A stretch of 64,000 nt of DNA from Thermoanaerobaculia bacterium (GTDB taxonomy: Bacteria > Acidobacteriota > Thermoanaerobaculia > Gp7-AA8). The notes beneath the pieces are model-generated. The model ran no database searches and was not told where the DNA came from. It was given only the letters and a program-made list of their open reading frames with translations. Below, piece by piece: positions 1-64,000 of this stretch; the stretch's first letter is position 1; each line of letters begins with the position of its first letter. A program made the position numbers and the translations under genes. The stretch is taken from contig JADGNZ010000021.1 of assembly GCA_017883205.1 (NCBI GenBank), positions 1 through 64,000 of the forward strand, in the 5' to 3' direction.

Positions 1-197
1 GGCGACACTTCTCCAACCCGCCACGAAAACGGAAGAATCAGCGCATCGCCGCCATCCTCCTCTGCGGAGGTCTAAGTTAGCGCCTATGGGCGAGACGCCC
101 ACACTCCTTTGTGCACGACAAATGCGTGTCGTAAGATTTGATCGTAGTTCCATCTTGTCGCTCTTCCCCGATTTCGATTCAACTAAAGGAGAACGGA

Positions 198-578
198 ATG
201 GCTGCCAAGAAGAAGGCCTCAAAGAAGAAAGCCTCAAAGAAAGCGCCCGCGAAGAAGAAGTCGGCGAAGAAGACCGCTCCGAAACGCGCCGTGAAGAAGG
301 CGCCGGCGAAGAAAGCGGCTGCGAAGAAAGTCGCTGCGAAGAAAGCTCCGGCCAAAAAGGCGGCCGCGAAGAAAGCGGCTGCGAAGCGAGCTCCCGCGAA
401 GAAGAAGCCGGCGAAGAAGGCCGCTCCGAAGCGAGCCGTGGCACCGCGTCCGATGGTGAGCACGATGCCGGCCGCCACTACGGCCGCTGCCGCTCCTGCC
501 GAGGATCCGAGCGTGGGCGTCAACCTGGATGAACCCAATTCGGATTCTGACGATAGAGGCGCGTTCGATCACTTCTAG
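198..578 (+). CDS. Histone H1-like Lys/Ala-rich DNA-binding protein
   Basis: This encodes a 126-residue basic protein. Residues 1 to about 85 are built from repeated AAKK, APAKK and PKRA blocks, the composition of bacterial histone H1-like nucleoid proteins and of eukaryotic H1 tails. The last ~35 residues change to an acidic tail with many Asp residues. The start is placed at 198 because AAAGGAG lies 6 bases upstream; an in-frame ATG at 138 has no ribosome site and adds an unrelated leader. The likely role is non-specific DNA binding and compaction, inferred from composition only. Other Lys/Ala-rich low-complexity proteins would look the same. It stands alone and is the closest gene on the left to the opposing unknown gene at 904-1620. 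Confidence 0.8.
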   Translation: MAAKKKASKKKASKKAPAKKKSAKKTAPKRAVKKAPAKKAAAKKVAAKKAPAKKAAAKKAAAKRAPAKKKPAKKAAPKRAVAPRPMVSTMPAATTAAAAPAEDPSVGVNLDEPNSDSDDRGAFDHF

Positions 579-701
579 CGAAGTGGTTTGGCGTCCGGCG
601 GATCGCAGAGGGCCGGCGGAGCTGGACCTATTCCGGCGGCTTCTCCGCGCCCGGCCACAGACACTCAATGTACCCGGACAGAATCGCCGCGGCCAAGTAG
701 T

Positions 702-847
702 GCAGGTGTCCACACCTGCTACCGACGGGCGTCCCTGCCCGTCGGTATGGTCGCTTCCAACAGCCAACGAAATGTACGAGTTGTCGCTCCATTTCGAGAA
801 CCACCGCCGGGCGAGGACGCCCGTCGGTTGCAGGCAAGAATGCCTGC
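702..847. repeat. REP-like palindromes (GCAGGCA hairpin family)
   Basis: The 325-base gap 579-903 holds three perfect hairpins and no convincing gene. They are GCAGGTGT/ACACCTGC at 702-719, a 10-bp stem ACCGACGGGC/GCCCGTCGGT at 721-746, and GCAGGCA/TGCCTGC at 830-847. The third also occurs at 7.7-8.05 kb next to the same GGGCGTCC/GGACGCCC-type block, so this is a dispersed family with a two-hairpin architecture. The rest of the gap shows nothing recognisable. Confidence 0.8.
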
Positions 848-903
848 ACTACGTTGCGGGGCGCCGCGTTCTCATTCACGCGGCACCCCTTCATCACGCG
901 CGG

Positions 904-1620
904 CTACTTCTCCTGATCCATGGCGATCTTGTAAACGAGATCCATGATCTCATCGTCATCCCGATCGGATTGCGCTTGCGCCGCAGCCTTCGCGGCAAGA
1001 GAGGGGGCCATAAAGCCCTGCATGGGACGAGTGGTGGGAGGAGTCGTTGAGGGCGGTGTGGTGGGAGGGTTGGTGGCGGGTTTTTGCGGCTTGCGGCGGT
1101 TTATCGTCCGATCGACGACACTCTTTAACTCATCGACATAGATCCGCGCCCCGCCGCCGTCAGGCTGCTTCACGTGACGCTTGCCCCATTGAAACAACTG
1201 AAGGGCCTGTTCGTTGGAGGTGGACAGCTTCTGATTCATCGAATACGACATGGCCATGGTGATCGCGGCCATCCTCTGCGTGATTGGGTGCATCTGGCTG
1301 TGGTAGTCGAGGGCGTACTGAGCGGCGGCGGGGTCGAACATGTTGCGCTGTTGAAACGGTGGATAGGAGTTGACGGCGTTGATCATGGCCGGGATGAGCG
1401 CGCGTCCGAACTTCGCGCCCTGGGCCATGCGCGGGATCTTCGTGACGTCCGGCTGAGTCAGATCGGGAATGATGGCCTCCATTTCGTTGAGCAACTCGAC
1501 CATCCTGGCCGCCGCTGCGGCAGGGTCAGGGATGGCCGCGATGGCCGTTGGTTTGGTACTGGTGCGCTTCTGAACGACGGTTTTGGAAGAGCGGTTTCCG
1601 GTGCGTTTTTTCGTAGACAT
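904..1620 (-). CDS. Conserved-looking protein of unknown function
   Basis: This encodes 238 residues that I do not recognise. The N-terminal ~25 residues are basic and Ser/Thr-rich. A predicted helical region follows (about 30-165) with many Met and Gln residues. A Thr/Pro-rich linker (about 180-200) leads to a short acidic C-terminal helix ending in YKIAMDQEK. There is no signal peptide or membrane segment. AAAGGAG sits just upstream of the ATG, which supports both the start and real expression. A 16-unit tandem array begins about 95 bases upstream of the start. The Lys-rich start and nearby H1-like gene could suggest a nucleoid role, but that is speculation. Confidence 0.65.
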   Translation of the reverse strand: MSTKKRTGNRSSKTVVQKRTSTKPTAIAAIPDPAAAAARMVELLNEMEAIIPDLTQPDVTKIPRMAQGAKFGRALIPAMINAVNSYPPFQQRNMFDPAAAQYALDYHSQMHPITQRMAAITMAMSYSMNQKLSTSNEQALQLFQWGKRHVKQPDGGGARIYVDELKSVVDRTINRRKPQKPATNPPTTPPSTTPPTTRPMQGFMAPSLAAKAAAQAQSDRDDDEIMDLVYKIAMDQEK

Positions 1621-1714
1621 CCTTTTCTCCTTTGGCCGTGCGTTGAGGTCCAGCCTCCCCCGGCTATTCTTTGAGACGGAGCACGAAAAAAAAGGTTACT
1701 GGGGTGGATCGGCG

Positions 1715-2047
1715 AGGTCTCGATCTCTGCCCGGCAGGTCACGATCTGCCTTTGGTAGATCGCGATCTCTTTTGGGGAGATACGGACCTCTCCTTGGGAG
1801 ATCGCGATCTCTTTTTTTAGATGCGGATCTCTCCCGGGGAGGTCGCGATCTCGTTCGGGGAGATGCGGATCTCCCCCGGGGAGGTCGCGATCTCTTTCGG
1901 GGAGATGCGGATCTCCCCCGGGGAGGTCGCGATCTCTTTCCGGGAGATGCGGATCCCTCCCGGGGAGGTCGCGATCTCTTTTTTTAGATGCGGATCTCTT
2001 TTTTTAGATGCCGATCTAACCTTGGCAGATCTCGATTTATCGCCGAT
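1715..2047. repeat. Tandem array, 16 units of 20-21 bp
   Basis: Sixteen head-to-tail units can be laid out from 1715 to 2047. Each starts AGRT and carries a GCGATCTC or GCGGATCTC core followed by a pyrimidine run and GGG. Two unit types, AGGTCGCGATCTC and AGATGCGGATCTC, alternate in the middle and give a 42-bp higher-order period. Three units (1799-1818, 1966-1985, 1986-2005) are 20 bases and end in a T run; the others are 21. The array fills most of the gap 1621-2166. The remainder, 2048-2166, shows nothing recognisable. Confidence 0.9.
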
Positions 2048-2166
2048 CGGTCGTGACCATTCCCGTGACGATCACACCAACGACGAGACCGTAAGTATCC
2101 GTCTGTTCAATGCGTTGCCGCTAACCAGCATCTTTCATGCTCTCTCTGGGACATTGTGTGCGGAAC

Positions 2167-2814
2167 CTACTCCGGCGGCGCCTCCGCGCTCGGGCACAAC
2201 TCATTCAACGAGCACTGCGCGCACTTCGGTTTGCGGGCGATGCAGATCGTGCGGCCGTGGGCGATGAGGCGGTGCGAGAAGTTTATCCATTCCTTCTGGG
2301 GGATGAGCGCCATCAGGTCCTGCTCGATCTTCACGGCGTCGTCGGTGGCGGTTAGGCCGAGGCGGGCGGAGACGCGGGTTACGTGGGTGTCGACCACGAT
2401 GCCGACGGCGATCTTGAACGCGTTTGACAGGACGACGTTCGCGGTCTTGCGGCCGACGCCCGGGAGCGCGGTCAGCTCAGCCATTGTCTTAGGAACCTCG
2501 CCGTTGTGGCGTTCGACGATCGCTTTCGAGGCGGCGATGACGGCCTTCGCTTTGTTGCGGAAGAAACCGGTCTGTTTGACGTCGCGCTCCATCTCGACCT
2601 GGCTGGCGTCCGCGAACGATTGCGGGCTCGGGTACTTGCGGGAGAGCGATTTCGTGACGATGTTGACGCGGGCGTCGGTGGACTGGGCGGAGAGGATGGT
2701 GGCGATCAGCAACTCGAAGGCGTTGGTGAAATCGAGCGCGCACTTCGCCTTCGGATACATCCGCTTGAGCTGCACGACGATGTCGGCGGCGCGCTCCTGT
2801 TTCTTCGTGGTCAT
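2167..2814 (-). CDS. nth: Endonuclease III, DNA glycosylase/AP lyase
   Basis: This is a base-excision repair enzyme that removes oxidised pyrimidines and nicks abasic sites. The 215-residue product is close to the usual ~211. The helix-hairpin-helix LPGVGRKTANVV carries the catalytic Lys123, and VVDTHVTR carries the catalytic Asp142. A [4Fe-4S] loop is intact with Cys191-X6-Cys198-X2-Cys201-X5-Cys207. The start is set at MTTKKQ (2814). The open frame continues upstream through a dispersed repeat that encodes an unrelated HHEGTK-like leader, so longer starts are unlikely. It is divergent from hutU, with the repeat between them. Confidence 0.96.
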   Translation of the reverse strand: MTTKKQERAADIVVQLKRMYPKAKCALDFTNAFELLIATILSAQSTDARVNIVTKSLSRKYPSPQSFADASQVEMERDVKQTGFFRNKAKAVIAASKAIVERHNGEVPKTMAELTALPGVGRKTANVVLSNAFKIAVGIVVDTHVTRVSARLGLTATDDAVKIEQDLMALIPQKEWINFSHRLIAHGRTICIARKPKCAQCSLNELCPSAEAPPE

Positions 2815-2825
2815 CAAAGGCATGC

Positions 2826-2883
2826 AACCACAAAGACACAAAGGACACAAAGAGACCTTTGTGATCTTTGTGCCTTCGTGGTG
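2826..2883. repeat. Dispersed inverted repeat (ACCACAAAG type)
   Basis: The sequence begins AACCACAAAGACACAAAG and ends with an approximate reverse complement, CTTTGTGCCTTCGTGGT, forming a long imperfect hairpin. Repeats of this type occur between genes in many bacterial genomes and often give false N-terminal extensions, as here for nth. It lies between the divergent starts of nth and hutU. Confidence 0.85.
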
Positions 2884-2903
2884 AAAGCTTTTAGAATCCG
2901 CCC

Positions 2904-4568
2904 ATGACGATGACCATCGAAAGAGCACGCGTCATTCGCGCTCCGCGCGGCACGGCCATCTCCTGCCTCGGCTGGCAGCAGGAGGCGGCGCTGCGGATGC
3001 TGATGAACAATCTCGACCCCGAAGTGGCGGAGAGGCCGGAGGAGTTGATCGTTTACGGCGGGATCGGCAAAGCGGCGCGCAACTGGGAATGCTTCGACGC
3101 GATCGTGCGCACGCTGAAGCGGCTGCGGAGCGATGAGACCCTGCTCGTGCAGTCGGGCAAACCTGTGGGTGTCTTTCGCACGCACGAGAACGCGCCGCGG
3201 GTGCTCATCGCAAACTCCAATCTCGTCCCGCACTGGGCCACCTGGGACGAGTTCCGCCGCCTCGACGCCCTCGGCCTGACGATGTACGGCCAGATGACAG
3301 CCGGATCGTGGATCTACATCGGCACGCAGGGAATCCTGCAGGGCACGTTCGAGTGCTTCGCGTCGGTGGCGAAGACGCGCTTCGACAACACGCTTCGCGG
3401 AAGGCTCGTCGTCACGGCGGGGCTGGGCGGGATGGGGGGCGCGCAACCGCTGGCTGCGACGATGAACGAGGCGACGGCGCTTGTGGCGGAGGTGGATGAG
3501 ACGCGTATTCAGCGCCGGCTCGACAAGCGCTACCTCGATGAGAAAGCGCCTTCACTTCGTGCGGCCATCGAGCGCGCAATCGCGGCGCGTGATGCCGGCG
3601 AGGCGGTCTCGATCGGCGTCGTCGCCAATGCAGTCGAGTTGCTCGAAGCGCTGATCGAGCGCAACATCGTTCCCGACATCCTCACCGACCAGACCTCGGC
3701 GCACGACGAGTTGAACGGCTACGTTCCCGCCGGCCTTTCGTACGACGCGGCGCTGGCGATGCGGGACAGCAGTCCTGACGCCTACATCGAGCTTTCCTAC
3801 GACACGATGGCGCGCCACATGCGCGCCATGCTGGAGTTGCAGCGCCGCGGCGCGATCACGTTCGACTACGGCAACAACCTTCGCGGGCAGGCGTTGAAGG
3901 CCGGAGTGAAGGACGCGTTCGACGTCGGCGGATTCGTCCCGCTCTTCATTCGCCCGCTTTTCTGCGAAGGCCGCGGACCGTTCCGCTGGGCCGCGCTTTC
4001 CGGCGATCCGAACGATCTATTCGCTACGGATGAAGCGCTGCTCGATCTTTTCCCGCACGATGCCGCACTGCATCGCTGGATCCGCATGGCGCAGAAGCGC
4101 GTCGAGTTTCAGGGATTGCCGGCGCGCATCTGCTGGCTCGGCTACGGAGAGCGCGACAAAGCGGGGCTGCTGTTTAACGACCTCGTGCGCAGCGGCAAAG
4201 TGAAAGCGCCGATCGTGATCGGCCGCGACCATCTCGATGCCGGCTCGGTTGCTTCGCCGAATCGCGAGACCGAGGCGATGAAGGATGGTTCGGATGCCAT
4301 CGCCGACTGGCCCATCCTCAACGCGCTGCTCAACACCGCTGCCGGCGCGACGTGGGTGTCCTTTCACCACGGAGGCGGCGTTGGAATCGGCTACTCGCTG
4401 CATGCCGGCATGGTCGTCCTCGCTGACGGCACCGACGCTGCCGCGGAGCGCCTCCAGCGTGTCCTCACGACCGATCCCGGCACAGGCGTGATGCGTCACG
4501 CTGACGCCGGATACGAGATTGCGATCGAGACGGCCAAAGAGCGGGGCGTGGACATTCCGATGCTGTGA
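2904..4568 (+). CDS. hutU: Urocanate hydratase (urocanase)
   Basis: This cytosolic NAD+-dependent enzyme converts urocanate to 4-imidazolone-5-propionate, the second step of histidine degradation. At 554 residues it is full length. Family stretches are clear: [11 protein letters not shown] near the start, [41 protein letters not shown], the glycine-rich nucleotide loop [10 protein letters not shown], and [15 protein letters not shown] near the end. hutH, hutI and hutG are not in this window, so the gene is isolated from its pathway partners. Its 3' end lies 6 bases from the 3' end of the opposing glmS gene. Confidence 0.97.
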
Positions 4569-4574
4569 AACTCC

Positions 4575-6410
4575 CTACTCCACGGTCACGCTCTTCGCCA
4601 GATTCCGCGGCTGATCGACGTCGCAGCCGCGACGCAGGGCGATGTAGTAGGCGAGCAGTTGCGTCGGGACGACGGAGAGGATCGGCTGAAGCGGCTCGAT
4701 CGTCCAGGGGATCTCGATGAAGTCATCCGCGAGTGCTTTGACGGCGTCGTCGCCCTCATCGCAGATCACGATGAGCTTCCCATCGCGGGCCTTCACTTCC
4801 TGCAGGTTCGAGACGACCTTGTCGTAAACGGGTGTATGCGTGGCGATGGCGACGACCGGCAGGTTCTCGTCGATCAGCGCAATGGGACCGTGTTTCATCT
4901 CGCCCGCCGGATAGCCCTCGGCGTGAATGTACGAGATCTCCTTGAGCTTGAGCGCTCCTTCCAGCGCGATCGGATAGTGCACGCCGCGCCCGAGGAAAAG
5001 GAAATCCTGCGACTTCGAATACTTGTGGGCCAGCGCCTCGATGTGCTTTTCCTGCTTTGCCAGGATGTCTTCGATCTTGTGCGGAATCACGCTCAGCTCG
5101 TGCATGGCGTAGCGGCGGTCGTCGAGATCTCCGCCGCGCAGTTGGCGGATGTAGAGCGAGAGAAGGTAGAAAGCGGTGAGCTGCGTGGTGAACGCTTTCG
5201 TGGACGCCACGCCGATCTCCGGCCCGGCGTTCGTATAGATCACGCCGTCCGACATGCGCGTGGCGGCGGCACCGATCACGTTGCAGATCGCGATCAGCTT
5301 CGCGCCGTGCTTCTTCGCTTCCTGCATGCCGGCGATCGTGTCGGCGGTCTCGCCGGACTGCGTCACGCCGATGACGAGCGTGCTCTCGTCGATGATGGGA
5401 TTGCGATAGCGGTACTCCGATCCGTAGTCGACCTCGATCGGGATCCTCGCGGCATCCTCGAGCAGAAACTTCCCGACCAGACCCGCATGCCACGACGTGC
5501 CGCAGGCGATGACATGGACTTTCCTGATCTTCGCCCATTCGTCCGGCGTGAACTGCAGGTCGTTGAAGAAGATCTCGCCGGACTCCTCGAACATCCGGCC
5601 GGTGAACGTGTCGCGGACGGCGCGGGGCTGCTCGTGGATCTCCTTGAGCATGTAGTGCCGGTAGCCTTCCTTCTCGGCCATCACGGCGTCCCACAAGATC
5701 CGCTTCGGCGCACGCTCGACCTTCTCATCGTCATGACCAAAAACCACAACGTTCTTCTGATCGACGACCGCGTACTCGCCGTCCTCGAGGTAGATGATGT
5801 CGCGCGTGTAGGGGAGCAGCGGCGCGACGTCGGAGGCGACGAGGTTCTCGTTGTCGCCCAATCCGACGACGAGCGGCGGGCCTTGTTTCGCGGCGATGAT
5901 CGTGCCGGGCTCGTTGCCGTCGATCATCACCAGCGCGTAGTGGCCGTCCAGCTCCTTGAGCATCTTCGTGGCCGCTTCGACGAACTTCGTCCCATCCTTC
6001 ATGTTCTCTTCGATGAGATGGGCGACGACTTCCGTGTCGGTCTCGGTCCTGAACTCGTGCCCCGCTTTCTGCAGCCGCTGCTTCAGCGGGAGAAAGTTCT
6101 CGATGATGCCGTTGTGAATGACGACGATGGCGCCGGTGCAGTCGCGGTGCGGATGCGCGTTGTTCTCGTTCGGTTTTCCGTGGGTGGCCCAGCGCGTGTG
6201 ACCCATACCGAACGTACCGGAGAGCGGGTGGTTTCCCAGCTTTGCTTCAAGGTTAGAGAGCTTCCCCTCAGCGCGAATCACATCCACGTGATTTCCGTTC
6301 ACGACCGCGATTCCGGCGCTGTCATAGCCGCGGTACTCGAGCTTTTTCAGTCCCCCGATCAGGACCGGCACAACGTCACGAGTGCCGGCATATCCGATGA
6401 TTCCGCACAT
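4575..6410 (-). CDS. glmS: Glutamine-fructose-6-phosphate aminotransferase
   Basis: The enzyme makes glucosamine-6-phosphate from fructose-6-phosphate and glutamine, the entry to UDP-GlcNAc for peptidoglycan and lipopolysaccharide. The 611 residues match the family. The mature protein begins MCGIIGYAG, with Cys2 as glutaminase nucleophile; the N-terminal glutaminase domain is followed by two SIS isomerase domains (VIGVTQSGETADT, and ALEGALKLKEISYIHAEGYPAGEMKHGPIAL split across that region) and the typical end NLAKSVTVE. The start at 6410 is fixed by Cys2 and by GGAGG six to ten bases upstream; a longer frame to 6458 is repeat-derived. I see no glmS ribozyme upstream. Confidence 0.98.
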   Translation of the reverse strand: MCGIIGYAGTRDVVPVLIGGLKKLEYRGYDSAGIAVVNGNHVDVIRAEGKLSNLEAKLGNHPLSGTFGMGHTRWATHGKPNENNAHPHRDCTGAIVVIHNGIIENFLPLKQRLQKAGHEFRTETDTEVVAHLIEENMKDGTKFVEAATKMLKELDGHYALVMIDGNEPGTIIAAKQGPPLVVGLGDNENLVASDVAPLLPYTRDIIYLEDGEYAVVDQKNVVVFGHDDEKVERAPKRILWDAVMAEKEGYRHYMLKEIHEQPRAVRDTFTGRMFEESGEIFFNDLQFTPDEWAKIRKVHVIACGTSWHAGLVGKFLLEDAARIPIEVDYGSEYRYRNPIIDESTLVIGVTQSGETADTIAGMQEAKKHGAKLIAICNVIGAAATRMSDGVIYTNAGPEIGVASTKAFTTQLTAFYLLSLYIRQLRGGDLDDRRYAMHELSVIPHKIEDILAKQEKHIEALAHKYSKSQDFLFLGRGVHYPIALEGALKLKEISYIHAEGYPAGEMKHGPIALIDENLPVVAIATHTPVYDKVVSNLQEVKARDGKLIVICDEGDDAVKALADDFIEIPWTIEPLQPILSVVPTQLLAYYIALRRGCDVDQPRNLAKSVTVE

Positions 6411-6442
6411 GAAGCCTCCAGAACAGGGAACGACAAAGGAGG

Positions 6443-6475
6443 AGCGATGAACTGGCACCCGGAAAGTTCATCGCT
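6443..6475. repeat. Inverted repeat between glmS and FN3 lipoprotein
   Basis: AGCGATGAAC at 6443-6452 and its perfect complement GTTCATCGCT at 6466-6475 form a 10-bp stem with a 13-base loop. Two further TTCATCGTT copies follow directly. It lies between the divergent starts of glmS and the lipoprotein gene at 6510. It may be a dispersed repeat or an operator; nothing distinguishes these. Confidence 0.6.
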
Positions 6476-6509
6476 CATCCTTCATCGTTCATCGTTAGAA
6501 TCGTGAGTA

Positions 6510-7661
6510 ATGCTGCCGAAGAAACTGGTTGTTCTGCTCGCGGTCGCGGTGCTCGCCTGTGGTAAACGCGGAGATCCATATCCGCCTGTGCCTGTCATTC
6601 CGAAAGCGACGACCGATCTTCTTGTAGCACAGCGTGGTACCAAAGTTCTTCTCTCCTGGAGCTACCCATCGCTGACGACGGCAGGAAAAAGCATGACCGG
6701 CATCAAGCGGATCGTCGTATGGCGGTCGGTCGAAGAGCTTCCGGTCGCAACGAGCGCTCCCCCTTCGCCGATTGAACAACCCGTCCAGCTTTTTGCGAAA
6801 GTTCCGCCACTCGGACCCAATCAGTTTCTGAAGCTCCGGACGAAGGTAGACAGCATAGAGAGCGCCAACTTGAAAGCAGCGACCACGGGTGCCCGGCTGA
6901 CGTACGAAGATGCGCCGCCGCTTCATGCCGCGGACGGTAGGCCGGTTCGGATCACCTACTCGGTCGTAACCCAGGGTCCAGTCGTCAGTGGCGATCTGTC
7001 GAATCTTCCCGCAATCGTCCCTCTCGATGTACCGGTTGCGCCGACCGCGCTCGCCGCGACTGCGAAGAAAGAAGGGGTCGTGCTCACCTGGACGGCGCCA
7101 GAGACGTCCATCGGCGGAGCGAAGAATCCACCGGTCGCCGGCTACAACGTTTATCGATTCCCGCACGGCCAGCCCGCGGACGAGTTTGCAACTCCGGCGA
7201 ATCCCTCGCCCATCGCAGCGACGAGCTACACCGATCAACCGCCCTACGGAGCGCACGACTACTTCGTTACCGCCGTTGCAGCACCAGGTACTCCCCGCAT
7301 CGAGAGCGATCCATCGGCAATTGCCGGCGCCACATTCAAGGATCTCGTTCCCCCTGCGCCTCCGGCCGGACTGACTGCGCTCGTCGAGACCGGCGCCGTC
7401 CGCCTGGTGTGGGATCCGGTCGATGCGCCCGATCTCGCCGGTTACAAGATCTATCGTACGGAAGGAACAGGGATCGAGCAGTTGCGTCCCGCCGGAACGA
7501 TTCCTCTGAATCCGGTGCAGTTGCTGACCGCCACGAACTACCGCGACACCGGAGTCAATCCCGGCATCTCCTACTACTACGAGGTGGTGTCCGTCGATAA
7601 GAGCGGCAACGAAAGCGCTCGATCGAAGACGGATTGGGTGCTGGTGCCGAAGACGCCATGA
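6510..7661 (+). CDS. Lipoprotein with fibronectin type III domains
   Basis: This encodes 383 residues beginning with a lipoprotein signal (LLAVAVLACGK, lipid-attached Cys about residue 18), followed by a KRGDPYPPVP linker. Two or three fibronectin III-like domains follow: one weak at ~35-150, then ~170-270 (PTALAATAKKEGVVLTWTAP, GYNVYR) and ~275-375 (PAGLTALVETGAVRLVWDP, GYKIYR, YYYEVVSVDKSGNES). Such domains mediate protein or glycan contacts on the envelope. No catalytic domain is visible, so a specific role cannot be given. The start ATG has no strong ribosome site. The gene is followed by a repeat cluster. Confidence 0.8.
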   Translation: MLPKKLVVLLAVAVLACGKRGDPYPPVPVIPKATTDLLVAQRGTKVLLSWSYPSLTTAGKSMTGIKRIVVWRSVEELPVATSAPPSPIEQPVQLFAKVPPLGPNQFLKLRTKVDSIESANLKAATTGARLTYEDAPPLHAADGRPVRITYSVVTQGPVVSGDLSNLPAIVPLDVPVAPTALAATAKKEGVVLTWTAPETSIGGAKNPPVAGYNVYRFPHGQPADEFATPANPSPIAATSYTDQPPYGAHDYFVTAVAAPGTPRIESDPSAIAGATFKDLVPPAPPAGLTALVETGAVRLVWDPVDAPDLAGYKIYRTEGTGIEQLRPAGTIPLNPVQLLTATNYRDTGVNPGISYYYEVVSVDKSGNESARSKTDWVLVPKTP

Positions 7662-7672
7662 GCGCTTGCGAG

Positions 7673-8050
7673 GCGTTCGCGCTTGACATCGCCGGCAGGG
7701 ACTTCGTAGTGCAGGCATTCTTGCCTGCTACCGTTGGACGTCCTCGCCCGACGGGATCGTCCCCTATCTTCGAAATCGTGCGCGTCGCGACGTTTCGGGC
7801 GGAGTGTCAGTTCCGAACTGCGAAGAGTTTGCGCTTAGCACCGCCGGGCAGGCACTTCGTAGTGCAGGCATTCTTGCCTGCTACTGTTGGGCGTCCTCGC
7901 CCGACGGGATCGTCCCCTATCTTCGAAATCGGGCGCGTCGCGACGTTTCGGGCGGAGTGTCATTTCTGAATCGCGAAGAGTTTGCGCTTAACACCGCCGG
8001 GCGGGGACGCCCGGCGGGAGCAGGCAGGAATGCCTGCGCTACATTCGCAT
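7673..8050. repeat. 152-153 bp tandem duplication carrying REP-like hairpins
   Basis: Units begin at 7673, 7825 and 7978 with the shared start GAGTTTGCGCTT (GCGTTCGCGCTT in the first). Units 1 and 2 are nearly identical over 152-153 bases; unit 3 is partial and has its hairpin block reversed. Each unit contains GCAGGCATTCTTGCCTGC, or the complement, followed by GGGCGTCCTCGCCC-like sequence, the hairpin family also seen at 702-847. Together with the flanks it fills the gap 7662-8074. Open frames across it are products of the repeat. Confidence 0.85.
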
Positions 8051-8074
8051 TGCCGGGATCATCCGAAGCCGAGG

Positions 8075-8377
8075 TTAGTTGACGACGTCGCAGGAGTCGT
8101 CGTCGAGAGCCTGCTCGTGCGGCCAGCGTGACGCCAGAAGGCGCTCAAAGTACGGCCGGACGATTCGTTCGTAGCGTTGCTCGAACTCCGGATGAAGGTC
8201 GAGGATCGCTTTGCGCGCGCAACGCACGAGGCATCGCGCTTCGCGGTGCGACACGGTCATGTCGCTGCCGATGAGATTGAGCGTGAGCTCGACAATCATG
8301 CGGATGCGACGAAGGCGGCGCCGCTCGAAAATCGGGGAGCGGACTTCTGTCGTCGAATCCATCGCGTACTTGCTCAT
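8075..8377 (-). CDS. Small protein of unknown function
   Basis: This encodes 100 residues that I do not recognise. The protein is basic in its first half (FERRRLRRIRM) and has three Cys residues (two in CLVRCARK, one in the acidic tail DDDSCDVVN). No signal peptide or membrane segment is clear. The region AILDLHPEFEQRYERIVRPYFERLL looks helical. Start choice between Met1 and Met6 is open. It sits between a repeat cluster and the EcsC-like gene on the same strand. Coding status rests on ordinary composition and gene spacing alone. Confidence 0.5.
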   Translation of the reverse strand: MSKYAMDSTTEVRSPIFERRRLRRIRMIVELTLNLIGSDMTVSHREARCLVRCARKAILDLHPEFEQRYERIVRPYFERLLASRWPHEQALDDDSCDVVN

Positions 8378-8485
8378 GCTCGGTTACCGCGCTCAAACGG
8401 CGATGCCCTGTCTACCATTCCAGACTCGATGAACATTCGCGTGCGACATATTTTCGAGGCCCGGCCCACCAACGCCTCCGCCTGA

Positions 8486-9124
8486 CTACGCGTGTTCGCG
8501 GTCGCCTTCGGCCCAGATCTCATCCGCAATCGTTGGGTCGATCTGCGATTCGTAAAACTTGATCGCGGCGCGGCCGACGGCGCGAACGGAAACGTAGTTC
8601 AGCGCGCCGCCGGAAAGGGCACCGACGAACGGGATCGCTTTCGTTAGCCGGTCGCGGAAGAAATTCGCGCCGAGCTTTTCGGCGATCATGCCGCCGTCCA
8701 TCGTGGCCGACTCGAGCATCACAGCGATCCCCTGCTTGCCGATTCCGACGCCCGAGGCGTAGGCGAGACACGACATCGCTTCGGCGAATCGCTCGCGCTG
8801 CGTCGGCTCGTGGCCGTAGACGGTTGCGATGCCCAGGATCAGGCGAAACTGCTGGAAGACGAGGAAGGCCAGCTCGGCGCCGAGCGTGCCGATGGCGATC
8901 AGACCGCTCGGCAGTCCGGAAACAGCGCCGGCAGCGGCGCAACGAAGCGCTGTGCGCCGCACGAGTAGCCGCGCATGATCATCGGAGTGGAAGTCAGGAG
9001 TTCTCGCTTTCAGAGCCTCGACGTCACGGCGGATCTTCTCCGTATCGATCTCTTCGAACAGAGAGCGGAAGACCTCCTCGAGCATCGAGTCGGCGCGCAG
9101 CTTCAGTTCCCGGGCTCTTCCCAT
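8486..9124 (-). CDS. EcsC-family protein
   Basis: This encodes 212 residues. The C-terminal stretch AIPFVGALSGGALNYVSVRAVGRAAIKFYES and the central glycine-rich hydrophobic segment (AAAGAVSGLPSGLIAIGTLG, then LAFLVFQQFRLILGIATVYG) match the EcsC family. Members are named after a Bacillus protein linked to an ABC exporter; their biochemical role is not established. The N-terminal ~60 residues are charged and helical. The hydrophobic parts suggest membrane association. It ends a same-strand run with the FmdB gene, which lies 6 bases upstream of its start. Confidence 0.75.
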   Translation of the reverse strand: MGRARELKLRADSMLEEVFRSLFEEIDTEKIRRDVEALKARTPDFHSDDHARLLVRRTALRCAAAGAVSGLPSGLIAIGTLGAELAFLVFQQFRLILGIATVYGHEPTQRERFAEAMSCLAYASGVGIGKQGIAVMLESATMDGGMIAEKLGANFFRDRLTKAIPFVGALSGGALNYVSVRAVGRAAIKFYESQIDPTIADEIWAEGDREHA

Positions 9125-9130
9125 CGCGGC

Positions 9131-9535
9131 TTAGACGGACGATTTGGACTCCGTCTTCGATTCTGACTTCGTCTCGCTCCTGCTCTCCGATTTCGTCTCG
9201 GATTTTGATTCGGATTTCGAATCGGATTTGGAATCCGATTTCGAATCCGACTTTGAATCGCTCTTCGCGTCGGACGATTTGCTCTCGCCCGATCCTTCGC
9301 TCTTCCCGTCCGATTTCGATTCGGACTTCGAGTCCGATTTCGATTCCTTCGACGACGCGCTGGCGTAGTCGGTCTTGTAGAAGCCCGATCCTTTGAACTG
9401 GATGGCGGGAGCGGACATCAGCTTACGGACCTCACCCCCGCACTTTTCGCAGGCCGCGTACGGCGGATCCGTGAACTTCTGGATGACTTCCGTCCTGTCG
9501 TTGCACTTGGTGCACTGGTACTCGAAGATGGGCAT
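9131..9535 (-). CDS. FmdB-type zinc ribbon protein with Ser/Lys-rich tail
   Basis: The first ~57 residues are a FmdB/CxxC regulatory-type zinc ribbon: MPIFEYQC then Cys8-X2-Cys11 and Cys29-X2-Cys32, ending GGEVRKLMSAPAIQFKGSGFYKTDYA. These small proteins are proposed regulators or metal-binding factors without a settled function. The remaining ~75 residues are an almost pure Ser/Lys/Glu/Asp tail of SKSD and SKSE repeats, much longer than in typical relatives. The tail is probably disordered and, being repetitive in DNA, may vary in length between strains. It runs in the same direction as the EcsC-like gene, 6 bases apart. Confidence 0.85.
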   Translation of the reverse strand: MPIFEYQCTKCNDRTEVIQKFTDPPYAACEKCGGEVRKLMSAPAIQFKGSGFYKTDYASASSKESKSDSKSESKSDGKSEGSGESKSSDAKSDSKSDSKSDSKSDSKSESKSETKSESRSETKSESKTESKSSV

Positions 9536-9580
9536 GCGGGATGTTGAACGAGGCGGGCGTTGGCGCGATTCCGTGAAGGG

Positions 9581-9660
9581 CAGAGATGAGAGACAAGAGA
9601 TCGGAGATCAGGGGATTGCGGGTCGTCCTGATCTCTGACCTCTTGTCGCCGATCTCTTCT
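9581..9660. repeat. GATCTCTGATC-family inverted repeat, copy 1
   Basis: Left arm AGAGATCGGAGATCAGG pairs with CCTGATCTCTGACCTCT across a short centre, giving a long imperfect hairpin in the gap between FmdB and the TPR lipoprotein. Related copies lie at 14222-14392, 36039-36111 and 39740-39803, each between genes. Confidence 0.8.
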
Positions 9661-9667
9661 CCACCCA

Positions 9668-10267
9668 TCACTCCCTCATCAACGGCGCCACTTTCGCCTG
9701 CGAGTTTTCTTCTGCTGCGAAGAGCGCGCCGTCGCGGAAGTAGACGCCGGCGATGCCGCCATCGATCCGCCGGTAATACCACGCCTCGATGGTCGTATCG
9801 GGGCGCTCGGTACGGATCTGCCATCCCGGGATCGGCTTCCCCAGGAGATTGGCGACGTCGCGTTGCGACATCCCTTTCTGCAGCGCCAGCAGCTTTTCGC
9901 GCGACACGGCCAGATGGTTGGCTGCACTGCTGAGACCTTGCATCGCCGCGATGTTCTGTGGGTCGTGCGCCAGAACCGCGCGGTAGATCCGGATCGCGTC
10001 CTGGTAGCGGCCAAGCGACGAAAGCTCGTGCGCGAAATCGAGCTGGATGTGCTGGTAGACCTCGCGGGCACGGCTGTGCGTGGGGTGGTTGCGGACGAAA
10101 GTTCCCAGGGTATCGGCGTAGACCTGTTTGGCCTGGGTGGGGGCGTTCGGCGCCTGCGCGGCCTGCTTGTGGTGGAGAACGCGCAACCAATCGGAGGAGT
10201 TGTCGACGGCATTGCCGCCGCCGCAGGCCATGGCAGCGAGACTGATCAGGATGAGCGAGCGTCGCAT
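9668..10267 (-). CDS. TPR lipoprotein with BamE/SmpA-like C-terminal domain
   Basis: This encodes 199 residues with a lipoprotein signal (ILISLAAMACGG). A helical region with TPR character follows (about 35-115: GRYQDAIRIYRAVLAHDPQN). The last ~65 residues resemble the small BamE/SmpA-OmlA fold: LQKGMSQRDVANLLGKPIPG, then WYYRRIDGGIAGVYFRDGAL. In BamE this domain helps assemble outer-membrane proteins; here that role is only suggested by similarity. The start at 10267 (MRRSLILIS) gives the best signal peptide; an ATG three codons earlier is possible. It is divergent from the GAF-like gene at 10351. Confidence 0.72.
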   Translation of the reverse strand: MRRSLILISLAAMACGGGNAVDNSSDWLRVLHHKQAAQAPNAPTQAKQVYADTLGTFVRNHPTHSRAREVYQHIQLDFAHELSSLGRYQDAIRIYRAVLAHDPQNIAAMQGLSSAANHLAVSREKLLALQKGMSQRDVANLLGKPIPGWQIRTERPDTTIEAWYYRRIDGGIAGVYFRDGALFAAEENSQAKVAPLMRE

Positions 10268-10350
10268 CGGTACCAAAGTAGCACACGTTCTCTGCGCTAT
10301 AATCCCCGCGTTTTGCAGGGGTTATTCAACCTTCAGCATTCGGAGGAAGC

Positions 10351-11808
10351 ATGGCTGTGAGGGGTGACGAGGTCGCGGGCTCGATCGAGGCGCACGTCCG
10401 CGACGCGATGGAGAAGCTGGTGGGCGAGATTCGCTCCTCCATCGAAGACGTCCGCGAGGTCGTCGACTCGCAGCTCCGCGCGGCGCTTCAGAGCGTGCAA
10501 GCTGACGTCAACGCCGTCTCCTTCCTGCCGCACATTCAGAAGTCGATCGGCGAGCTGGAAGAGAGCATCACCTCCGCGCAACCCGCCGCGGTTGTCCACG
10601 CGCCTTTGGGCGGCGATGCCTCACGCGTGAAACGCAGTGTGCAGGCCGTGGAGCGCGGGAAGTCGCAGGTCGATATCCTCAACGCCCTTCTCGAGCAATG
10701 CCTCGCTTTCGGCTCCCGCGCCGCGATGCTGATCCTTCGCAACGAAACCTTCAGCGGCTGGAAGGGCGTCGGCTTCACCGCCGCCGGCGGCAACGATGAG
10801 ATGGTGAAGCGCTTCAATGCCGCTCCCGGACTCATCCCCGAGCTCGACCGCGTTCTGCGCATCGAAGAAGTGGTGATCTGGGACGGCGCCAACCTCTCCA
10901 CCCGCCTCGGCGTCCCGGCATCGTCTCGCGCCGTCCTCGTGCCGATGGTGATCAAGGACAAAGTTGCCGCCGCCGTCTACGTCGACGCGACCGAAGACGA
11001 CGCCGCGAAGCTCGACGCATCGTCAATCGAGCTACTCGTCTTCGCAACGGGTCTCCTGATCGACACGCTCACCATCCGGAAGAAAATCCCGTCGCCGAGC
11101 CTCAACGATTCCGAGTCTGCCACCGAATCGCTGCACACGACGCCAACCGCCCCGCAACGCGCGCTTCCACAACCCGCACCCCCAGCTCCGCGGCCGGCCG
11201 CTCCTCCACCGGCCCCGCCTGCAGCTCCAGTAATCGAGAAATCGTCCGACGCCACGGTCGCCGTCTCCGCAGCCCAGCTTCGCGAGATGATGACGCCGTC
11301 GACACCATCCAAGCCGGCGTTCACGATGCCGGAGACAGACTTCGGAGGAGCGCCGACGCCTTCCGCATCTCCCTCGACCGCCTCGTTCCTGACGACGGCG
11401 ATTCCATCCGTCGAGGCACCGAGGCCCACTCCCGTTGCCCCGCCTCCTCCACCACATCCGGCCCACGAACGCGAAGAGCGGCCAAGCACGCAGTACATCC
11501 CGCCGCCGAACGTCACCCGCGCCCACGTACCGAACGCCGGCCCGGCAGTCGGTGATTCGAAGAAGCACGACGAAGCCCGCCGCTTCGCGCGCCTCCTAGT
11601 CTCCGAGATCAAGCTCTACAACGAGCCGAAGGTCGACGCGGGCCGCAAGAACAAAGACCTCTACGAGCGCCTCAAAGAAGACATCGACCGCAGCCGCCAG
11701 ATGTACGACGAGCGCATCCCCGACGACGTCCGCAAGTCATCGAACTACTTCTACGATGAGCTTGTGCGGATTCTCGCCGACGGCGACGCAAACGCGCTGG
11801 GTCTGTAG
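10351..11808 (+). CDS. GAF-like domain protein with Pro-rich linker
   Basis: This encodes 485 cytosolic residues. The first ~100 are helical and rich in charged residues, probably coiled coil. A GAF-like ligand-binding domain spans about 105-245 (ILNALLEQCLAFGSRAAMLILRNETFSGWKGVGF through RAVLVPMVIKDKVAAAVYVDAT). A long Pro/Ala/Thr-rich linker covers about 270-400. A conserved-looking helical C-terminus follows (HDEARRFARLLVSEIKLYNE through MYDERIP). GGAGGAAGC precedes the ATG. There is no output domain such as a kinase or cyclase, so it may be a scaffold or sensor protein acting through partners. Function unassigned. Confidence 0.75.
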   Translation: MAVRGDEVAGSIEAHVRDAMEKLVGEIRSSIEDVREVVDSQLRAALQSVQADVNAVSFLPHIQKSIGELEESITSAQPAAVVHAPLGGDASRVKRSVQAVERGKSQVDILNALLEQCLAFGSRAAMLILRNETFSGWKGVGFTAAGGNDEMVKRFNAAPGLIPELDRVLRIEEVVIWDGANLSTRLGVPASSRAVLVPMVIKDKVAAAVYVDATEDDAAKLDASSIELLVFATGLLIDTLTIRKKIPSPSLNDSESATESLHTTPTAPQRALPQPAPPAPRPAAPPPAPPAAPVIEKSSDATVAVSAAQLREMMTPSTPSKPAFTMPETDFGGAPTPSASPSTASFLTTAIPSVEAPRPTPVAPPPPPHPAHEREERPSTQYIPPPNVTRAHVPNAGPAVGDSKKHDEARRFARLLVSEIKLYNEPKVDAGRKNKDLYERLKEDIDRSRQMYDERIPDDVRKSSNYFYDELVRILADGDANALGL

Positions 11809-11826
11809 CGCAACGCAGCGTTCACC

Positions 11827-11868
11827 CACATCGCCCTCCGCTCCTCCGCGTCTCCGCGTGAAACGGTC
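11827..11868. repeat. Short dispersed repeat (CTCCGCG...CGCGTGA type)
   Basis: CCTCCGCTCCTCCGCGTCTC then CGCGTGAAACGG is a partial copy of a repeat seen in fuller hairpin form at 61530-61594. It lies in the 150-base gap before the lytic transglycosylase gene; the rest of the gap is featureless. Confidence 0.55.
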
Positions 11869-11958
11869 TCCTTCGTTCCGTGCAAGGAAGAGCACCGTCG
11901 AGCACGTGAACAATGAAGCACCTCCTCACGGCCCACTTTTCGCAGCGGACACCACCTG

Positions 11959-14220
11959 ATGCGAACCCGACGTCGTCGTCCCTGGATGATCATGGTGGTG
12001 GCGGTGCTGGTTCCGGTGCTGGCGGTCGTGACGTTTCTCGTCGTTCGGCTGCGGCCGGCGAAGAATCGCGAGTTCGTCGTGCCAGCCAAGCCGGAAGCAC
12101 CGCCGGATCTGGAGAAGCTGCGGCCGGTGTTCGAAGCAGGGCTCGAGGCGTTCCGGCGCGGCGATGGCGGCGAGGCGGTGACGCAGCTCTCCTCGTTTCA
12201 TTTCGGCCGACGCGCGGTCGAGGAGTACAGGTTGTACTATCTCGGCAGCGCGTTGCAACTGTCGGGTGCCCTGACGAGCGCGCGGACGACGCTGGCCGCG
12301 CTGTGGCGTCGTAATCCAGCGTTTGTGCTCCGTCCCGATGCCACCGCGAGCCTCGGCGCACTTTACAAAACGGCAGGCGACTGGACTCACGCGGCAACGG
12401 TGTTTGCTGACGTGGCAACGCACACTGCGGACTCGAACGTCGCTGCCGCCGCGCGATGGAACACGATCGAGTCGAGCTTTGCCCGAGGCGACGTGGCCAC
12501 GATGCTCTACGCGGCGCGCGACATCGCCATCAAGAACCCGCGCGCACCCCAGGCGCCGTTGGCCATCGAGATGGCGCGGGCCATCGCCGGGCTCCCCGCC
12601 GAAGCGCCGATCAAGCTGACCGATGGCGAGCGTCTCGAACGCGCGGTTTCGCTCATGCGCGACGGCGATCCGCAACACGCATTCGACGAATTGGACGCGC
12701 TCCAGACGGCGGGTCCGTCGCCGGACTTGCGCGCTCCCGTTCAGCTCAATCGCGGGCTGGCGCTGAGTCAATTGCATCGTTACGACGAGTCGAGCAAAGT
12801 CCTCGACCCGCTCGCCTCCGGCCCGTATCGCTTTGCCATCCCTGCGATTTTCACCGCGTCCCGGAACTATCTCGCCCTGGCCTCATCGATCAATCCGATG
12901 GTGACGAAGAGCGTTGTCGTCAAGCAGCAGGTTGGCACCATCACACTGAAGAGCGGCAAGAAGAAGCCAAAGTTCAAGAACGTGAAGAAGAACGTCCAGC
13001 TCGTCGACCTGGCCAAGAAAGCAGAGCGGGATGAGTATGAGCGGCTGGCCACGGAACGATTGAAGGATCTGCTTGCGCTTCCGCTCGCGGACGAGGTTCG
13101 CATCACCGTCCTGAACAACCTGATCGCGGCCGCCGAGGCAAAGAATCAGGATGCGTATGAACAGGAGCTCATCGTTCAATTGGAGAAGGTCGATCCCTCG
13201 CAGGATGCCGGCCTGCAGCATTTCTGGGACAAAGCGTGGGCAGCGTATGAGCGCGGCGATCTCAATGGCGCTCTCTCGCTGATGGCATTCGTTCGTGATT
13301 CCTACCGCAGCCCGAACGTCAAGCGCCAGGCGGAGTACTGGTCCGCACGCTGCGACGACCGGCTCGGCCGAAAGGCCTCTGCCGCTGCTGCCTATCAGAG
13401 GCTGGCTGCGGCCCCGTACGACGACATCTACGCCATCGAGTCAGAAAAGCGCGGGGCGAAACGGCCTGACTCCAATGTCAATCCGCTGACGTCCAACCGT
13501 CCGGACTGGCGCGACACCGCCGAACAGAATATGCCGCAAGCTCTCCGCCTCGGGTACGAGCTGACCGCGCTCACCGACTTTCGCGACGGACGGCTGGAGA
13601 TCGACAGGAACCGCAATCGCGCCAATCAACAATTTGCCGATGCCCTGCTGGCCGAGATCTACCATGCCTCAGGCGACACCGAATCGACGCTGAAGACGCT
13701 CCGCAGCGCCTTTCCCGCGCTGGCCACTGTGGAGCAAGACTCCGTGCCGTCCTACTTTCTGAGGATGTACTACCCCCTCAAATACGACGATTGGATCCGT
13801 GGCTATTCGAGGAAGAATGATCTCGATCCCTTCACCGTCATGGGACTGATTCACCAGGAGAGCTACTTCGACCCAAAGGCGAAATCGGCAGTTGGCGCGA
13901 CGGGATTGATGCAGCTCATGCCCGCGACCGCGAAGGAGCTTGCCTCCCGCTTTCACATCGCGCCACGGCTCGACAATCCCCAGACCAACATCCGCCTCGG
14001 CACCGCACACTTCAAAGGACTCGTGAACCTCTTCAACGGCAGCGACGAGCTGGCCATCGCCTCCTACAACGCGGGCCAGGGGCGCGTGCAGCAATGGCTC
14101 CGCGCCGCACCGTCGAAGCCGATGGACGAGTTCATCGAATCGATTCCGTTCCGCGAGACGCGGACCTATGTGAAGCACGTGGTGATGATCGCGTCGTCGT
14201 ACCGGCGGATGTACCCGTAA
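11959..14220 (+). CDS. Soluble lytic murein transglycosylase (Slt-like)
   Basis: This peptidoglycan-cleaving enzyme forms 1,6-anhydromuropeptides. It has 753 residues: a basic N-terminus and a membrane anchor (about 10-30, WMIMVVAVLVPVLAVVTFLVV), a long helical TPR-like superhelix to about 610, and a C-terminal SLT domain. The catalytic glutamate is Glu634 in GLIHQESYFDP, followed by the family signatures VGATGLMQLMPATAKE, NIRLGTAHF and AIASYNAGQGRV. The anchor points to action in the periplasm at the inner membrane. A Lys-rich insertion near 330-345 (LKSGKKKPKFKNVKKN) is unusual. No neighbouring cell-wall genes. Confidence 0.93.
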   Translation: MRTRRRRPWMIMVVAVLVPVLAVVTFLVVRLRPAKNREFVVPAKPEAPPDLEKLRPVFEAGLEAFRRGDGGEAVTQLSSFHFGRRAVEEYRLYYLGSALQLSGALTSARTTLAALWRRNPAFVLRPDATASLGALYKTAGDWTHAATVFADVATHTADSNVAAAARWNTIESSFARGDVATMLYAARDIAIKNPRAPQAPLAIEMARAIAGLPAEAPIKLTDGERLERAVSLMRDGDPQHAFDELDALQTAGPSPDLRAPVQLNRGLALSQLHRYDESSKVLDPLASGPYRFAIPAIFTASRNYLALASSINPMVTKSVVVKQQVGTITLKSGKKKPKFKNVKKNVQLVDLAKKAERDEYERLATERLKDLLALPLADEVRITVLNNLIAAAEAKNQDAYEQELIVQLEKVDPSQDAGLQHFWDKAWAAYERGDLNGALSLMAFVRDSYRSPNVKRQAEYWSARCDDRLGRKASAAAAYQRLAAAPYDDIYAIESEKRGAKRPDSNVNPLTSNRPDWRDTAEQNMPQALRLGYELTALTDFRDGRLEIDRNRNRANQQFADALLAEIYHASGDTESTLKTLRSAFPALATVEQDSVPSYFLRMYYPLKYDDWIRGYSRKNDLDPFTVMGLIHQESYFDPKAKSAVGATGLMQLMPATAKELASRFHIAPRLDNPQTNIRLGTAHFKGLVNLFNGSDELAIASYNAGQGRVQQWLRAAPSKPMDEFIESIPFRETRTYVKHVVMIASSYRRMYP

Positions 14221-14221
14221 G

Positions 14222-14392
14222 AGCAGAGATCAGGAATGCGCCTCTTGTCTCTGATCTCTGGTTCATCGCAGCCTTCTTCACGCAATTGCCTAGCGACTGG
14301 AGACCAGCGATAAGAGATCAGGAAGGCGCCTTATCTCTGATCTCTTGTCTCTGATCTCTGCTCCTATCTCTGATCTCTGATCTCAACCCATC
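14222..14392. repeat. GATCTCTGATC-family repeat cluster, copy 2
   Basis: This 170-base gap between two converging gene ends is almost wholly made of AGAGATCAGGA and CTGATCTCTG blocks in both orientations, at least six in all. It is the largest cluster of this family in the window. The blocks could fold into alternative hairpins and might act as a bidirectional terminator, but there is no clear T tract. Confidence 0.8.
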
Positions 14393-14828
14393 ACCTAAGC
14401 ACTCTTCGCGCAACCGCCGGATCACTCCAATCCACCGACTGATCGAACCGATCGATGACATTGCCGTCAGCGTCGAACGCGATCGTGGTTGGAACGACTC
14501 GGACGTGGTACCGCGCGGCGAAGCGGCCGTGATCGTCCAAAAGTGTTTCGAGCGCGATGCCGTGCTGGCGCAGAAAGCGGTCTGCCGACGCAAAGTCTCG
14601 GTCGTGCGACACCGCCACCACGCGCAAGTGATGCGCGGCCGCAAATGCCACGAAGCGAGGCAGCTCCTCGCGGCAGGGGACGCACCACGCCGCCCAGAAA
14701 TGCAGCAGCGTCACCGGCGCGCCGCGCAGATCGACATCGACCGGGTTGCCGTGGCGGTCGCGCGGGCACGGCGCCGGCGTACACGCGAGCGCCAGCATCA
14801 GCACGACAGCGACCACGCGGCGAGACAT
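14391..14828 (-). CDS. TlpA-like thioredoxin-fold lipoprotein
   Basis: This encodes 145 residues with a lipoprotein signal (MLALACTP, Cys16). The thioredoxin fold carries the redox motif Trp-Cys49-Val-Pro-Cys52 in HFWAAWCVPCREELPRF, and the cis-proline loop is VVPTTIAFD. The family acts as a periplasmic thiol-disulfide reductant, for example in cytochrome c maturation; the actual client is unknown. Its ATG overlaps the stop codon of the upstream VWA gene (ATGA), so the two are translationally coupled. A GTG one codon earlier is an alternative start. Confidence 0.88.
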   Translation of the reverse strand: MSRRVVAVVLMLALACTPAPCPRDRHGNPVDVDLRGAPVTLLHFWAAWCVPCREELPRFVAFAAAHHLRVVAVSHDRDFASADRFLRQHGIALETLLDDHGRFAARYHVRVVPTTIAFDADGNVIDRFDQSVDWSDPAVARRVLR

Positions 14829-16603
14829 CACGGGATGAATCCGCGGATCGTCCGTACGGTTGTATTTGGCCGGCTCACCGTCACGTCGACTTTCCGGTAG
14901 GTCCGATCTTTCCCTGTGCTCTGCGTGTTGTAGGCGATCAGGTATTGCGAACGGAGATCCTTCTCTAGTTGTGTGTACGTTTCGCCGAGCTGTTTGATGT
15001 CGTGGATGAAGTAGGCGATGCCGCCTGTCTCTGCGGCCAGCGTCTTCATCTTCGAGATGCCGCCGGCGTCGAAGAGTCCCAGCCCGACACCAATGAAATA
15101 GAGCGGCACGCGCGCGGAGCGGGCGTACGTGAGCATGTCGTCGTAGCTCGTGCGCGAGGTCGTATCTTCGCCGTCGGTGAGGATGATCAGCGCCTTGCGG
15201 CCTTGGAGTGTGCGGAACCGATAGAGGCCGGTGACGATGGCGTCGTAGAGCGACGTTCCACCGCTCGCGTCCGGAATCGCGTTCACCTGTTGTTCGAGCG
15301 ACCCAACGTCCGTCACGAAAGGCGCTGACGAGACCGCGTCGAATGCGAAGCCAGTGGCAAAGGCACGGTCGCCTCCCTTCATGATCTTCTTGAAGAACTC
15401 CAGCGCCGCCGTTTTCGCCTGTGCCATGCGCGGCTTCATGCTTCCCGAGTGATCGATCAGCACGCCGGCTGCGATCGGCAGGTTTGATGCGTAATTGAAG
15501 GTCGTGATCTTCTGCGGCTTGCCGTTCTCGAGGACTGTGAAATCCGTCTGCCTGAGATCCGTGACGGGAATGCCGGCGTGATCGACCACCATGACCGGCA
15601 GCTCGATGAGGTTCACCTCGATCTCTTCGGAAAAACGCGCGCCGTTGAGAAAGAGAAGGTCGCTGGCCTCGTAGTTCGTGTCATCGAGCACCGACGCGCG
15701 AACAAACTCGACGCCCTTCAGCGCGGCGGCCGGCACATCGAGGGCGTATGGCGGACCGCTCCACGCGTGCAGTTTCTTCTGTCCGGCAAAGAACTCAGCC
15801 GACTTGATCACGGTCGCTTTCGGATTCTGCACACTGAGCTTGAAGTGCGAGACCCCGTCGGGCGTGACCGTGCGCGTGATCTTCACCTCGAGCGGCGTTT
15901 CGTGCTCGTTGACGACAAATGCATCGGCGTCGACATAGCGGCCCTGCGCGTCGTAACCGATGGCGCGCACTTCGACGCGCTTCGGCAGTGCGCCGAGGTC
16001 GAGCTCGGCGCGGTAGGGAGGAGCGTTGCGGGCCAGGATCTTCTTGCCTTCCACCCAAAACTCCACGCGCGTCACCGGCGGCGTCACTTCGACTTCGACG
16101 ACAAAAAGGTTCGGCGCCACGTCGCGGCGCGGCGGCACGATCTTCACCGCGCCAATCCCCTCGGGCACCACCCCCTCGGCTAGGATCGCTTCTGCTCCCT
16201 CACCTTCGTGGGCTACGTACGCAGTGCCGCTCTTCGCGACCGTGAACGTCTGCGTGGTCTTGGCCAAAATCACCGGCGTCTGTTCTTCGAGCGGCACCAT
16301 CAGACGCACGTCGATCTCCGCGGCACCTGGCTGAAGGGTCTGGATCGCGGTGATCGGACTGGTTGTGGACGGCAGCACCGGATAACGAAAGCGTTTGACG
16401 ACTTGTCCGTTCTGTGAGATCGAGCCTGTGATTACGAGCGGCACGCCGGAGGGGGCATCGGTCGGAACCGTGAAGCGATAGCTCACGCGCGCCACGACCC
16501 CCTCAGCCGAATCGCCGAGCGGCTCGAGCGCGACAGTCAGCTTGCCATCCGCGGCAAAGAGCGGGACCGCGAAGAAGAGGAGCGCAGCCAGCGCATGTTT
16601 CAT
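14828..16603 (-). CDS. Exported von Willebrand factor A domain protein
   Basis: This encodes 591 residues with a signal peptide (MKHALAALLFFAVPLFAADG). The N-terminal ~350 residues contain Ig-like or beta-rich segments (EVTPPVTRVEFWVEGKKI, RVEVRAIGYDAQGRYV). A VWA domain follows with an intact metal site: DHSGS near residue 380, the later Thr in ASGGTSLYDA, and LTDGEDTTS. The tail FIHDIKQLGETYTQLEKDLRSQYLIAY is typical of VWFA proteins common in Acidobacteriota-like genomes. It probably binds proteins outside the cytoplasm. The start at 16603 is supported by GGAG upstream and by the signal peptide; longer frames look spurious. It is coupled to the TlpA-like gene. Confidence 0.88.
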   Translation of the reverse strand: MKHALAALLFFAVPLFAADGKLTVALEPLGDSAEGVVARVSYRFTVPTDAPSGVPLVITGSISQNGQVVKRFRYPVLPSTTSPITAIQTLQPGAAEIDVRLMVPLEEQTPVILAKTTQTFTVAKSGTAYVAHEGEGAEAILAEGVVPEGIGAVKIVPPRRDVAPNLFVVEVEVTPPVTRVEFWVEGKKILARNAPPYRAELDLGALPKRVEVRAIGYDAQGRYVDADAFVVNEHETPLEVKITRTVTPDGVSHFKLSVQNPKATVIKSAEFFAGQKKLHAWSGPPYALDVPAAALKGVEFVRASVLDDTNYEASDLLFLNGARFSEEIEVNLIELPVMVVDHAGIPVTDLRQTDFTVLENGKPQKITTFNYASNLPIAAGVLIDHSGSMKPRMAQAKTAALEFFKKIMKGGDRAFATGFAFDAVSSAPFVTDVGSLEQQVNAIPDASGGTSLYDAIVTGLYRFRTLQGRKALIILTDGEDTTSRTSYDDMLTYARSARVPLYFIGVGLGLFDAGGISKMKTLAAETGGIAYFIHDIKQLGETYTQLEKDLRSQYLIAYNTQSTGKDRTYRKVDVTVSRPNTTVRTIRGFIP

Positions 16604-16656
16604 CCGGCCATTCTCCACGTCCCACATGGGCGCGGCGATAGAATCCGCCCTTCCGA

Positions 16657-17367
16657 ATGACCTTGCCACCGCTTCGTTACCGCGCAGTCCTTTTCGACCT
16701 GGATGGAACTCTGGTCGATTCTTACGCCGCGCTGGCGGAAGCGGTGAACTTCGCGCGGCGCGAACACGGCCTCGACGAGCTGAGCATCGCGCACATCCGC
16801 GGCTCGGTCGGGGACGGCCTGGACATGCTACTGCGCCGCTCCTTCGACACCGACGACGTTCCACGCAGCGCCCATGACGCGTTCGAAGCGCGCTACGACG
16901 AGATCTGCTGCGAGAAATCGACGATCCTGGCTGACGTCGAAACAACGTTGAAGACGCTCCACGGATTCGGGGTAGTCATGGCGGTCTGCACGAACAAACG
17001 AACGTCGCTCTCGAAAAAGATCCTGACCTTCCTCGAGCTCGCGCCCTATTTCAGCGCCATCGTCGGACCCGACCTCGCCGGCGCGAGCAAACCCGATGCG
17101 AAGCACGTCCTGCACGCACTCGAGACAACGCGGTGCGCGGTCTCCGATGCGCTTTTCATCGGCGACATGCCGATCGATGTCCATGCCGCGCGAAACAGCG
17201 GGATGGACGTGGCCGTCATCGCGACGGGATCGTCGACTACGGCCGAGTTGACCGCAGCGCGGCCGGACTTCGTGCTGGAGAAGTTTTCGGATCTGGTCGG
17301 CGTGGTGAAGAGTGAGAAGTGCGATGTTGTGATTCGCGAGAGCACCGATGTGTCACGTCAACCATGA
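16657..17367 (+). CDS. HAD hydrolase, phosphoglycolate phosphatase-like
   Basis: This encodes 236 residues of the HAD superfamily with a Gph-type cap. Motif I is FDLDGTLVDS (nucleophile and general-acid Asp), motif II is CTNK, the motif III Lys is in SKPDAKH, and motif IV is FIGDMPIDVHAA. The substrate could be 2-phosphoglycolate or another small phosphate ester; sequence alone does not decide. It opens a five-gene run: its stop overlaps the next ATG (ATGA). Location ahead of serine genes suggests carbon metabolism. It is divergent from the VWA gene. Confidence 0.85.
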   Translation: MTLPPLRYRAVLFDLDGTLVDSYAALAEAVNFARREHGLDELSIAHIRGSVGDGLDMLLRRSFDTDDVPRSAHDAFEARYDEICCEKSTILADVETTLKTLHGFGVVMAVCTNKRTSLSKKILTFLELAPYFSAIVGPDLAGASKPDAKHVLHALETTRCAVSDALFIGDMPIDVHAARNSGMDVAVIATGSSTTAELTAARPDFVLEKFSDLVGVVKSEKCDVVIRESTDVSRQP

Positions 17368-17993
17368 CTTACCGCCTCATCTTCTTCGACGTTGATTCGA
17401 CGCTCGTCACGATCGAAGGAATCGATGTCCTTGCGAACGGCGACCCCGAGATCGCAGCGCTCACCGATGCCGCGATGAATGGCCGTATTCCGCTCGATCA
17501 GGTCTACGCGAGGCGGCTCGACATCATCAAGCCGACGTCTGACGACGTTGAGAAACTGGCGGCGACCTATGTCCACTCGCTCGTCGACGGAGCGAAGGAG
17601 ACGATCGCAACACTGCAAGGCGCAGGAGCGGTTATCCACCTGATCACCGGTGGCATCGAACAGGCAATCCTTCCGCTCGCGAAATCGCTCCATGTTCCTG
17701 AGCGCAATGTTCACGCGGTTCGGCTGCGCTTCGACGCGAACGGTGCCTACAAAGACTTCGACCGGCGCTCGTTTCTTGCACGTCCGGGTGGGAAGGAGCT
17801 CGTCGGGCGCGATATCCGCGCTCGCTCTCACGGAAAGGCCGCGTTCGTCGGCGACGGCGTGAGCGATCTCGAGGCGAAAGCTGCCGTCGACCTTTTCATC
17901 GGCTTCGGCGGCGTTGTAGTCCGCCCACGTGTGAAGGAAAATGCGCACATCTTCGTAACCAGCTTTCGCGACATACTCCAGCACCTCTCATGA
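17364..17993 (+). CDS. serB: Phosphoserine phosphatase-like HAD protein
   Basis: This encodes 209 residues of the HAD SerB-like group. Motif I is FFDVDSTLVTIEGID, with Ser in place of the usual Gly as found in SerB. Motif II is HLITGGIEQA, and motif IV is FVGDGVSDLEA. It should hydrolyse phosphoserine to serine, the last step of serine synthesis. Assignment rests on these motifs and on the following class V aminotransferase and serA. The start is the ATG overlapping the previous stop; a longer frame from 17319 would overlap the neighbour by 49 bases and is less likely. Confidence 0.82.
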   Translation: MTYRLIFFDVDSTLVTIEGIDVLANGDPEIAALTDAAMNGRIPLDQVYARRLDIIKPTSDDVEKLAATYVHSLVDGAKETIATLQGAGAVIHLITGGIEQAILPLAKSLHVPERNVHAVRLRFDANGAYKDFDRRSFLARPGGKELVGRDIRARSHGKAAFVGDGVSDLEAKAAVDLFIGFGGVVVRPRVKENAHIFVTSFRDILQHLS

Positions 17994-19075
17994 GCAACCC
18001 CACAGAACGAGCAACCTACTTCGTCCCCGGCCCAACCTGGGTTCGCCCGGCGATCCTGAACGAGATGACACGGCCGATGATCGGCCACCGCTCGTCGGAG
18101 TTCAAGGACCTCTTCGTGCGCGTCATCGCCAACCTGAAGACGCTCTTCGGCACGACGCAGGACACGCTCGTCGCCACCTGCAGCGGTACCGCGATTCTCG
18201 AGGCTGCGCTCATCAACTGCGTGCCGCGCCGGCTGCTCGTTACGACCTGCGGCGCGTTCTCCGAGCGCTGGCGCGCCATCGGCGAAAGCCTCGGACTGGA
18301 AGTTGATCAACTCAATGCGGGATGGGGAAACGCCGTCGAGCCCGCGGCGCTGGCCGATCATCTGACGTCGCGCCGAGGACACTACGACGCCGTGACGATC
18401 ACGCACAACGAGACGTCGACCGGCGTTACGAACGACGTAGCGTCGCTCGCGCGCGTCGTGCGCGAGCGCTCACCCGATACGCTCGTCCTCGTCGATGCCG
18501 TCTCCTCGCTCGGTGGCATTCCCGTGCGCTTCGACGAGTGGGGCCTCGACGTCTGCCTCGCCAGCGTGCAGAAGGGCATCGCGCTGCCGCCCGGCATTAC
18601 TCTCTTCGCCGTTTCGGCCCAGGCGTTGGCGCGGGCAGCGAAGAAACCGTATCGCGGAACTTATTTCGATTTTCTCAACTACAAGAAACATGCTGACGAC
18701 GGCAGCGTTCCTTCGACGCCGTCGATTCCGCACTTCTACGCGCTGGACAGACAGCTCGACGACATCATCAACGTCGAAACGCTCGACGCGCGCTTCCTCC
18801 GTCACGAGGCCATGCGCGAGGCGACGATCCGCCGCACCGCCTCGTACGCGACGCTCGCGTCCGACGCCGCGCACGCATCGGCCACAGTCTCCGCGCTTCT
18901 GCCGAATCTCCCCGCCGAACAAATTCGCGACCGGATGAAGGCGCGCGGCTTCACGCTCGGAGGCGGCTACGGAAAGTGGAAGAACACCACCTTCCGGATC
19001 GGCCACATGGGGGACATCAGCCTCGACGATCTCAACGCGATGCTCGATGTGCTGTCCGAGGTTGCGGGAACGTGA
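17990..19075 (+). CDS. Class V aminotransferase, probably phosphoserine aminotransferase
   Basis: This encodes a 361-residue PLP enzyme of aminotransferase class V. Lys195 in ASVQKGIALPPG is the Schiff-base lysine, and Asp169 in LVDAVSSLGG contacts the pyridine ring. The N-terminus YFVPGPTWVRPAI resembles serine-pyruvate or alanine-glyoxylate enzymes more than classic SerC. Placed between serB and serA with ATGA and GTGA overlaps, it probably converts 3-phosphohydroxypyruvate to phosphoserine. That role is inferred from context; a serine-glyoxylate or alanine-glyoxylate activity is the main alternative. Confidence 0.85.
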   Translation: MSNPTERATYFVPGPTWVRPAILNEMTRPMIGHRSSEFKDLFVRVIANLKTLFGTTQDTLVATCSGTAILEAALINCVPRRLLVTTCGAFSERWRAIGESLGLEVDQLNAGWGNAVEPAALADHLTSRRGHYDAVTITHNETSTGVTNDVASLARVVRERSPDTLVLVDAVSSLGGIPVRFDEWGLDVCLASVQKGIALPPGITLFAVSAQALARAAKKPYRGTYFDFLNYKKHADDGSVPSTPSIPHFYALDRQLDDIINVETLDARFLRHEAMREATIRRTASYATLASDAAHASATVSALLPNLPAEQIRDRMKARGFTLGGGYGKWKNTTFRIGHMGDISLDDLNAMLDVLSEVAGT

Positions 19076-20646
19076 GGATCCTTGTGACCGACACGCTGGC
19101 CGATTCCGGGCTGGCCATCCTTCGCGCTGCCAGCGACATGGAGCTCGACTACCGGCCCGGCCTCAAAGATGCTGCACTGCTCGCGACGGTCGCCGAGTCC
19201 GACGCACTCATCACACGCAGCGGCACCGCAGTGACTGCGGAGTTGGTGAACGCCGGCGCGCGGTTGCGCATCGTCGGGCGCGCCGGCGTCGGACTCGATA
19301 ACGTCGACGTCGATGCATGCACCGCGCGCGGAATCCTCGTCATCAACGCGCCGACCGCGAACATCATGTCGGCCACCGAGCATACGATGGCGATGCTGCT
19401 CGCACTCTGCCGCAACATTCCGGAGGCGCACGCCAGCGTGAAGCGCGGCGAATGGAACCGCTCGAAGTTCCTGGGCACCGAGCTCGATGGCAAGACCCTC
19501 GGCATCATCGGGCTGGGACGCATCGGCACGCGCATCACCGTTCGCGCCCGCGCCTTCGGCATGACTGTTATTGCTTACGACCCGCACATCGCACCCAGCG
19601 TCTTCGAAAAATCCGAAGTTGAAAGCGTCTCGCTCGATGGTCTTCTCAATCGCGCCGACGTGATTACCGTTCATACGCCGCTCACCGATGAGACACGCGG
19701 CATGATCGGCGCGGACGAGATTGCGAAGATGAAGGACGGCGTCGTCGTCCTCAACATCGCCCGCGGCGGGATATACGAAGAGCAGGCGCTCGCCGATGCG
19801 CTCAACAGCGGCAAGATCGCCGGCGCCGCGGTCGACGTCTATGTCGAGGAGCCGCCGAATGGCAACCCGTTGCTGTCGGCGAAGAACATCATCCTTTCTC
19901 CACACATCGGCGCGAACACGATCGAAGCACAAGACCGGGTCGCCGTGCAGACGGCTGAGATGGTGATCGCCGCGCTGCGCGGATCGATCTTCGTCTCGGC
20001 GGTCAATCTGCCGTTCATGGGGCTGGATGATCCCGATGCGCCGCCGTTCGCTAGCATGGCCGAAAAACTCGGCCTCTTCGCTGCCCAAATCATCAGCGGT
20101 CCGATCACGGGCGCTGCGGTCGAGCTTTGGGGTATCGACGAGCGTTTGACGAAGATCATCTCCGTGGCCGCGCTTAAGGGAATGCTAAACCTGCATTTGG
20201 CGGAACCGGTGAACTTCGTCAACGCCGAGCAGGTCGCCCACCAGCGTGGCATCGACATCGAGCCGACCGCGCACCCCGTACCCGTCGACTACGCGAATCT
20301 CGTCACCTTCCGCGCGTCGTCGGCAACGGACGAGGTCTGCGTCTCGGCGACGCTCTTCAGTGAAAAGAACCAGCGCATCGTTTCGGTCAACAACTTCCGT
20401 GTCGAGTTCAAGCCGGAAGGCTACGTGCTTTACATCATCAACAAGGATGTGCCCGGAGTCGTTGGCAAGGTTGGCACTGCGCTCGGTGACCATGAAATCA
20501 ACATTGCCGAATATAACTTGGCGCGCAATGCCTCGGGTGGGCGCGCCATGGCGATCATCACGGTCGACTCCGCTCTCGATTTTGAGGCAATCACTGCTCT
20601 GAAAAGCATCAAGGCGGTGGAGGAAGTGAAGCAGGTGAAGTTATGA
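19072..20646 (+). CDS. serA: D-3-phosphoglycerate dehydrogenase
   Basis: This encodes 524 residues, the long SerA form with an intervening domain and a C-terminal ACT domain. It oxidises 3-phosphoglycerate with NAD+, the first committed step to serine. Visible features are GRAGVGLDNVD (about 69-79), the nucleotide loop GLGRIGTRI (about 147-155), the catalytic Arg in LNIARGGI, Glu in VEEPP and His in LSPHIGANT. The ACT domain (YVLYIINKDVPGVVGKVG to the end) suggests serine feedback. The GTG start overlaps the upstream stop as GTGA. An in-frame ATG at 18976 lies deep in the neighbour and gives no SerA homology. Confidence 0.96.
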   Translation: MRILVTDTLADSGLAILRAASDMELDYRPGLKDAALLATVAESDALITRSGTAVTAELVNAGARLRIVGRAGVGLDNVDVDACTARGILVINAPTANIMSATEHTMAMLLALCRNIPEAHASVKRGEWNRSKFLGTELDGKTLGIIGLGRIGTRITVRARAFGMTVIAYDPHIAPSVFEKSEVESVSLDGLLNRADVITVHTPLTDETRGMIGADEIAKMKDGVVVLNIARGGIYEEQALADALNSGKIAGAAVDVYVEEPPNGNPLLSAKNIILSPHIGANTIEAQDRVAVQTAEMVIAALRGSIFVSAVNLPFMGLDDPDAPPFASMAEKLGLFAAQIISGPITGAAVELWGIDERLTKIISVAALKGMLNLHLAEPVNFVNAEQVAHQRGIDIEPTAHPVPVDYANLVTFRASSATDEVCVSATLFSEKNQRIVSVNNFRVEFKPEGYVLYIINKDVPGVVGKVGTALGDHEINIAEYNLARNASGGRAMAIITVDSALDFEAITALKSIKAVEEVKQVKL

Positions 20647-21110
20647 ATCGTTGCGTCGCGTTGCTTCTCGCTGGTTCCCTGCTCTCGTCATGCGCAACGA
20701 TGAACCGCGGTCGCGATGAAGTCATCTCTATCGATTCGGATCCATCCGGAGCGAAGGCCACAATCATGTGCGCCGGCAACATCACCGCAAGCGGCACGAC
20801 ACCAGCCCACTTGACGATTCCTCGAAAAGCCGACCTTTGCCGCATCGATATTGAGAAGAGCGGCATGGCGACCCAGAAGGTACAGATCGAGCGCGGTTTC
20901 AATGCGTCGTACTGGATGAACTTCATTCCCGCCGGCGCGTTTCCGCTTTCCGTCCTCGTAGCGTTCACGAGCGGATCCGATGGAGCATTGTTTGTGGGAC
21001 TTGGGATTGGGCTCATCGGCGCCGGCGGTCTTGTCGTCGATCGCCTCACCGGCGCGATGTACGACCACGAGCCCAACGTCATCAAAGTCACACTCCAACC
21101 GCAGCACTGA
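20643..21110 (+). CDS. Lipoprotein of unknown function, PEGA-like start
   Basis: This encodes 155 residues with a lipoprotein signal (LLLAGSLLSSCATM). The segment VISIDSDPSGAKATIMCAG through GTTPAHLTIPRK resembles the PEGA type of small beta domain found in envelope proteins. A glycine-rich hydrophobic region follows (GLGIGLIGAGGLVVDRL), as in some glycine-zipper lipoproteins. Its ATG overlaps the serA stop (ATGA), so it is cotranslated with the serine genes although no link to serine is apparent. Confidence 0.75.
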   Translation: MNRCVALLLAGSLLSSCATMNRGRDEVISIDSDPSGAKATIMCAGNITASGTTPAHLTIPRKADLCRIDIEKSGMATQKVQIERGFNASYWMNFIPAGAFPLSVLVAFTSGSDGALFVGLGIGLIGAGGLVVDRLTGAMYDHEPNVIKVTLQPQH

Positions 21111-21127
21111 CCTTAGAATCGTTCGCG

Positions 21128-22114
21128 ATGCAGTACCGCGAGCTCGGAAAGACCGGAATCAAAGTCAGCGCCATCGGCTTCGGCGGCTGGGCCATCGGTG
21201 GTCCTTCCGAGGCGTCGGGAACTCCGCTTGGGTGGGGACGCACGAACGATGAGGAATCGCTGGCCGCCATCCGCCGCGCCCGCGACCTCGGCGTCACGTT
21301 CTTCGACACGTCCGACAGTTACGGCTTCGGCCGCAGTGAGTCGCTCCTCGGCATCGTCCTTTCGCGCAAGCGTCAGGACGCCGTCATCGCCACCAAGGTC
21401 GGCGTCGTTCGCGGACCGGGCGGCGAGTTGAAGAAGGATTTCACCGGACAGCACATCTTCGCTGCCGTCGATGGCTCGCTTAAACGGCTCCGCAGCGATT
21501 ACATCGACCTCTACCAAGTTCACAATCCGACACTCGACGAGCTGCGGCGCGAAGAGATTCAGGACGCGATGGAGAGGCTTCAGGATGCGGGGAAGATCCG
21601 TTACTGGGGCGTGTCGGTGTCGAGTCCCGAGGAGGGGATCGAGATCATTAAGCGTGGATGGGGCCACGCGCTGCAGGTTCTCTACAACATTCTGAATCAA
21701 GCGCCGGCACAGGAGCTGTTTCCACTGGCGAAGGAGAAAGGCTACGGCATCATCGTCCGCGTTCCGCTCGCATCCGGCCTGCTAACCGGCAAATTTCGCA
21801 ACGACACCACCTTCGCCTCCGACGATCTCCGCCAGAGTTTCCTGACGCCGCGCCGTCTGCAGGAAGCGCTGGCACGCGTCGACGAGGTGAAATCGATCAT
21901 CGGCGGCACAGCCCGCAGCCTCATCGAAGGCGCCCTCCGCTTCGTCCTCGCCAACGACGCCGTCGCCACCGCCATCCCCGGCGCCAAAAACATCCGCCAG
22001 GTGGAGACTAACGTCACCGCCGGCGACGCCTGGCTCCCGGAGGATGTCGTCGAAAAACTCCGCACCCGCCTCGGCGACTACAACTTCTATCAGCGGCATA
22101 ACGTGCGGATCTGA
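21128..22114 (+). CDS. Aldo/keto reductase
   Basis: This encodes a 328-residue NADPH-dependent oxidoreductase with a TIM-barrel. The catalytic tetrad is visible: Asp and Tyr in FFDTSDSYGFG, Lys in IATKVG and His in YQVHNP. The N-terminus QYRELGKTGIKVSAIGFGGW is the usual family start. The substrate cannot be read from sequence. It follows the lipoprotein stop by 17 bases on the same strand and may belong to the same transcript. Confidence 0.92.
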   Translation: MQYRELGKTGIKVSAIGFGGWAIGGPSEASGTPLGWGRTNDEESLAAIRRARDLGVTFFDTSDSYGFGRSESLLGIVLSRKRQDAVIATKVGVVRGPGGELKKDFTGQHIFAAVDGSLKRLRSDYIDLYQVHNPTLDELRREEIQDAMERLQDAGKIRYWGVSVSSPEEGIEIIKRGWGHALQVLYNILNQAPAQELFPLAKEKGYGIIVRVPLASGLLTGKFRNDTTFASDDLRQSFLTPRRLQEALARVDEVKSIIGGTARSLIEGALRFVLANDAVATAIPGAKNIRQVETNVTAGDAWLPEDVVEKLRTRLGDYNFYQRHNVRI

Positions 22115-22128
22115 AGTGTCGAAGCCTT

Positions 22129-22188
22129 AACCACAGAGACACTGAGGACACAGAGAAAACCTCCGTGATCCCTGTTGTCTCTGTGGTT
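22129..22188. repeat. Dispersed inverted repeat (ACCACAGAG type)
   Basis: AACCACAGAGACACTGAGG at the left pairs imperfectly with the right end GTCTCTGTGGTT. This is a close relative of the repeat at 2826-2883. It lies in the gap before uvrA and produces a false upstream extension of that gene. Confidence 0.85.
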
Positions 22189-22248
22189 CCAATAAACAGA
22201 ACCAGAAACGCGGAACAGCGCCAACCTGCAATACGTTCTCAACTCGAC

Positions 22249-24999
22249 ATGCCCATTCGCACGATCTCCATTCGCGGGGCGCGGACGCACAATCTCAAGA
22301 ACGTTTCGGTCGAGATTCCGCAGCGCCAGCTGACGGTTCTGACAGGACCGTCCGGGTCGGGGAAGTCGTCGCTGGCGTTCAACACTCTGTATGCCGAGGG
22401 ACAGCGGCGGTTCGTCGAATCGATGTCGACGTATGTGCGGCAGTTCCTGGAGCGCATCGACCGTCCCGACGTCGACGAGATCGACGGCATCCTGCCCGCG
22501 ATCGCCATCGAGCAGAAGAACTCGGTCAAGAACGCGCGATCGACGGTGGCGACGGCGACCGAGCTCGCAGACCACATCCGCCTATTCATGACTTACGCGG
22601 GCGAGACGTTCTGTCCCGATTGCCAGGTAAAGGTGCGTCGCGAGACGCCCGAGTCGATCACGAGCGCGATCATCGACTCGCTGGCAGGGAAGCGCGTGGT
22701 CGTGCTCGCGCCAATCTTCTTCGGCGCTGAGAATCGCGGCGAGGTGCTGATGCAGCTCGTCAAGGCTGGCTACTTCCGCGCGTGGATCGGCGGCGAGGTG
22801 CGCGACATCAACGAGACCGATACGACCGGATTCACCTCGCTTGAGCTGGTCATCAACCGGTTGCGGGTCGATGCGGAGCGGAGCGGCCAGATCACCGAGG
22901 CCATCGAGCAGGCGTTCGAGGTCTCGAAAGGCAACGTCAACATTCTCGAGGACGCCGGCGACGGAAACTGGATCAGCCACCGCTTCACGTCCCGCTTCTC
23001 CTGCAACAAGTGCGGCACGGAGTTCATCGAGCCGACGCCGCACATGTTCTCCTTCAATTCGCCCCTTGGCGCTTGCACGAACTGCCAGGGCTACGGCCGG
23101 ATCATCGGCATCGACATGGAGAAGGTGATTCCGAATCGTGCTTTGCGCCTCGATGAGATGCCGATCGCACCGTGGAACTCTCCCGGCTACGAAGACTGCT
23201 ACGACGATCTGAAGAAGGCCGCCGCCAAGTACAAGTTCCGGATGGACGTTCCGGTCAAGGATCTGTCCCCCGAGGAGTGGACGCTGCTGTACGAAGGGCG
23301 GAGCAAGTGGTACGGCATCAAAGGCTTCTTTGAGTGGCTGGAGACGAAGAAGTACAAGATCCACGTCCGCGTGAAGCTGGCCAAATACCGCAGCTACGAG
23401 CCCTGCCCGCAGTGCCACGGCTCGCGCCTCAAGATCTCGGCGTCGTATGTGACGTTTCGCGACAAGACCGTCAACGATCTGTTCGCGATGAATGTTCGCG
23501 ACGCGCGACGATTCTGGGAGTTCCTGCCGTTCACGAAATCGGAGGAGGCGAAGTCGGGCCATCTGCGTCGCGAGATCGTCAACCGGCTGACCTATCTCGA
23601 TGAGGTCGGCCTGTCCTATCTCACGCTCGACCGCCAAACGCGCACCCTCTCCGGCGGCGAATCGCAGCGCATCAACCTCGCCGCGGCCCTCGGCAGCTCG
23701 CTAACCGAGACGATGTACGTGATCGATGAGCCGACGGTTGGCCTCCACGCGCGCGACAGCGAGCGGCTGCTTGCCGTGCTCAAGCGCCTCAAGAACGCCG
23801 GCAACACCGTCATCGTCGTCGAGCACGATCCGACGATCATCGCCGGCGCGGATCAGACGATTGAACTAGGACCTGGCGCGGGCGAGTACGGCGGGTCGGT
23901 GTTGTACGTTGGGCCGCCGCGGCCGCTCGTGATTCCCACCGAATCGGACACGAGGCCTTCGACGCGAAACCGCGCCGCCGACGCGGGCTTCGGAGCCATC
24001 ACGATTCGCGGCGCACGCGAACACAACCTCCAGAACATCGACGTCACCATTCCGCTCGGTCAGTTCGTCGCCGTCACGGGTGTCTCCGGCTCGGGCAAAT
24101 CGACGCTGATCCGCAACTGCCTCTACAACCGCTACCAGCGCGACGTACGCGGTGCAACGGGGCTCGACGCCGGCCGCGTGGCCGCGCTCGAAGGCACCGA
24201 CAAGATCTACGACATGCAGTTCATCGATCAGTCGCCGATCGGCCGCTCTACGCGCTCGAATCCGGCCACGTACGTGAAAGCGTGGGACGAGGTTCGCAAG
24301 ATCCTCTCCGCGACGACCGCGGCAAAGCTGAACAACGTCACCGCCGGCATGTTCTCGTTCAACACCGTAGGCGGACGCTGCGACGAATGCGAAGGCGCCG
24401 GCACGGTGACGATCGACATGCAGTTCCTGGCTGACGTCGAGGTCATCTGCGACAAATGCGGCGGCAAGCGCTTCAATGAGCAGGTCATGAAGGTCACGTA
24501 CAAGAGCAAGAACGTGAACGACATCCTGGAGATGACCGTCGACGAAGCGATGAAGTTCTTCGTCGACAAGCGCGCTCTCCTGAAGAAGCTCGCCGCCCTC
24601 CGCTCCGTCGGCCTCGGCTACCTCCGCCTCGGCCAGTCCACCGCCTCCCTCTCCGGCGGCGAAGCGCAGCGCCTCAAGCTCGCCTCGTTCCTCTCCGAAA
24701 GCACAAAGAGCGACAGCGGCCATCTCTTCCTCTTCGACGAGCCAACGACTGGATTGCACTACACCGATGTCGCCCAACTCATCAAAACCTTCCGCAACCT
24801 CATCGACCGCGGCAACTCAGTCCTCGTAATCGAGCACAACATCCAACTCATCGAAGCCGCCGACCACATCATCGACCTTGGGCCTGAAGGTGGGGATGGA
24901 GGGGGCGAGTTGCTCGCTGTAGGAACGCCCGAAGACATTGCGACGAATGAGAGGAGTATTACAGGACGGTATTTAGCTCGCGCCACGGCCGCAGCCTGA
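22249..24999 (+). CDS. uvrA: Excinuclease ABC subunit A, divergent UvrA-family ATPase
   Basis: This encodes 916 residues with the UvrA architecture of two ABC ATPase halves and zinc modules, used to find DNA damage. Walker A is GPSGSGKSS (33-41) and later TGVSGSGKST. Cysteine pairs are CPDC, CNKC with CTNC, CPQC and CDEC with CDKC. Signature motifs are TLSGGESQRINLAAALGSSL and LSGGEAQRLKLASFL. The first departs from the common TLSGGEAQRIRLA, and the following DEPTVGLHARD replaces DEPSIGLHQRD, so it may be a UvrA paralogue rather than the main UvrA. The start MPIRTISIRGARTHNLK is the family start. Confidence 0.88.
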   Translation: MPIRTISIRGARTHNLKNVSVEIPQRQLTVLTGPSGSGKSSLAFNTLYAEGQRRFVESMSTYVRQFLERIDRPDVDEIDGILPAIAIEQKNSVKNARSTVATATELADHIRLFMTYAGETFCPDCQVKVRRETPESITSAIIDSLAGKRVVVLAPIFFGAENRGEVLMQLVKAGYFRAWIGGEVRDINETDTTGFTSLELVINRLRVDAERSGQITEAIEQAFEVSKGNVNILEDAGDGNWISHRFTSRFSCNKCGTEFIEPTPHMFSFNSPLGACTNCQGYGRIIGIDMEKVIPNRALRLDEMPIAPWNSPGYEDCYDDLKKAAAKYKFRMDVPVKDLSPEEWTLLYEGRSKWYGIKGFFEWLETKKYKIHVRVKLAKYRSYEPCPQCHGSRLKISASYVTFRDKTVNDLFAMNVRDARRFWEFLPFTKSEEAKSGHLRREIVNRLTYLDEVGLSYLTLDRQTRTLSGGESQRINLAAALGSSLTETMYVIDEPTVGLHARDSERLLAVLKRLKNAGNTVIVVEHDPTIIAGADQTIELGPGAGEYGGSVLYVGPPRPLVIPTESDTRPSTRNRAADAGFGAITIRGAREHNLQNIDVTIPLGQFVAVTGVSGSGKSTLIRNCLYNRYQRDVRGATGLDAGRVAALEGTDKIYDMQFIDQSPIGRSTRSNPATYVKAWDEVRKILSATTAAKLNNVTAGMFSFNTVGGRCDECEGAGTVTIDMQFLADVEVICDKCGGKRFNEQVMKVTYKSKNVNDILEMTVDEAMKFFVDKRALLKKLAALRSVGLGYLRLGQSTASLSGGEAQRLKLASFLSESTKSDSGHLFLFDEPTTGLHYTDVAQLIKTFRNLIDRGNSVLVIEHNIQLIEAADHIIDLGPEGGDGGGELLAVGTPEDIATNERSITGRYLARATAAA

Positions 25000-25025
25000 C
25001 GTACAATTGCACGTACGTTAGGAGG
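25000..25025 (+). promoter_or_regulatory. Probable TA promoter/operator and ribosome site
   Basis: CGTAC (25000-25004) and its complement GTACG (25013-25017) flank a short spacer, overlapping a -10-like TACAAT at 25002-25007. AGGAGG at 25020-25025 is a strong ribosome site four bases before the antitoxin ATG. An inverted repeat over the promoter is the usual site of autoregulation by Phd-type antitoxins. No convincing -35 is seen. Confidence 0.4.
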
Positions 25026-25029
25026 TACC

Positions 25030-25314
25030 ATGAAGCGTCACCTGAGAATTGCCACCGACATCAAACCCGTCTCTGACTTTAGAGCCAACGCCGCGGGCAT
25101 GATCGAGCAAGTAAAAGCCAGCGGCCGTCCGCTGGTGCTCACGCAACGCGGCGAATCCGCCGCGGTTCTGTTGGACGTAGCCGTCTACCAGCAGCTGATT
25201 GAAGAACTCGAACTTCTGAGCGACGTGCGCACAGCAATGAAGCAGGTCGAGCTTGGACAAGTCATGTCCAATTCCGCAGCGAAAGCGGAGCTTCGAAAGC
25301 GGTTCGCTCGTTGA
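25030..25314 (+). CDS. Phd/YefM-family antitoxin
   Basis: This encodes 94 residues. IKPVSDFRANAAGMIEQVKASGRPLVLTQRGESAAVLLDVAVYQQL is the Phd/YefM fold that binds operator DNA; the remaining C-terminal part, rich in charged residues, should wrap the toxin. A strong ribosome site precedes the ATG, in keeping with antitoxin excess. The stop overlaps the toxin start (TTGA), the normal coupling of such modules. Confidence 0.92.
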   Translation: MKRHLRIATDIKPVSDFRANAAGMIEQVKASGRPLVLTQRGESAAVLLDVAVYQQLIEELELLSDVRTAMKQVELGQVMSNSAAKAELRKRFAR

Positions 25315-25613
25315 GAGTCGTTTGGACCCTGGTTGCGGTCGAACGCGCCTACGAAGCCGCAGCGTACATTGCTCGAGACAAGCCCGAGGCGGCATCGACT
25401 TGGCTTGAAGGTCTCTTCAAGTCAACCGACGGCCTCGAGGACTTTCCGCAATCGGGCCGCATAGTCCCCGAAATCGGATTGCCGGAGTATCGCGAGATCG
25501 TCTACCGAAAGTCCCACCGCGTCGTGTACAACGTTGATAAATCGACAGTGTCGATCCTCACCGTTCGAAACTTCGCGCAGCTTCTGGATCTAGCGGAGCT
25601 CGGGCTCGACTGA
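25311..25613 (+). CDS. ParE/RelE-family toxin
   Basis: This encodes 100 residues of the RelE/ParE fold, with the end YREIVYRKSHRVVYNVDKSTVSILTVRNFAQLL being characteristic. The sequence looks closer to ParE (gyrase poison) than RelE (mRNA cleavage), but the target is not certain. The start is TTG at 25311, overlapping the antitoxin stop; the first nearby ATG would remove part of the fold. It lies directly after uvrA and its antitoxin and converges on the DinB gene. Confidence 0.9.
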   Translation: MRVVWTLVAVERAYEAAAYIARDKPEAASTWLEGLFKSTDGLEDFPQSGRIVPEIGLPEYREIVYRKSHRVVYNVDKSTVSILTVRNFAQLLDLAELGLD

Positions 25614-25627
25614 TCCACAACGCGACC

Positions 25628-26095
25628 CTACAGAATCTGCCCCAAATGGTGTTCCAGATGATCCACGTAATCGCTCATAAAGTACGCAAGTGTCGCCGGC
25701 TGATCCTCGGCGACCGTGCGCCAGGCTAATTGATGCAGATTGTGCCGGGCGCGCGGCGCGTCGCGAACAGAAGTCGGTGTCGCCTCCATTACCCGCGCAA
25801 TCTGCAAATTGAACTCGCGCCATAGCGTGACCAGCGATTCCCACGGCGCGTCCGCGTACTGTCCGAGCGTTACCCAGCGCTCCTGGTCGTAGCCGGGGAA
25901 GATCAGGTCGTCGGTGAAGTTGGCACGGACGAAGCGTTGGTGGTTGTTCGAGGCGGAGTCGATCAGGTGGCCGATGACCTGCGTGGGCGACCACTTGCCG
26001 GGAGCGCGCGGTTTCGCGGCGTCGGCGTCCGAGATGGCGGCGAGGCGCGGGAACGCATTTGCAATTGCGGCGCGAAGGCGCTCTTCCGGTGGCAT
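25628..26095 (-). CDS. DinB-superfamily protein
   Basis: This encodes 155 residues with the four-helix DinB/YfiT fold, a metal-dependent group including thiol transferases. The candidate metal ligands are His in VIGHLIDSASNNHQRFVRA and the paired His near the end in YVDHLEHHLGQIL. PGKWSPTQVIGHL is a family hallmark. The substrate is unknown. The start at MPPEER overlaps the stop of the upstream DUF5655 gene (ATGA); a frame extending 11 codons further is less likely. Confidence 0.88.
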   Translation of the reverse strand: MPPEERLRAAIANAFPRLAAISDADAAKPRAPGKWSPTQVIGHLIDSASNNHQRFVRANFTDDLIFPGYDQERWVTLGQYADAPWESLVTLWREFNLQIARVMEATPTSVRDAPRARHNLHQLAWRTVAEDQPATLAYFMSDYVDHLEHHLGQIL

Positions 26096-26442
26096 CACTG
26101 CGCCAGCTCGTACGACGCCTGGATCCACTTGCGGATCTCATCGTCGACTTCTTCCGGCGCGGTCAGCCGCACCTCGAAGTACCACCTCTTCGCCGACGTC
26201 TGTTCCGTTTTGCGGACGCGGCGGTGCCTGATGGCGCGGTCGGACTTGAGCGTCAGGATCAGCGCGTCTTTGCGCGTCTCCACACCGGCGAATGCGACGC
26301 GACGGTTGAGGTGAATCGAGGTCTTCTTTGGATCCTGCCCGACCGGTCCCAGGGCCGATGAAGCCTTGACGATCGTGTCATAGCTCCTGCGCACATGATC
26401 CGCGCGGCCGGAGAAGTGTTGTTCAACGGTGGGATCAGGCAT
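26095..26442 (-). CDS. DUF5655-type protein
   Basis: This encodes 115 residues. VEQHFSGRADHVRRSYDTIVKA, then DPKKTSIHLNRRVAFAGVETRKDALILTLKSD, and the closing VDDEIRKWIQASYELAQ match the DUF5655 pattern, a small domain of unknown function sometimes fused to DNA-related proteins. A much longer upstream frame runs opposite the OPT transporter gene and is rejected. It is coupled to the DinB gene through an ATGA overlap, so the two probably form one transcript. Confidence 0.8.
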   Translation of the reverse strand: MPDPTVEQHFSGRADHVRRSYDTIVKASSALGPVGQDPKKTSIHLNRRVAFAGVETRKDALILTLKSDRAIRHRRVRKTEQTSAKRWYFEVRLTAPEEVDDEIRKWIQASYELAQ

Positions 26443-26604
26443 GATCGAAATGATAGCGCTCCAGCTCCCCTGCTGTTCAAGTCGGAAGGAGCAGGCGAGA
26501 CGCCTGCGGTCCCAGGGAGCCCCTCTATCTACCCGATGTAGAATGGCGCGCCCGACGCATGCTGCACACGCAAATCGGCCGGCTTCTCCAGGACAGGAGA
26601 CTAC

Positions 26605-28983
26605 ATGAGCGCTGTCGAAAAGGATTACATCGCCCCGGTTCCCGCACCGGCCCCGTTTGAGCCTTACATCCCGGCAGCGACGATAATGCGGGAGCTGACG
26701 CCGTTGCCGATCATCGTCGGCACGATTCTCGGCATGATCTTCGGCGCAGCGTCGCTCTACCTCGTGCTGAAGGTCGGCCTGACGGTTAGCGCTTCGATCC
26801 CGGTCGCCGTCCTCTCCATCACCTTCTTCCGGATCCTCTCGAAGCTCGGCGGACGCGACGCCACCATCCTGGAGAACAACATCGTGCAGACGGCCGGCTC
26901 GGCCGGTGAGTCGATTGCGTTCGGCGTCGGCGTCACCATGCCGGCCATCCTCATCCTCGGTTTTGACCTCGAGTTCACGCGCGTGATGCTCGTCGCCGTT
27001 CTCGGCGGTCTCCTCGGCATCCTGATGATGATCCCGCTGCGCCGCGCCCTCATCGTCGCGCAACACGGCACTCTCAAGTACCCCGAAGGCACCGCGTGTG
27101 CCGAGGTGCTGAAAGCGGGTGCGTCGGAGGAGTCGATCGCGGCCGCCTCGGACAGCGCCAAAGCAGAGATGGCAAAGCTCGGCGGCCAGGCCACAAGTGC
27201 GAAGACGATCTTCGCCGGCTTCGGCATCGGCTTCATCTATAAAGCAATGAACGTCGCCTTCCGCTGGTGGAAGGACACGCCAGAACGTGTATTCGGAGCG
27301 CCGTTCGCGGCTGGCTCTGTCTCAGCCGAGATCTCGCCTGAGCTCCTCGGCGTCGGCTACATCATCGGGCCGCGCATCGCCTCGATCATGTGCGCCGGCG
27401 GTGTGCTCGCCTATCTGGTGCTCATCCCTGCGATCAAGTTCTTCGGCGCAGGCCTTGCGGCGCCGCTCGCACCCGAAGCGACGCGGCTGATCAAGGACAT
27501 GTCGCCGAACGCGATCCGCAGCGCCTACATCCTTTACATCGGCGCCGGGGCCGTGGCCGCGGGCGGGATCATCTCGATGCTCCGTTCGCTACCGACGATC
27601 TGGCACGGTCTGAAGGAAGGGCTGAAGGACATGCGTGGCGGCAGCGCTGCGCGGGAGGGGATGGTCCGCACGGACCGCGACCTTTCGATGAAGCTCGTGC
27701 TCATCGGCAGCTTCGCGCTCGTGGCCATCATCGCACTGGCCAGCCCGCTGTACCACGGCGGCACCGGCGTGATGGCGCGCGTCATGGCGGCGATCCTGAT
27801 CGTCGTCCTTGGCTTCCTCTTCGTCACCGTGTCATCGAGGCTCACCGGCGAGATCGGCTCGTCATCGAATCCGATCTCCGGCATGACCGTGGCCACGCTT
27901 CTCATCACCTGCCTGGTCTTCCTCGTGATCGGCTGGACCGGGTCGACGTACTACGTCACGGCGCTGTCGATCGGCGCGATCGTCTGCATCGCCTCGTCGA
28001 ATGGCGGCACAACGTCGCAGGACCTCAAGACCGGCTACCTCGTCGGCTCGACGCCGAAATATCAGCAGATCGCCATCCTCATTGGTGCACTCGCCTCGGC
28101 GCTCGTGCTCGGACCGCTGCTCCTCATGCTCAACAACAACGGCAGCGTCGTGCTGCCGCGCATCAGCTCCGAACCGTCGACCGGTGAAGAGGGCGCGCCG
28201 CTCAAGCAGATCGAGAACTGGGCCCCGGGGCTGCACGCTGATCCATCGCTCCTGCCAACGCTGTCGCACAGGAACTATGAGGGGAAGGATTTCCTCGTCT
28301 GGCACTACACGCCCGCGGGCGGAGCATCCGCGCAGGAGCTCCTCGTCGACCCGAGCGGCACGCCGCAGTTCCTCGTCGACCCGGCGATCAACGGCACGCA
28401 CAAGTTCCTGGCCAACGGCAAACTGGCGCCGAAGAAGTTCGACGCGCCAAAGGCCACGCTGATGTCGTACATCATCAAAGGCATTCTCAACCGCCAGCTT
28501 CCGTGGGGCCTCGTGCTCCTCGGCGTGATGATCTCGCTGGTACTGGAGATGTCCGGCATCCCCTCACTCGCGTTTGCGGTGGGCGTTTATCTGCCACTGT
28601 CGTCATCGAGCCCCATCTTCATCGGCGGCATGATCCGCTGGTTGTCGGACCTGTACGTGCGCAAGAAGTTCAAGGACGCGAGCCTGACCGAGGAGCAACT
28701 CGTGGCCGAAGGCGACAAGAGCCCCGGCGTGCTGATGGCCTCTGGGTACATCGCCGGCGGCGCGATCGCTGGGATACTGATTGCCTTCATCGCCGGCCTG
28801 CAGGACAAGGTGGCCTGGGTGACGAACTTTAACGCCAGCCTCGACAAGTTCGCCGAAAAGAACCCGTTCGTTTCCGGCGCACACTCCGACCTCTTGTCGT
28901 GCGTCCCGTTCATTTTCCTGATCCTGCTTCTGTACCTCGTGGGCCGCGAAATTCTGATGGCGCCGAAAACGCGTAGCACGTGA
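26605..28983 (+). CDS. OPT-family oligopeptide transporter
   Basis: This encodes a 792-residue inner-membrane protein of the oligopeptide transporter family, with about 15 hydrophobic segments. Family features are RELTPLPIIVGTILGMIFGAASLYLVLKVGLTVSASIPVAV split across the first segments, the conserved GTLKYPEGTACAEVLKAG and the LPWGLVLLGVMI region. A periplasmic or cytoplasmic loop sits at ~505-620. Proton-coupled uptake of short peptides, or of metal chelates in some relatives, is the family role. AGGAGA lies ahead of the ATG. A clear terminator follows the stop. Confidence 0.93.
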   Translation: MSAVEKDYIAPVPAPAPFEPYIPAATIMRELTPLPIIVGTILGMIFGAASLYLVLKVGLTVSASIPVAVLSITFFRILSKLGGRDATILENNIVQTAGSAGESIAFGVGVTMPAILILGFDLEFTRVMLVAVLGGLLGILMMIPLRRALIVAQHGTLKYPEGTACAEVLKAGASEESIAAASDSAKAEMAKLGGQATSAKTIFAGFGIGFIYKAMNVAFRWWKDTPERVFGAPFAAGSVSAEISPELLGVGYIIGPRIASIMCAGGVLAYLVLIPAIKFFGAGLAAPLAPEATRLIKDMSPNAIRSAYILYIGAGAVAAGGIISMLRSLPTIWHGLKEGLKDMRGGSAAREGMVRTDRDLSMKLVLIGSFALVAIIALASPLYHGGTGVMARVMAAILIVVLGFLFVTVSSRLTGEIGSSSNPISGMTVATLLITCLVFLVIGWTGSTYYVTALSIGAIVCIASSNGGTTSQDLKTGYLVGSTPKYQQIAILIGALASALVLGPLLLMLNNNGSVVLPRISSEPSTGEEGAPLKQIENWAPGLHADPSLLPTLSHRNYEGKDFLVWHYTPAGGASAQELLVDPSGTPQFLVDPAINGTHKFLANGKLAPKKFDAPKATLMSYIIKGILNRQLPWGLVLLGVMISLVLEMSGIPSLAFAVGVYLPLSSSSPIFIGGMIRWLSDLYVRKKFKDASLTEEQLVAEGDKSPGVLMASGYIAGGAIAGILIAFIAGLQDKVAWVTNFNASLDKFAEKNPFVSGAHSDLLSCVPFIFLILLLYLVGREILMAPKTRST

Positions 28984-29007
28984 TCGATTCTTTTCGCACA
29001 TTCGTTG

Positions 29008-29036
29008 AACGGCGGCCCTTCGAGGCCGCCGTTTTT
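29008..29036 (+). terminator. Intrinsic terminator after OPT transporter
   Basis: A 10-bp perfect stem, AACGGCGGCC and GGCCGCCGTT, encloses a 6-base loop and ends in a TTTTT tract at 29032-29036. It lies 25 bases after the transporter stop. A longer frame for the next gene that begins at 29005 would run through this hairpin, which argues for the later ATG at 29065. Confidence 0.9.
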
Positions 29037-29064
29037 CGTTAACGCGGTATCCTTTGCCGGTCCA

Positions 29065-32000
29065 ATGGAACCTCTTGGCTGCGTGGTTTTTCTCGTCGCG
29101 GTCTTTGCGCTGATCACATTTGTGGTGGCGATTCGCGCGTCCGGCCGGGCAGGTGAGGCGACGAAGGAAGTCGCTGAGTTGAAGCGCCGCCTCGAGCGCA
29201 TGTCGCAACGGGTGTCGCACGCGGAGAGTGCCGCGGCCGGTTTTGCGGACGAGGACCTGCGGCCAGCGCCTGCCGCGGAGGGCGGCCGCAAGGTTCCGGA
29301 GCCGATGCCCGCGTGGACTCACGCCGCCGCTCACGACGGTATCGCGCCGATTGTTCCCGAGGTGCCTCAGCAGCCCGCGCCTCTGCTTCCTGAGCCAGCT
29401 CCGATCGTTGTTCCATCCGTCGCCGCCTTCACCGCGAAAGCGCCTGAACCGGTAGCCGTCGTTGACGAAGCGATTTCTGAGCGCGAACCTCCGAGGGCAA
29501 CACAGCCTCTACCTCCTCCCACACCCCACCCCCCACGCCCCACACCCCCGCCAAAGAAACCCTTCGACTGGGAGTCGCTCATCGGCGTGAAACTCTTCTC
29601 GTGGATCGCCGGAATCGCGCTCGTTCTGGCCGCGCTCTTTTTCCTCAGTTACTCCGTCGAACATGGCTGGCTCAGCCCGCCGGTGCGCGCGTCGCTCGGC
29701 CTGCTGACCGGCGTGGCGCTGCTGCTCGTGTGCGAGCTGCGTGTGGCGCGCAATTACGCCTTCACGGCGAACGCGATGGACGGCGCCGGCATCGCGATCC
29801 TTTACGCCACACTGTTCGCCATCCACGCGCTCTGGCATCTGCTGCCGGCTGCTGCCGTCTTCGCGTTGATGCTGCTCGTGACGGCAATCGCGGTCCTGCT
29901 ATCGATCCGGCGCGACTCCGTCTTCATCGCGCTGCTCGGACTCGTCGGCGGCTTCGCCACCCCGGCGTTGCTTTCGACGGGCGAGAACAAGCCGATCGCC
30001 CTTTTCTCGTATCTGCTGCTGCTGAACGTCGGCTTGATGTGGGTGGCCATCCGACGACGCTGGCCGCTGCTGACAGCGCTGAGCGTCCTCTTCACCGTGA
30101 TCTATGAATGGGGATGGATCGGCAAGTTCCTGACCGGTTCGCAGCTTCCTCTTGCAGTCGCGATCTTCACCGTTTTCGCCGCGGCTGCTGCAGCCTCGCT
30201 GTGGATGCGGCGACGCGCCGACGCCGAGCAGGGACGTTTTGATCTCGTCGCCATTTCATCAGCCGGCCTGCCGATCCTCTTCGCGATCTACGTTGCAGCG
30301 GTGGCGAACTACGGTGTTCAGTACAACGTCCTCTTTACGTTCCTTTTGCTGATCACGTCGGGGCTTTCCGTGATCGCGATCGTTCGCGGTCCCGCCTGGC
30401 TGCATCTTCTCGGCGGAGGCACGATCGCCCTGGTTCTCCTCGTATGGCGCGTGTCGTCCTACACACCGCAGGCATGGCCGGCGATCCTGACGTGGGTTGC
30501 AGGATTCGTCGTCGTTCAACTCGTGCTGTCGTACTTCGCCCCAAACCCGCGCAGAGTTCTCGTCCCGCTCCTGCTCCTGATTCTGCCAACTCTCGCGGCG
30601 ACGCCGATTCCTGCAGCCGCACCCTTGCTTCTCTTCGGCACGCTCTTCGTGCTGGTCGCGCTCATCGCCGCCTACGCCTTCCTTCACCAGGCGGGCGAAG
30701 CGTATGCCGTGGCGGCGTTCCTTGCCATCGTGACCGAAGGTGTGTGGTCGGCTGAAAACATCACGCCGGCGAATCTAACAACTGCGCTTCTCATCTACGC
30801 CGCCTTCGCCCTGCTTTTCATCGGCGTTCCGGTCATCGGACGCCGTTTCGGCCGCGAGATCGTTTCGCAGCGAACGATGCTGCTGCTCGTGCTCGGATCG
30901 ATCGCGATTCTCTTCTTCCTCGCCGTGGGAAGCGTGGCTTCGTACGCGCTTTGGGCGCTGGCGGTTCTTCTCGTCATCATCAACGCGGGTGCAATTGCCG
31001 AGGCTCGGAAGAAGGCACATGCCGTGCTGGCGGCTGCCGCAATCGTTCTTTCGTGGATCGTCATCACCACCTGGTGCGCCTCGGCGATGACTGCCGCGAA
31101 CCTCGTGGCCGTATTGTCCGTGATCGGCGGCTTCGCGCTGCTGGCTGTCGGAGGCGGGGTCTGGCTGAGCCGCGGGGCGGACGAAGACGCGGGGACGACG
31201 TATCTCGGACTCATCGGACATCTCTTTCTCCTCGTCATCGCGACACAACCTGCGTTGGCCTTCCCGCCATGGCCGTTGTTCGCGGTGTTGTTTGTGCTCG
31301 ATCTCGCCATCGGCGTTGCCGTGATCTACCTGCGCCGCGCCAGTCTCATGGCATCCGCGATGGCCGCTTCGCAGATCGTGCTGATGGCGTGGGCGGCGAA
31401 TACGAAGGCAGCGCCCTGGCCGGTCGTCGCAATCGGTGCTGCGATTGCGGTCTGCGCGATGGCGCTGGTCTGGTTCAGGATCGACCGGCGTTTTGCCGTC
31501 GCCGCGCTGATCGCGCTCTTCCTCGGCGACTTCGTTCTCATCATCGCGGGCTACGACGCGAGCACACCGCTCTTCGCATCGCTGCTGGCCGCTCATCTGG
31601 CGATCGGAATCGCGATTCTCGCCGTGACGTGGCTGACCGAGTGGCACGAGCTGTCCGTTGTCGCGGTAGCCGTACTGGCAGCCGCTACTGTGCTTGCCCG
31701 CACCTCGACGCCCGGAACGCGACTCACGTTCGCTGGCGCGATCTACGCGATCTTCATCGTCTATCCGCTCCTGCTCGGCGGCAGAGCGAAGCGCTCGTTG
31801 TATCCGTATCTCGCGGCCGTGCTGGCGAGCGTGCCGTTCTTCATCGTGGCACGCGACGCGGTCCGGGACGCCGGCTACAACTACGCGATCGGCGTTCTGC
31901 CTCTGTTCCAGGCGGCGTTGATGCTTCTCCTTCTGTGGCGTTTGCTGCGCGCCGAGCCGGCTACCGAGCGCCTGCTTTCGCGATTGGCGCTCGTGGCCGG

Positions 32001-32712
32001 GGCGGCGCTCGCCTTCATCACCGTCGCCATTCCGCTGCAACTCTCAAGGCAGTGGATCACGATCGTATGGGCGCTCGAAGCGGCGGCGCTGATCTGGCTC
32101 TTCCGGCGTATCGCTTACCGCGGTCTGCTGATCTGGTCAGGCGCACTCTTCGCCGCGGTCTTCGTCCGGCTGCTCTTCGGCGACGACGTCTTCGTACACA
32201 CCGCCAGCCGCCTGCCAATCGTCAACTGGTACCTCTACACTTACCTCGTGAGCGCCGCGGCGTTCTTTGCGGCGGCGCGGCTGTTGCCGGATTCCGAGAC
32301 GAGGCGATACGCGTTCGCGCGGCCGGTTCTGAGCTCCGCCGGCACGATCCTGCTGTTCTTCCTAGTCAACATCGAGATCGCCGATTTCTACTCGACCGGT
32401 TCGGTGCTGACGTTCAACTTCTTCTCGTCGTCGCTGGCGCAGGATCTGAGTTACACGATCGCCTGGGCGGTGTTCGCCGTGGCGATGCTGATCACCGGCC
32501 TTTTTGTGCACAGCCGCGCGACGCGGATTGCAGCGATCATCCTGCTGCTCGTCACGGTGCTGAAGTGCTTCCTGCACGATCTTGCGCGCCTCGGCGGTCT
32601 TTACCGCGTCGGCTCTCTCCTCGGGCTGACCATTTCGTTGCTTCTCGTCGGGGTGCTGCTGCAGAAGTTCGTGATCCGGAAGGCAGCCCCTCCGACCGGG
32701 GAGGCGGCGTGA
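29065..32712 (+). CDS. DUF2339 multi-pass membrane protein
   Basis: This encodes 1215 residues. A first transmembrane segment (MEPLGCVVFLVAVFALITFVV) is followed by a short coiled coil (EATKEVAELKRRLERMSQRV), a Pro/Ala-rich linker to about 170, the marker KPFDWESLIGVKLFSWIAGIAL and then some 28-30 hydrophobic helices to the end. This is the DUF2339 layout. Function is unknown; the size and topology suggest a membrane transport or envelope role. Its stop overlaps the start of the DUF3999-like gene (GTGA), a pairing seen in other bacteria and probably functional. Confidence 0.88.
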   Translation: MEPLGCVVFLVAVFALITFVVAIRASGRAGEATKEVAELKRRLERMSQRVSHAESAAAGFADEDLRPAPAAEGGRKVPEPMPAWTHAAAHDGIAPIVPEVPQQPAPLLPEPAPIVVPSVAAFTAKAPEPVAVVDEAISEREPPRATQPLPPPTPHPPRPTPPPKKPFDWESLIGVKLFSWIAGIALVLAALFFLSYSVEHGWLSPPVRASLGLLTGVALLLVCELRVARNYAFTANAMDGAGIAILYATLFAIHALWHLLPAAAVFALMLLVTAIAVLLSIRRDSVFIALLGLVGGFATPALLSTGENKPIALFSYLLLLNVGLMWVAIRRRWPLLTALSVLFTVIYEWGWIGKFLTGSQLPLAVAIFTVFAAAAAASLWMRRRADAEQGRFDLVAISSAGLPILFAIYVAAVANYGVQYNVLFTFLLLITSGLSVIAIVRGPAWLHLLGGGTIALVLLVWRVSSYTPQAWPAILTWVAGFVVVQLVLSYFAPNPRRVLVPLLLLILPTLAATPIPAAAPLLLFGTLFVLVALIAAYAFLHQAGEAYAVAAFLAIVTEGVWSAENITPANLTTALLIYAAFALLFIGVPVIGRRFGREIVSQRTMLLLVLGSIAILFFLAVGSVASYALWALAVLLVIINAGAIAEARKKAHAVLAAAAIVLSWIVITTWCASAMTAANLVAVLSVIGGFALLAVGGGVWLSRGADEDAGTTYLGLIGHLFLLVIATQPALAFPPWPLFAVLFVLDLAIGVAVIYLRRASLMASAMAASQIVLMAWAANTKAAPWPVVAIGAAIAVCAMALVWFRIDRRFAVAALIALFLGDFVLIIAGYDASTPLFASLLAAHLAIGIAILAVTWLTEWHELSVVAVAVLAAATVLARTSTPGTRLTFAGAIYAIFIVYPLLLGGRAKRSLYPYLAAVLASVPFFIVARDAVRDAGYNYAIGVLPLFQAALMLLLLWRLLRAEPATERLLSRLALVAGAALAFITVAIPLQLSRQWITIVWALEAAALIWLFRRIAYRGLLIWSGALFAAVFVRLLFGDDVFVHTASRLPIVNWYLYTYLVSAAAFFAAARLLPDSETRRYAFARPVLSSAGTILLFFLVNIEIADFYSTGSVLTFNFFSSSLAQDLSYTIAWAVFAVAMLITGLFVHSRATRIAAIILLLVTVLKCFLHDLARLGGLYRVGSLLGLTISLLLVGVLLQKFVIRKAAPPTGEAA

Positions 32713-33533
32713 TCGCGGCGGCGTTTCTGCTGGCCGCGCTGACGTTGCCCGAGGTGCCGGCGGGTGCGCCGGTCGACCGCGGCGAGTTCCTCTACGCACG
32801 GCCTCTCGGCACCATCCCAGCCGGCATCGTCTTACTCACGCTCGATGCTCACGTTCTGCTGCGGAGTCACGCGCTTCAGGACGTGCGGATGGTCGACGCG
32901 AAGAGCAATCAGGTGCCTTACCTCGTCGTGCCGCTGCCGGCGCCAACGATCGTCTCGCTTTCGATTCCGCCCGCTACCCGTGAAGGGAAGCAATCCGTCT
33001 ACAGACTGACACTTCCATACGAGTCCTTACCCGATGGCACGGAGCTGGAGCTGACTACGAGCGCCGACGTGTTCGAGCGAGACGTCGTTCTGCGCCGTCC
33101 GCTTGATGAGAGCCGCGGCCGCGAGGCTACGGTGATCGATCGAGTGAGTTGGAAAAGTTCGCCTTCGCTGCGAACCAATCTCACGAGCGGACGCGCGATC
33201 GAAGTGGTCGTCGATGAAGGCGACAACGCGCCGCTGCCGATCGTCTCCGCGAAGCTGCGGCTGCCCAGCTTCGCTCTCCGATTCGTCAGCCCCGGGAGGC
33301 CGTTAGCGCTGCTGTACGGCAATTCATCGATCGCCGCGCCACGCTACGACCTCGCGCTCATTTCATCGCAGCTCGTTGGACAGCCCGCGCGTTTGATCGC
33401 GCTCACCGGAGAACCTTCGGCCGAACCGCCGGCGAAGCATCGGGAGTCGCGCCTTTTCGGGATCGCGATCGGCGTGGCCGCCGCCGTTCTGCTGATCGTG
33501 CTGGGACGCCTCGTCAGCGCGCAGCGGTCCTGA
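32709..33533 (+). CDS. DUF3999-like exported membrane protein
   Basis: This encodes 274 residues with an N-terminal signal (IAAAFLLAALTLPEVPAG), a beta-rich exported part (YARPLGTIPAGIVLLTLDAHVLL, LQDVRMVDAKSNQVPYLVVPLP) and one C-terminal membrane helix (GIAIGVAAAVLLIVLGRLV). The VRMVDAKSNQVPY stretch and the position after a DUF2339 gene point to the DUF3999 group. The start is GTG at 32709, overlapping the upstream stop. Its end overlaps the opposing membrane-protein gene by 20 bases. Role unknown. Confidence 0.78.
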   Translation: MIAAAFLLAALTLPEVPAGAPVDRGEFLYARPLGTIPAGIVLLTLDAHVLLRSHALQDVRMVDAKSNQVPYLVVPLPAPTIVSLSIPPATREGKQSVYRLTLPYESLPDGTELELTTSADVFERDVVLRRPLDESRGREATVIDRVSWKSSPSLRTNLTSGRAIEVVVDEGDNAPLPIVSAKLRLPSFALRFVSPGRPLALLYGNSSIAAPRYDLALISSQLVGQPARLIALTGEPSAEPPAKHRESRLFGIAIGVAAAVLLIVLGRLVSAQRS

Positions 33534-33870
33534 AGAACCGAGTGCGCTCGGCAAGGCTCCACGTGGTGGCGACGCGGCGCGCCGTCCATCGAGGGATCGA
33601 GCGCGCAAGCCAGAGATAGGCGATCAGCATCACGTTCAACCCGACCACGACCATCAGCGAATCGCCGCGGTCGAGGAAGGGGACGTGCACGCCCGGAACG
33701 CGAAGAAAAAGCCCGTCGACGCAGACGAGGAGCAGGAAATCGACGGTGTCGCGAACGCTCGCGCGTCGGCGTGCCCTTGCGACGACGACACGCGAATCGA
33801 TAACGACGGGAGGGGGTACGGCGGCGTCTGAAACGCCGGGTAGCAGAGTGCGTCGAACGGGCTTCTCCAT
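33514..33870 (-). CDS. Small membrane protein of unknown function
   Basis: This encodes 118 residues with one or two membrane segments (TVDFLLLVCVDGLFLRVPG and LMVVVGLNVMLIAYLWLA) after a basic Pro/Val-rich N-terminus. I do not recognise the family. The start at MEKPVRR is chosen because the frame further upstream enters the terminal inverted repeat of the 33.9-34.7 kb element. The last 20 bases overlap the end of the opposing DUF3999-like gene. Confidence 0.55.
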   Translation of the reverse strand: MEKPVRRTLLPGVSDAAVPPPVVIDSRVVVARARRRASVRDTVDFLLLVCVDGLFLRVPGVHVPFLDRGDSLMVVVGLNVMLIAYLWLARSIPRWTARRVATTWSLAERTRFFRTAAR

Positions 33871-33940
33871 CGCAATGTGTTCGACGCGCAGGGGAGGTGC
33901 GTTATTCCAAATAACCGATTTCACGGGTGTCGTAGAGACG

Positions 33941-34693
33941 AGGGGGTCGGGGGTCGGAGTGAGGGGTTGCTGAGCTGCCTGTGTTACTGGGTAGCGCGTC
34001 AACTAACGTCAACGTAATGAGCAGGTTAAAGGAGAGTTCGGTCGAACTCAACGTCCCTGGTCCAGCAACACATCGACTTGGTCAGTCGACCAGGTGTTCC
34101 TGGCTCCCCAACCACATTCACTTGGTCAGTCGACCAGTTGGTCCTGGTTCCCCAACCACATTCACCTGGTCAGTCGACCAAGTGTTCCTGGTTCCCCAAC
34201 CATATTCACCTGGTCAGTCAACCAGGTGCTTTTGGTTCCCCAACCACATTCACTTAGTCAGTCGACCAGGTGCTCCCGGTCCGCAACCTCATTCACCTGG
34301 TCAGTCGACCAGGTGCTCCCGGTCCGCAACCTCATTCACCTGGTCAGTCGACCAAGTACTCCCGGTCCGCAACCTCATTCACTTGGTCAGCGACCAGGTG
34401 CTTCTGGTTCCCAACCACATTCACTTGGTCAGTCGACCAAGTGCTTCTGGTCCGCAACCTCATCGACGTGGTCAGTCGACCAGGTCCTCCTGGTCCGCAA
34501 CCTCATCGACGGGGTCGGTCAACCGGGACCTCCTGGTCCGCAACCTCATCGACGGGGTCGGTCAACCGGGACCTCCTGGTCCGCAACCTCAAATGGCCTC
34601 AACTTGTAATCTGAAACCTCAACAAAGTGGCTAAGCAACCGAGCAATTCGGCAACCCACCAGCCTTACTCCGACCCCCGACTCCCGACCCCCT
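33941..34693. repeat. Composite repeat element with flanking inverted repeats
   Basis: AGGGGGTCGGGGGTCGGAGT (33941-33960) recurs inverted at 34667-34693 with one 7-base insertion. Between these arms lies a 12-unit tandem array. The element fills nearly all of the 830-base gap between the membrane-protein start and the DUF5666 gene end, stopping 9 bases short of the latter. No transposase or other gene is inside; open frames are repeat products. Confidence 0.7.
34078..34600. repeat. Tandem array, 12 palindromic units of 43-44 bp
   Basis: The core GGTCAGTCGACC or a variant begins at 34080, 34124, 34168, 34212, 34256, 34299, 34342, 34385, 34427, 34470, 34513 and 34556. The period drifts from 44 to 42-43. 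Each core can form a hairpin, at best CCTGGTC/GACCAGG around AGTC. One unit uses CTTGG with matching CCAAG. The remainder of each unit is TCCTGGTTCCCCAACCACAT in early copies and CCCGGTCCGCAACCTCAT later. The last two units are the most divergent (GGTCGGTCAACC). Confidence 0.92.
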
Positions 34694-34701
34694 AAAAGCG
34701 C

Positions 34702-35979
34702 CTACCGAATCCTCACCGTCTGCGCGATGTAGTTTCCATCTCCGTCACGATAGGCCTTGATCACGACCGAGTCGCCGGCGCGGAGTCTGGCGGCGGTCGA
34801 CAACGTGCCCGCTTTGGTGCGGATGGGCAGGTCATCGAGCGCGTAGACGCGCGTGATCAACCGGTCGTTCTGCGTGTCGCGCAGCACGAGTTGCGGGCTG
34901 TCGGCGAGAGTCTGCGTCACGATGCCGTAGATCGTCACAACGCCGAGGTCGGCTAACGAGCGCGCTGGGACGGTGTTGATCGAGGGTGCGGGCGCGGCTC
35001 CGTTTTCATCGGTGAAGCGCAGAGTCGTTGCCACAAACGTCGATCCCGTGTACGAGCCGCTGAGCTCGACCTGATCGCCTGCCTGCACGTCGCGCGCGCG
35101 AACCGGCTTGCCGTCGGGATCGGTAGCCGCGCGAAGATCGACCGCAACCGAGCCGCGGCCGCCATCGACCTGGATGACGTTATTGCCTCGATCGACGCGC
35201 GTCACGCGGCCGCTCAATGCACCGACACCATTCGATCGCGAGCCCGACTCCCGCGCGCTCTGCGTGACCTCGATCGATCGTGCGCTGAGGTCGGTTCCGG
35301 CGGCGCCAGCATCGATCTCAACACGAATCCGGTCGCCTACGTCGAGGTTCGAGATCCGATAGGTGTCGCCGTGATAGCGGACGGGTGTTCGTTGCGGCGT
35401 GCGCACGGTAAGCACTTCGCGTTGATCCGTCACGATGACCAGCCGTCCGGCCTCAGCGTTGATCTGCTGCAGGACGCCTTCGACACGGCCCGGGCGATCG
35501 GGGACGGTGCTCGGCCTCGTGCCTGATGCGGTTGGCGTCGAGACCGACATCGGCGTGCGAGTCTGTCCTACGCCCGTCTGCGGTGCCTCGACCGGCCGCC
35601 CGAGCAGGGTTATGCGCTCGGCGCGAACGACGTTCCCTCCGCCCGCGGTGCCACGCACCTCAATCCTGTCGCCAACACGGACGTTGTTGAAACCGCTGGA
35701 CCCCATGAAGATCTCCGGCGCGCCGTTGATCGTTCCGCCGAAGCCGTTGTACTGGGTCGACACCGAATCGGTGTCGATGGTGACCTGATCGCTGAGCGCA
35801 TCATCGGGAGTGACGATGATGCGGTCTCGACCGGTGATCGTGTCCGCAACCGTCCCGGTGATGCTCCCGCGTCCGCCTTCCTGCACGTCCGCACTCGTCC
35901 GCCAGACAGTACGATCCTGTCCAAAGGCGGCGACAGTAGTGAGCGCCACGAAGATGAAGACCGCTCGTATTTGTTTCAT
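34702..35979 (-). CDS. Exported DUF5666-type repeat protein
   Basis: This encodes 425 residues with a signal peptide (MKQIRAVFIFVALTTVAAFGQD). The mature part has four or five small beta-rich repeats of the DUF5666 kind, each with a pattern like GRVTRVDRGNNVIQVDGG followed by VRVGDRIEVRG or VQAGDQVELSG. They begin near 35, 165, 250, 345 and 380. Such domains resemble OB-type barrels; their ligand is unknown. The protein probably acts in the periplasm or outside. No operon partner is visible. Confidence 0.82.
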   Translation of the reverse strand: MKQIRAVFIFVALTTVAAFGQDRTVWRTSADVQEGGRGSITGTVADTITGRDRIIVTPDDALSDQVTIDTDSVSTQYNGFGGTINGAPEIFMGSSGFNNVRVGDRIEVRGTAGGGNVVRAERITLLGRPVEAPQTGVGQTRTPMSVSTPTASGTRPSTVPDRPGRVEGVLQQINAEAGRLVIVTDQREVLTVRTPQRTPVRYHGDTYRISNLDVGDRIRVEIDAGAAGTDLSARSIEVTQSARESGSRSNGVGALSGRVTRVDRGNNVIQVDGGRGSVAVDLRAATDPDGKPVRARDVQAGDQVELSGSYTGSTFVATTLRFTDENGAAPAPSINTVPARSLADLGVVTIYGIVTQTLADSPQLVLRDTQNDRLITRVYALDDLPIRTKAGTLSTAARLRAGDSVVIKAYRDGDGNYIAQTVRIR

Positions 35980-36038
35980 GGGTGCCTCCGGAAGCTGAGA
36001 TGGCGCAAGAGCGCTGCCAGTAACGGGTTGCAGGACGC

Positions 36039-36111
36039 AGAGATCAGGGATCAGAGATCAGGAAGAGGCTGGGGAGGTTCCTGATTCTCTGGTCTCTAGT
36101 CTCTGATCTCT
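36039..36111. repeat. GATCTCTGATC-family inverted repeat, copy 3
   Basis: AGAGATCAGGGATCAGAGAT on the left pairs with CTGATTCTCTGGTCTC and CTCTGATCTCTC on the right around a GGCTGGGGAGG centre. It sits in the gap between the guanine deaminase end and the DUF5666 gene start. Confidence 0.8.
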
Positions 36112-36145
36112 CACTCCAAGCGCGCAACCTCGACACCGCGCAACC

Positions 36146-37432
36146 CTAACTGCGCGACGCCACCATCTGCCCCCCGATCCAGCATTCACGGACGACGCGG
36201 TCGTCGCCGGTGAAGATGAGGCCGGCAAGGAGGTCTTCGACAGATGAGGCTCGTTCGCTCCGCAGGGCCACCAGCGGGGTCGACTTGAGATCGAGCATCA
36301 CGAAGTCAGCAGACTTTTCCGGCTCGAGGCTACCGCATTCATCGCCGAGGGAGAGGGCGCGCGCGCCACCGAGCGTGGCCAGATACCAGAGCTGGAACGG
36401 GCTTAGCGAGATCCCTTGAACCTGCTGCACTTTGTACGCATCGGCCATCGTCGTGAACATCGATGGCGTCGTTCCTGCGCCGATGTCCGTGCCGAGTCCA
36501 ACGGCGACGCCTGCTTCGAGCGTGTGATGCAGGCGGAAGAGGCCGCTGCCGAGGAAGAGGTTCGAGTTCGGGCAATGAGCGATGCGCGATCCGCGCCGCG
36601 CCAGCAGTTCCAGCTCTTCTTCGCTGAGATAGACGCCGTGTGCGAGCACCGTCCGTTCGCCGAGCAGGCCGTAGCGGTCATAGACATCGGCGTACTCCGC
36701 CTCCGGGAAGAGGTCGTGTACCCATTGCACTTCGTTGCGGTTCTCGGAGATGTGCGTGTGAACGTAGGCGTCCGGGAACTCGCGCTTGAGCTGGCCGGCG
36801 GCCTCGAGCAGTTCCGGTGTCGACGTCGGCGCGAAGCGCGGCGTGATGGCGTAGCGAAGCAGCCCGCGCTTGTGCCATTTCTGCAGCAGTGCCCGGCTCT
36901 GTTCGTAGGAGTCACGCGGCGACTCCAGCAGCGAGTCGGGCGCGTTGCGGTCCATCATCGTCTTGCCGATGATTGCCCGGAATCCGCGCCGCTCCGCTTC
37001 GGCGAAGAAGATGTCGGTAGCTTCTTCGTGAATCGTCGAGAAGATGAGCGCGCAGAGCGTCCCGTTGCGGAGCAGCTCATCGAAGAAGACGCGCGCCACC
37101 ATCGCCGCGTGCGCCGGGTCCCGGAACTTCGCCTCGGTCGGAAACGTGTAGCGGTTCAACCATTCGAGCAGATCGCCGCCGTACGATCCGATCATCTCGA
37201 GCTGCGGCGCATGGAGATGGGTATCGACGAATCCCGGCGCGATGACGATGTCGCGCCCCAATTGCGTCAGGCTGGAGCTCTGCCGCGGCACTTCCCGCCA
37301 GTCGCCGATTCCGACGATGCGGTCGCCGTCGATGGCCAGAAAGCCATCGTCGTAGTACGTGTAGGACTTCGCTGAGTCCGTGGTGAAGGGATCAGCGATG
37401 GGCGTGAAGACACGGGCCCGAAAGACTCTCAC
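36146..37432 (-). CDS. guaD: Guanine deaminase
   Basis: This encodes a 428-residue zinc amidohydrolase that converts guanine to xanthine in purine breakdown and salvage. Metal and active-site motifs are PGFVDTHLHAPQ near residue 75, HTHISENRNEV, VLAHGVYLSEEE and GLGTDIGAGTTPSMF. The tail typical of amidohydrolases (ARALSLGDECGSLEPEKSADFVMLDL) is intact. No xanthine dehydrogenase genes are nearby. It lies 20 bases from the exonuclease gene on the same strand and may share its transcript. Confidence 0.93.
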   Translation of the reverse strand: MRVFRARVFTPIADPFTTDSAKSYTYYDDGFLAIDGDRIVGIGDWREVPRQSSSLTQLGRDIVIAPGFVDTHLHAPQLEMIGSYGGDLLEWLNRYTFPTEAKFRDPAHAAMVARVFFDELLRNGTLCALIFSTIHEEATDIFFAEAERRGFRAIIGKTMMDRNAPDSLLESPRDSYEQSRALLQKWHKRGLLRYAITPRFAPTSTPELLEAAGQLKREFPDAYVHTHISENRNEVQWVHDLFPEAEYADVYDRYGLLGERTVLAHGVYLSEEELELLARRGSRIAHCPNSNLFLGSGLFRLHHTLEAGVAVGLGTDIGAGTTPSMFTTMADAYKVQQVQGISLSPFQLWYLATLGGARALSLGDECGSLEPEKSADFVMLDLKSTPLVALRSERASSVEDLLAGLIFTGDDRVVRECWIGGQMVASRS

Positions 37433-37452
37433 GCGTGCATTTTCTCACGCGA

Positions 37453-38370
37453 TCAGGCGCCGGACGGAATCTCTTCTTCCGGCTCGCCCGTCCCGATCAA
37501 TTTCTCGAGCACGATCGCCTGATGCGATCCGCTGACGACAGCCACCTGCTCGGGTCCATCAAGCGACGCAGAGAGCTCGATCGATGTCTTCGTCACCGAC
37601 TCGATGAAGCTCATCGGCAATGAAGGTTGCGCCTCGATCTCGCGCCGCGTCCTGGCCGCACGCTCTTCCGCATCACGGAACTCTTTGTTGAAGATGAGCA
37701 GCGAGGGTGCCACTTTCTCGTACAACTCGGCCGTAGCACGGACGTCGTCGAGACAGTAGTCGGCGATCTCGCGATGCCGCCCGGCGCGATACCACGTCTC
37801 GACCGAACGCCCGTCGAGACCTTCACCTTTCGACGTCTCGACGCCGAATACTTTGCAGGCCAGATCAAGGTTGAATTTGAATTGCCGCGCGTTCGTTGTG
37901 CCGAAGAAGTTGAGCACTTCGCGAAGGTCGCAGTTCGGATGGTAGCCGTATCTGTAACCGACGAGATCGCGTTTCGGAACGATGCCGTTGATCGCCGAGC
38001 GGATCATCAGGAACGGCCCGTCGAACTGCCTGCCGTTGAAGGTGATGAAGCGCGAATCGCTGTCGAAGAACTCCCAGAATTTCTCCAGGATCTGCTTCTC
38101 ACTGCCGGACATGTACGTCCTTGACCCGCTCTTCTCGACCGCGAGCTGCGATTGTCCGGGCACTTCATACATCGCGCAGGAACGTCCGTCTTCGATGTTG
38201 ATCACGCCGATGGCGATGATGCGTCCACGAAACGGCGAGAGCCCTCCGGCCCGCCGCGTCTCCTCGGCGTCGCCGTCGTTGAGCCCTTTGATGAGGTACT
38301 CGCGAACGTAAGCGTCGAGCTCTTCCCACGGCGTTCCGACGGTTTCGATATCAATGACGAGTTTTTTCAT
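37453..38370 (-). CDS. DEDD-family 3'-5' exonuclease-like protein
   Basis: This encodes 305 residues with an RNase H-like exonuclease fold. Exo I is LVIDIETVGTPWEELD, Exo II is ITFNGRQFDGPFLMIRS and Exo III is YCLDDVRATAELY, giving the four acidic metal ligands. GLSPFRGRIIAIGVINIEDG is typical of the predicted PolB-like 3'-5' exonuclease group. The C-terminal ~60 residues are low in recognisable features. It probably trims DNA or RNA; the substrate is unknown. Confidence 0.85.
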   Translation of the reverse strand: MKKLVIDIETVGTPWEELDAYVREYLIKGLNDGDAEETRRAGGLSPFRGRIIAIGVINIEDGRSCAMYEVPGQSQLAVEKSGSRTYMSGSEKQILEKFWEFFDSDSRFITFNGRQFDGPFLMIRSAINGIVPKRDLVGYRYGYHPNCDLREVLNFFGTTNARQFKFNLDLACKVFGVETSKGEGLDGRSVETWYRAGRHREIADYCLDDVRATAELYEKVAPSLLIFNKEFRDAEERAARTRREIEAQPSLPMSFIESVTKTSIELSASLDGPEQVAVVSGSHQAIVLEKLIGTGEPEEEIPSGA

Positions 38371-38450
38371 GGGGGTATGGCGATTTTATCTCGCCCAGCC
38401 GCGCAACGGGGAGGCCGCGCAGCTCATTCCGAGCGCTGCTCGTGCGAACT

Positions 38451-38605
38451 GTCATTCCGAGCGGGCGGGGCGGCGGTGGCGAGGAATCCCCTGCCGACGG
38501 AGCGACTCGGGCACGGGCGCTGCGCCATCGTTGCGCGGGGTCAACGAATGCGCTTCGTAGGGAGGGGATTCCTCGCCCACCGACCCCCGCCCGCTCGGAA
38601 TGACA
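38451..38605. repeat. Inverted repeat (TCATTCCGAGCGGG type)
   Basis: Left arm 38451-38490 (TCATTCCGAGCGGGCGGGGC ... GAGGAATCCC) and right arm 38566-38605 (GGGATTCCTCGCCC ... CCGCTCGGAATGACA) are near-complements separated by ~75 bases. A partial extra copy lies at 38424-38436. It occupies the gap between mdh and the exonuclease gene and belongs to a repeat type common between bacterial genes. Confidence 0.85.
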
Positions 38606-38631
38606 GCGAGAATGACAGCGTGCGCGCGCCG

Positions 38632-39561
38632 CTACGCCACCGTCTTCAGCGTATCGAACAGCTCTTTCACCGCATCCGCCGACTTCTGGAGCGCGGCCTT
38701 CTCGTCCGGCGTCAGCGTGATCTCGATGATCTGCTCGATGCCCTTGCGTCCAAGCTTCACCGGCACGCCGACGAAGAGGTTGTTGAACCCATACTCGCCG
38801 GTGAGATACGCCGCGCACGGCAGAATCTTGCGCTTGTCCTTCAGGATCGCTTCGACCATCTCGACCGTCGCTGCGCCCGGGGCGTACCAAGCCGAGGTCT
38901 TCAGCAGGTTGACGATCTCCGCGCCGCCGGTACGCGTGCGTTCGACGATCGCGTCGATGCGCTCTTTCGAGATCAGCTCGGTGATAGGGATACCGGCAAC
39001 CGTCGAGTAGCGCGGCAGCGGAACCATCGTGTCGCCGTGGCCGCCGAGGACGAAGGCGTGGGTGTTTTCGACGGAGACGTTCAGCTCCATGGCGATGAAG
39101 GCGCGCATGCGGGCGGAATCGAGGACGCCGGCCATGCCGAACACGCGCTCGCGGGGAAAACCGGAGACGCGCCGGGCCACTTCGCACATCGCATCGAGCG
39201 GGTTCGAAACGATGACGAGGATGCTGTCAGGCGAGCGCTTTGCGACCTCGCGGGTGACACCAGCCACGATCTCCTCGTTTTTCCAAAGCAGGTCGTCGCG
39301 CGACATGCCCGGCTTGCGCGGCAGCCCGGCCGTGATCACGACGACGTCGGAGCCAGCGGTCTCGTCATAGCTGTTCGATCCGCGGAGGATGGAATCGTAG
39401 TTTTCGACCGGCGCGGTCTCCATCAGGTCAAGGGTCTTCCCTTGAGGAACGCCTTCGACGATGTCGACCACGATGACATCGGCGAGCTCTTTGAGTGCGA
39501 TTCCCTGCGCAACCGTGGCTCCGACATTGCCACCGCCAACCACTGTAACTTTCGTTTTCAT
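38632..39561 (-). CDS. mdh: Malate dehydrogenase (LDH-like type)
   Basis: This encodes 309 residues. The enzyme interconverts malate and oxaloacetate with NAD+. The nucleotide loop is [12 protein letters not shown]; the substrate loop [14 protein letters not shown] carries Arg where lactate dehydrogenases have Gln, which supports malate. The catalytic His is in GGHGDTMVP. It belongs to the lactate dehydrogenase-like MDH branch found in many bacteria. The start MKTKVTVVG at 39561 is preferred over an extension to 39600. No other TCA-cycle gene is in the window. Confidence 0.94.
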
Positions 39562-39739
39562 CTCATACCTCGGGGGTGCGATATTTGCGGCGCGGATCAT
39601 ATATCGGAGGGTTTCGGGGGCTCATGTGATGGGAATCGCGGTTGCCTGGGTGCTATGTCACGTGGTTTCGGGATCTCGTGGTCGCGCGGTTTTGCGGTTT
39701 CGGCCGAGGGGATGAGCTTCGAGATTGGATATCACGACG

Positions 39740-39803
39740 ATCGGAGATCGGAGATGATCGGACTTATTGGACCGGCGACCCCTGATCTCTGGTCTCTGAT
39801 CTT
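39740..39803. repeat. GATCTCTGATC-family repeat, copy 4
   Basis: GATCGGAGATCGGAGATGAT and CCTGATCTCTGGTCTC face each other around a TTATTGGACCGG centre. It lies in the gap 39562-39866 upstream of the DNA ligase. The adjoining stretch at 39841-39866 (CCGTAACCACGAGACTACG) echoes, in reverse, GGATCTCGTGGTCGCG at 39669-39684, so a second repeat type abuts the ligase reading frame. Confidence 0.65.
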
Positions 39804-39866
39804 ACGGTCAAGGGCGATCTTCAATTCTCGCCGCCGCGGTCCCGTAACCACGAGACTACGAAAAAC

Positions 39867-41495
39867 ACGCTTTCTGACTTCTGCAAAACCGCCAACGCCA
39901 TTGCCGCGACGACGAAAAAGTCGGAGAAGGAGCGCCTTCTAGCCGATTACTTCGTCTCGCTCGATGACGCATCCCTCGAGCGTGCCGCTGTTTTCTTTTC
40001 GGGCTCGCCGTTTCCGCGTAAGGACCAGCGAGCCGCCGGAGTCGGCGGCGCGACGCTGAGCGAGGCCCTTGTCGAGGTCACCGGCCGTTCGGCGGATGAG
40101 GTCTGGAGCGCCTGGCCGCGGTACGGCGATGCCGGCGACACCGCAGCGGCGTTGTTTCCAGTCGATCCGAGCCGTTCGGTGACTCTGTCGGAAGCAGGCG
40201 AGACATTCGAGCGGCTGGCGGCGACGCTGGGAGCTACGGACAAGAAGAACATCCTAGTAGCCCTCCTTCGCAGGCTCGATCGTGACGGAGTGCGTTACGT
40301 CGTGAAGATCCTCCTTCGCGAGTTTCGCATCGGGCTGCAGGAAGGGCTCGTCGAGGCCGCGATTGCCAAGGCCTTCCATCGTCCTCTCGTCTCCGTGAGA
40401 CGAGCCAACATGCTCACCGGCGACATCGGCGCAGCCGCGCTTCTGGCGCGCGCGGATGCGCTCGACCGCGCGCAGATGAATCTGTTCCATCCGTTTGCTT
40501 TCATGCTCGCCCAGCCGGAAGAGGACCCCGAGGAGATCGTGGCCATGCTCGGCGCGGGCGCGTTCGCGGACGACAAATACGACGGCGTCCGCGCTCAAAT
40601 TCATGCCAGTGCCGGCGAAGTGCGGATCTACTCGCGGACGCTCGACGATGTGACGCATCGTTTCCCGGAGCTCGAGTCCGCCGCGCGTGCCCTCGGCCAC
40701 GACGCTGTTCTCGACGGCGAGATCGTGGCGTTCTCCGGTCGCGTCCTGCCATTCGCCACCATTCAGAAACGGCTCGGGCGGCGCAAGGTCTCTGACGCGC
40801 TGTTACGCGACGCACCTGTCGTCTTCTTTGCGTTCGATCTGCTCTTCATCGACGGCGAGGTTCTTCTCGAGACTCCGCTCCGCGAGCGGCTCGTGCGCCT
40901 GCGCGAGCTCCTGAGTGCAGCGCCGGCGTCGATTCGCTTCACCAGCCAGACGGAGGTCCGCGACTCCGCCCACGTCGACGAACTGTTTGACGCGGCACGA
41001 GCCAGAGCGAACGAAGGGCTTGTCGTCAAAGCTCCGGATTCCGTCTACACGCCAGGCCGGCGCGGCAAGTCGTGGCTGAAATACAAGAAGGCGCTGGCGA
41101 CGCTCGATTGCGTCGTCACTGCGGCCGAGTACGGTCACGGCAAGCGCCGTTCGGTGCTCTCCGACGTGACCTTCGCCGTTTGCCGCGACGGTGAGCTAGT
41201 CAACATCGGCAAGGCGTACTCGGGCCTCACCGATGCGGAGATCGAGATGCTGACGAACCACCTGCAGGCAACGACCACATCACGGCATGGACCGGTGCAT
41301 GTGGTCGAGCCGACGATCGTCCTGGAGATCGCATTTGATCGGATTCAGGAGTCGGCGCGTCACAAGTCCGGCTACGCCCTTCGCTTTCCTCGCATCGCCC
41401 ATCTCCGCCCAGACAAGACCGTTGATCAGATCTCCACGATCGACGAAGTGCGACGCATTTACGAAGGACAGTTGAAGCGCGAGCGTCAGGAGTGA
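39867..41495 (+). CDS. ATP-dependent DNA ligase, start codon unclear
   Basis: This ligase seals DNA nicks by the lysyl-AMP route. Motif I is FADDKYDGVRAQIH, with Lys237 counted from 39867. Further nucleotidyltransferase motifs are SRTLDDVTHRFPEL, ALDGEIVAF-like VLDGEIVAF, FAFDLLFIDGE, NEGLVVKAPDS and KSWLKYKK, and a C-terminal OB fold follows. The N-terminal DNA-binding domain continues upstream in frame to about 39867 (SDFCKTANAIAATTKKSEKERLLADYFVSLDD, GSPFPRKDQRAAGVGGATLSEALVEVTG), yet no ATG, GTG or TTG occurs between the in-frame stop at 39783 and a TTG at 40152. ACG at 39867 sits where a family start would be expected. The TTG would remove 95 conserved residues. Confidence 0.82.
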   Translation, partial: TLSDFCKTANAIAATTKKSEKERLLADYFVSLDDASLERAAVFFSGSPFPRKDQRAAGVGGATLSEALVEVTGRSADEVWSAWPRYGDAGDTAAALFPVDPSRSVTLSEAGETFERLAATLGATDKKNILVALLRRLDRDGVRYVVKILLREFRIGLQEGLVEAAIAKAFHRPLVSVRRANMLTGDIGAAALLARADALDRAQMNLFHPFAFMLAQPEEDPEEIVAMLGAGAFADDKYDGVRAQIHASAGEVRIYSRTLDDVTHRFPELESAARALGHDAVLDGEIVAFSGRVLPFATIQKRLGRRKVSDALLRDAPVVFFAFDLLFIDGEVLLETPLRERLVRLRELLSAAPASIRFTSQTEVRDSAHVDELFDAARARANEGLVVKAPDSVYTPGRRGKSWLKYKKALATLDCVVTAAEYGHGKRRSVLSDVTFAVCRDGELVNIGKAYSGLTDAEIEMLTNHLQATTTSRHGPVHVVEPTIVLEIAFDRIQESARHKSGYALRFPRIAHLRPDKTVDQISTIDEVRRIYEGQLKRERQE

Positions 41496-42610
41496 GATCC
41501 TTCGCGGTCCTGATGCCTGACTCGTTCATTGCTGCACCGCCGAAGGATCTCCTGCTGGACGAAGGCTTCCGTTTCATCCACGGCCAGACCATCGCTCCCT
41601 TCACGATCCGCTACGAAACGTTCGGCGAGCTGAATGCCGATCGATCGAATGCCATTCTGGTCTGCCACGCGCTCTCGGCCAGCGCGCATCCCGCCGGCAG
41701 ATATCGAGATGATCCCGATGAGAAGCCGGGATGGTGGGATGGTCTCATCGGATACGGGAAGGGGATCGACCTGGAGAAGTACTTCGTCATCTGCGCGAAC
41801 CTTCCCGGCTCCTGTTACGGGACGACCGCACCGTCGTCCGTCGATCCGGCAAGCGGGCATCCGTACGGATCGCGCTTCCCCTGGCCCACGATCGAAGACA
41901 TGGTGCATTCGCAGAAGGTCCTTCTCGACCGGCTAGGCATCACCCGCCTTCGCGCTGTCGCCGGCGGATCGCTCGGCGGAATGCAGGTCCTGATGTGGGC
42001 GGCGCTCTATCCCGAGCTGATGGATTCGATCATCACGATGGCCGCGGGCGCGGCGGTCCCGGTGCAGGGAGTGGCGTGGCACCTGATCGGGCGCAAGATG
42101 ATCGAGAGCGACGCTCGCTTCAACGGCGGCGATTACTACGACCATCCTGAATCGCTGCGCGGGTTGCAGGTCGCACGGATGGTCGGCCACATGACCTATC
42201 TCTCCGCGCAAGCGCTGCAGTCGAAGTTCGGCAGACGACGGCGCGGCAACACGCGGCAGTTCGAGATCGACTCCTACTTCGAGCACCAGGGACGGAAGTT
42301 CGCGGCGCAGTACGACGCCAACTCGTACATCCGCGTGCAGGCAGCGATGGATGAGATGGATCTCGAAGAAAAGTACGGTTCGTTGCAGAAAGCCTTTGCC
42401 AAGTGGCGTGGCCGCACGCTGCTCGTCTCCTTTGACACCGACTGGCTCTTTCCGGTCGGCGATGTCGAACGCGTTGAATCAGCGATGGTAGCCAATGGCA
42501 CCGACGTGCGGCACGAACGGATCGCGTCGACGAACGGCCATGACACTTTTCTCATCGACTACGGCCTGATCACGCCTCCTGTAACCTCGTTCCTCTCATC
42601 ACTTCCATGA
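41492..42610 (+). CDS. metX: Homoserine O-acetyltransferase
   Basis: This encodes 372 residues with an alpha/beta-hydrolase fold; the enzyme activates homoserine for methionine synthesis. The nucleophile is Ser160 in AGGSLGGMQVLMWA, with Asp in FDTDWLFP and His in NGHDTFLID completing the triad. RYETFGELNADRSNAILVCHALSASAHPAG and NLPGSCYGTTAPSSVDP are MetX hallmarks. Acetyl rather than succinyl use is the usual inference but is not proven by sequence. GTG at 41492 overlaps the ligase stop (GTGA); ATG at 41513 is an alternative. The 3' end overlaps the opposing deaminase gene by 12 bases. Confidence 0.92.
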   Translation: MRSFAVLMPDSFIAAPPKDLLLDEGFRFIHGQTIAPFTIRYETFGELNADRSNAILVCHALSASAHPAGRYRDDPDEKPGWWDGLIGYGKGIDLEKYFVICANLPGSCYGTTAPSSVDPASGHPYGSRFPWPTIEDMVHSQKVLLDRLGITRLRAVAGGSLGGMQVLMWAALYPELMDSIITMAAGAAVPVQGVAWHLIGRKMIESDARFNGGDYYDHPESLRGLQVARMVGHMTYLSAQALQSKFGRRRRGNTRQFEIDSYFEHQGRKFAAQYDANSYIRVQAAMDEMDLEEKYGSLQKAFAKWRGRTLLVSFDTDWLFPVGDVERVESAMVANGTDVRHERIASTNGHDTFLIDYGLITPPVTSFLSSLP

Positions 42611-44119
42611 CGCTTCGAACTGCCGCAGGCGCTGTTCCAGCCGCCACTCGATGCGCGCTTTCGTGTTTTTCGCAAGAAACGTGGAGCACGTTTCGGATGT
42701 CTTCGCTCCACCGCTTTCCTTCGCACACGGCGCTGCGACTTCGTCATACTTGTGATTGATCCAGAGCGAGTCACCCTCGGCGAACGAGTACTCGAGGCTG
42801 TTGCGCGCCAGACGCTTGAGCGCCGTGTAGTCGAGCGCCTGGTCCTGCACCGCGCGCATGTACTGATTCGTCATGTCGTCGCGTGAGACGCCGGGATCGT
42901 CCGTGGCGAGAGCTACCGGGACTCCTGCTGCGAGGTAGAGCCGCAGCGGATGCGCTTTCCCGGAGACGCCGAGGATTACGTCGTTGCTCGTGAGGCAGAC
43001 TTCGACGGCGACATGGCGCGTGGCCATGATCGACAGCAGGGCGGCGGCATCGTCTTCATACGTGACATCGACTCCGTGGCCGATCCGCTGCGCGCCGGCG
43101 ATCACGACCGAGTCGCGAATGTGATTGCGAAGCCCTTCCGGCGGCACTAGACCCGGCGTGAGCTCGCCCGCATGCGTCGTTAAGTGAATGGCCGGGTAGA
43201 GCTGATGAAAAAAGGCGAACATGCGCGTCTGTTCGTCGAAGTCGTGCATCGAGATGTAGCTATCCTCGGGCATGACGGGATTGAGTCCGACGACGCGCGA
43301 GTCGGCGCTGGCCAGCTCGTAACCGACGACCATCTCCGCGAAGAGTTGCTGCAGTGGCACGCCGCGGTGCAACTCGTACAGATAGCGGACGGTCGATTCG
43401 CAACCCGGCAGCGCCTTCGCCGTTCCGCAGTTGAGATTGGTGCGCATGCGCGCCTCGGCGTCGTCGATCACGGCGCGGGCGGCGGCGATGATCGGCGGAA
43501 CCTGTCCGCTCTGCATGATTGCCGCGCGCGCCTCCGCCATGCTCTGGCCCGGCGTAGCGGCCTTCATCAAGTCGCGTGCTTTGCCGAAGTCAGGCGCGAA
43601 GATCGTTTCGACGTAGTCGACATTTTCGCTGGCGAGGCGCCAGACATCCTCAGTCAGCATCTCGGGAACGTGTGCGCGAGAGACCGGGCTGAACTTCCCG
43701 AACGTATTGAAGAAATGGTCGTGCCCCGACTCGATCCCCGACCGGAACTGCCGCATCGAAAGGGCATCGAGCATCTGGCCGTAGAGCGAGGAGTACGGCG
43801 CGAACAGCGTCGAGGCGGGCACGATGGCCGTGGCATGGGCCGGATCAGCAGCGAGTTGCTCGGGAGTGGCGCACTGCGTGATGGTCAGCTTGACGGAGTC
43901 GACGCAGATCTTGTCCTCAGCCGCGAAGCGGAGATACGACTCGGCGTACACGGATCCAGACAGATGATTGTGCAGATCGCCGCCTTTGGGCATGGCCTGG
44001 AGAACCTGACGCAGGATGATGCGGTCGGAGACCAGCGCGGGCTGGGCGAGCGCAGTTGTAGCGATGAACAAGGACAGCGCGCCGAGGATTCGGCGTGCTC
44101 GCGAGGAAAAGCGCGTCAT
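42599..44119 (-). CDS. Exported adenosine deaminase-like protein
   Basis: This encodes 506 residues with a signal peptide (ILGALSLFIATTALAQP). It belongs to the adenosine deaminase/ADGF group of zinc hydrolases. Zinc ligands are His50 and His52 in KGGDLHNHLSGS, the later His in LTTHAGELTPG, and Asp in ALATDDPGVSRDD; RIGHGVDVTYED is also characteristic. Export and length fit the secreted growth-factor-like branch rather than the ~330-residue cytosolic enzyme. It may salvage nucleosides outside the cytoplasm. The 177 bases upstream (44120-44296) show no feature. Confidence 0.88.
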   Translation of the reverse strand: MTRFSSRARRILGALSLFIATTALAQPALVSDRIILRQVLQAMPKGGDLHNHLSGSVYAESYLRFAAEDKICVDSVKLTITQCATPEQLAADPAHATAIVPASTLFAPYSSLYGQMLDALSMRQFRSGIESGHDHFFNTFGKFSPVSRAHVPEMLTEDVWRLASENVDYVETIFAPDFGKARDLMKAATPGQSMAEARAAIMQSGQVPPIIAAARAVIDDAEARMRTNLNCGTAKALPGCESTVRYLYELHRGVPLQQLFAEMVVGYELASADSRVVGLNPVMPEDSYISMHDFDEQTRMFAFFHQLYPAIHLTTHAGELTPGLVPPEGLRNHIRDSVVIAGAQRIGHGVDVTYEDDAAALLSIMATRHVAVEVCLTSNDVILGVSGKAHPLRLYLAAGVPVALATDDPGVSRDDMTNQYMRAVQDQALDYTALKRLARNSLEYSFAEGDSLWINHKYDEVAAPCAKESGGAKTSETCSTFLAKNTKARIEWRLEQRLRQFEASWK

Positions 44120-44296
44120 GGAAGGACCTCCGTGAGCGGAGTGTAGCGCGGCATGACAGAACGTTAATAGGTATCAGTTACGCGGAGTAAATGCTCACGA
44201 AATCGCTACAGCGAAACCGAAATGAATGTCAATCGCTAATGTGCGACTAATAGAGCGCGATAACGCACAGCAAATGCGTGCGAATTAAAGCGGCTG

Positions 44297-46732
44297 CTAT
44301 TCGTTCGCTGCGTTCGGTCTTGCGGCGATTGCCGCCCGATAGTCGCACTCGGGATTGTTGCAATACTCGATGTGGCCCTCGCGCTTGGTCTCCTTCTCGA
44401 GAAGGTAGGTGGCGGCGCATTTCGGGCAGGGGCGAGGTACCGGGCGATTGTTCAGTGCGAAGTCGCACTTGGGATAGCGCGAGCACGAGAAGAAGATGCC
44501 ACGCCGCGAACGCCGCTCGACCAGCTCGCCTTCCTTGCAGGTGGGGCAGGAGACGCCGGTCGGCTTCGGAGGTGTGCCTTTCCCGCCTCCGATCTTGCGG
44601 ATGGTCTTGCAGTCAGGATAGCCGGAGCAGGAGTAGAACGGGCCGTAACGGCCGCTCTTGAGGACCATCTCTTTGCCGCAGTTCTCACACGGCGGCTGCG
44701 GCTCGTTCGGAATGTTCGCTTTGAGGAGGCGTGGGTCTTTGGTGTTCTTGCAGTCTGGATAGCCGGTGCAGGCGTAGAACTGGCCGAAGCGCGAACGCTT
44801 GAGCTGCATCGGCTTGCCGCATTTGTCGCAGACGATCGCCTCGCCCTCGGGTGTCTCAGCCACATCGCCGCGCGCCGTTTCTTTCGTGTTCTTGCACTCG
44901 GGATAGTTCGAGCACGCCAGGAATTCGCCGAAGCGGCCGAACTTGATAGCCATCGGAGAGCCGCATTTCTCGCAGATCTCGTCCGTTTCGACGCCGGTGC
45001 GCTTCACCTCGACCATCTCTTTTCCGGCGCGAGCGAGGTCCTTGTTGAACTTCAGCGAGAAGTCTCTCATCGCCTCGTGCCACTCGACTTTGCCCTCTTC
45101 GATCTCGTCGAGCTTTCCTTCCAGCTCCGCCGTGTAGCCTTCGTCGATGATGTCGCCGAAGGAAGCTTTGAGGAGTTTCGTGACGAGCATGCCGAGCTGC
45201 GTCGGAAAGAACTTGCCGTCGTCCTTGTAGGTGTAGTCGCGCGTCTGGATCGTCGTCATGATCGAGCCGTACGTCGACGGACGGCCGATGCCGTTCTCTT
45301 CCAGCGCCTTCACCAGCGTTGCTTCCGTGTAGCGAGCGGGCGGCTGCGTGAAGTTCTGTTTCGTGTCGAGATTCACGAGCGAGAGCACTTCGCCCTCATT
45401 CATCGCCGGAAGCGCCTTGGAGTTCTCGGGCCTCTCGTCGTCGTCATCCGCACCATCGACCGATGCGTCCTGGAAGACGGCCAGGAAGCCGGCGAACTTC
45501 TGCACTTCACCCGAAGCGCGGAGCGTGTACGCACCGTTGCGGATGTCGACATCGGTGACGTCGAAGAGGGCGGGCTTCATCTGAGACGCTACGAAGCGGT
45601 CCCAGATCAGCTTGTAAAGGTTGTACTCCTCGCGGGTGAGGTGATCCTTGATCGCATCGGGCTCGTGGTCGAGCGATGTCGGGCGGACGGCCTCGTGAGC
45701 CTCCTGCGCCTGTGCAGCTTTCTTAACACGATAAACGTTTGGCTTTTCTGGAAGGATATCAGCGCCGTATTTTGTGCCGATATATTGTCGCACTTCGGTG
45801 ATGGCATCCTCGCTGATGCGAACCGAGTCGGTACGCATATAGGTGATCAAGCCCACATGCCCGAACGCGCCAAGCTCTTTGCCTTCGTAGAGCTTCTGCG
45901 CGATCTGCATCGTGCGCTTCACGGGATATTTGAAGCGGTTGTACGCCGTGCGCTGCAGCGTTGACGTGATGAACGGCGCCGCCGCGGTCTGCTTCTTCTC
46001 TTTTCGCGCAATCGCTTCGACTGCAAACGTGCCCGACTTCAGTGCTGCTTCGATCTTTCGGGCCTGCTCCTCGTTATCGACGTCAGCTTTCTTCCCGTCG
46101 ATCTTCGTGAGCTTGGCGATGAACTGCGGCGGCATACCTGCTGCCAGCTTCGCAGCGAAGCTCCAGTACTCTTCGGGCACGAACGCTTTGATCGACTCCT
46201 CGCGGTCGACGATCATTTTCAGTGCGACCGATTGCACGCGGCCGGCAGAAAGTCCGCGCCGCACTTTGTCCCAGAGCAAGGGAGAGAGCTTGTAGCCGAC
46301 CAGGCGATCGAGGACGCGCCGGGCCTGCTGCGCATTGACCTTATTCATGTCGATCTCGCCAGGCTGATCGATTGCCTTGCGGACCGCGTTCTTCGTGATT
46401 TCGTGGAAAAGGATGCGGCGGACTTTCGTGGCGTCGCCGCCGAGAAGCTTCATCACGTGCCAGCCGATCGCCTCTCCCTCGCGATCAGGGTCCGATGCGA
46501 TGAAAACGGTCGTGGCTTTCTTTGCGGCGGCCCTCAGCTCGCTGACGACCTTCTCTTTCCCTTCGAGAACCTCGTATGTCGGCTCGAAGGTCTCTTCGTC
46601 GACGCCGAGCTCGCTCTTGGGGAGATCGCGAACGTGACCGACGGAGGCTTTGACGATGTAGTCGCTACCGATGAACTTGTTGATCGTCTTCGCTTTCGCG
46701 GGAGACTCGACGATGACGAGGTTTTTGGCCAT
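44297..46732 (-). CDS. topA: DNA topoisomerase I
   Basis: This encodes 811 residues of type IA topoisomerase, which relaxes negative supercoils by single-strand passage. The Toprim domain begins MAKNLVIVESPAKAKTINKF; acidic metal residues are in SDPDREGEAIGWH. The catalytic tyrosine is Tyr298 in GLITYMRTDSVRIS. The C-terminus has five Cys4 zinc-ribbon modules, starting CEKCGSPMAIKFGRFG, CDKCGKPMQLK, CENCGKEMVLK, CPTCKEGELVE and CPKCAATYLLE; this count is above the three of E. coli. The start MAKN at 46732 is favoured over an ATG five codons upstream. Confidence 0.97.
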   Translation of the reverse strand: MAKNLVIVESPAKAKTINKFIGSDYIVKASVGHVRDLPKSELGVDEETFEPTYEVLEGKEKVVSELRAAAKKATTVFIASDPDREGEAIGWHVMKLLGGDATKVRRILFHEITKNAVRKAIDQPGEIDMNKVNAQQARRVLDRLVGYKLSPLLWDKVRRGLSAGRVQSVALKMIVDREESIKAFVPEEYWSFAAKLAAGMPPQFIAKLTKIDGKKADVDNEEQARKIEAALKSGTFAVEAIARKEKKQTAAAPFITSTLQRTAYNRFKYPVKRTMQIAQKLYEGKELGAFGHVGLITYMRTDSVRISEDAITEVRQYIGTKYGADILPEKPNVYRVKKAAQAQEAHEAVRPTSLDHEPDAIKDHLTREEYNLYKLIWDRFVASQMKPALFDVTDVDIRNGAYTLRASGEVQKFAGFLAVFQDASVDGADDDDERPENSKALPAMNEGEVLSLVNLDTKQNFTQPPARYTEATLVKALEENGIGRPSTYGSIMTTIQTRDYTYKDDGKFFPTQLGMLVTKLLKASFGDIIDEGYTAELEGKLDEIEEGKVEWHEAMRDFSLKFNKDLARAGKEMVEVKRTGVETDEICEKCGSPMAIKFGRFGEFLACSNYPECKNTKETARGDVAETPEGEAIVCDKCGKPMQLKRSRFGQFYACTGYPDCKNTKDPRLLKANIPNEPQPPCENCGKEMVLKSGRYGPFYSCSGYPDCKTIRKIGGGKGTPPKPTGVSCPTCKEGELVERRSRRGIFFSCSRYPKCDFALNNRPVPRPCPKCAATYLLEKETKREGHIEYCNNPECDYRAAIAARPNAANE

Positions 46733-46935
46733 TGCGGAACGCCCCAAACTTCCACGCCGACGCCGGAATTCCTCGCGCGCGCATCATGCGCACGCGTACG
46801 CGGGGCGCCGGAGTGGTCTGAGGCGCGGACGATAGCACCGGACGTCAGGAAGGCCAAAAAACGCTACGAGACGTGGAGTTTGGTCGCCAAATGGTTGATG
46901 AGTCTTGGCCAAGCAACGCCGTCGACCGTGTCGAC

Positions 46936-48315
46936 CTACTCTTCTTCGTCCTCGTCGGCGCCGCCGGCGGATTTGTACTTCTTTGTCTTGTTATAGAGCG
47001 TCTTGTATGAGATGCCAAGAATCTCGGCGGTCTTGCGGCGGTCGCCGTCGGTCATGTTCAGCGTCTCTTCAATGACGATCCGCTCGACTTCTTCCATCGG
47101 CTGACCGAGGGGGATCATCACGCCTTCCTTCGAACGGCGCTTGCGGGCACCGAGGAGCTTGTCCGGAAGGCACTCGAGAGTGAGGCTGCTGCCGCGAGCC
47201 ATGATAAAGGCGCGGTTGATCACGTTGCGCAGCTCGCGAACGTTGCCTGGCCACTCGTACTGCTGCAGCGCTTCGATGAAATCCGTCTCGATCGTCTCCA
47301 CCTTCTTCTCTTCCGTCTCGTTCAGCTTCTGCAGGAAGAAGTGTGAGAACAAAGGGATGTCTTCGAGGCGCTCGCGAAGCGGCGGCACTTCGATGGGGAA
47401 GACGTTGAGGCGGTAGTAAAGATCCTCGCGCATCTTGCCGTCGATGATCGCCTTCTGCGGATCACGGTTCGACGCAGCGATGACCCGCGCCTCGATGTAG
47501 ATCTCTTCGTTGCCGCCGACGCGCCGGAACTTCCCTTCCTCAAGCACGCGCAGGAGCTTGACCTGCAGCTCGATCGGCATCTCGGTGATCTCGTCGAGGA
47601 AGACCGTGCCGCCTTTAGCGACTTCGAAGTAGCCTTCGCGCCGCTTGATCGCATTCGTAAACGCGCCTTTTTCGTGTCCGAAGATCTCGGACTCGATCAG
47701 CGTCGGAGAGATGGCGCCACAGTTGAACGCGATGAACGGCTTGAGCCGCCGGCGCGAGAGCGAGTGAATCGTGTTGGCAACGACTTCCTTCCCCGAGCCC
47801 GACTCGCCGACGATGAAGACGTTCGCGTCGGTGTTCGCGACCATCTCGATCTCTTCGAAGAGTTTCTGCATCCTCGGCGACTTGCCGACGAGATGGCCGA
47901 GCGCTCCCATTTTCTGGAGCTGACGACGAAGCTCGAGGATCTCCTGCTTCATCATCTGCTTGTCTTCGACGGTCTTGAGGATGACCTGCAGGCGCGGGAG
48001 GTCGACCGGCTTCGTGACGTAATCCTCGGCGCCGACCTTGAGCGCCTTGACAGCGGAGTCGACGGTAGCGTGGCCCGTGAGGATGACGACCGAGACGCCG
48101 GGATACGTTTCTTTGATCCGGTGTAGAAGGTCGAGGCCGGAGCCGTCCGGAAGTTTCAGATCGACGATCGCGACGTCGGGGACCATCTTGGAAATGGAGC
48201 TCCAACCGGCCTTAACCGTGTCGGCGACTTCCGCTTCGTAACCCCAGTCTTCGACCACGTCGGCCATACCGGCACTCGTAGCGCGATCATCATCAACGAT
48301 CAGTACTTTTTTCAT
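46936..48315 (-). CDS. NtrC-type sigma-54-dependent response regulator
   Basis: This encodes 459 residues. A receiver domain (1-120) carries Asp52 as phosphate acceptor and the DDD acidic pocket. The AAA+ domain (about 145-380) has Walker [12 protein letters not shown], the sigma-54 contact loop ending GAFTNAIKR, and the Arg-finger region. A Fis-type helix-turn-helix ([26 protein letters not shown]) ends the protein. It should activate sigma-54 promoters on phosphorylation; targets are unknown. Its ATG overlaps the stop of the kinase-like gene, so the two form a coupled pair. The 188 bases to topA are featureless. Confidence 0.95.
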
Positions 48316-48974
48316 GGTTGACCCGGAAAAGACAGACGGATTACGACCTTATCATGTTCCTCGGCAGCGTTCATCTCACCGCCGTAGGTCTCGACGATGA
48401 GTCTGGCTGCTGCCAGCGAGAGATCGGGATTGCCGAGCGCGTCGGTGTAGTAGAACTTGAATATCTTCGTCATTTCGAAGTCCTCGGCAGCTGGATCTCC
48501 GAAGATGGCAAGAGAGAACGATTCTGCATTCTTCTCGACCGAAGCCTGCCGGCCCTCCTGACGAAAGACTCGCTCGGCGCCCTCAAAAAACAGCGTGAAG
48601 GCTTGTCGAATTCTGGATTCGTGGCCCGATAAAGGAAACGGCCCATCGACCGGAGCAAGCTCAAATGACGCGTCCGCTGCCGCCTCTGCGCAGAGCGCGC
48701 AGACGTCGAGCGTCGTCAGCTCTTCGTCGCTTCTCGGAGGTGTGGAAAGGACGAAGAAGGCGTCGAAGATCCGCGCCATGCGGCGCAGTTCCAGTTCGAT
48801 CGATCGAGCGTAAGCGTTGACCTTCTCATCGTCGCCGCCGGCCAGCTTCGACACGCGCATGCGGAGCAACTCGAGGTTGAGCACGGCGACGTTCAACGGC
48901 GTCTTGAGATCGTGCGCGGTGTCGCTGCTACGTCGAAAGTTCGTCTTCGCGAAGCTCTCGAGCCAGGGTTCCAT
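48312..48974 (-). CDS. Histidine kinase-like protein with degenerate ATPase domain
   Basis: This encodes 220 residues without membrane or sensor segments. The dimerisation box is good: His21 in SSDTAHDLKTPLNVAVLNLELLR. The expected ATP-binding part is weak. The N-box region reads SRIRQAFTLFFEGAERVF without the usual Asn, no DxGxG is seen, and GNPDLSLAAARLIVETYGGEM replaces the GLGL motif. It may be a very divergent kinase, a phosphotransfer partner or a phosphatase for the coupled response regulator. Confidence 0.72.
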   Translation of the reverse strand: MEPWLESFAKTNFRRSSDTAHDLKTPLNVAVLNLELLRMRVSKLAGGDDEKVNAYARSIELELRRMARIFDAFFVLSTPPRSDEELTTLDVCALCAEAAADASFELAPVDGPFPLSGHESRIRQAFTLFFEGAERVFRQEGRQASVEKNAESFSLAIFGDPAAEDFEMTKIFKFYYTDALGNPDLSLAAARLIVETYGGEMNAAEEHDKVVIRLSFPGQP

Positions 48975-49029
48975 GTCAGATGTGAGTCGGTGTCATCGCG
49001 GCGATACGTATGAAGAAAACAACAAATAA

Positions 49030-49045
49030 GGGGGCGCGCGCCCCC
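49030..49045 (-). terminator. Probable terminator of the atp cluster
   Basis: A perfect palindrome, GGGGGCGCGCGCCCCC, lies 150 bases beyond the atpC stop. On the minus strand it is followed by TTATTTGTTGTTTTC, which fits intrinsic termination of the ATP synthase transcript before the kinase-like gene. The rest of the gap 48975-49197 is featureless. Confidence 0.7.
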
Positions 49046-49197
49046 TGGATTCTATTGCGCCCCGCCGGATGGTGTGGCGGTCGGTAGCGTAATGCGCAGT
49101 AGCAAAACCAGCGCTGCTGCGGGTTGATGATGTCTGCGGCTTTTACTCGCCTGCTGGTGTGTTGTCAACGGGTTGGCAATTATCCCATTCCGACCGC

Positions 49198-49614
49198 TCA
49201 CTCCTTGCCGATACCGATCATTGCAATCGACTCTTCCAGACGAGCCTCGACAAGGTGAAATTCCGGATCGTGGGACGAAAGGTACTGCAGTTCCTTTTCC
49301 GCAGCCGCACGCTCGGCTTCGGCTGCCGCGGGATCGATCTCCGAGGCGAGAATGCCACGCTCCGCCAGCACGATCACGCGGGCAGGCAGCACCTCGGCGA
49401 AGCCCCACGAAAGCACCATCCGGTGGAACACGGTTCCGGTGCGATAACGCATCTCACCGATCTTCAGGGTCGTCAGCAGGGGCGTATGCCCGGGCAGCAC
49501 GCCGATCTCACCGTCGCTCGCCGGCAGCACGACTTCATCGACATCGATCTCGACGATCTTCCGTTCGCGCGAGACGACGGTGAGTGTGAGCTTGGTTGGG
49601 AGCGCGTCTGCCAT
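49198..49614 (-). CDS. atpC: ATP synthase F1 subunit epsilon
   Basis: This encodes 138 residues of the central-stalk epsilon subunit that couples rotation and can inhibit ATP hydrolysis. The N-terminal beta-sandwich is full: LTVVSRERKIVEIDVDEVVLPASDGEIGVLPGHTPLL and TVFHRMVLSWGFAEVLPARVIVLAERG. The C-terminal helical hairpin (DPAAAEAERAAAEKELQYL) is present. AAGGAA precedes the ATG. It is the last gene of the atp cluster, with 10 bases to atpD. Confidence 0.96.
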   Translation of the reverse strand: MADALPTKLTLTVVSRERKIVEIDVDEVVLPASDGEIGVLPGHTPLLTTLKIGEMRYRTGTVFHRMVLSWGFAEVLPARVIVLAERGILASEIDPAAAEAERAAAEKELQYLSSHDPEFHLVEARLEESIAMIGIGKE

Positions 49615-49624
49615 TCGATTCCTT

Positions 49625-51963
<2,339 letters not shown>

Positions 51964-52003
51964 TTGATTGCTTAATTGATTGCTTAATTGATTGATCGGT
52001 CAG
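51964..52003. repeat. Short direct repeat between atpA and atpG
   Basis: The AT-rich spacer reads TTGATTGCTTAA twice followed by TTGATTGATCGG, a 12-base direct repeat in a GC-rich cluster. It has no ribosome-site sequence close to the atpG ATG. It may lower or modulate atpG translation or be a simple slippage product. Confidence 0.65.
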
Positions 52004-53542
<1,539 letters not shown>

Positions 53543-53589
53543 AAAGTCTCCCGAAAATGCTTCGCGCTAAAAGCAGCACGCTAAAGTCA

Positions 53590-54123
53590 TCACGCTAATG
53601 ATGCGCGGAATTTCTCGATCTTACCTGACACGGAAGCGTCATAAACCTCGCTCCCGATCTTTGCCACGAATCCTCCGATGAGATCCGGATCGACCGTGAC
53701 ATCGATGTCGACGTTTGCGCCGACCTTGCGCTCGAGCATCGCCCGCAGCTCGCTTTGTTCTTTCGCCGAAAGCTCGCTGGCGGAGCGCACCTCGGCGGCC
53801 ACAGTTCCGGTTGCCTCGCGGATCATCGTCGCCAGTCCGGCCACGATCGCGGCGAGGTCGTTGATACGGCGGTTCTGAATGAGGACGTCGAGCAGCCGCA
53901 CGGCCAGCTCGGACAGGCCGAGATGACCGGCGATCGCAGCCGTCACCTTGTGCTTCGAATCGAAGTCGATGCCAGGATTGGCGTACATCTGCTGCAGGTC
54001 GCCCGATGATTGGCGGACCTTCTCGAAGGTTGTCATTTCGTCGCGAAGCGCAGCCGCCTTTTCGGGCGACTGCACGGTGTCCATGATGGCGCGTGCGTAC
54101 GGTCTGGCGAATCGTCGGATCAT
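53590..54123 (-). CDS. atpH: ATP synthase F1 subunit delta
   Basis: This encodes 177 residues of the peripheral-stalk delta subunit that joins b subunits to alpha. The N-terminal six-helix domain starts RRFARPYARAIMDTVQ, and the conserved C-terminal part is TVDPDLIGGFVAKIGSEVYDASVSGKIEKFRASL. Its ATG overlaps the stop of the upstream b gene (ATGA). Confidence 0.96.
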   Translation of the reverse strand: MIRRFARPYARAIMDTVQSPEKAAALRDEMTTFEKVRQSSGDLQQMYANPGIDFDSKHKVTAAIAGHLGLSELAVRLLDVLIQNRRINDLAAIVAGLATMIREATGTVAAEVRSASELSAKEQSELRAMLERKVGANVDIDVTVDPDLIGGFVAKIGSEVYDASVSGKIEKFRASLA

Positions 54124-54773
54124 GTACGTGCCCCTTCCACTTCCCGGACACTCTCTTCGAAGAGCCGCTCGCGATCGTGGTCGGTTACCTTTTCACGGAG
54201 GATCTGCTCGGCGCGCTGCGTGGCCAGCTCGCCGGCGAACTCGGTCAGTTCGTGACGCGCATGTTTGAGCCGGCTCTCCACTTCGTTGCGGGCCGACTGC
54301 AGGATCTTCTGCGCTTCGGCCTCGGCCGCAGCAATGAGCTCGCGTTTTTGCCGCTCGCCTTCCACTTGTGCGCGCTCCTGAATGCCGCGGACGTCGGCCT
54401 CGATCTGCGTCAGCCTGGCCTGAATGTCGCCGGCAAGTTGATCGGCCTTGGCGCGGCGCGCCCGGGCCTCTTCGGCATCCGTCTGAATCTGGACGCGGCG
54501 CGCGGCGAGTGCCTTCTTGACCGGTCCGCCGATCAGCCATCCGAGAACCCCGAAGAAGAGGAGCATGTTGACGAGCTTCAGGATCCAGCCAGGAATCCCG
54601 AAGTACGTCTTCGGTGGCCCGAGCTCGCCTCCGTGCGCCTCGTTCGGATGCGTCTCTTCGTGAGAAACCTTCTCGGCGCCTTGCGCGACGTTGCCGGCGT
54701 CGTTGCCATGCTTCTGCGCGAAGAGAACTGCCGGAACGAGTAGCAGCGTGATGATCAGGATCAGACGCCGCAT
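54120..54773 (-). CDS. atpF: ATP synthase F0 subunit b, with signal-like leader
   Basis: This encodes 217 residues. The protein has an N-terminal signal-like hydrophobic stretch (LILIITLLLVPAVLFAQKHG), a polar ~40-residue segment, then the usual membrane helix (GWILKLVNMLLFFGVLGWLIGGPV) and a long charged helix that forms the stator. The extra leader and polar segment make it longer than the ~156-residue E. coli b; similar leaders occur in some other phyla. Its ATG overlaps the stop of the second b-type gene upstream (ATGA). Confidence 0.93.
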   Translation of the reverse strand: MRRLILIITLLLVPAVLFAQKHGNDAGNVAQGAEKVSHEETHPNEAHGGELGPPKTYFGIPGWILKLVNMLLFFGVLGWLIGGPVKKALAARRVQIQTDAEEARARRAKADQLAGDIQARLTQIEADVRGIQERAQVEGERQKRELIAAAEAEAQKILQSARNEVESRLKHARHELTEFAGELATQRAEQILREKVTDHDRERLFEESVREVEGART

Positions 54774-55207
54774 CAAACCGCTCTCCCCAGAATCCGTTCC
54801 GCTGCCAGTTGCGCCAGCGCTTCGGATTCCCGAACGATCTTCGCGCGCGCTTCGACGACATCCTGTTTGAGGCGCTCGTCGGCTTCGTTGACGATCGCGT
54901 TCGCGTCGTTGTGCGTTTTGTCGACGATGGAGGCGCGATACGCGGCCGCGTCGCGGCGGAAGTGATCGCGCACATCGGCGGCAGCATGCCGCGCCGCGTG
55001 AAGCTGGTTCTCCATCAGCGAGGTTGCTTCGCTGAAGCGAACCATCGACTGCTCGTAGAGGTCGTTCGCAGAGCGCACTTCCTCCTCGCGCGCCTCAATC
55101 ACCTGATTGATGGGCCGGAGGAAGAACCTGCTGACGATCAGATAGTTCAGGATGAAAATCACCATGATCGCGAGCAGAGAGTAATCGGGCGTCAGATTGA
55201 TTTGCAT
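54773..55207 (-). CDS. ATP synthase F0 subunit b' (second b-type)
   Basis: This encodes 144 residues with one N-terminal membrane helix (YSLLAIMVIFILNYLIVSRFFLRPINQVIEAREEEV) and a long charged helix. Two different b-type genes in tandem suggest a b/b' heterodimeric stator. The start at MQINLTPDYS (55207) is the family-like start; a longer frame to 55279 overlaps the divergent YkgJ region. It is the first gene of the cluster: no atpB or atpE precedes it. Confidence 0.92.
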   Translation of the reverse strand: MQINLTPDYSLLAIMVIFILNYLIVSRFFLRPINQVIEAREEEVRSANDLYEQSMVRFSEATSLMENQLHAARHAAADVRDHFRRDAAAYRASIVDKTHNDANAIVNEADERLKQDVVEARAKIVRESEALAQLAAERILGRAV

Positions 55208-55318
55208 AGACTGTTTTGGAGCCGGAAAAACCGGCGCGTGAGAACCGCGCCGAACCCCGAGGCGGCGGTTGTATACCACAAGGGAAAGAACGTTGTCACC
55301 TCGCCGGTTGTTCGCGCT

Positions 55319-55891
55319 GTGCCGGATAAAACGTCAACAGAAACCTATATCAGCGTGCTCGAGCACGCGGACGATTTCTTTCGCGGCGTTGCCGCGGCGC
55401 AACCACAAAGCCTGCAATGCGGACGTGGTTGTTCGCTCTGCTGCTACGGCATCTTTGAGATCGGCTCGGGCGATGTTCCGCTTCTCGCAGAAGGGCTGGA
55501 GAAGCTACACCACAAACGCCGGGCGATGATCATCCGCCGGGCACGGGAGATCGTTTCATCGTCCGCGCATCCTGATCTTCGCGATTGCACGCCGGCCGAG
55601 AAAGCGGCGTTCTTCGATCGCACCGCGTCGACGCCTTGTCCGAACCTGAACGAACGCGGCGAATGTCTGATGTACGAGCACCGGCCGCTGGTCTGCCGCA
55701 CATTCGGTCTTCCCGTTCGCGACGGCGATCGCTACATCGGCGACATCTGCGAGCTGAATTTCCGCGATGCCTCGCAACCGCAGCGCGAGAAAGCCGCCTG
55801 GGACCTGCAGTGGGAGGACGCGCTCGGCGCCGAGGACGAATACACGATCCCCGAGGCGATCGTGTTGATTGCGCGAATGCGGGGGTGGTGA
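55319..55891 (+). CDS. YkgJ-type cysteine-cluster protein
   Basis: This encodes about 190 residues of the YkgJ group, which carry a cysteine cluster thought to bind zinc or iron. The cluster begins CGRGCSLCCYGIFEIGSGDVPLL and continues with Cys in STPCPNLNERGECLMYEHRPLVCRTFGLPV. The function of the family is not settled. The start is placed at GTG 55319; no ATG is available in frame near the family start, so the exact start is uncertain. It is divergent from the atp cluster. Confidence 0.8.
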   Translation: MPDKTSTETYISVLEHADDFFRGVAAAQPQSLQCGRGCSLCCYGIFEIGSGDVPLLAEGLEKLHHKRRAMIIRRAREIVSSSAHPDLRDCTPAEKAAFFDRTASTPCPNLNERGECLMYEHRPLVCRTFGLPVRDGDRYIGDICELNFRDASQPQREKAAWDLQWEDALGAEDEYTIPEAIVLIARMRGW

Positions 55892-55904
55892 AGTGCGCGC
55901 CTGC

Positions 55905-56372
55905 GGCGCGCGTTGTCGGTTGTCGGTTGGATGCGCTTCGCGCGTTGTCCTGCGTTAGCCCTGCGTTAGCCTGCTTTTCTCACGCTCTTATCGCAACCTT
56001 CCAATCGAGCGCCTTCTCCCCCACGGTTTTTGGGGGGGAGAAGGTGGCCGAAGGCCGGATGAGGGGGCGTTCCCACGGGTACGACATCCGTGCATGTGCC
56101 ACGGTTTCAGGCAGTTCGGACGAGGTGTGGGTGATCGTCCTGCGTATTTGCTCCCCCCTCATCCGGCTTCGCCACCTTCTCCCCCCGCAAAAAGCGCGGG
56201 GGGAGAAGGCGCTCGATTGGGAAGCACTCCAAGAAAAAAGAGGTGTGGCCTGGTGAGGTAGTGCGCTGCGCGCGTTGTCAGTTGTCGGTTGGTTGCGGCT
56301 CCGCCGCGTTGTCCAGCGGTTTTCAAACGCGCGCAGCGCAACCAACCGACAACCGACAACGCGCGCAAGCGC
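55905..56372. repeat. Composite repeat region with two nested inverted repeats
   Basis: The 485-base gap between the YkgJ gene and the bactofilin is made of two repeat types. TCGAGCGCCTTCTCCCCC ... GAGAAGGTGGCCGAAGGCC near 56005-56070 faces its complement near 56150-56215 (CTCATCCGGCTTCGCCACC ... GGGAGAAGGCGCTCGATT). Outside these, GTTGTCGGTTGTCGGTTGG (55913-55931) recurs near 56275-56294 and, reversed, as CCAACCGACAACCGACAACG near 56341-56360. No gene is convincing here. Confidence 0.8.
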
Positions 56373-56376
56373 ACAA

Positions 56377-56880
56377 CTACGCCTTCGATGCGATATTCGT
56401 AACCGTCGCCGGCTTCTTGTCGCCCATCACGCAATTGCCCTGGAAGATGGCGCCCTCTTCGATGATCAGGGCTGGTGTGTCGATGTCGCTGTAGACCTTG
56501 CCGTTGCGGTGGATCTCCACGCGCTGCGCGGCCACGATCTTGCCGACGATGGTCCCGCTGATGGCGATGCGGCCGACGTGGATGTCGCCTTCGATGTGCG
56601 CGCTCTCGCCGACGATCAGCTCGTTCTTCGATACGATTTTGCCGTTGAAGCGCCCATCGATCCGCATCGTGTCTTCGAATTCCAGCTCGCCGTGAAACGA
56701 GGAGCCGCGATCGAGGAAGCCATTCAGTTCACCACTCTTGTTTTTCATATCGTTCCTCATGCCCTTCTCCACTCCCGGCATCCGGCTCCCGCGCAGGATC
56801 AGCAGGAATCCCAATGCGGCAACCAGCACGGCCGCGGCAACCAGGAGCGTACTGCTAACGGCGCCTCCCCATGAGCTCAT
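56377..56880 (-). CDS. Bactofilin with N-terminal membrane helix
   Basis: This encodes 167 residues. The bactofilin core (about 48-150: GELNGFLDRGSSFHGELEFEDTMRIDGRFNGKI ... VEIHRNGKVYSDIDTPALIIEEGAIFQGNCVM) is a beta-helix that polymerises into filaments. An N-terminal hydrophobic segment (about 10-30: STLLVAAAVLVAALGFLLIL) would anchor it. The ATG overlaps the end of parB by 26 bases; an internal ATG at 56760 with GGAG upstream could give a soluble form. Linkage to parAB recalls the bactofilin-ParABS connection known in Myxococcus. Confidence 0.9.
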   Translation of the reverse strand: MSSWGGAVSSTLLVAAAVLVAALGFLLILRGSRMPGVEKGMRNDMKNKSGELNGFLDRGSSFHGELEFEDTMRIDGRFNGKIVSKNELIVGESAHIEGDIHVGRIAISGTIVGKIVAAQRVEIHRNGKVYSDIDTPALIIEEGAIFQGNCVMGDKKPATVTNIASKA

Positions 56881-57730
56881 CGACGACTCGGATCAACTCG
56901 TCTTCGCTGCCATAACGAATGTGGATGACGCCACCGCGGCGCCTGCGGTCGATTTCTACTTTGGTTCGCAGAGTCCTTTGTAGCTTGTCTTCCGCGTCGC
57001 GCGTGAAGACATCCTTTTCCTTCTCTTTCTTTTCCACAGCCTTAGGGGAGCTCTCCGACGCCAGCATCTCCGTCTGACGGACGTTGAGGTTCTTCCGGAC
57101 GACGCGGTCGGCGAGTTGCTCCTGTTTTCGCGGCGACTCGATCGCCAGCAACGCACGCGCGTGACCCATCGAAAGCTGACCGGAGGCCAGGAGTTTCTTC
57201 ACCGAGTCAGGCAGCTTGAGAAGGCGTAGGAAGTTCGCTACGGTCGAGCGCTCCTTGCCGACGCGCTTCGAGATCTCCTCCTGCGTCAACTGGAACTCAT
57301 CATGGAGCTGATGGTAGGCAAGCGCCTCTTCGATCGGATTGAGGTCCTCGCGCTGGATGTTTTCGATGAGAGCAATTTGAAGGGCATCGCCCTCCTGCAT
57401 CATCTCTTTGATGAGCGCGGGAACGGTCGTCAGTCCGGCCTTCTGCGCAGCGCGGAAACGGCGCTCGCCGGCGATGAGCTTGTATTTGTCGCCCGCGCGC
57501 GTGACGACGAGCGGCTGCACGATGCCGTGCTGGCGGACGCTGCGCGCCAGCTCTTCGATCGAAGCCTCGTTGAACGTCTTTCGCGGTTGGTAAGGATTCG
57601 GCTGAATCTGCGAGATCGGAATCTCCGCGAGGCCCTGGGTCGCGTGCGCCTCGGCTGGTGCAGGCGGCTGCTCCTGCCGCTGAGGAATCAGCGCGCCGAG
57701 ACCGCGTCCAAGAACTTTCCTCTGGATCAT
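56855..57730 (-). CDS. parB: Chromosome partitioning protein ParB
   Basis: This encodes a 291-residue CTP-dependent DNA clamp that loads at parS. The N-terminal CTPase part has PNPYQPRKTF and GERRFRAAQKAGLTTVPALI; the helix-turn-helix is LTQEEISKRVGKERSTVANFLRLLKLP; SMGHARALLAIESPRKQEQLADRVV is the usual follow-on. A charged linker leads to the C-terminal dimer domain with HIRYGSEDELIRVVDEL. Its ATG overlaps the parA stop (ATGA). Confidence 0.97.
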   Translation of the reverse strand: MIQRKVLGRGLGALIPQRQEQPPAPAEAHATQGLAEIPISQIQPNPYQPRKTFNEASIEELARSVRQHGIVQPLVVTRAGDKYKLIAGERRFRAAQKAGLTTVPALIKEMMQEGDALQIALIENIQREDLNPIEEALAYHQLHDEFQLTQEEISKRVGKERSTVANFLRLLKLPDSVKKLLASGQLSMGHARALLAIESPRKQEQLADRVVRKNLNVRQTEMLASESSPKAVEKKEKEKDVFTRDAEDKLQRTLRTKVEIDRRRRGGVIHIRYGSEDELIRVVDELMGRRR

Positions 57731-58497
57731 CAGATTACATTCTCCGCACGCTGAATGAACTCGCGAGCCAGACTGACGTACGCCTCGCTGCCGCGCGAAC
57801 GGATATCGTAAAGAATAATCGGTTTGCCGAACGATGGCGCTTCGCTCAGGCGAACATTCCGCGGAATGACCGTGCGGTAGACCTTGTCGCCGAAGTGGCT
57901 GCGAACCTCTTCTGCGACTTGCCGCGTCAGGTTCATCCGGTCGTCGTACATGGTGAGAACGATACCTTCGATCTCGAGGCCGGGGTTGACCGCTCCCTGA
58001 ACACGCTCGATCGTGGCGAGCAGTTGGGAGATCCCCTCGAGCGCAAAGTACTCGGTCTGGAGGGGAACAAGAACGGAGTGGGCGGCAGTGAGTCCGTTGA
58101 CGGTGAGCAACCCGAGGGACGGCGGAAGGTCGATGAAGACGTAGTCGTAATCGGCGGCGACGGGATCGAGCACACGCTTGAGGTAGTACTCGCGGCCGAT
58201 GGCCTCCCGAAGCTCTACTTCGGCGGCGACGAGATCGACCGACCCGGGCGCCACGAACAGCGTGGGGATCTCCGTCGGAAGAATGATGTCCGCCAGCGGC
58301 ATCTTCTCGATGAGGACGTCGTACATGGAGCGCTCGGGATCCAGGATTCCGATCCCGGACGTCGCGTTTGCTTGCGGGTCGAGGTCGACCAGAAGGACGC
58401 GTCGCTCACATGCGGCGACGGATGCGCCGAGGTTGATCGCGGTCGTCGTTTTGCCGACACCGCCCTTTTGGTTCGCGAGCGCGAGGATCTTCGTCAT
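57730..58497 (-). CDS. parA: Chromosome partitioning ATPase ParA
   Basis: This encodes a 255-residue deviant Walker ATPase that moves ParB-parS complexes over the nucleoid. The deviant Walker A is QKGGVGKTTTAINL (about 9-22), followed by LLVDLDPQANATSGIG, DYVFIDLPPSLGLLTVN and FGKPIILYD. It is coupled by ATGA overlaps to rsmG upstream and parB downstream. A parS-like site lies just upstream, inside the end of rsmG. Confidence 0.98.
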   Translation of the reverse strand: MTKILALANQKGGVGKTTTAINLGASVAACERRVLLVDLDPQANATSGIGILDPERSMYDVLIEKMPLADIILPTEIPTLFVAPGSVDLVAAEVELREAIGREYYLKRVLDPVAADYDYVFIDLPPSLGLLTVNGLTAAHSVLVPLQTEYFALEGISQLLATIERVQGAVNPGLEIEGIVLTMYDDRMNLTRQVAEEVRSHFGDKVYRTVIPRNVRLSEAPSFGKPIILYDIRSRGSEAYVSLAREFIQRAENVI

Positions 58498-59144
58498 GCG
58501 GGGTGTTCCACGTGGAACGCAAGGGTGACCAGATAATTCGATGTGCCACGAGGAAGCGTGAAGACGTCCGTCTTCGTGAAGCCTGGGATGAACGGAACGT
58601 CAGGCGAGCCTTGAAAAAGCGCCACCCGTCCCTCAGGTGCCATCCATTTCCCCAGCGATGGCACCCACTCCTCCGGATTTCCAACGGCACGCGATGTCAC
58701 GAGGGAAAAACGAAGGTGGGAAGGAAACTGCATCACAGCGCGCGCCAATCTATCACCGTAAATCACAGCGTTCAATTCGCAGGCCCGAACGATGTGTTTC
58801 AGAAAAGCCCACTTCTTCTTGTCCGATTCGACGAGATGAAAGCGTGCCTCCGGCGAAACGATGGCCATCGGAACGGCCGGCAGTCCTCCGCCGCTCCCGA
58901 AGTCAAGCACCTCGCCCTGCGGCTTCAAAATCCCAGCCGCAGCAACCGCTTCGGCGATGTGGTCATCGAGATTCGCGACCGCTTCCGGCCCGATCAGGTT
59001 GATTCGCTCGTTCCAGCGAAGGAGCTCGCGCTTGTAGGTTTCGAGCTTTGCTGTCTTCCCCGTCGTGTCATCCTGAGCAGAGGTGTCATCCTGAGCGTCA
59101 GCGAAGGATCTCAAAATGCCCGGATCATGGCTTGTGCGCCGCAT
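58494..59144 (-). CDS. rsmG: 16S rRNA m7G527 methyltransferase, repeat-derived N-terminus
   Basis: This encodes 216 residues. The enzyme methylates G527 of 16S rRNA. The core begins KLETYKRELLRWNERINLIGP, and the SAM loop is VLDFGSGGGLPAVPMAI; SRAVGNPEEWVPSLGKWM is also typical. The first ~28 residues (to about DDTTGK) are encoded by a 32-bp inverted repeat and its loop, and look unrelated to RsmG. The only ATG available before the core is in that repeat loop at 59144; a TTG (LRSF) is also inside the repeat. The C-terminal codons FHVEHP contain a parS-like site. Confidence 0.93.
   Translation of the reverse strand: MRRTSHDPGILRSFADAQDDTSAQDDTTGKTAKLETYKRELLRWNERINLIGPEAVANLDDHIAEAVAAAGILKPQGEVLDFGSGGGLPAVPMAIVSPEARFHLVESDKKKWAFLKHIVRACELNAVIYGDRLARAVMQFPSHLRFSLVTSRAVGNPEEWVPSLGKWMAPEGRVALFQGSPDVPFIPGFTKTDVFTLPRGTSNYLVTLAFHVEHPA
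58504..58519. other. parS-like ParB binding site within rsmG end
   Basis: TGTTCCACGTGGAACG differs at three positions from the consensus TGTTTCACGTGAAACA and keeps a perfect palindromic core GTTCCACGTGGAAC. It lies 7 bases upstream of the parA start, inside the last codons of rsmG. Similar GTTCCACGTGGAAC sites are accepted parS variants in other high-GC bacteria. Confidence 0.75.
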
Positions 59145-59178
59145 TCTGAGATCCTTCGCTGACGCTCAGGATGACACC
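59082..59178. repeat. Perfect 32-bp inverted repeat across rsmG/mnmG junction
   Basis: 59082-59113 and 59147-59178 are exact reverse complements around a 33-base loop. The arms begin GGTGTCATCCTGAGCGTCAG. A partial third copy (GTGTCATCCTGAGCA) lies at 59066-59080. The right arm holds the mnmG stop codon (59166-59168) and the loop holds the rsmG start (59142-59144). Confidence 0.95.
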
Positions 59179-61085
59179 GCGGGCGACGCAGTGACAGAGC
59201 CGGCGGGCGAGAGAACACAGTTCCCGCGCCGCACATGCATCCGCACAATCGAGATCGCCGCCGGCGTCACGCCCGGGATCCTGCTGGCCTGGCCGATCGA
59301 GATCGGACGAACGGAGCTCAACTTCTCGATCATCTCGCGCGAGAGTCCCGGAAGACCGTACGACATCTCCGCCGGGATCTTCATCCCCTCTTCCTCGGCC
59401 GATCGCGCAGCTTCTCGCTGCTGACGATCGATGTAACCGGCGTAGCGAAGCTGCGACACGACGCCATCCAACTCCTCATCGCCGAGTTGGCCGAACGCCT
59501 TCGCAAGCTCCGGAAACGTCGCTGCGGCTGCGGTCATGAAGTGCTCGACATCGAAGCCGGCCCGTTGCATCAGGCGAGCGATCGTCGCCTTTTCGTTCAA
59601 CGAAATGCCGGCACGGTCGAGCCACGCCAGCGTTTCGCGGTCCGGTGTCACAGCTTCCGACTCCGCTGCTTCCCTCGCCTGCCGCATCCTCTCTACACGC
59701 GCATCGACGCGCCGCCTTCGCTTGTCATCGAGAAGGCCAAGACCAGCCGCGATCGGCGAAAGGCGCTCGTAAACGGAGTCGCAGCCGAGCAGAAGGCGGT
59801 GCTCCGCACGCGAGGTGAACATCCGGTAGGGCTCTTCCGTCCCCTGCGTCACGAGGTCGTCGATCATCACGGCTGCATAGGCCTGATCCCGGCGCAGAAC
59901 CACCGGATCGCCGCCGCGGATTTGCTGGAGCGCGTTGATTCCGGCGAGCAGCCCTTGCGCCGCAGCCTCTTCGTATCCCGAGGTGCCGTTGATCTGGCCC
60001 GCCAGAAAGAGCCCCTCCACCCCTCGTACTTGCAGCGTCGGATCGAGCTGCCTCGGATTCACGAAGTCGTACTCGACCGCGTACCCGTAGCGGGCGATGA
60101 CTGCCTTTTCGAATCCCGGCAGCGATTGCACCACGGCGTCCTGGACGTCCGCGGGCAGCGACGTGGAGATGCCGTTCATGTAAAGCCAGGGATGCTGAAG
60201 ACCTTCCGGCTCGACGAATACCTGGTGCCGCTCTTTGTCCGCAAACCGCACGACCTTGTCTTCGATCGAAGGGCAGTAACGAGGTCCGGTGGCGTGGATC
60301 TGTCCCGAGTACATCGGCGCGCGATGGATGTTTGCCCGGATCAGATCGTGGGCGAACGAGCCGGTGTAGGTCAGATGGCAGAGGATCTGCGGCAATGGCA
60401 GCCGGTCGGTCAGGATCGAGAACGGACGCGGAACCACATCCCCTGGCGCTTCCTCCAGCTTCGAGAAATCGACGGAGTTGCGATCAACGCGAGGTGGAGT
60501 ACCGGTCTTGAGGCGGCCGAGATCGAGACCAAGCTCCCGAAGCGAATCGGACAACGTCTCCGCTGCCGGCTCGCCAAAACGGCCGCCGGCGGTCTGCGTT
60601 TCGCCCGAGTGCATGAGTGCGCGAAGGAAAGTGCCTGTCGTCACGATCACGGCGCGGGCGTGAAGCTTCGTACCATCGCGGAACGCGACGCCGCGCACGG
60701 TCCGGCCATCGATCAGAAGCGCCGAAACAGATCCTTCGACGATCGTGATGTTGGGCTCGGCGGCCAGAACCTGCTGGACGGCAGCGGCGTAAAGGTCGCG
60801 ATCACACTGAGCGCGCGGCCCCTGAACGGCTGGACCCTTGGAGCGGTTCAGCACTTTGAACTGGATGCCGGCCTGATCGGTTGCCTCCCCCATCAGTCCG
60901 CCGAGGGCGTCAATTTCTTTGACCAGGTTGCCTTTGGCCAGACCGCCGATGGCGGGATTGCACGACATGCGTCCGATAGCATCGCGCAACATGGTCACAA
61001 GGGCCACGCGCGCACCGCCGCGCGCGCAAACGCGAGCAGCCTCTGCGCCGGCATGACCACCACCGATGACGATGACATCGAGCAT
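59166..61085 (-). CDS. mnmG: tRNA 5-carboxymethylaminomethyluridine enzyme MnmG
   Basis: This encodes a 639-residue FAD enzyme that, with MnmE, modifies the wobble uridine U34 of several tRNAs. The FAD loop is VIGGGHAGAEAA; GRMSCNPAIGGLAKGNLVKEIDALGG and QFKVLNRSKGPAVQGPRAQCDRD are signatures. The body ends near PAEMSYGLPGLSREMIEKLSSVRPISIGQASRIPGVTPAAISIV. The last residues (about SVTASPAVSS) are encoded next to and within an inverted repeat that supplies the stop. The start MLDVIVIGGG sits on a parS site. Confidence 0.98.
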   Translation of the reverse strand: MLDVIVIGGGHAGAEAARVCARGGARVALVTMLRDAIGRMSCNPAIGGLAKGNLVKEIDALGGLMGEATDQAGIQFKVLNRSKGPAVQGPRAQCDRDLYAAAVQQVLAAEPNITIVEGSVSALLIDGRTVRGVAFRDGTKLHARAVIVTTGTFLRALMHSGETQTAGGRFGEPAAETLSDSLRELGLDLGRLKTGTPPRVDRNSVDFSKLEEAPGDVVPRPFSILTDRLPLPQILCHLTYTGSFAHDLIRANIHRAPMYSGQIHATGPRYCPSIEDKVVRFADKERHQVFVEPEGLQHPWLYMNGISTSLPADVQDAVVQSLPGFEKAVIARYGYAVEYDFVNPRQLDPTLQVRGVEGLFLAGQINGTSGYEEAAAQGLLAGINALQQIRGGDPVVLRRDQAYAAVMIDDLVTQGTEEPYRMFTSRAEHRLLLGCDSVYERLSPIAAGLGLLDDKRRRRVDARVERMRQAREAAESEAVTPDRETLAWLDRAGISLNEKATIARLMQRAGFDVEHFMTAAAATFPELAKAFGQLGDEELDGVVSQLRYAGYIDRQQREAARSAEEEGMKIPAEMSYGLPGLSREMIEKLSSVRPISIGQASRIPGVTPAAISIVRMHVRRGNCVLSPAGSVTASPAVSS

Positions 61086-61100
61086 GTTTCACGTGGAACA
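61085..61100. other. parS site upstream of mnmG
   Basis: TGTTTCACGTGGAACA differs from the consensus TGTTTCACGTGAAACA at one position. It abuts the mnmG start codon, 2.6 kb from the second site next to parA. Such sites cluster near the replication origin and are loaded by ParB. Confidence 0.9.
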
Positions 61101-61266
61101 TGCGGCCTGGTCACCTTCATCCCGAGGCTGGGAGTGCGCGTACTACTTCGGATCGCCTGGTCAGTACGAATACGGGCGAGACGAGGAGGAATCACCGGCG
61201 AAACGAGTCAGGGCAGCGATTGTCACAAAAGTTGGCAATTTCACGACTAAAAATGGAAACTAGACA

Positions 61267-61518
61267 AAATGAGAATCCATGAACGGTAAATGAGAATCCA
61301 TGAACGGTAAATGAGAATCCGTGAACGGTAAATGAGAATCCGTGAACGGTAAATGAGAATCCGTGAACGGTAAATGAGAATCCGTGAACGGTAAATGAGA
61401 ATCCGTGAACGGTAAACGGGAATCCATGAATGGGAAATGGGAATCCGTGAATGGGAAACCGGATCACATGAATGGGAAATCAGATCACGTGAGCGGGAAG
61501 TCGGAACCCGTGAACGGG
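61267..61518. repeat. Tandem array, 12 units of exactly 21 bp
   Basis: Twelve units of 21 bases run without a gap. The first seven are nearly identical (AAATGAGAATCC, then A or G, then TGAACGGT). The last five drift toward GGGAATCC, GGATCAC and TGAATGGG or TGAACGGG. A weak thirteenth unit merges with the next repeat. The array is AT-richer than its surroundings. It lies between mnmE and mnmG, 167 bases from a parS site. Because 21 is a multiple of three, reading frames with a VHGFSFT repeat cross it, but no gene is likely. The flank 61101-61266 shows nothing else clear. Confidence 0.95.
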
Positions 61519-61529
61519 AAGAGAGAACG

Positions 61530-61594
61530 GGTTCACGCGGAGCCGCGGAGAGCGCGGGGCTTCTTTCTCCGCACCTCCGCGCCTCCGCGTGACC
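61530..61594. repeat. Inverted repeat (CACGCGGAG type)
   Basis: GGTTCACGCGGAGCCGCGGA on the left pairs imperfectly with CCTCCGCGCCTCCGCGTGAC on the right. A partial copy lies at 11827-11868. It separates the 21-bp array from the mnmE stop. Confidence 0.8.
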
Positions 61595-61610
61595 ATCGCC
61601 CCTGGCCCGT

Positions 61611-62930
61611 TCATTTCCCTATGCAGAACTTCGAGAAGATCTCCGTGAAGACGTCGCCGGTGGTGATCGCGCCCGTCAGGAGCGCGAGCGCGGACGCGGC
61701 GCGGTTGAGGTCGACGACGATGATCTGCTCGTCGAGTCCGCCCTCGATGGCCGCCAGCGCAGCCTGTAGCGCTTCGGAGCACTCCACTACCGCACGCAAC
61801 TGCCGCTCGTTGACGAGGCTCCCCTCCGGTGCAGCGAACTCGTCGCGAACCAGAGCGTCCAGCCGCGCAAGGAGTTGCTCAATTCCGAGCTCGGCCGTAA
61901 CGCTGATCCCGAACGCTCCCTTCGGCGCAGGCGCCCGATCGATCTTGGTGTAGATGAGAATCGCGTTTGGAAACAACGCCATCTCATCCTCGGCGCTCAC
62001 TCCTTCCGAAGCATCGACCAGATAGAGAACGATGTCGGCCTGCCCGGCGGCCTCGCGCGCGCGGGCGACTCCGATCTCTTCGACGACGTCACCACTCGAT
62101 CGCAGGCCGGCCGTGTCGGCAATCGTCACCGGCAATCCGCCGATCTCAATCGTCTCGCTGACGATGTCGCGCGTCGTCCCCGGAATGGCGGTGACGATGG
62201 CGCGCTCGCTCCCGACGAGGCGATTCAACAGCGTCGATTTGCCGGCGTTCGGCCGCCCGAGGATCACAGCCTTCAGCCCGGAGGTCGTGGCGCGGCCGCG
62301 TCGATACGTCTCGCCCATCGCTCGCGTCTCGGCGATCGCGTCAACGATCCGCGCGCGGGCATCCTCGCGCGTGATGAACTCGTATCCCTCCTCCGAAAAA
62401 TCAAGCGCTGCTTCGAGGCGGGAGATGACATGAAGGAGCGTGTCGCGGATCGACATGGCCCGGCGGCTCAGCACTCCATCGAGGTTGCCGAGGGAGAGTT
62501 TGGCTTGAAGCGTGGTGCGGGAGTTGATCAGGTCCGCGATCGACTCGGCCTGGACGAGATCCAGCTTTCCGTTCAACACAGCGCGCTCGGTAAACTCGCC
62601 GGGCTGGGCGATCCTCGCGCCCAACTCGACTACGGCCGCGATCACGCGCTGCACGAGCAATGGACTGCCGTGAAGGGTGAGCTCGACAAGATCGTTGCCG
62701 GTAAACGAGTGCGGAGCGGCGTAGCGAACGGCCACGCAATCGTCGAGCACCTCACCTCTCATCTGCAAATGGATATGGGTGGCGTGCCTGATCTCCGGCG
62801 AGACACCTCCCAGCGTTTGCAGGATGGCCGCGCTGCGCGGCCCATCGATCCGGACGATGGCTAGTGCTCCCCTGCCGAGCGGCGTGGCGGGAGCGACGAT
62901 CGTATCGAGATCAGGTTGTTCGGTTGTCAC
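61611..62930 (-). CDS. mnmE: tRNA modification GTPase MnmE
   Basis: This encodes 439 residues, working with MnmG on tRNA U34. The N-terminal tetrahydrofolate-binding domain begins DTIVAPATPLGRGALAIVRIDG; the helical domain is interrupted by the GTPase domain with G1 GRPNAGKSTLLNRL, G2 TTRD, G3 DTAG. The C-terminus ends FCIGK, with the conserved Cys. The 209 bases upstream (62931-63139) hold only repeats. Confidence 0.97.
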   Translation of the reverse strand: MTTEQPDLDTIVAPATPLGRGALAIVRIDGPRSAAILQTLGGVSPEIRHATHIHLQMRGEVLDDCVAVRYAAPHSFTGNDLVELTLHGSPLLVQRVIAAVVELGARIAQPGEFTERAVLNGKLDLVQAESIADLINSRTTLQAKLSLGNLDGVLSRRAMSIRDTLLHVISRLEAALDFSEEGYEFITREDARARIVDAIAETRAMGETYRRGRATTSGLKAVILGRPNAGKSTLLNRLVGSERAIVTAIPGTTRDIVSETIEIGGLPVTIADTAGLRSSGDVVEEIGVARAREAAGQADIVLYLVDASEGVSAEDEMALFPNAILIYTKIDRAPAPKGAFGISVTAELGIEQLLARLDALVRDEFAAPEGSLVNERQLRAVVECSEALQAALAAIEGGLDEQIIVVDLNRAASALALLTGAITTGDVFTEIFSKFCIGK

Positions 62931-62996
62931 GTTGAGTTGCTGGGTTGCTGGGAATCGAGACCTCTTGAGAAGAACGTGTTCATCGTATCTGCACGG

Positions 62997-63060
62997 CCCC
63001 CCTCATCCGCCTTCGGCACCTTCTCCCCCCGAAAAGCGCGGGGGGAGAAGGCGCTCGATT
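62997..63060. repeat. Dispersed hairpin (CTTCTCCCCC...GGGGGAGAAGG type)
   Basis: CCTTCTCCCCCCGAAAAGCG then CGGGGGGAGAAGG forms a hairpin, followed by CGCTCGATT. It is the same family as the arms at 56005-56215, here as a single copy between jag and mnmE. Confidence 0.8.
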
Positions 63061-63139
63061 CAAAGGAGTCGCTTAGAAAGTGTGAGAAATGCTGCCAACT
63101 GAGCAAGTAACCCAGCAGCCCGCTCAGACAGCCCGGCAA

Positions 63140-64000
63140 CTACTCAGCCTGTTTTTGCCGGCGCAGAATGGCCACCCGTTTGTAGAAGCCGTCGCCGCGC
63201 GACTCGGTCGTGACATCGGCATCTTCCTGCAGCGTGAGATGGACGATGCGCCGCTCGATCGGCGTCATGGCCGGCAGGAGCTGCTCGCGGCCGCTCGTAC
63301 GGACCTCGTCTGCGAGATCGCGCGCCTTCTCCGCAAGTTGTTCGGTGCGCCGTTCCTTGAATGCTTCGCAATTCAGCTCGATCTCTTTTTCGACCGTGTT
63401 GCCGACGAGCGCCTTGTTGCTCAGTACCTGGATCGCGTCGAGCAGCTCGCCATGTTGTTCCGTGAGCAACCGGGCATCGGCGCCGAACAGCCGCACGATG
63501 ATCTGCGTCTCGTTCTCCTCGGTGCGAATCTCGAGCTGCAGTTTCGACAGCTCGACCACACGCGCGCACCAGGCGCGCACGACGCCGGCCTGTTCCGACT
63601 CCGGTCCCTGCTCCGGGATCTCGCCTGCGAAACGCTCGAAATCGCCGGTCTGAAAATCATCGCCGTGCTCGCGACGCGGTCCACGGCCGCGGTCACCGCC
63701 CGAGTTTCCGCCACGACCTCGCCCGTCGCCGCCTCGCCCTCGGCCGCGGTCCCGGCCACCTCGTCCGCGACCACCACCACCGCTCGCGCGGCGCGACGGT
63801 GCGCCCTGGGCCGACTGGCCCTGAGCAGCGGCCGGCGACTGCGCCGAACTGGCCACCGCCGCGTCATTCACTTCGGCTTCGACGACGATGCGCTTGAACC
63901 CGCCGAGGAAGCCGCGCTTTTCCAGGACGACGTGATACGTCAGTTGATCGCGCTCGACCCCGAACGCTTCGGTGGCCATCGTCAATGCTTCGTCGAGACT
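63140..64000 (-). CDS. jag: Jag/SpoIIIJ-associated RNA-binding protein, partial
   Basis: The gene runs off the right edge; at least 286 codons are present. The N-terminal Jag domain (SLDEA at the edge, then ATEAFGVERDQLTYHVVLEKRGFLGGFKRIVVEAEV) is followed by an Ala/Gln-rich stretch, a ~35-residue Arg/Gly-rich block (GRGRGGRDRGRGRGGDGRGR), an acidic linker, a KH domain and a C-terminal R3H domain (TPIERRIVHLTLQEDADVTTESRGDGFYKRVAI). The KH loop reads GADARLLTEQHGELLDAIQ, lacking the usual GxxG. Position next to mnmE matches the common yidC-jag-mnmE order. RNA binding is inferred from family. Confidence 0.92.
   Translation of the reverse strand, partial: SLDEALTMATEAFGVERDQLTYHVVLEKRGFLGGFKRIVVEAEVNDAAVASSAQSPAAAQGQSAQGAPSRRASGGGGRGRGGRDRGRGRGGDGRGRGGNSGGDRGRGPRREHGDDFQTGDFERFAGEIPEQGPESEQAGVVRAWCARVVELSKLQLEIRTEENETQIIVRLFGADARLLTEQHGELLDAIQVLSNKALVGNTVEKEIELNCEAFKERRTEQLAEKARDLADEVRTSGREQLLPAMTPIERRIVHLTLQEDADVTTESRGDGFYKRVAILRRQKQAE

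Follow-up and report, generated by a model that had tools for sequence, protein, structure and literature searches.

Evenly spaced palindromes in a tandem array of a Thermoanaerobaculia bacterium as possible helically phased protein-binding sites

Introduction

Iterons of plasmid and secondary-chromosome replication origins are binding sites of 11-22 bp set at about two helical turns. Subirana and Messeguer described bacterial tandem repeats whose sequence varies but whose length is constant, at 20-21 nt or, in Firmicutes, at 52 nt (PMC8161180), and a related survey is available (PMC6749651). Only some species carry such repeats, with several species-specific families per genome, and the 52-nt class contains short characteristic sequences, often together with their reverse (PMC8161180). 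A length of 20-21 nt corresponds to two helical turns, and a polymerising protein or small RNAs were proposed without evidence for either; transcription is reported for the 52-nt arrays of B. coagulans (PMC8161180). Alternating repeats are also found in TIGR arrays, whose units each combine two repeats with two ~10-nt spacers (PMC12045711).

Here we analyse a tandem array in a 64,000-nt stretch of DNA (the window; positions 1 to 64,000 of contig JADGNZ010000021.1, forward strand, assembly GCA_017883205.1) from a Thermoanaerobaculia bacterium. A sequence-only reading of the window had called the type of array unrecognised. It matches the enigmatic class already described in PMC8161180, and arrays of this class occur genome-wide, so that the window array is not unique. 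Every testable feature of the class fits except a clear genome-wide signal sequence: units of 20-21 nt with multiples near 40, unrelated families in one genome, non-coding location, species-specific and patchy occurrence among relatives, and a short sequence plus its reverse within a unit. Unlike the earlier cases, the host belongs to the Acidobacteriota and the unit is a 43-bp dimer with two dyads. To the published description we add an explicit comparison of dyad and spacer conservation and one family that takes the form of a dispersed element in several copies. The host genome is an unusually dense case of these enigmatic repeats.

Results and discussion

The palindromic tandem array is real, and TRF and unit alignment confirm the 12 units of the sequence-only reading. 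That reading had placed the array at 34078-34600 with a period of 43-44 bp; TRF delimits it to 34056-34588 on the forward strand (period 43, 12.3 copies, 88% matches), the units are spaced at 42-44 bp, and degenerate units extend the array to ~33966-34665. In the unit alignment each unit is a dimer consisting of a 12-bp dyad termed B (GGTCAGTCGACC), 10 bp, a single 11-12-bp dyad termed A (GGTCCGCAACC or GGTTCCCCAACC) and a further 10 bp. The first B dyad (GGTCAGTCGACC) lies at 34080-34091 and the first A dyad (GGCTCCCCAACC), 10 bp after it, at 34102-34113, both on the forward strand. B dyads start at 34080, 34124, 34168, 34212, 34256, 34299, 34342, 34385, 34427, 34470, 34513 and 34556, with successive spacings of 44, 44, 44, 44, 43, 43, 43, 42, 43, 43 and 43 bp. 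The single step of 43-44 bp claimed earlier missed the second dyad. Because this dyad sits at the unit midpoint, the real step is ~21.5 bp, and the true repeat is one of two alternating half-units; 10-bp spacers and 11-12-bp dyads thus give a dyad-to-dyad spacing of 21-22 bp, close to two B-DNA turns.

A core sequence had been attributed to every unit. A dyad does occur in all 12, but the exact GGTCAGTCGACC in only 7; the proposed 7-bp hairpin likewise corresponds to a stem whose length in the best units is 9 bp (CACCTGGTC/GACCAGGTG). Units differ in length through their dyad cores, which measure 12 or 11 bp, and the spacers are constant. The end units are degenerate, adjacent units are most alike, and units 11 and 12 are nearly identical; resemblance between neighbours is the pattern of any tandem array growing through local duplication. 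The degenerate left edge (33966-34055, forward strand) is homologous to the left flank of a second array on contig C57 (blastn, alignment), and the degenerate right edge (34589-34660, forward strand; CTCAAATGGCCTCAAC...GGCAACC) aligns with the right edge of the same array.

A protein repeat was rejected, as it had been before, since the period is 43-44 bp, frames change between units and the array lies between genes. CRISPR was rejected in the same way, as unique spacers are absent. The alternation of two repeats with two ~10-nt spacers per unit resembles TIGR arrays (PMC12045711) and could be read as a TIGR-Tas or CRISPR guide-RNA array, an idea that we regard as exceedingly improbable. The Nop domain (PF01798) occurs in 0 of 18 genomes of the family, with a positive archaeal control; the spacers inside the window array are near-copies (67% identity) rather than unique; and dozens of arrays per Mb stand in the genome, none beside a recurrent gene. 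CRISPR is excluded, and TIGR-Tas effectively so.

The 6.37-Mb host genome (G000) contains two further arrays with these dyads, which were compared with the window array (C32 in these comparisons). The C57 array (C57:5343-5699) lies on the same strand and is 82% identical to it, and the array at C35:43716-44006, on the opposite strand, is the diverged paralogue. As C32 and C57 have degenerate flanks in common on both sides, they are copies of one element. More distant relatives are an array on C16 and one array in a congener, G002. The exact two-dyad pattern was found in 0 of 148 other genomes of the class (149 searched, own genome only) and was absent from viral contigs. At L017:5692-6021 on C57 lies a 330-bp piece from the 3' part of a DUF2400 gene. 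It starts exactly at the array edge and shares 91.5% identity with the intact copy, which is on C2.

Between C32 and C35, dyad identity is 88% and spacer identity 26.5%, which is approximately random; in the consensus sequences 21 of 23 dyad positions agree as against 6 of 20 spacer positions (Fisher 8e-5). Every spacer nevertheless remains 10 bp, and the second keeps some similarity between arrays (TCAT). Inside each of the three arrays, too, spacers vary more than dyads do (P = 1e-5, 9e-5 and 0.008). Palindromes that are kept while the spacers between them change freely suggest a regular series of protein-binding sites. The sequence-only reading had noted the even spacing and proposed binding sites, and this is still the best reading. 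We give somewhat less than an even chance to its full form, in which helically phased protein-binding dyads are carried by dispersed, non-coding intergenic elements.

The same contrast between conserved dyads and free spacers recurs in a second family, TGAGT-CNNN-ACTCA, which is unrelated to the window dyads. It forms a dispersed element of ~0.5 kb present in six copies in G000 (L286-L291, on C100, C92, C82, C35, C42 and C1), and G002 carries one copy (L292). Each G000 copy begins with a left end of which at least 60 bp are conserved, continues with 14-17 array units and closes with a right end conserved over ~105 bp. Its outer ends are ragged, with nested 5' starts at 0, -6, -71 to -76 and -111, an arrangement reminiscent of 5' truncation. 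With the unit register set from arm positions, which leaves little room for bias at constant spacing, the GAGT/ACTC arms have an entropy of 0.17 bits and the spacer 1.14 bits over 93 units in G000 (0.09 and 0.83 bits in the G002 copy). Spacing is exactly 21 bp in 87 of 87 steps in G000 and in 12 of 13 in G002.

Matched stem changes had been cited as a sign of pairing. Both are present, CCTGG..CCAGG in units 4 and 6 and CTTGG..CCAAG in unit 9, but within C32 and C57 covariation at the cited pair is no better than permutation (P = 0.60). When the whole B stem is taken over the three arrays, 85.2% of cells are paired as compared with 74.8% in shuffled data (0/500), and two other arm pairs are paired beyond permutation in C32 and C57 (P = 0.0015 and 0.02). 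Between arrays, four pairs of the B outer stem are altered on both sides and slid controls score lower, figures that derive from few independent events.

These compensatory changes over three arrays, strong predicted folding (RNA z -10) and the transcription of the 52-nt arrays of B. coagulans are all in line with a structured RNA, in which array transcripts would fold into successive hairpins and serve as a sponge, as small RNAs or as a 3'-end structure. Folding as DNA is equally unusual (z -8.4), however, which is expected of any array of dyads. The variable innermost pair is broken as C-A or C-C and never as G-U, and gives the RNA reading no support. Arrays also stand in both orientations to neighbouring genes, no promoter-like site occurs at the array, and Rfam yielded no match beyond a chance-level mir-341. 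A structured RNA is therefore quite improbable in our estimation.

In an effort to define the class across the genome, arrays were counted in 872 kb sampled from G000 if they measured at least 80 bp and had a period near 21 bp or a multiple of it. There were 39, but one of them is in fact a heptamer array, leaving about 38; contigs not picked for dyads held 28 in 649 kb, a sample density of ~43 per Mb. The overall figure of ~40 arrays per Mb, likewise derived from genome samples, compares with 29 in the 4.36 Mb of B. weihaiensis, although search settings differ. Two arrays of the class but of different sequence lie in the window itself, at 1742-2017 and 61267-61527 (both period 21/42, TRF), the latter related to a C73 array by family comparison. 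Intergenic arrays of at least three copies in the G000 sample have periods of 7-9, in a few cases 13-17, and then 20-22, 41-43 and multiples, while the range 23-40 is empty.

Within the genome the arrays split into many unrelated sequence families. Dyad symmetry is enriched over shuffled units across the class (combined P 5e-10), although not significant in many individual arrays, and the dyad arms vary less than the remainder across 46 arrays (Wilcoxon 8e-4). A search for a signal common to all arrays gave no k-mer above the shuffled maximum in G000; pooled over species, a few pass it, and only marginally (CATCG, CATCGA). Arrays occupy convergent, co-directional and divergent intergenic regions in both orientations, show no promoter preference and have no gene family recurring beside them. 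Iterons differ from this picture, which is one of hundreds of dispersed arrays with many sequences, and no candidate replication initiator gene was present among the neighbour genes examined.

By malate dehydrogenase, the closest named relatives are MAGs of Thermoanaerobaculia and of group 7 Acidobacteriota. The arrays are dense in G000, in its congener G002 and in G009 of the same family. None was found in a 286-kb sample of the congener G001 or in sampled G010, G012, G016 (G009's genus), G005, G006, G011 and G013. Their absence from a congener and other family members argues against an essential role. As intergenic palindromes in many copies they recall REP elements and their RAYT transposases; unlike these, they are tandem at a fixed period and fall into many unrelated families. 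REP/RAYT is an unlikely explanation, since Y1_Tnp transposase genes occur in genomes with and without arrays, and their counts do not follow array presence.

To the right of the window array lies a DUF5666 domain protein gene (34702-35979, reverse strand; Pfam, orthologues), and the array is downstream of its stop codon. To the left is a small membrane-protein-like gene (33514-34002, reverse strand; gene model, position conserved in relatives), whose start is probably near 33872. The element is bracketed by an inverted pair of heptamer repeats, recognised from sequence on the forward strand, with the left arm (GGGGGTCGGGGGTCGGAGTGAGG) at 33942-33964 and the right arm (CCTTACTCCGACCCCCGACTCCCGACCCCCT) at 34663-34693. 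At the orthologous site in G001 and G002 only the heptamer inverted pair is present, without the array; here such a pair has the element sitting between its arms. Heptamer inverted pairs (GGGGGTC/GGGAGTC... with ...GACTCCCGACCCC) adjoin the stop codon downstream in the window and at both orthologous sites, and may serve as 3'-end hairpins. Heptamer arrays are frequent throughout the family and also occur in genomes without 21-bp arrays.

A site that is empty in two congeners is also what selfish or neutral satellite DNA would leave: hairpin-prone units of ~21 bp amplified through replication slippage or repair, with no function for the cell. Quasi-palindrome correction would match the arms, and whole blocks would be copied into new intergenic positions through recombination or by transposition machinery acting in trans. 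Patchy presence (dense in three genomes, none found in eight sampled family members), degenerate edges with gradual change along the array, the truncated DUF2400 copy abutting the C57 array, the ragged 5' ends of the six-copy element and intergenic location without promoter preference all agree with such an origin. It leaves unexplained the kept dyads with randomised spacers of constant length, and the restriction to periods of ~21 bp and multiples. For the neutral minisatellite that the sequence-only reading had set against a function, the comparisons are mixed: the congener sites are empty and other genomes of the class lack the tandem dyads, while the paralogues keep dyads and spacing. A neutral minisatellite should not keep both as its spacers randomise. 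Satellite DNA is the main rival, a serious but doubtful explanation.

With phased protein binding, successive dyads, one per step of ~21.5 bp, would all look to the same side of the DNA helix, and a DNA-binding protein that is homodimeric or polymerises could occupy them side by side. A dimeric, sequence-specific protein on one helix face would explain the fixed spacing, the conserved dyads and the free spacers together. Phasing would be the selected feature, and the inferred effect is to organise the chromosome or to propagate the element, not to regulate neighbouring genes. Array length would change by gain or loss of whole units, and copies are dispersed over other intergenic sites. Their dispersal in blocks, together with the patchy presence among relatives, points to arrays that move as elements and that the cell can do without. 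The analysis identified no binding protein, and since the dyads of different families are unrelated, one sequence-specific protein cannot bind them all. It seems unlikely, if conceivable, that the arrays form a bacterial satellite-DNA system whose proteins, a set that sister species gain and lose, polymerise on dyads with a phase of two helical turns. If true, hundreds of dispersed arrays would give a heterochromatin-like chromosome organisation, with each family co-evolving with its binder. The contrast between dyads and spacers makes phased protein binding a testable claim, for which the arrays supply bait sequences. The genome also has sister species that differ in carrying arrays or not, and two families in which conserved dyads and spacing are separated from free spacers.

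Other repeats were seen alongside the ~21-bp class. At 7668-8002 of the window, 2.2 copies of a 153-bp unit, with 91% identity, lie between converging genes. On C73, palindromic repeats of the CTTTCAACTTCAGACCTGACCCC type adjoin a Y1_Tnp gene (76882-77178) at C73:75957-77426 (L051), likely a REP/RAYT locus, and C73:79036-94842 (L051-L052) contains long coding arrays of a 264-bp repeat (~88 aa) in very large proteins.
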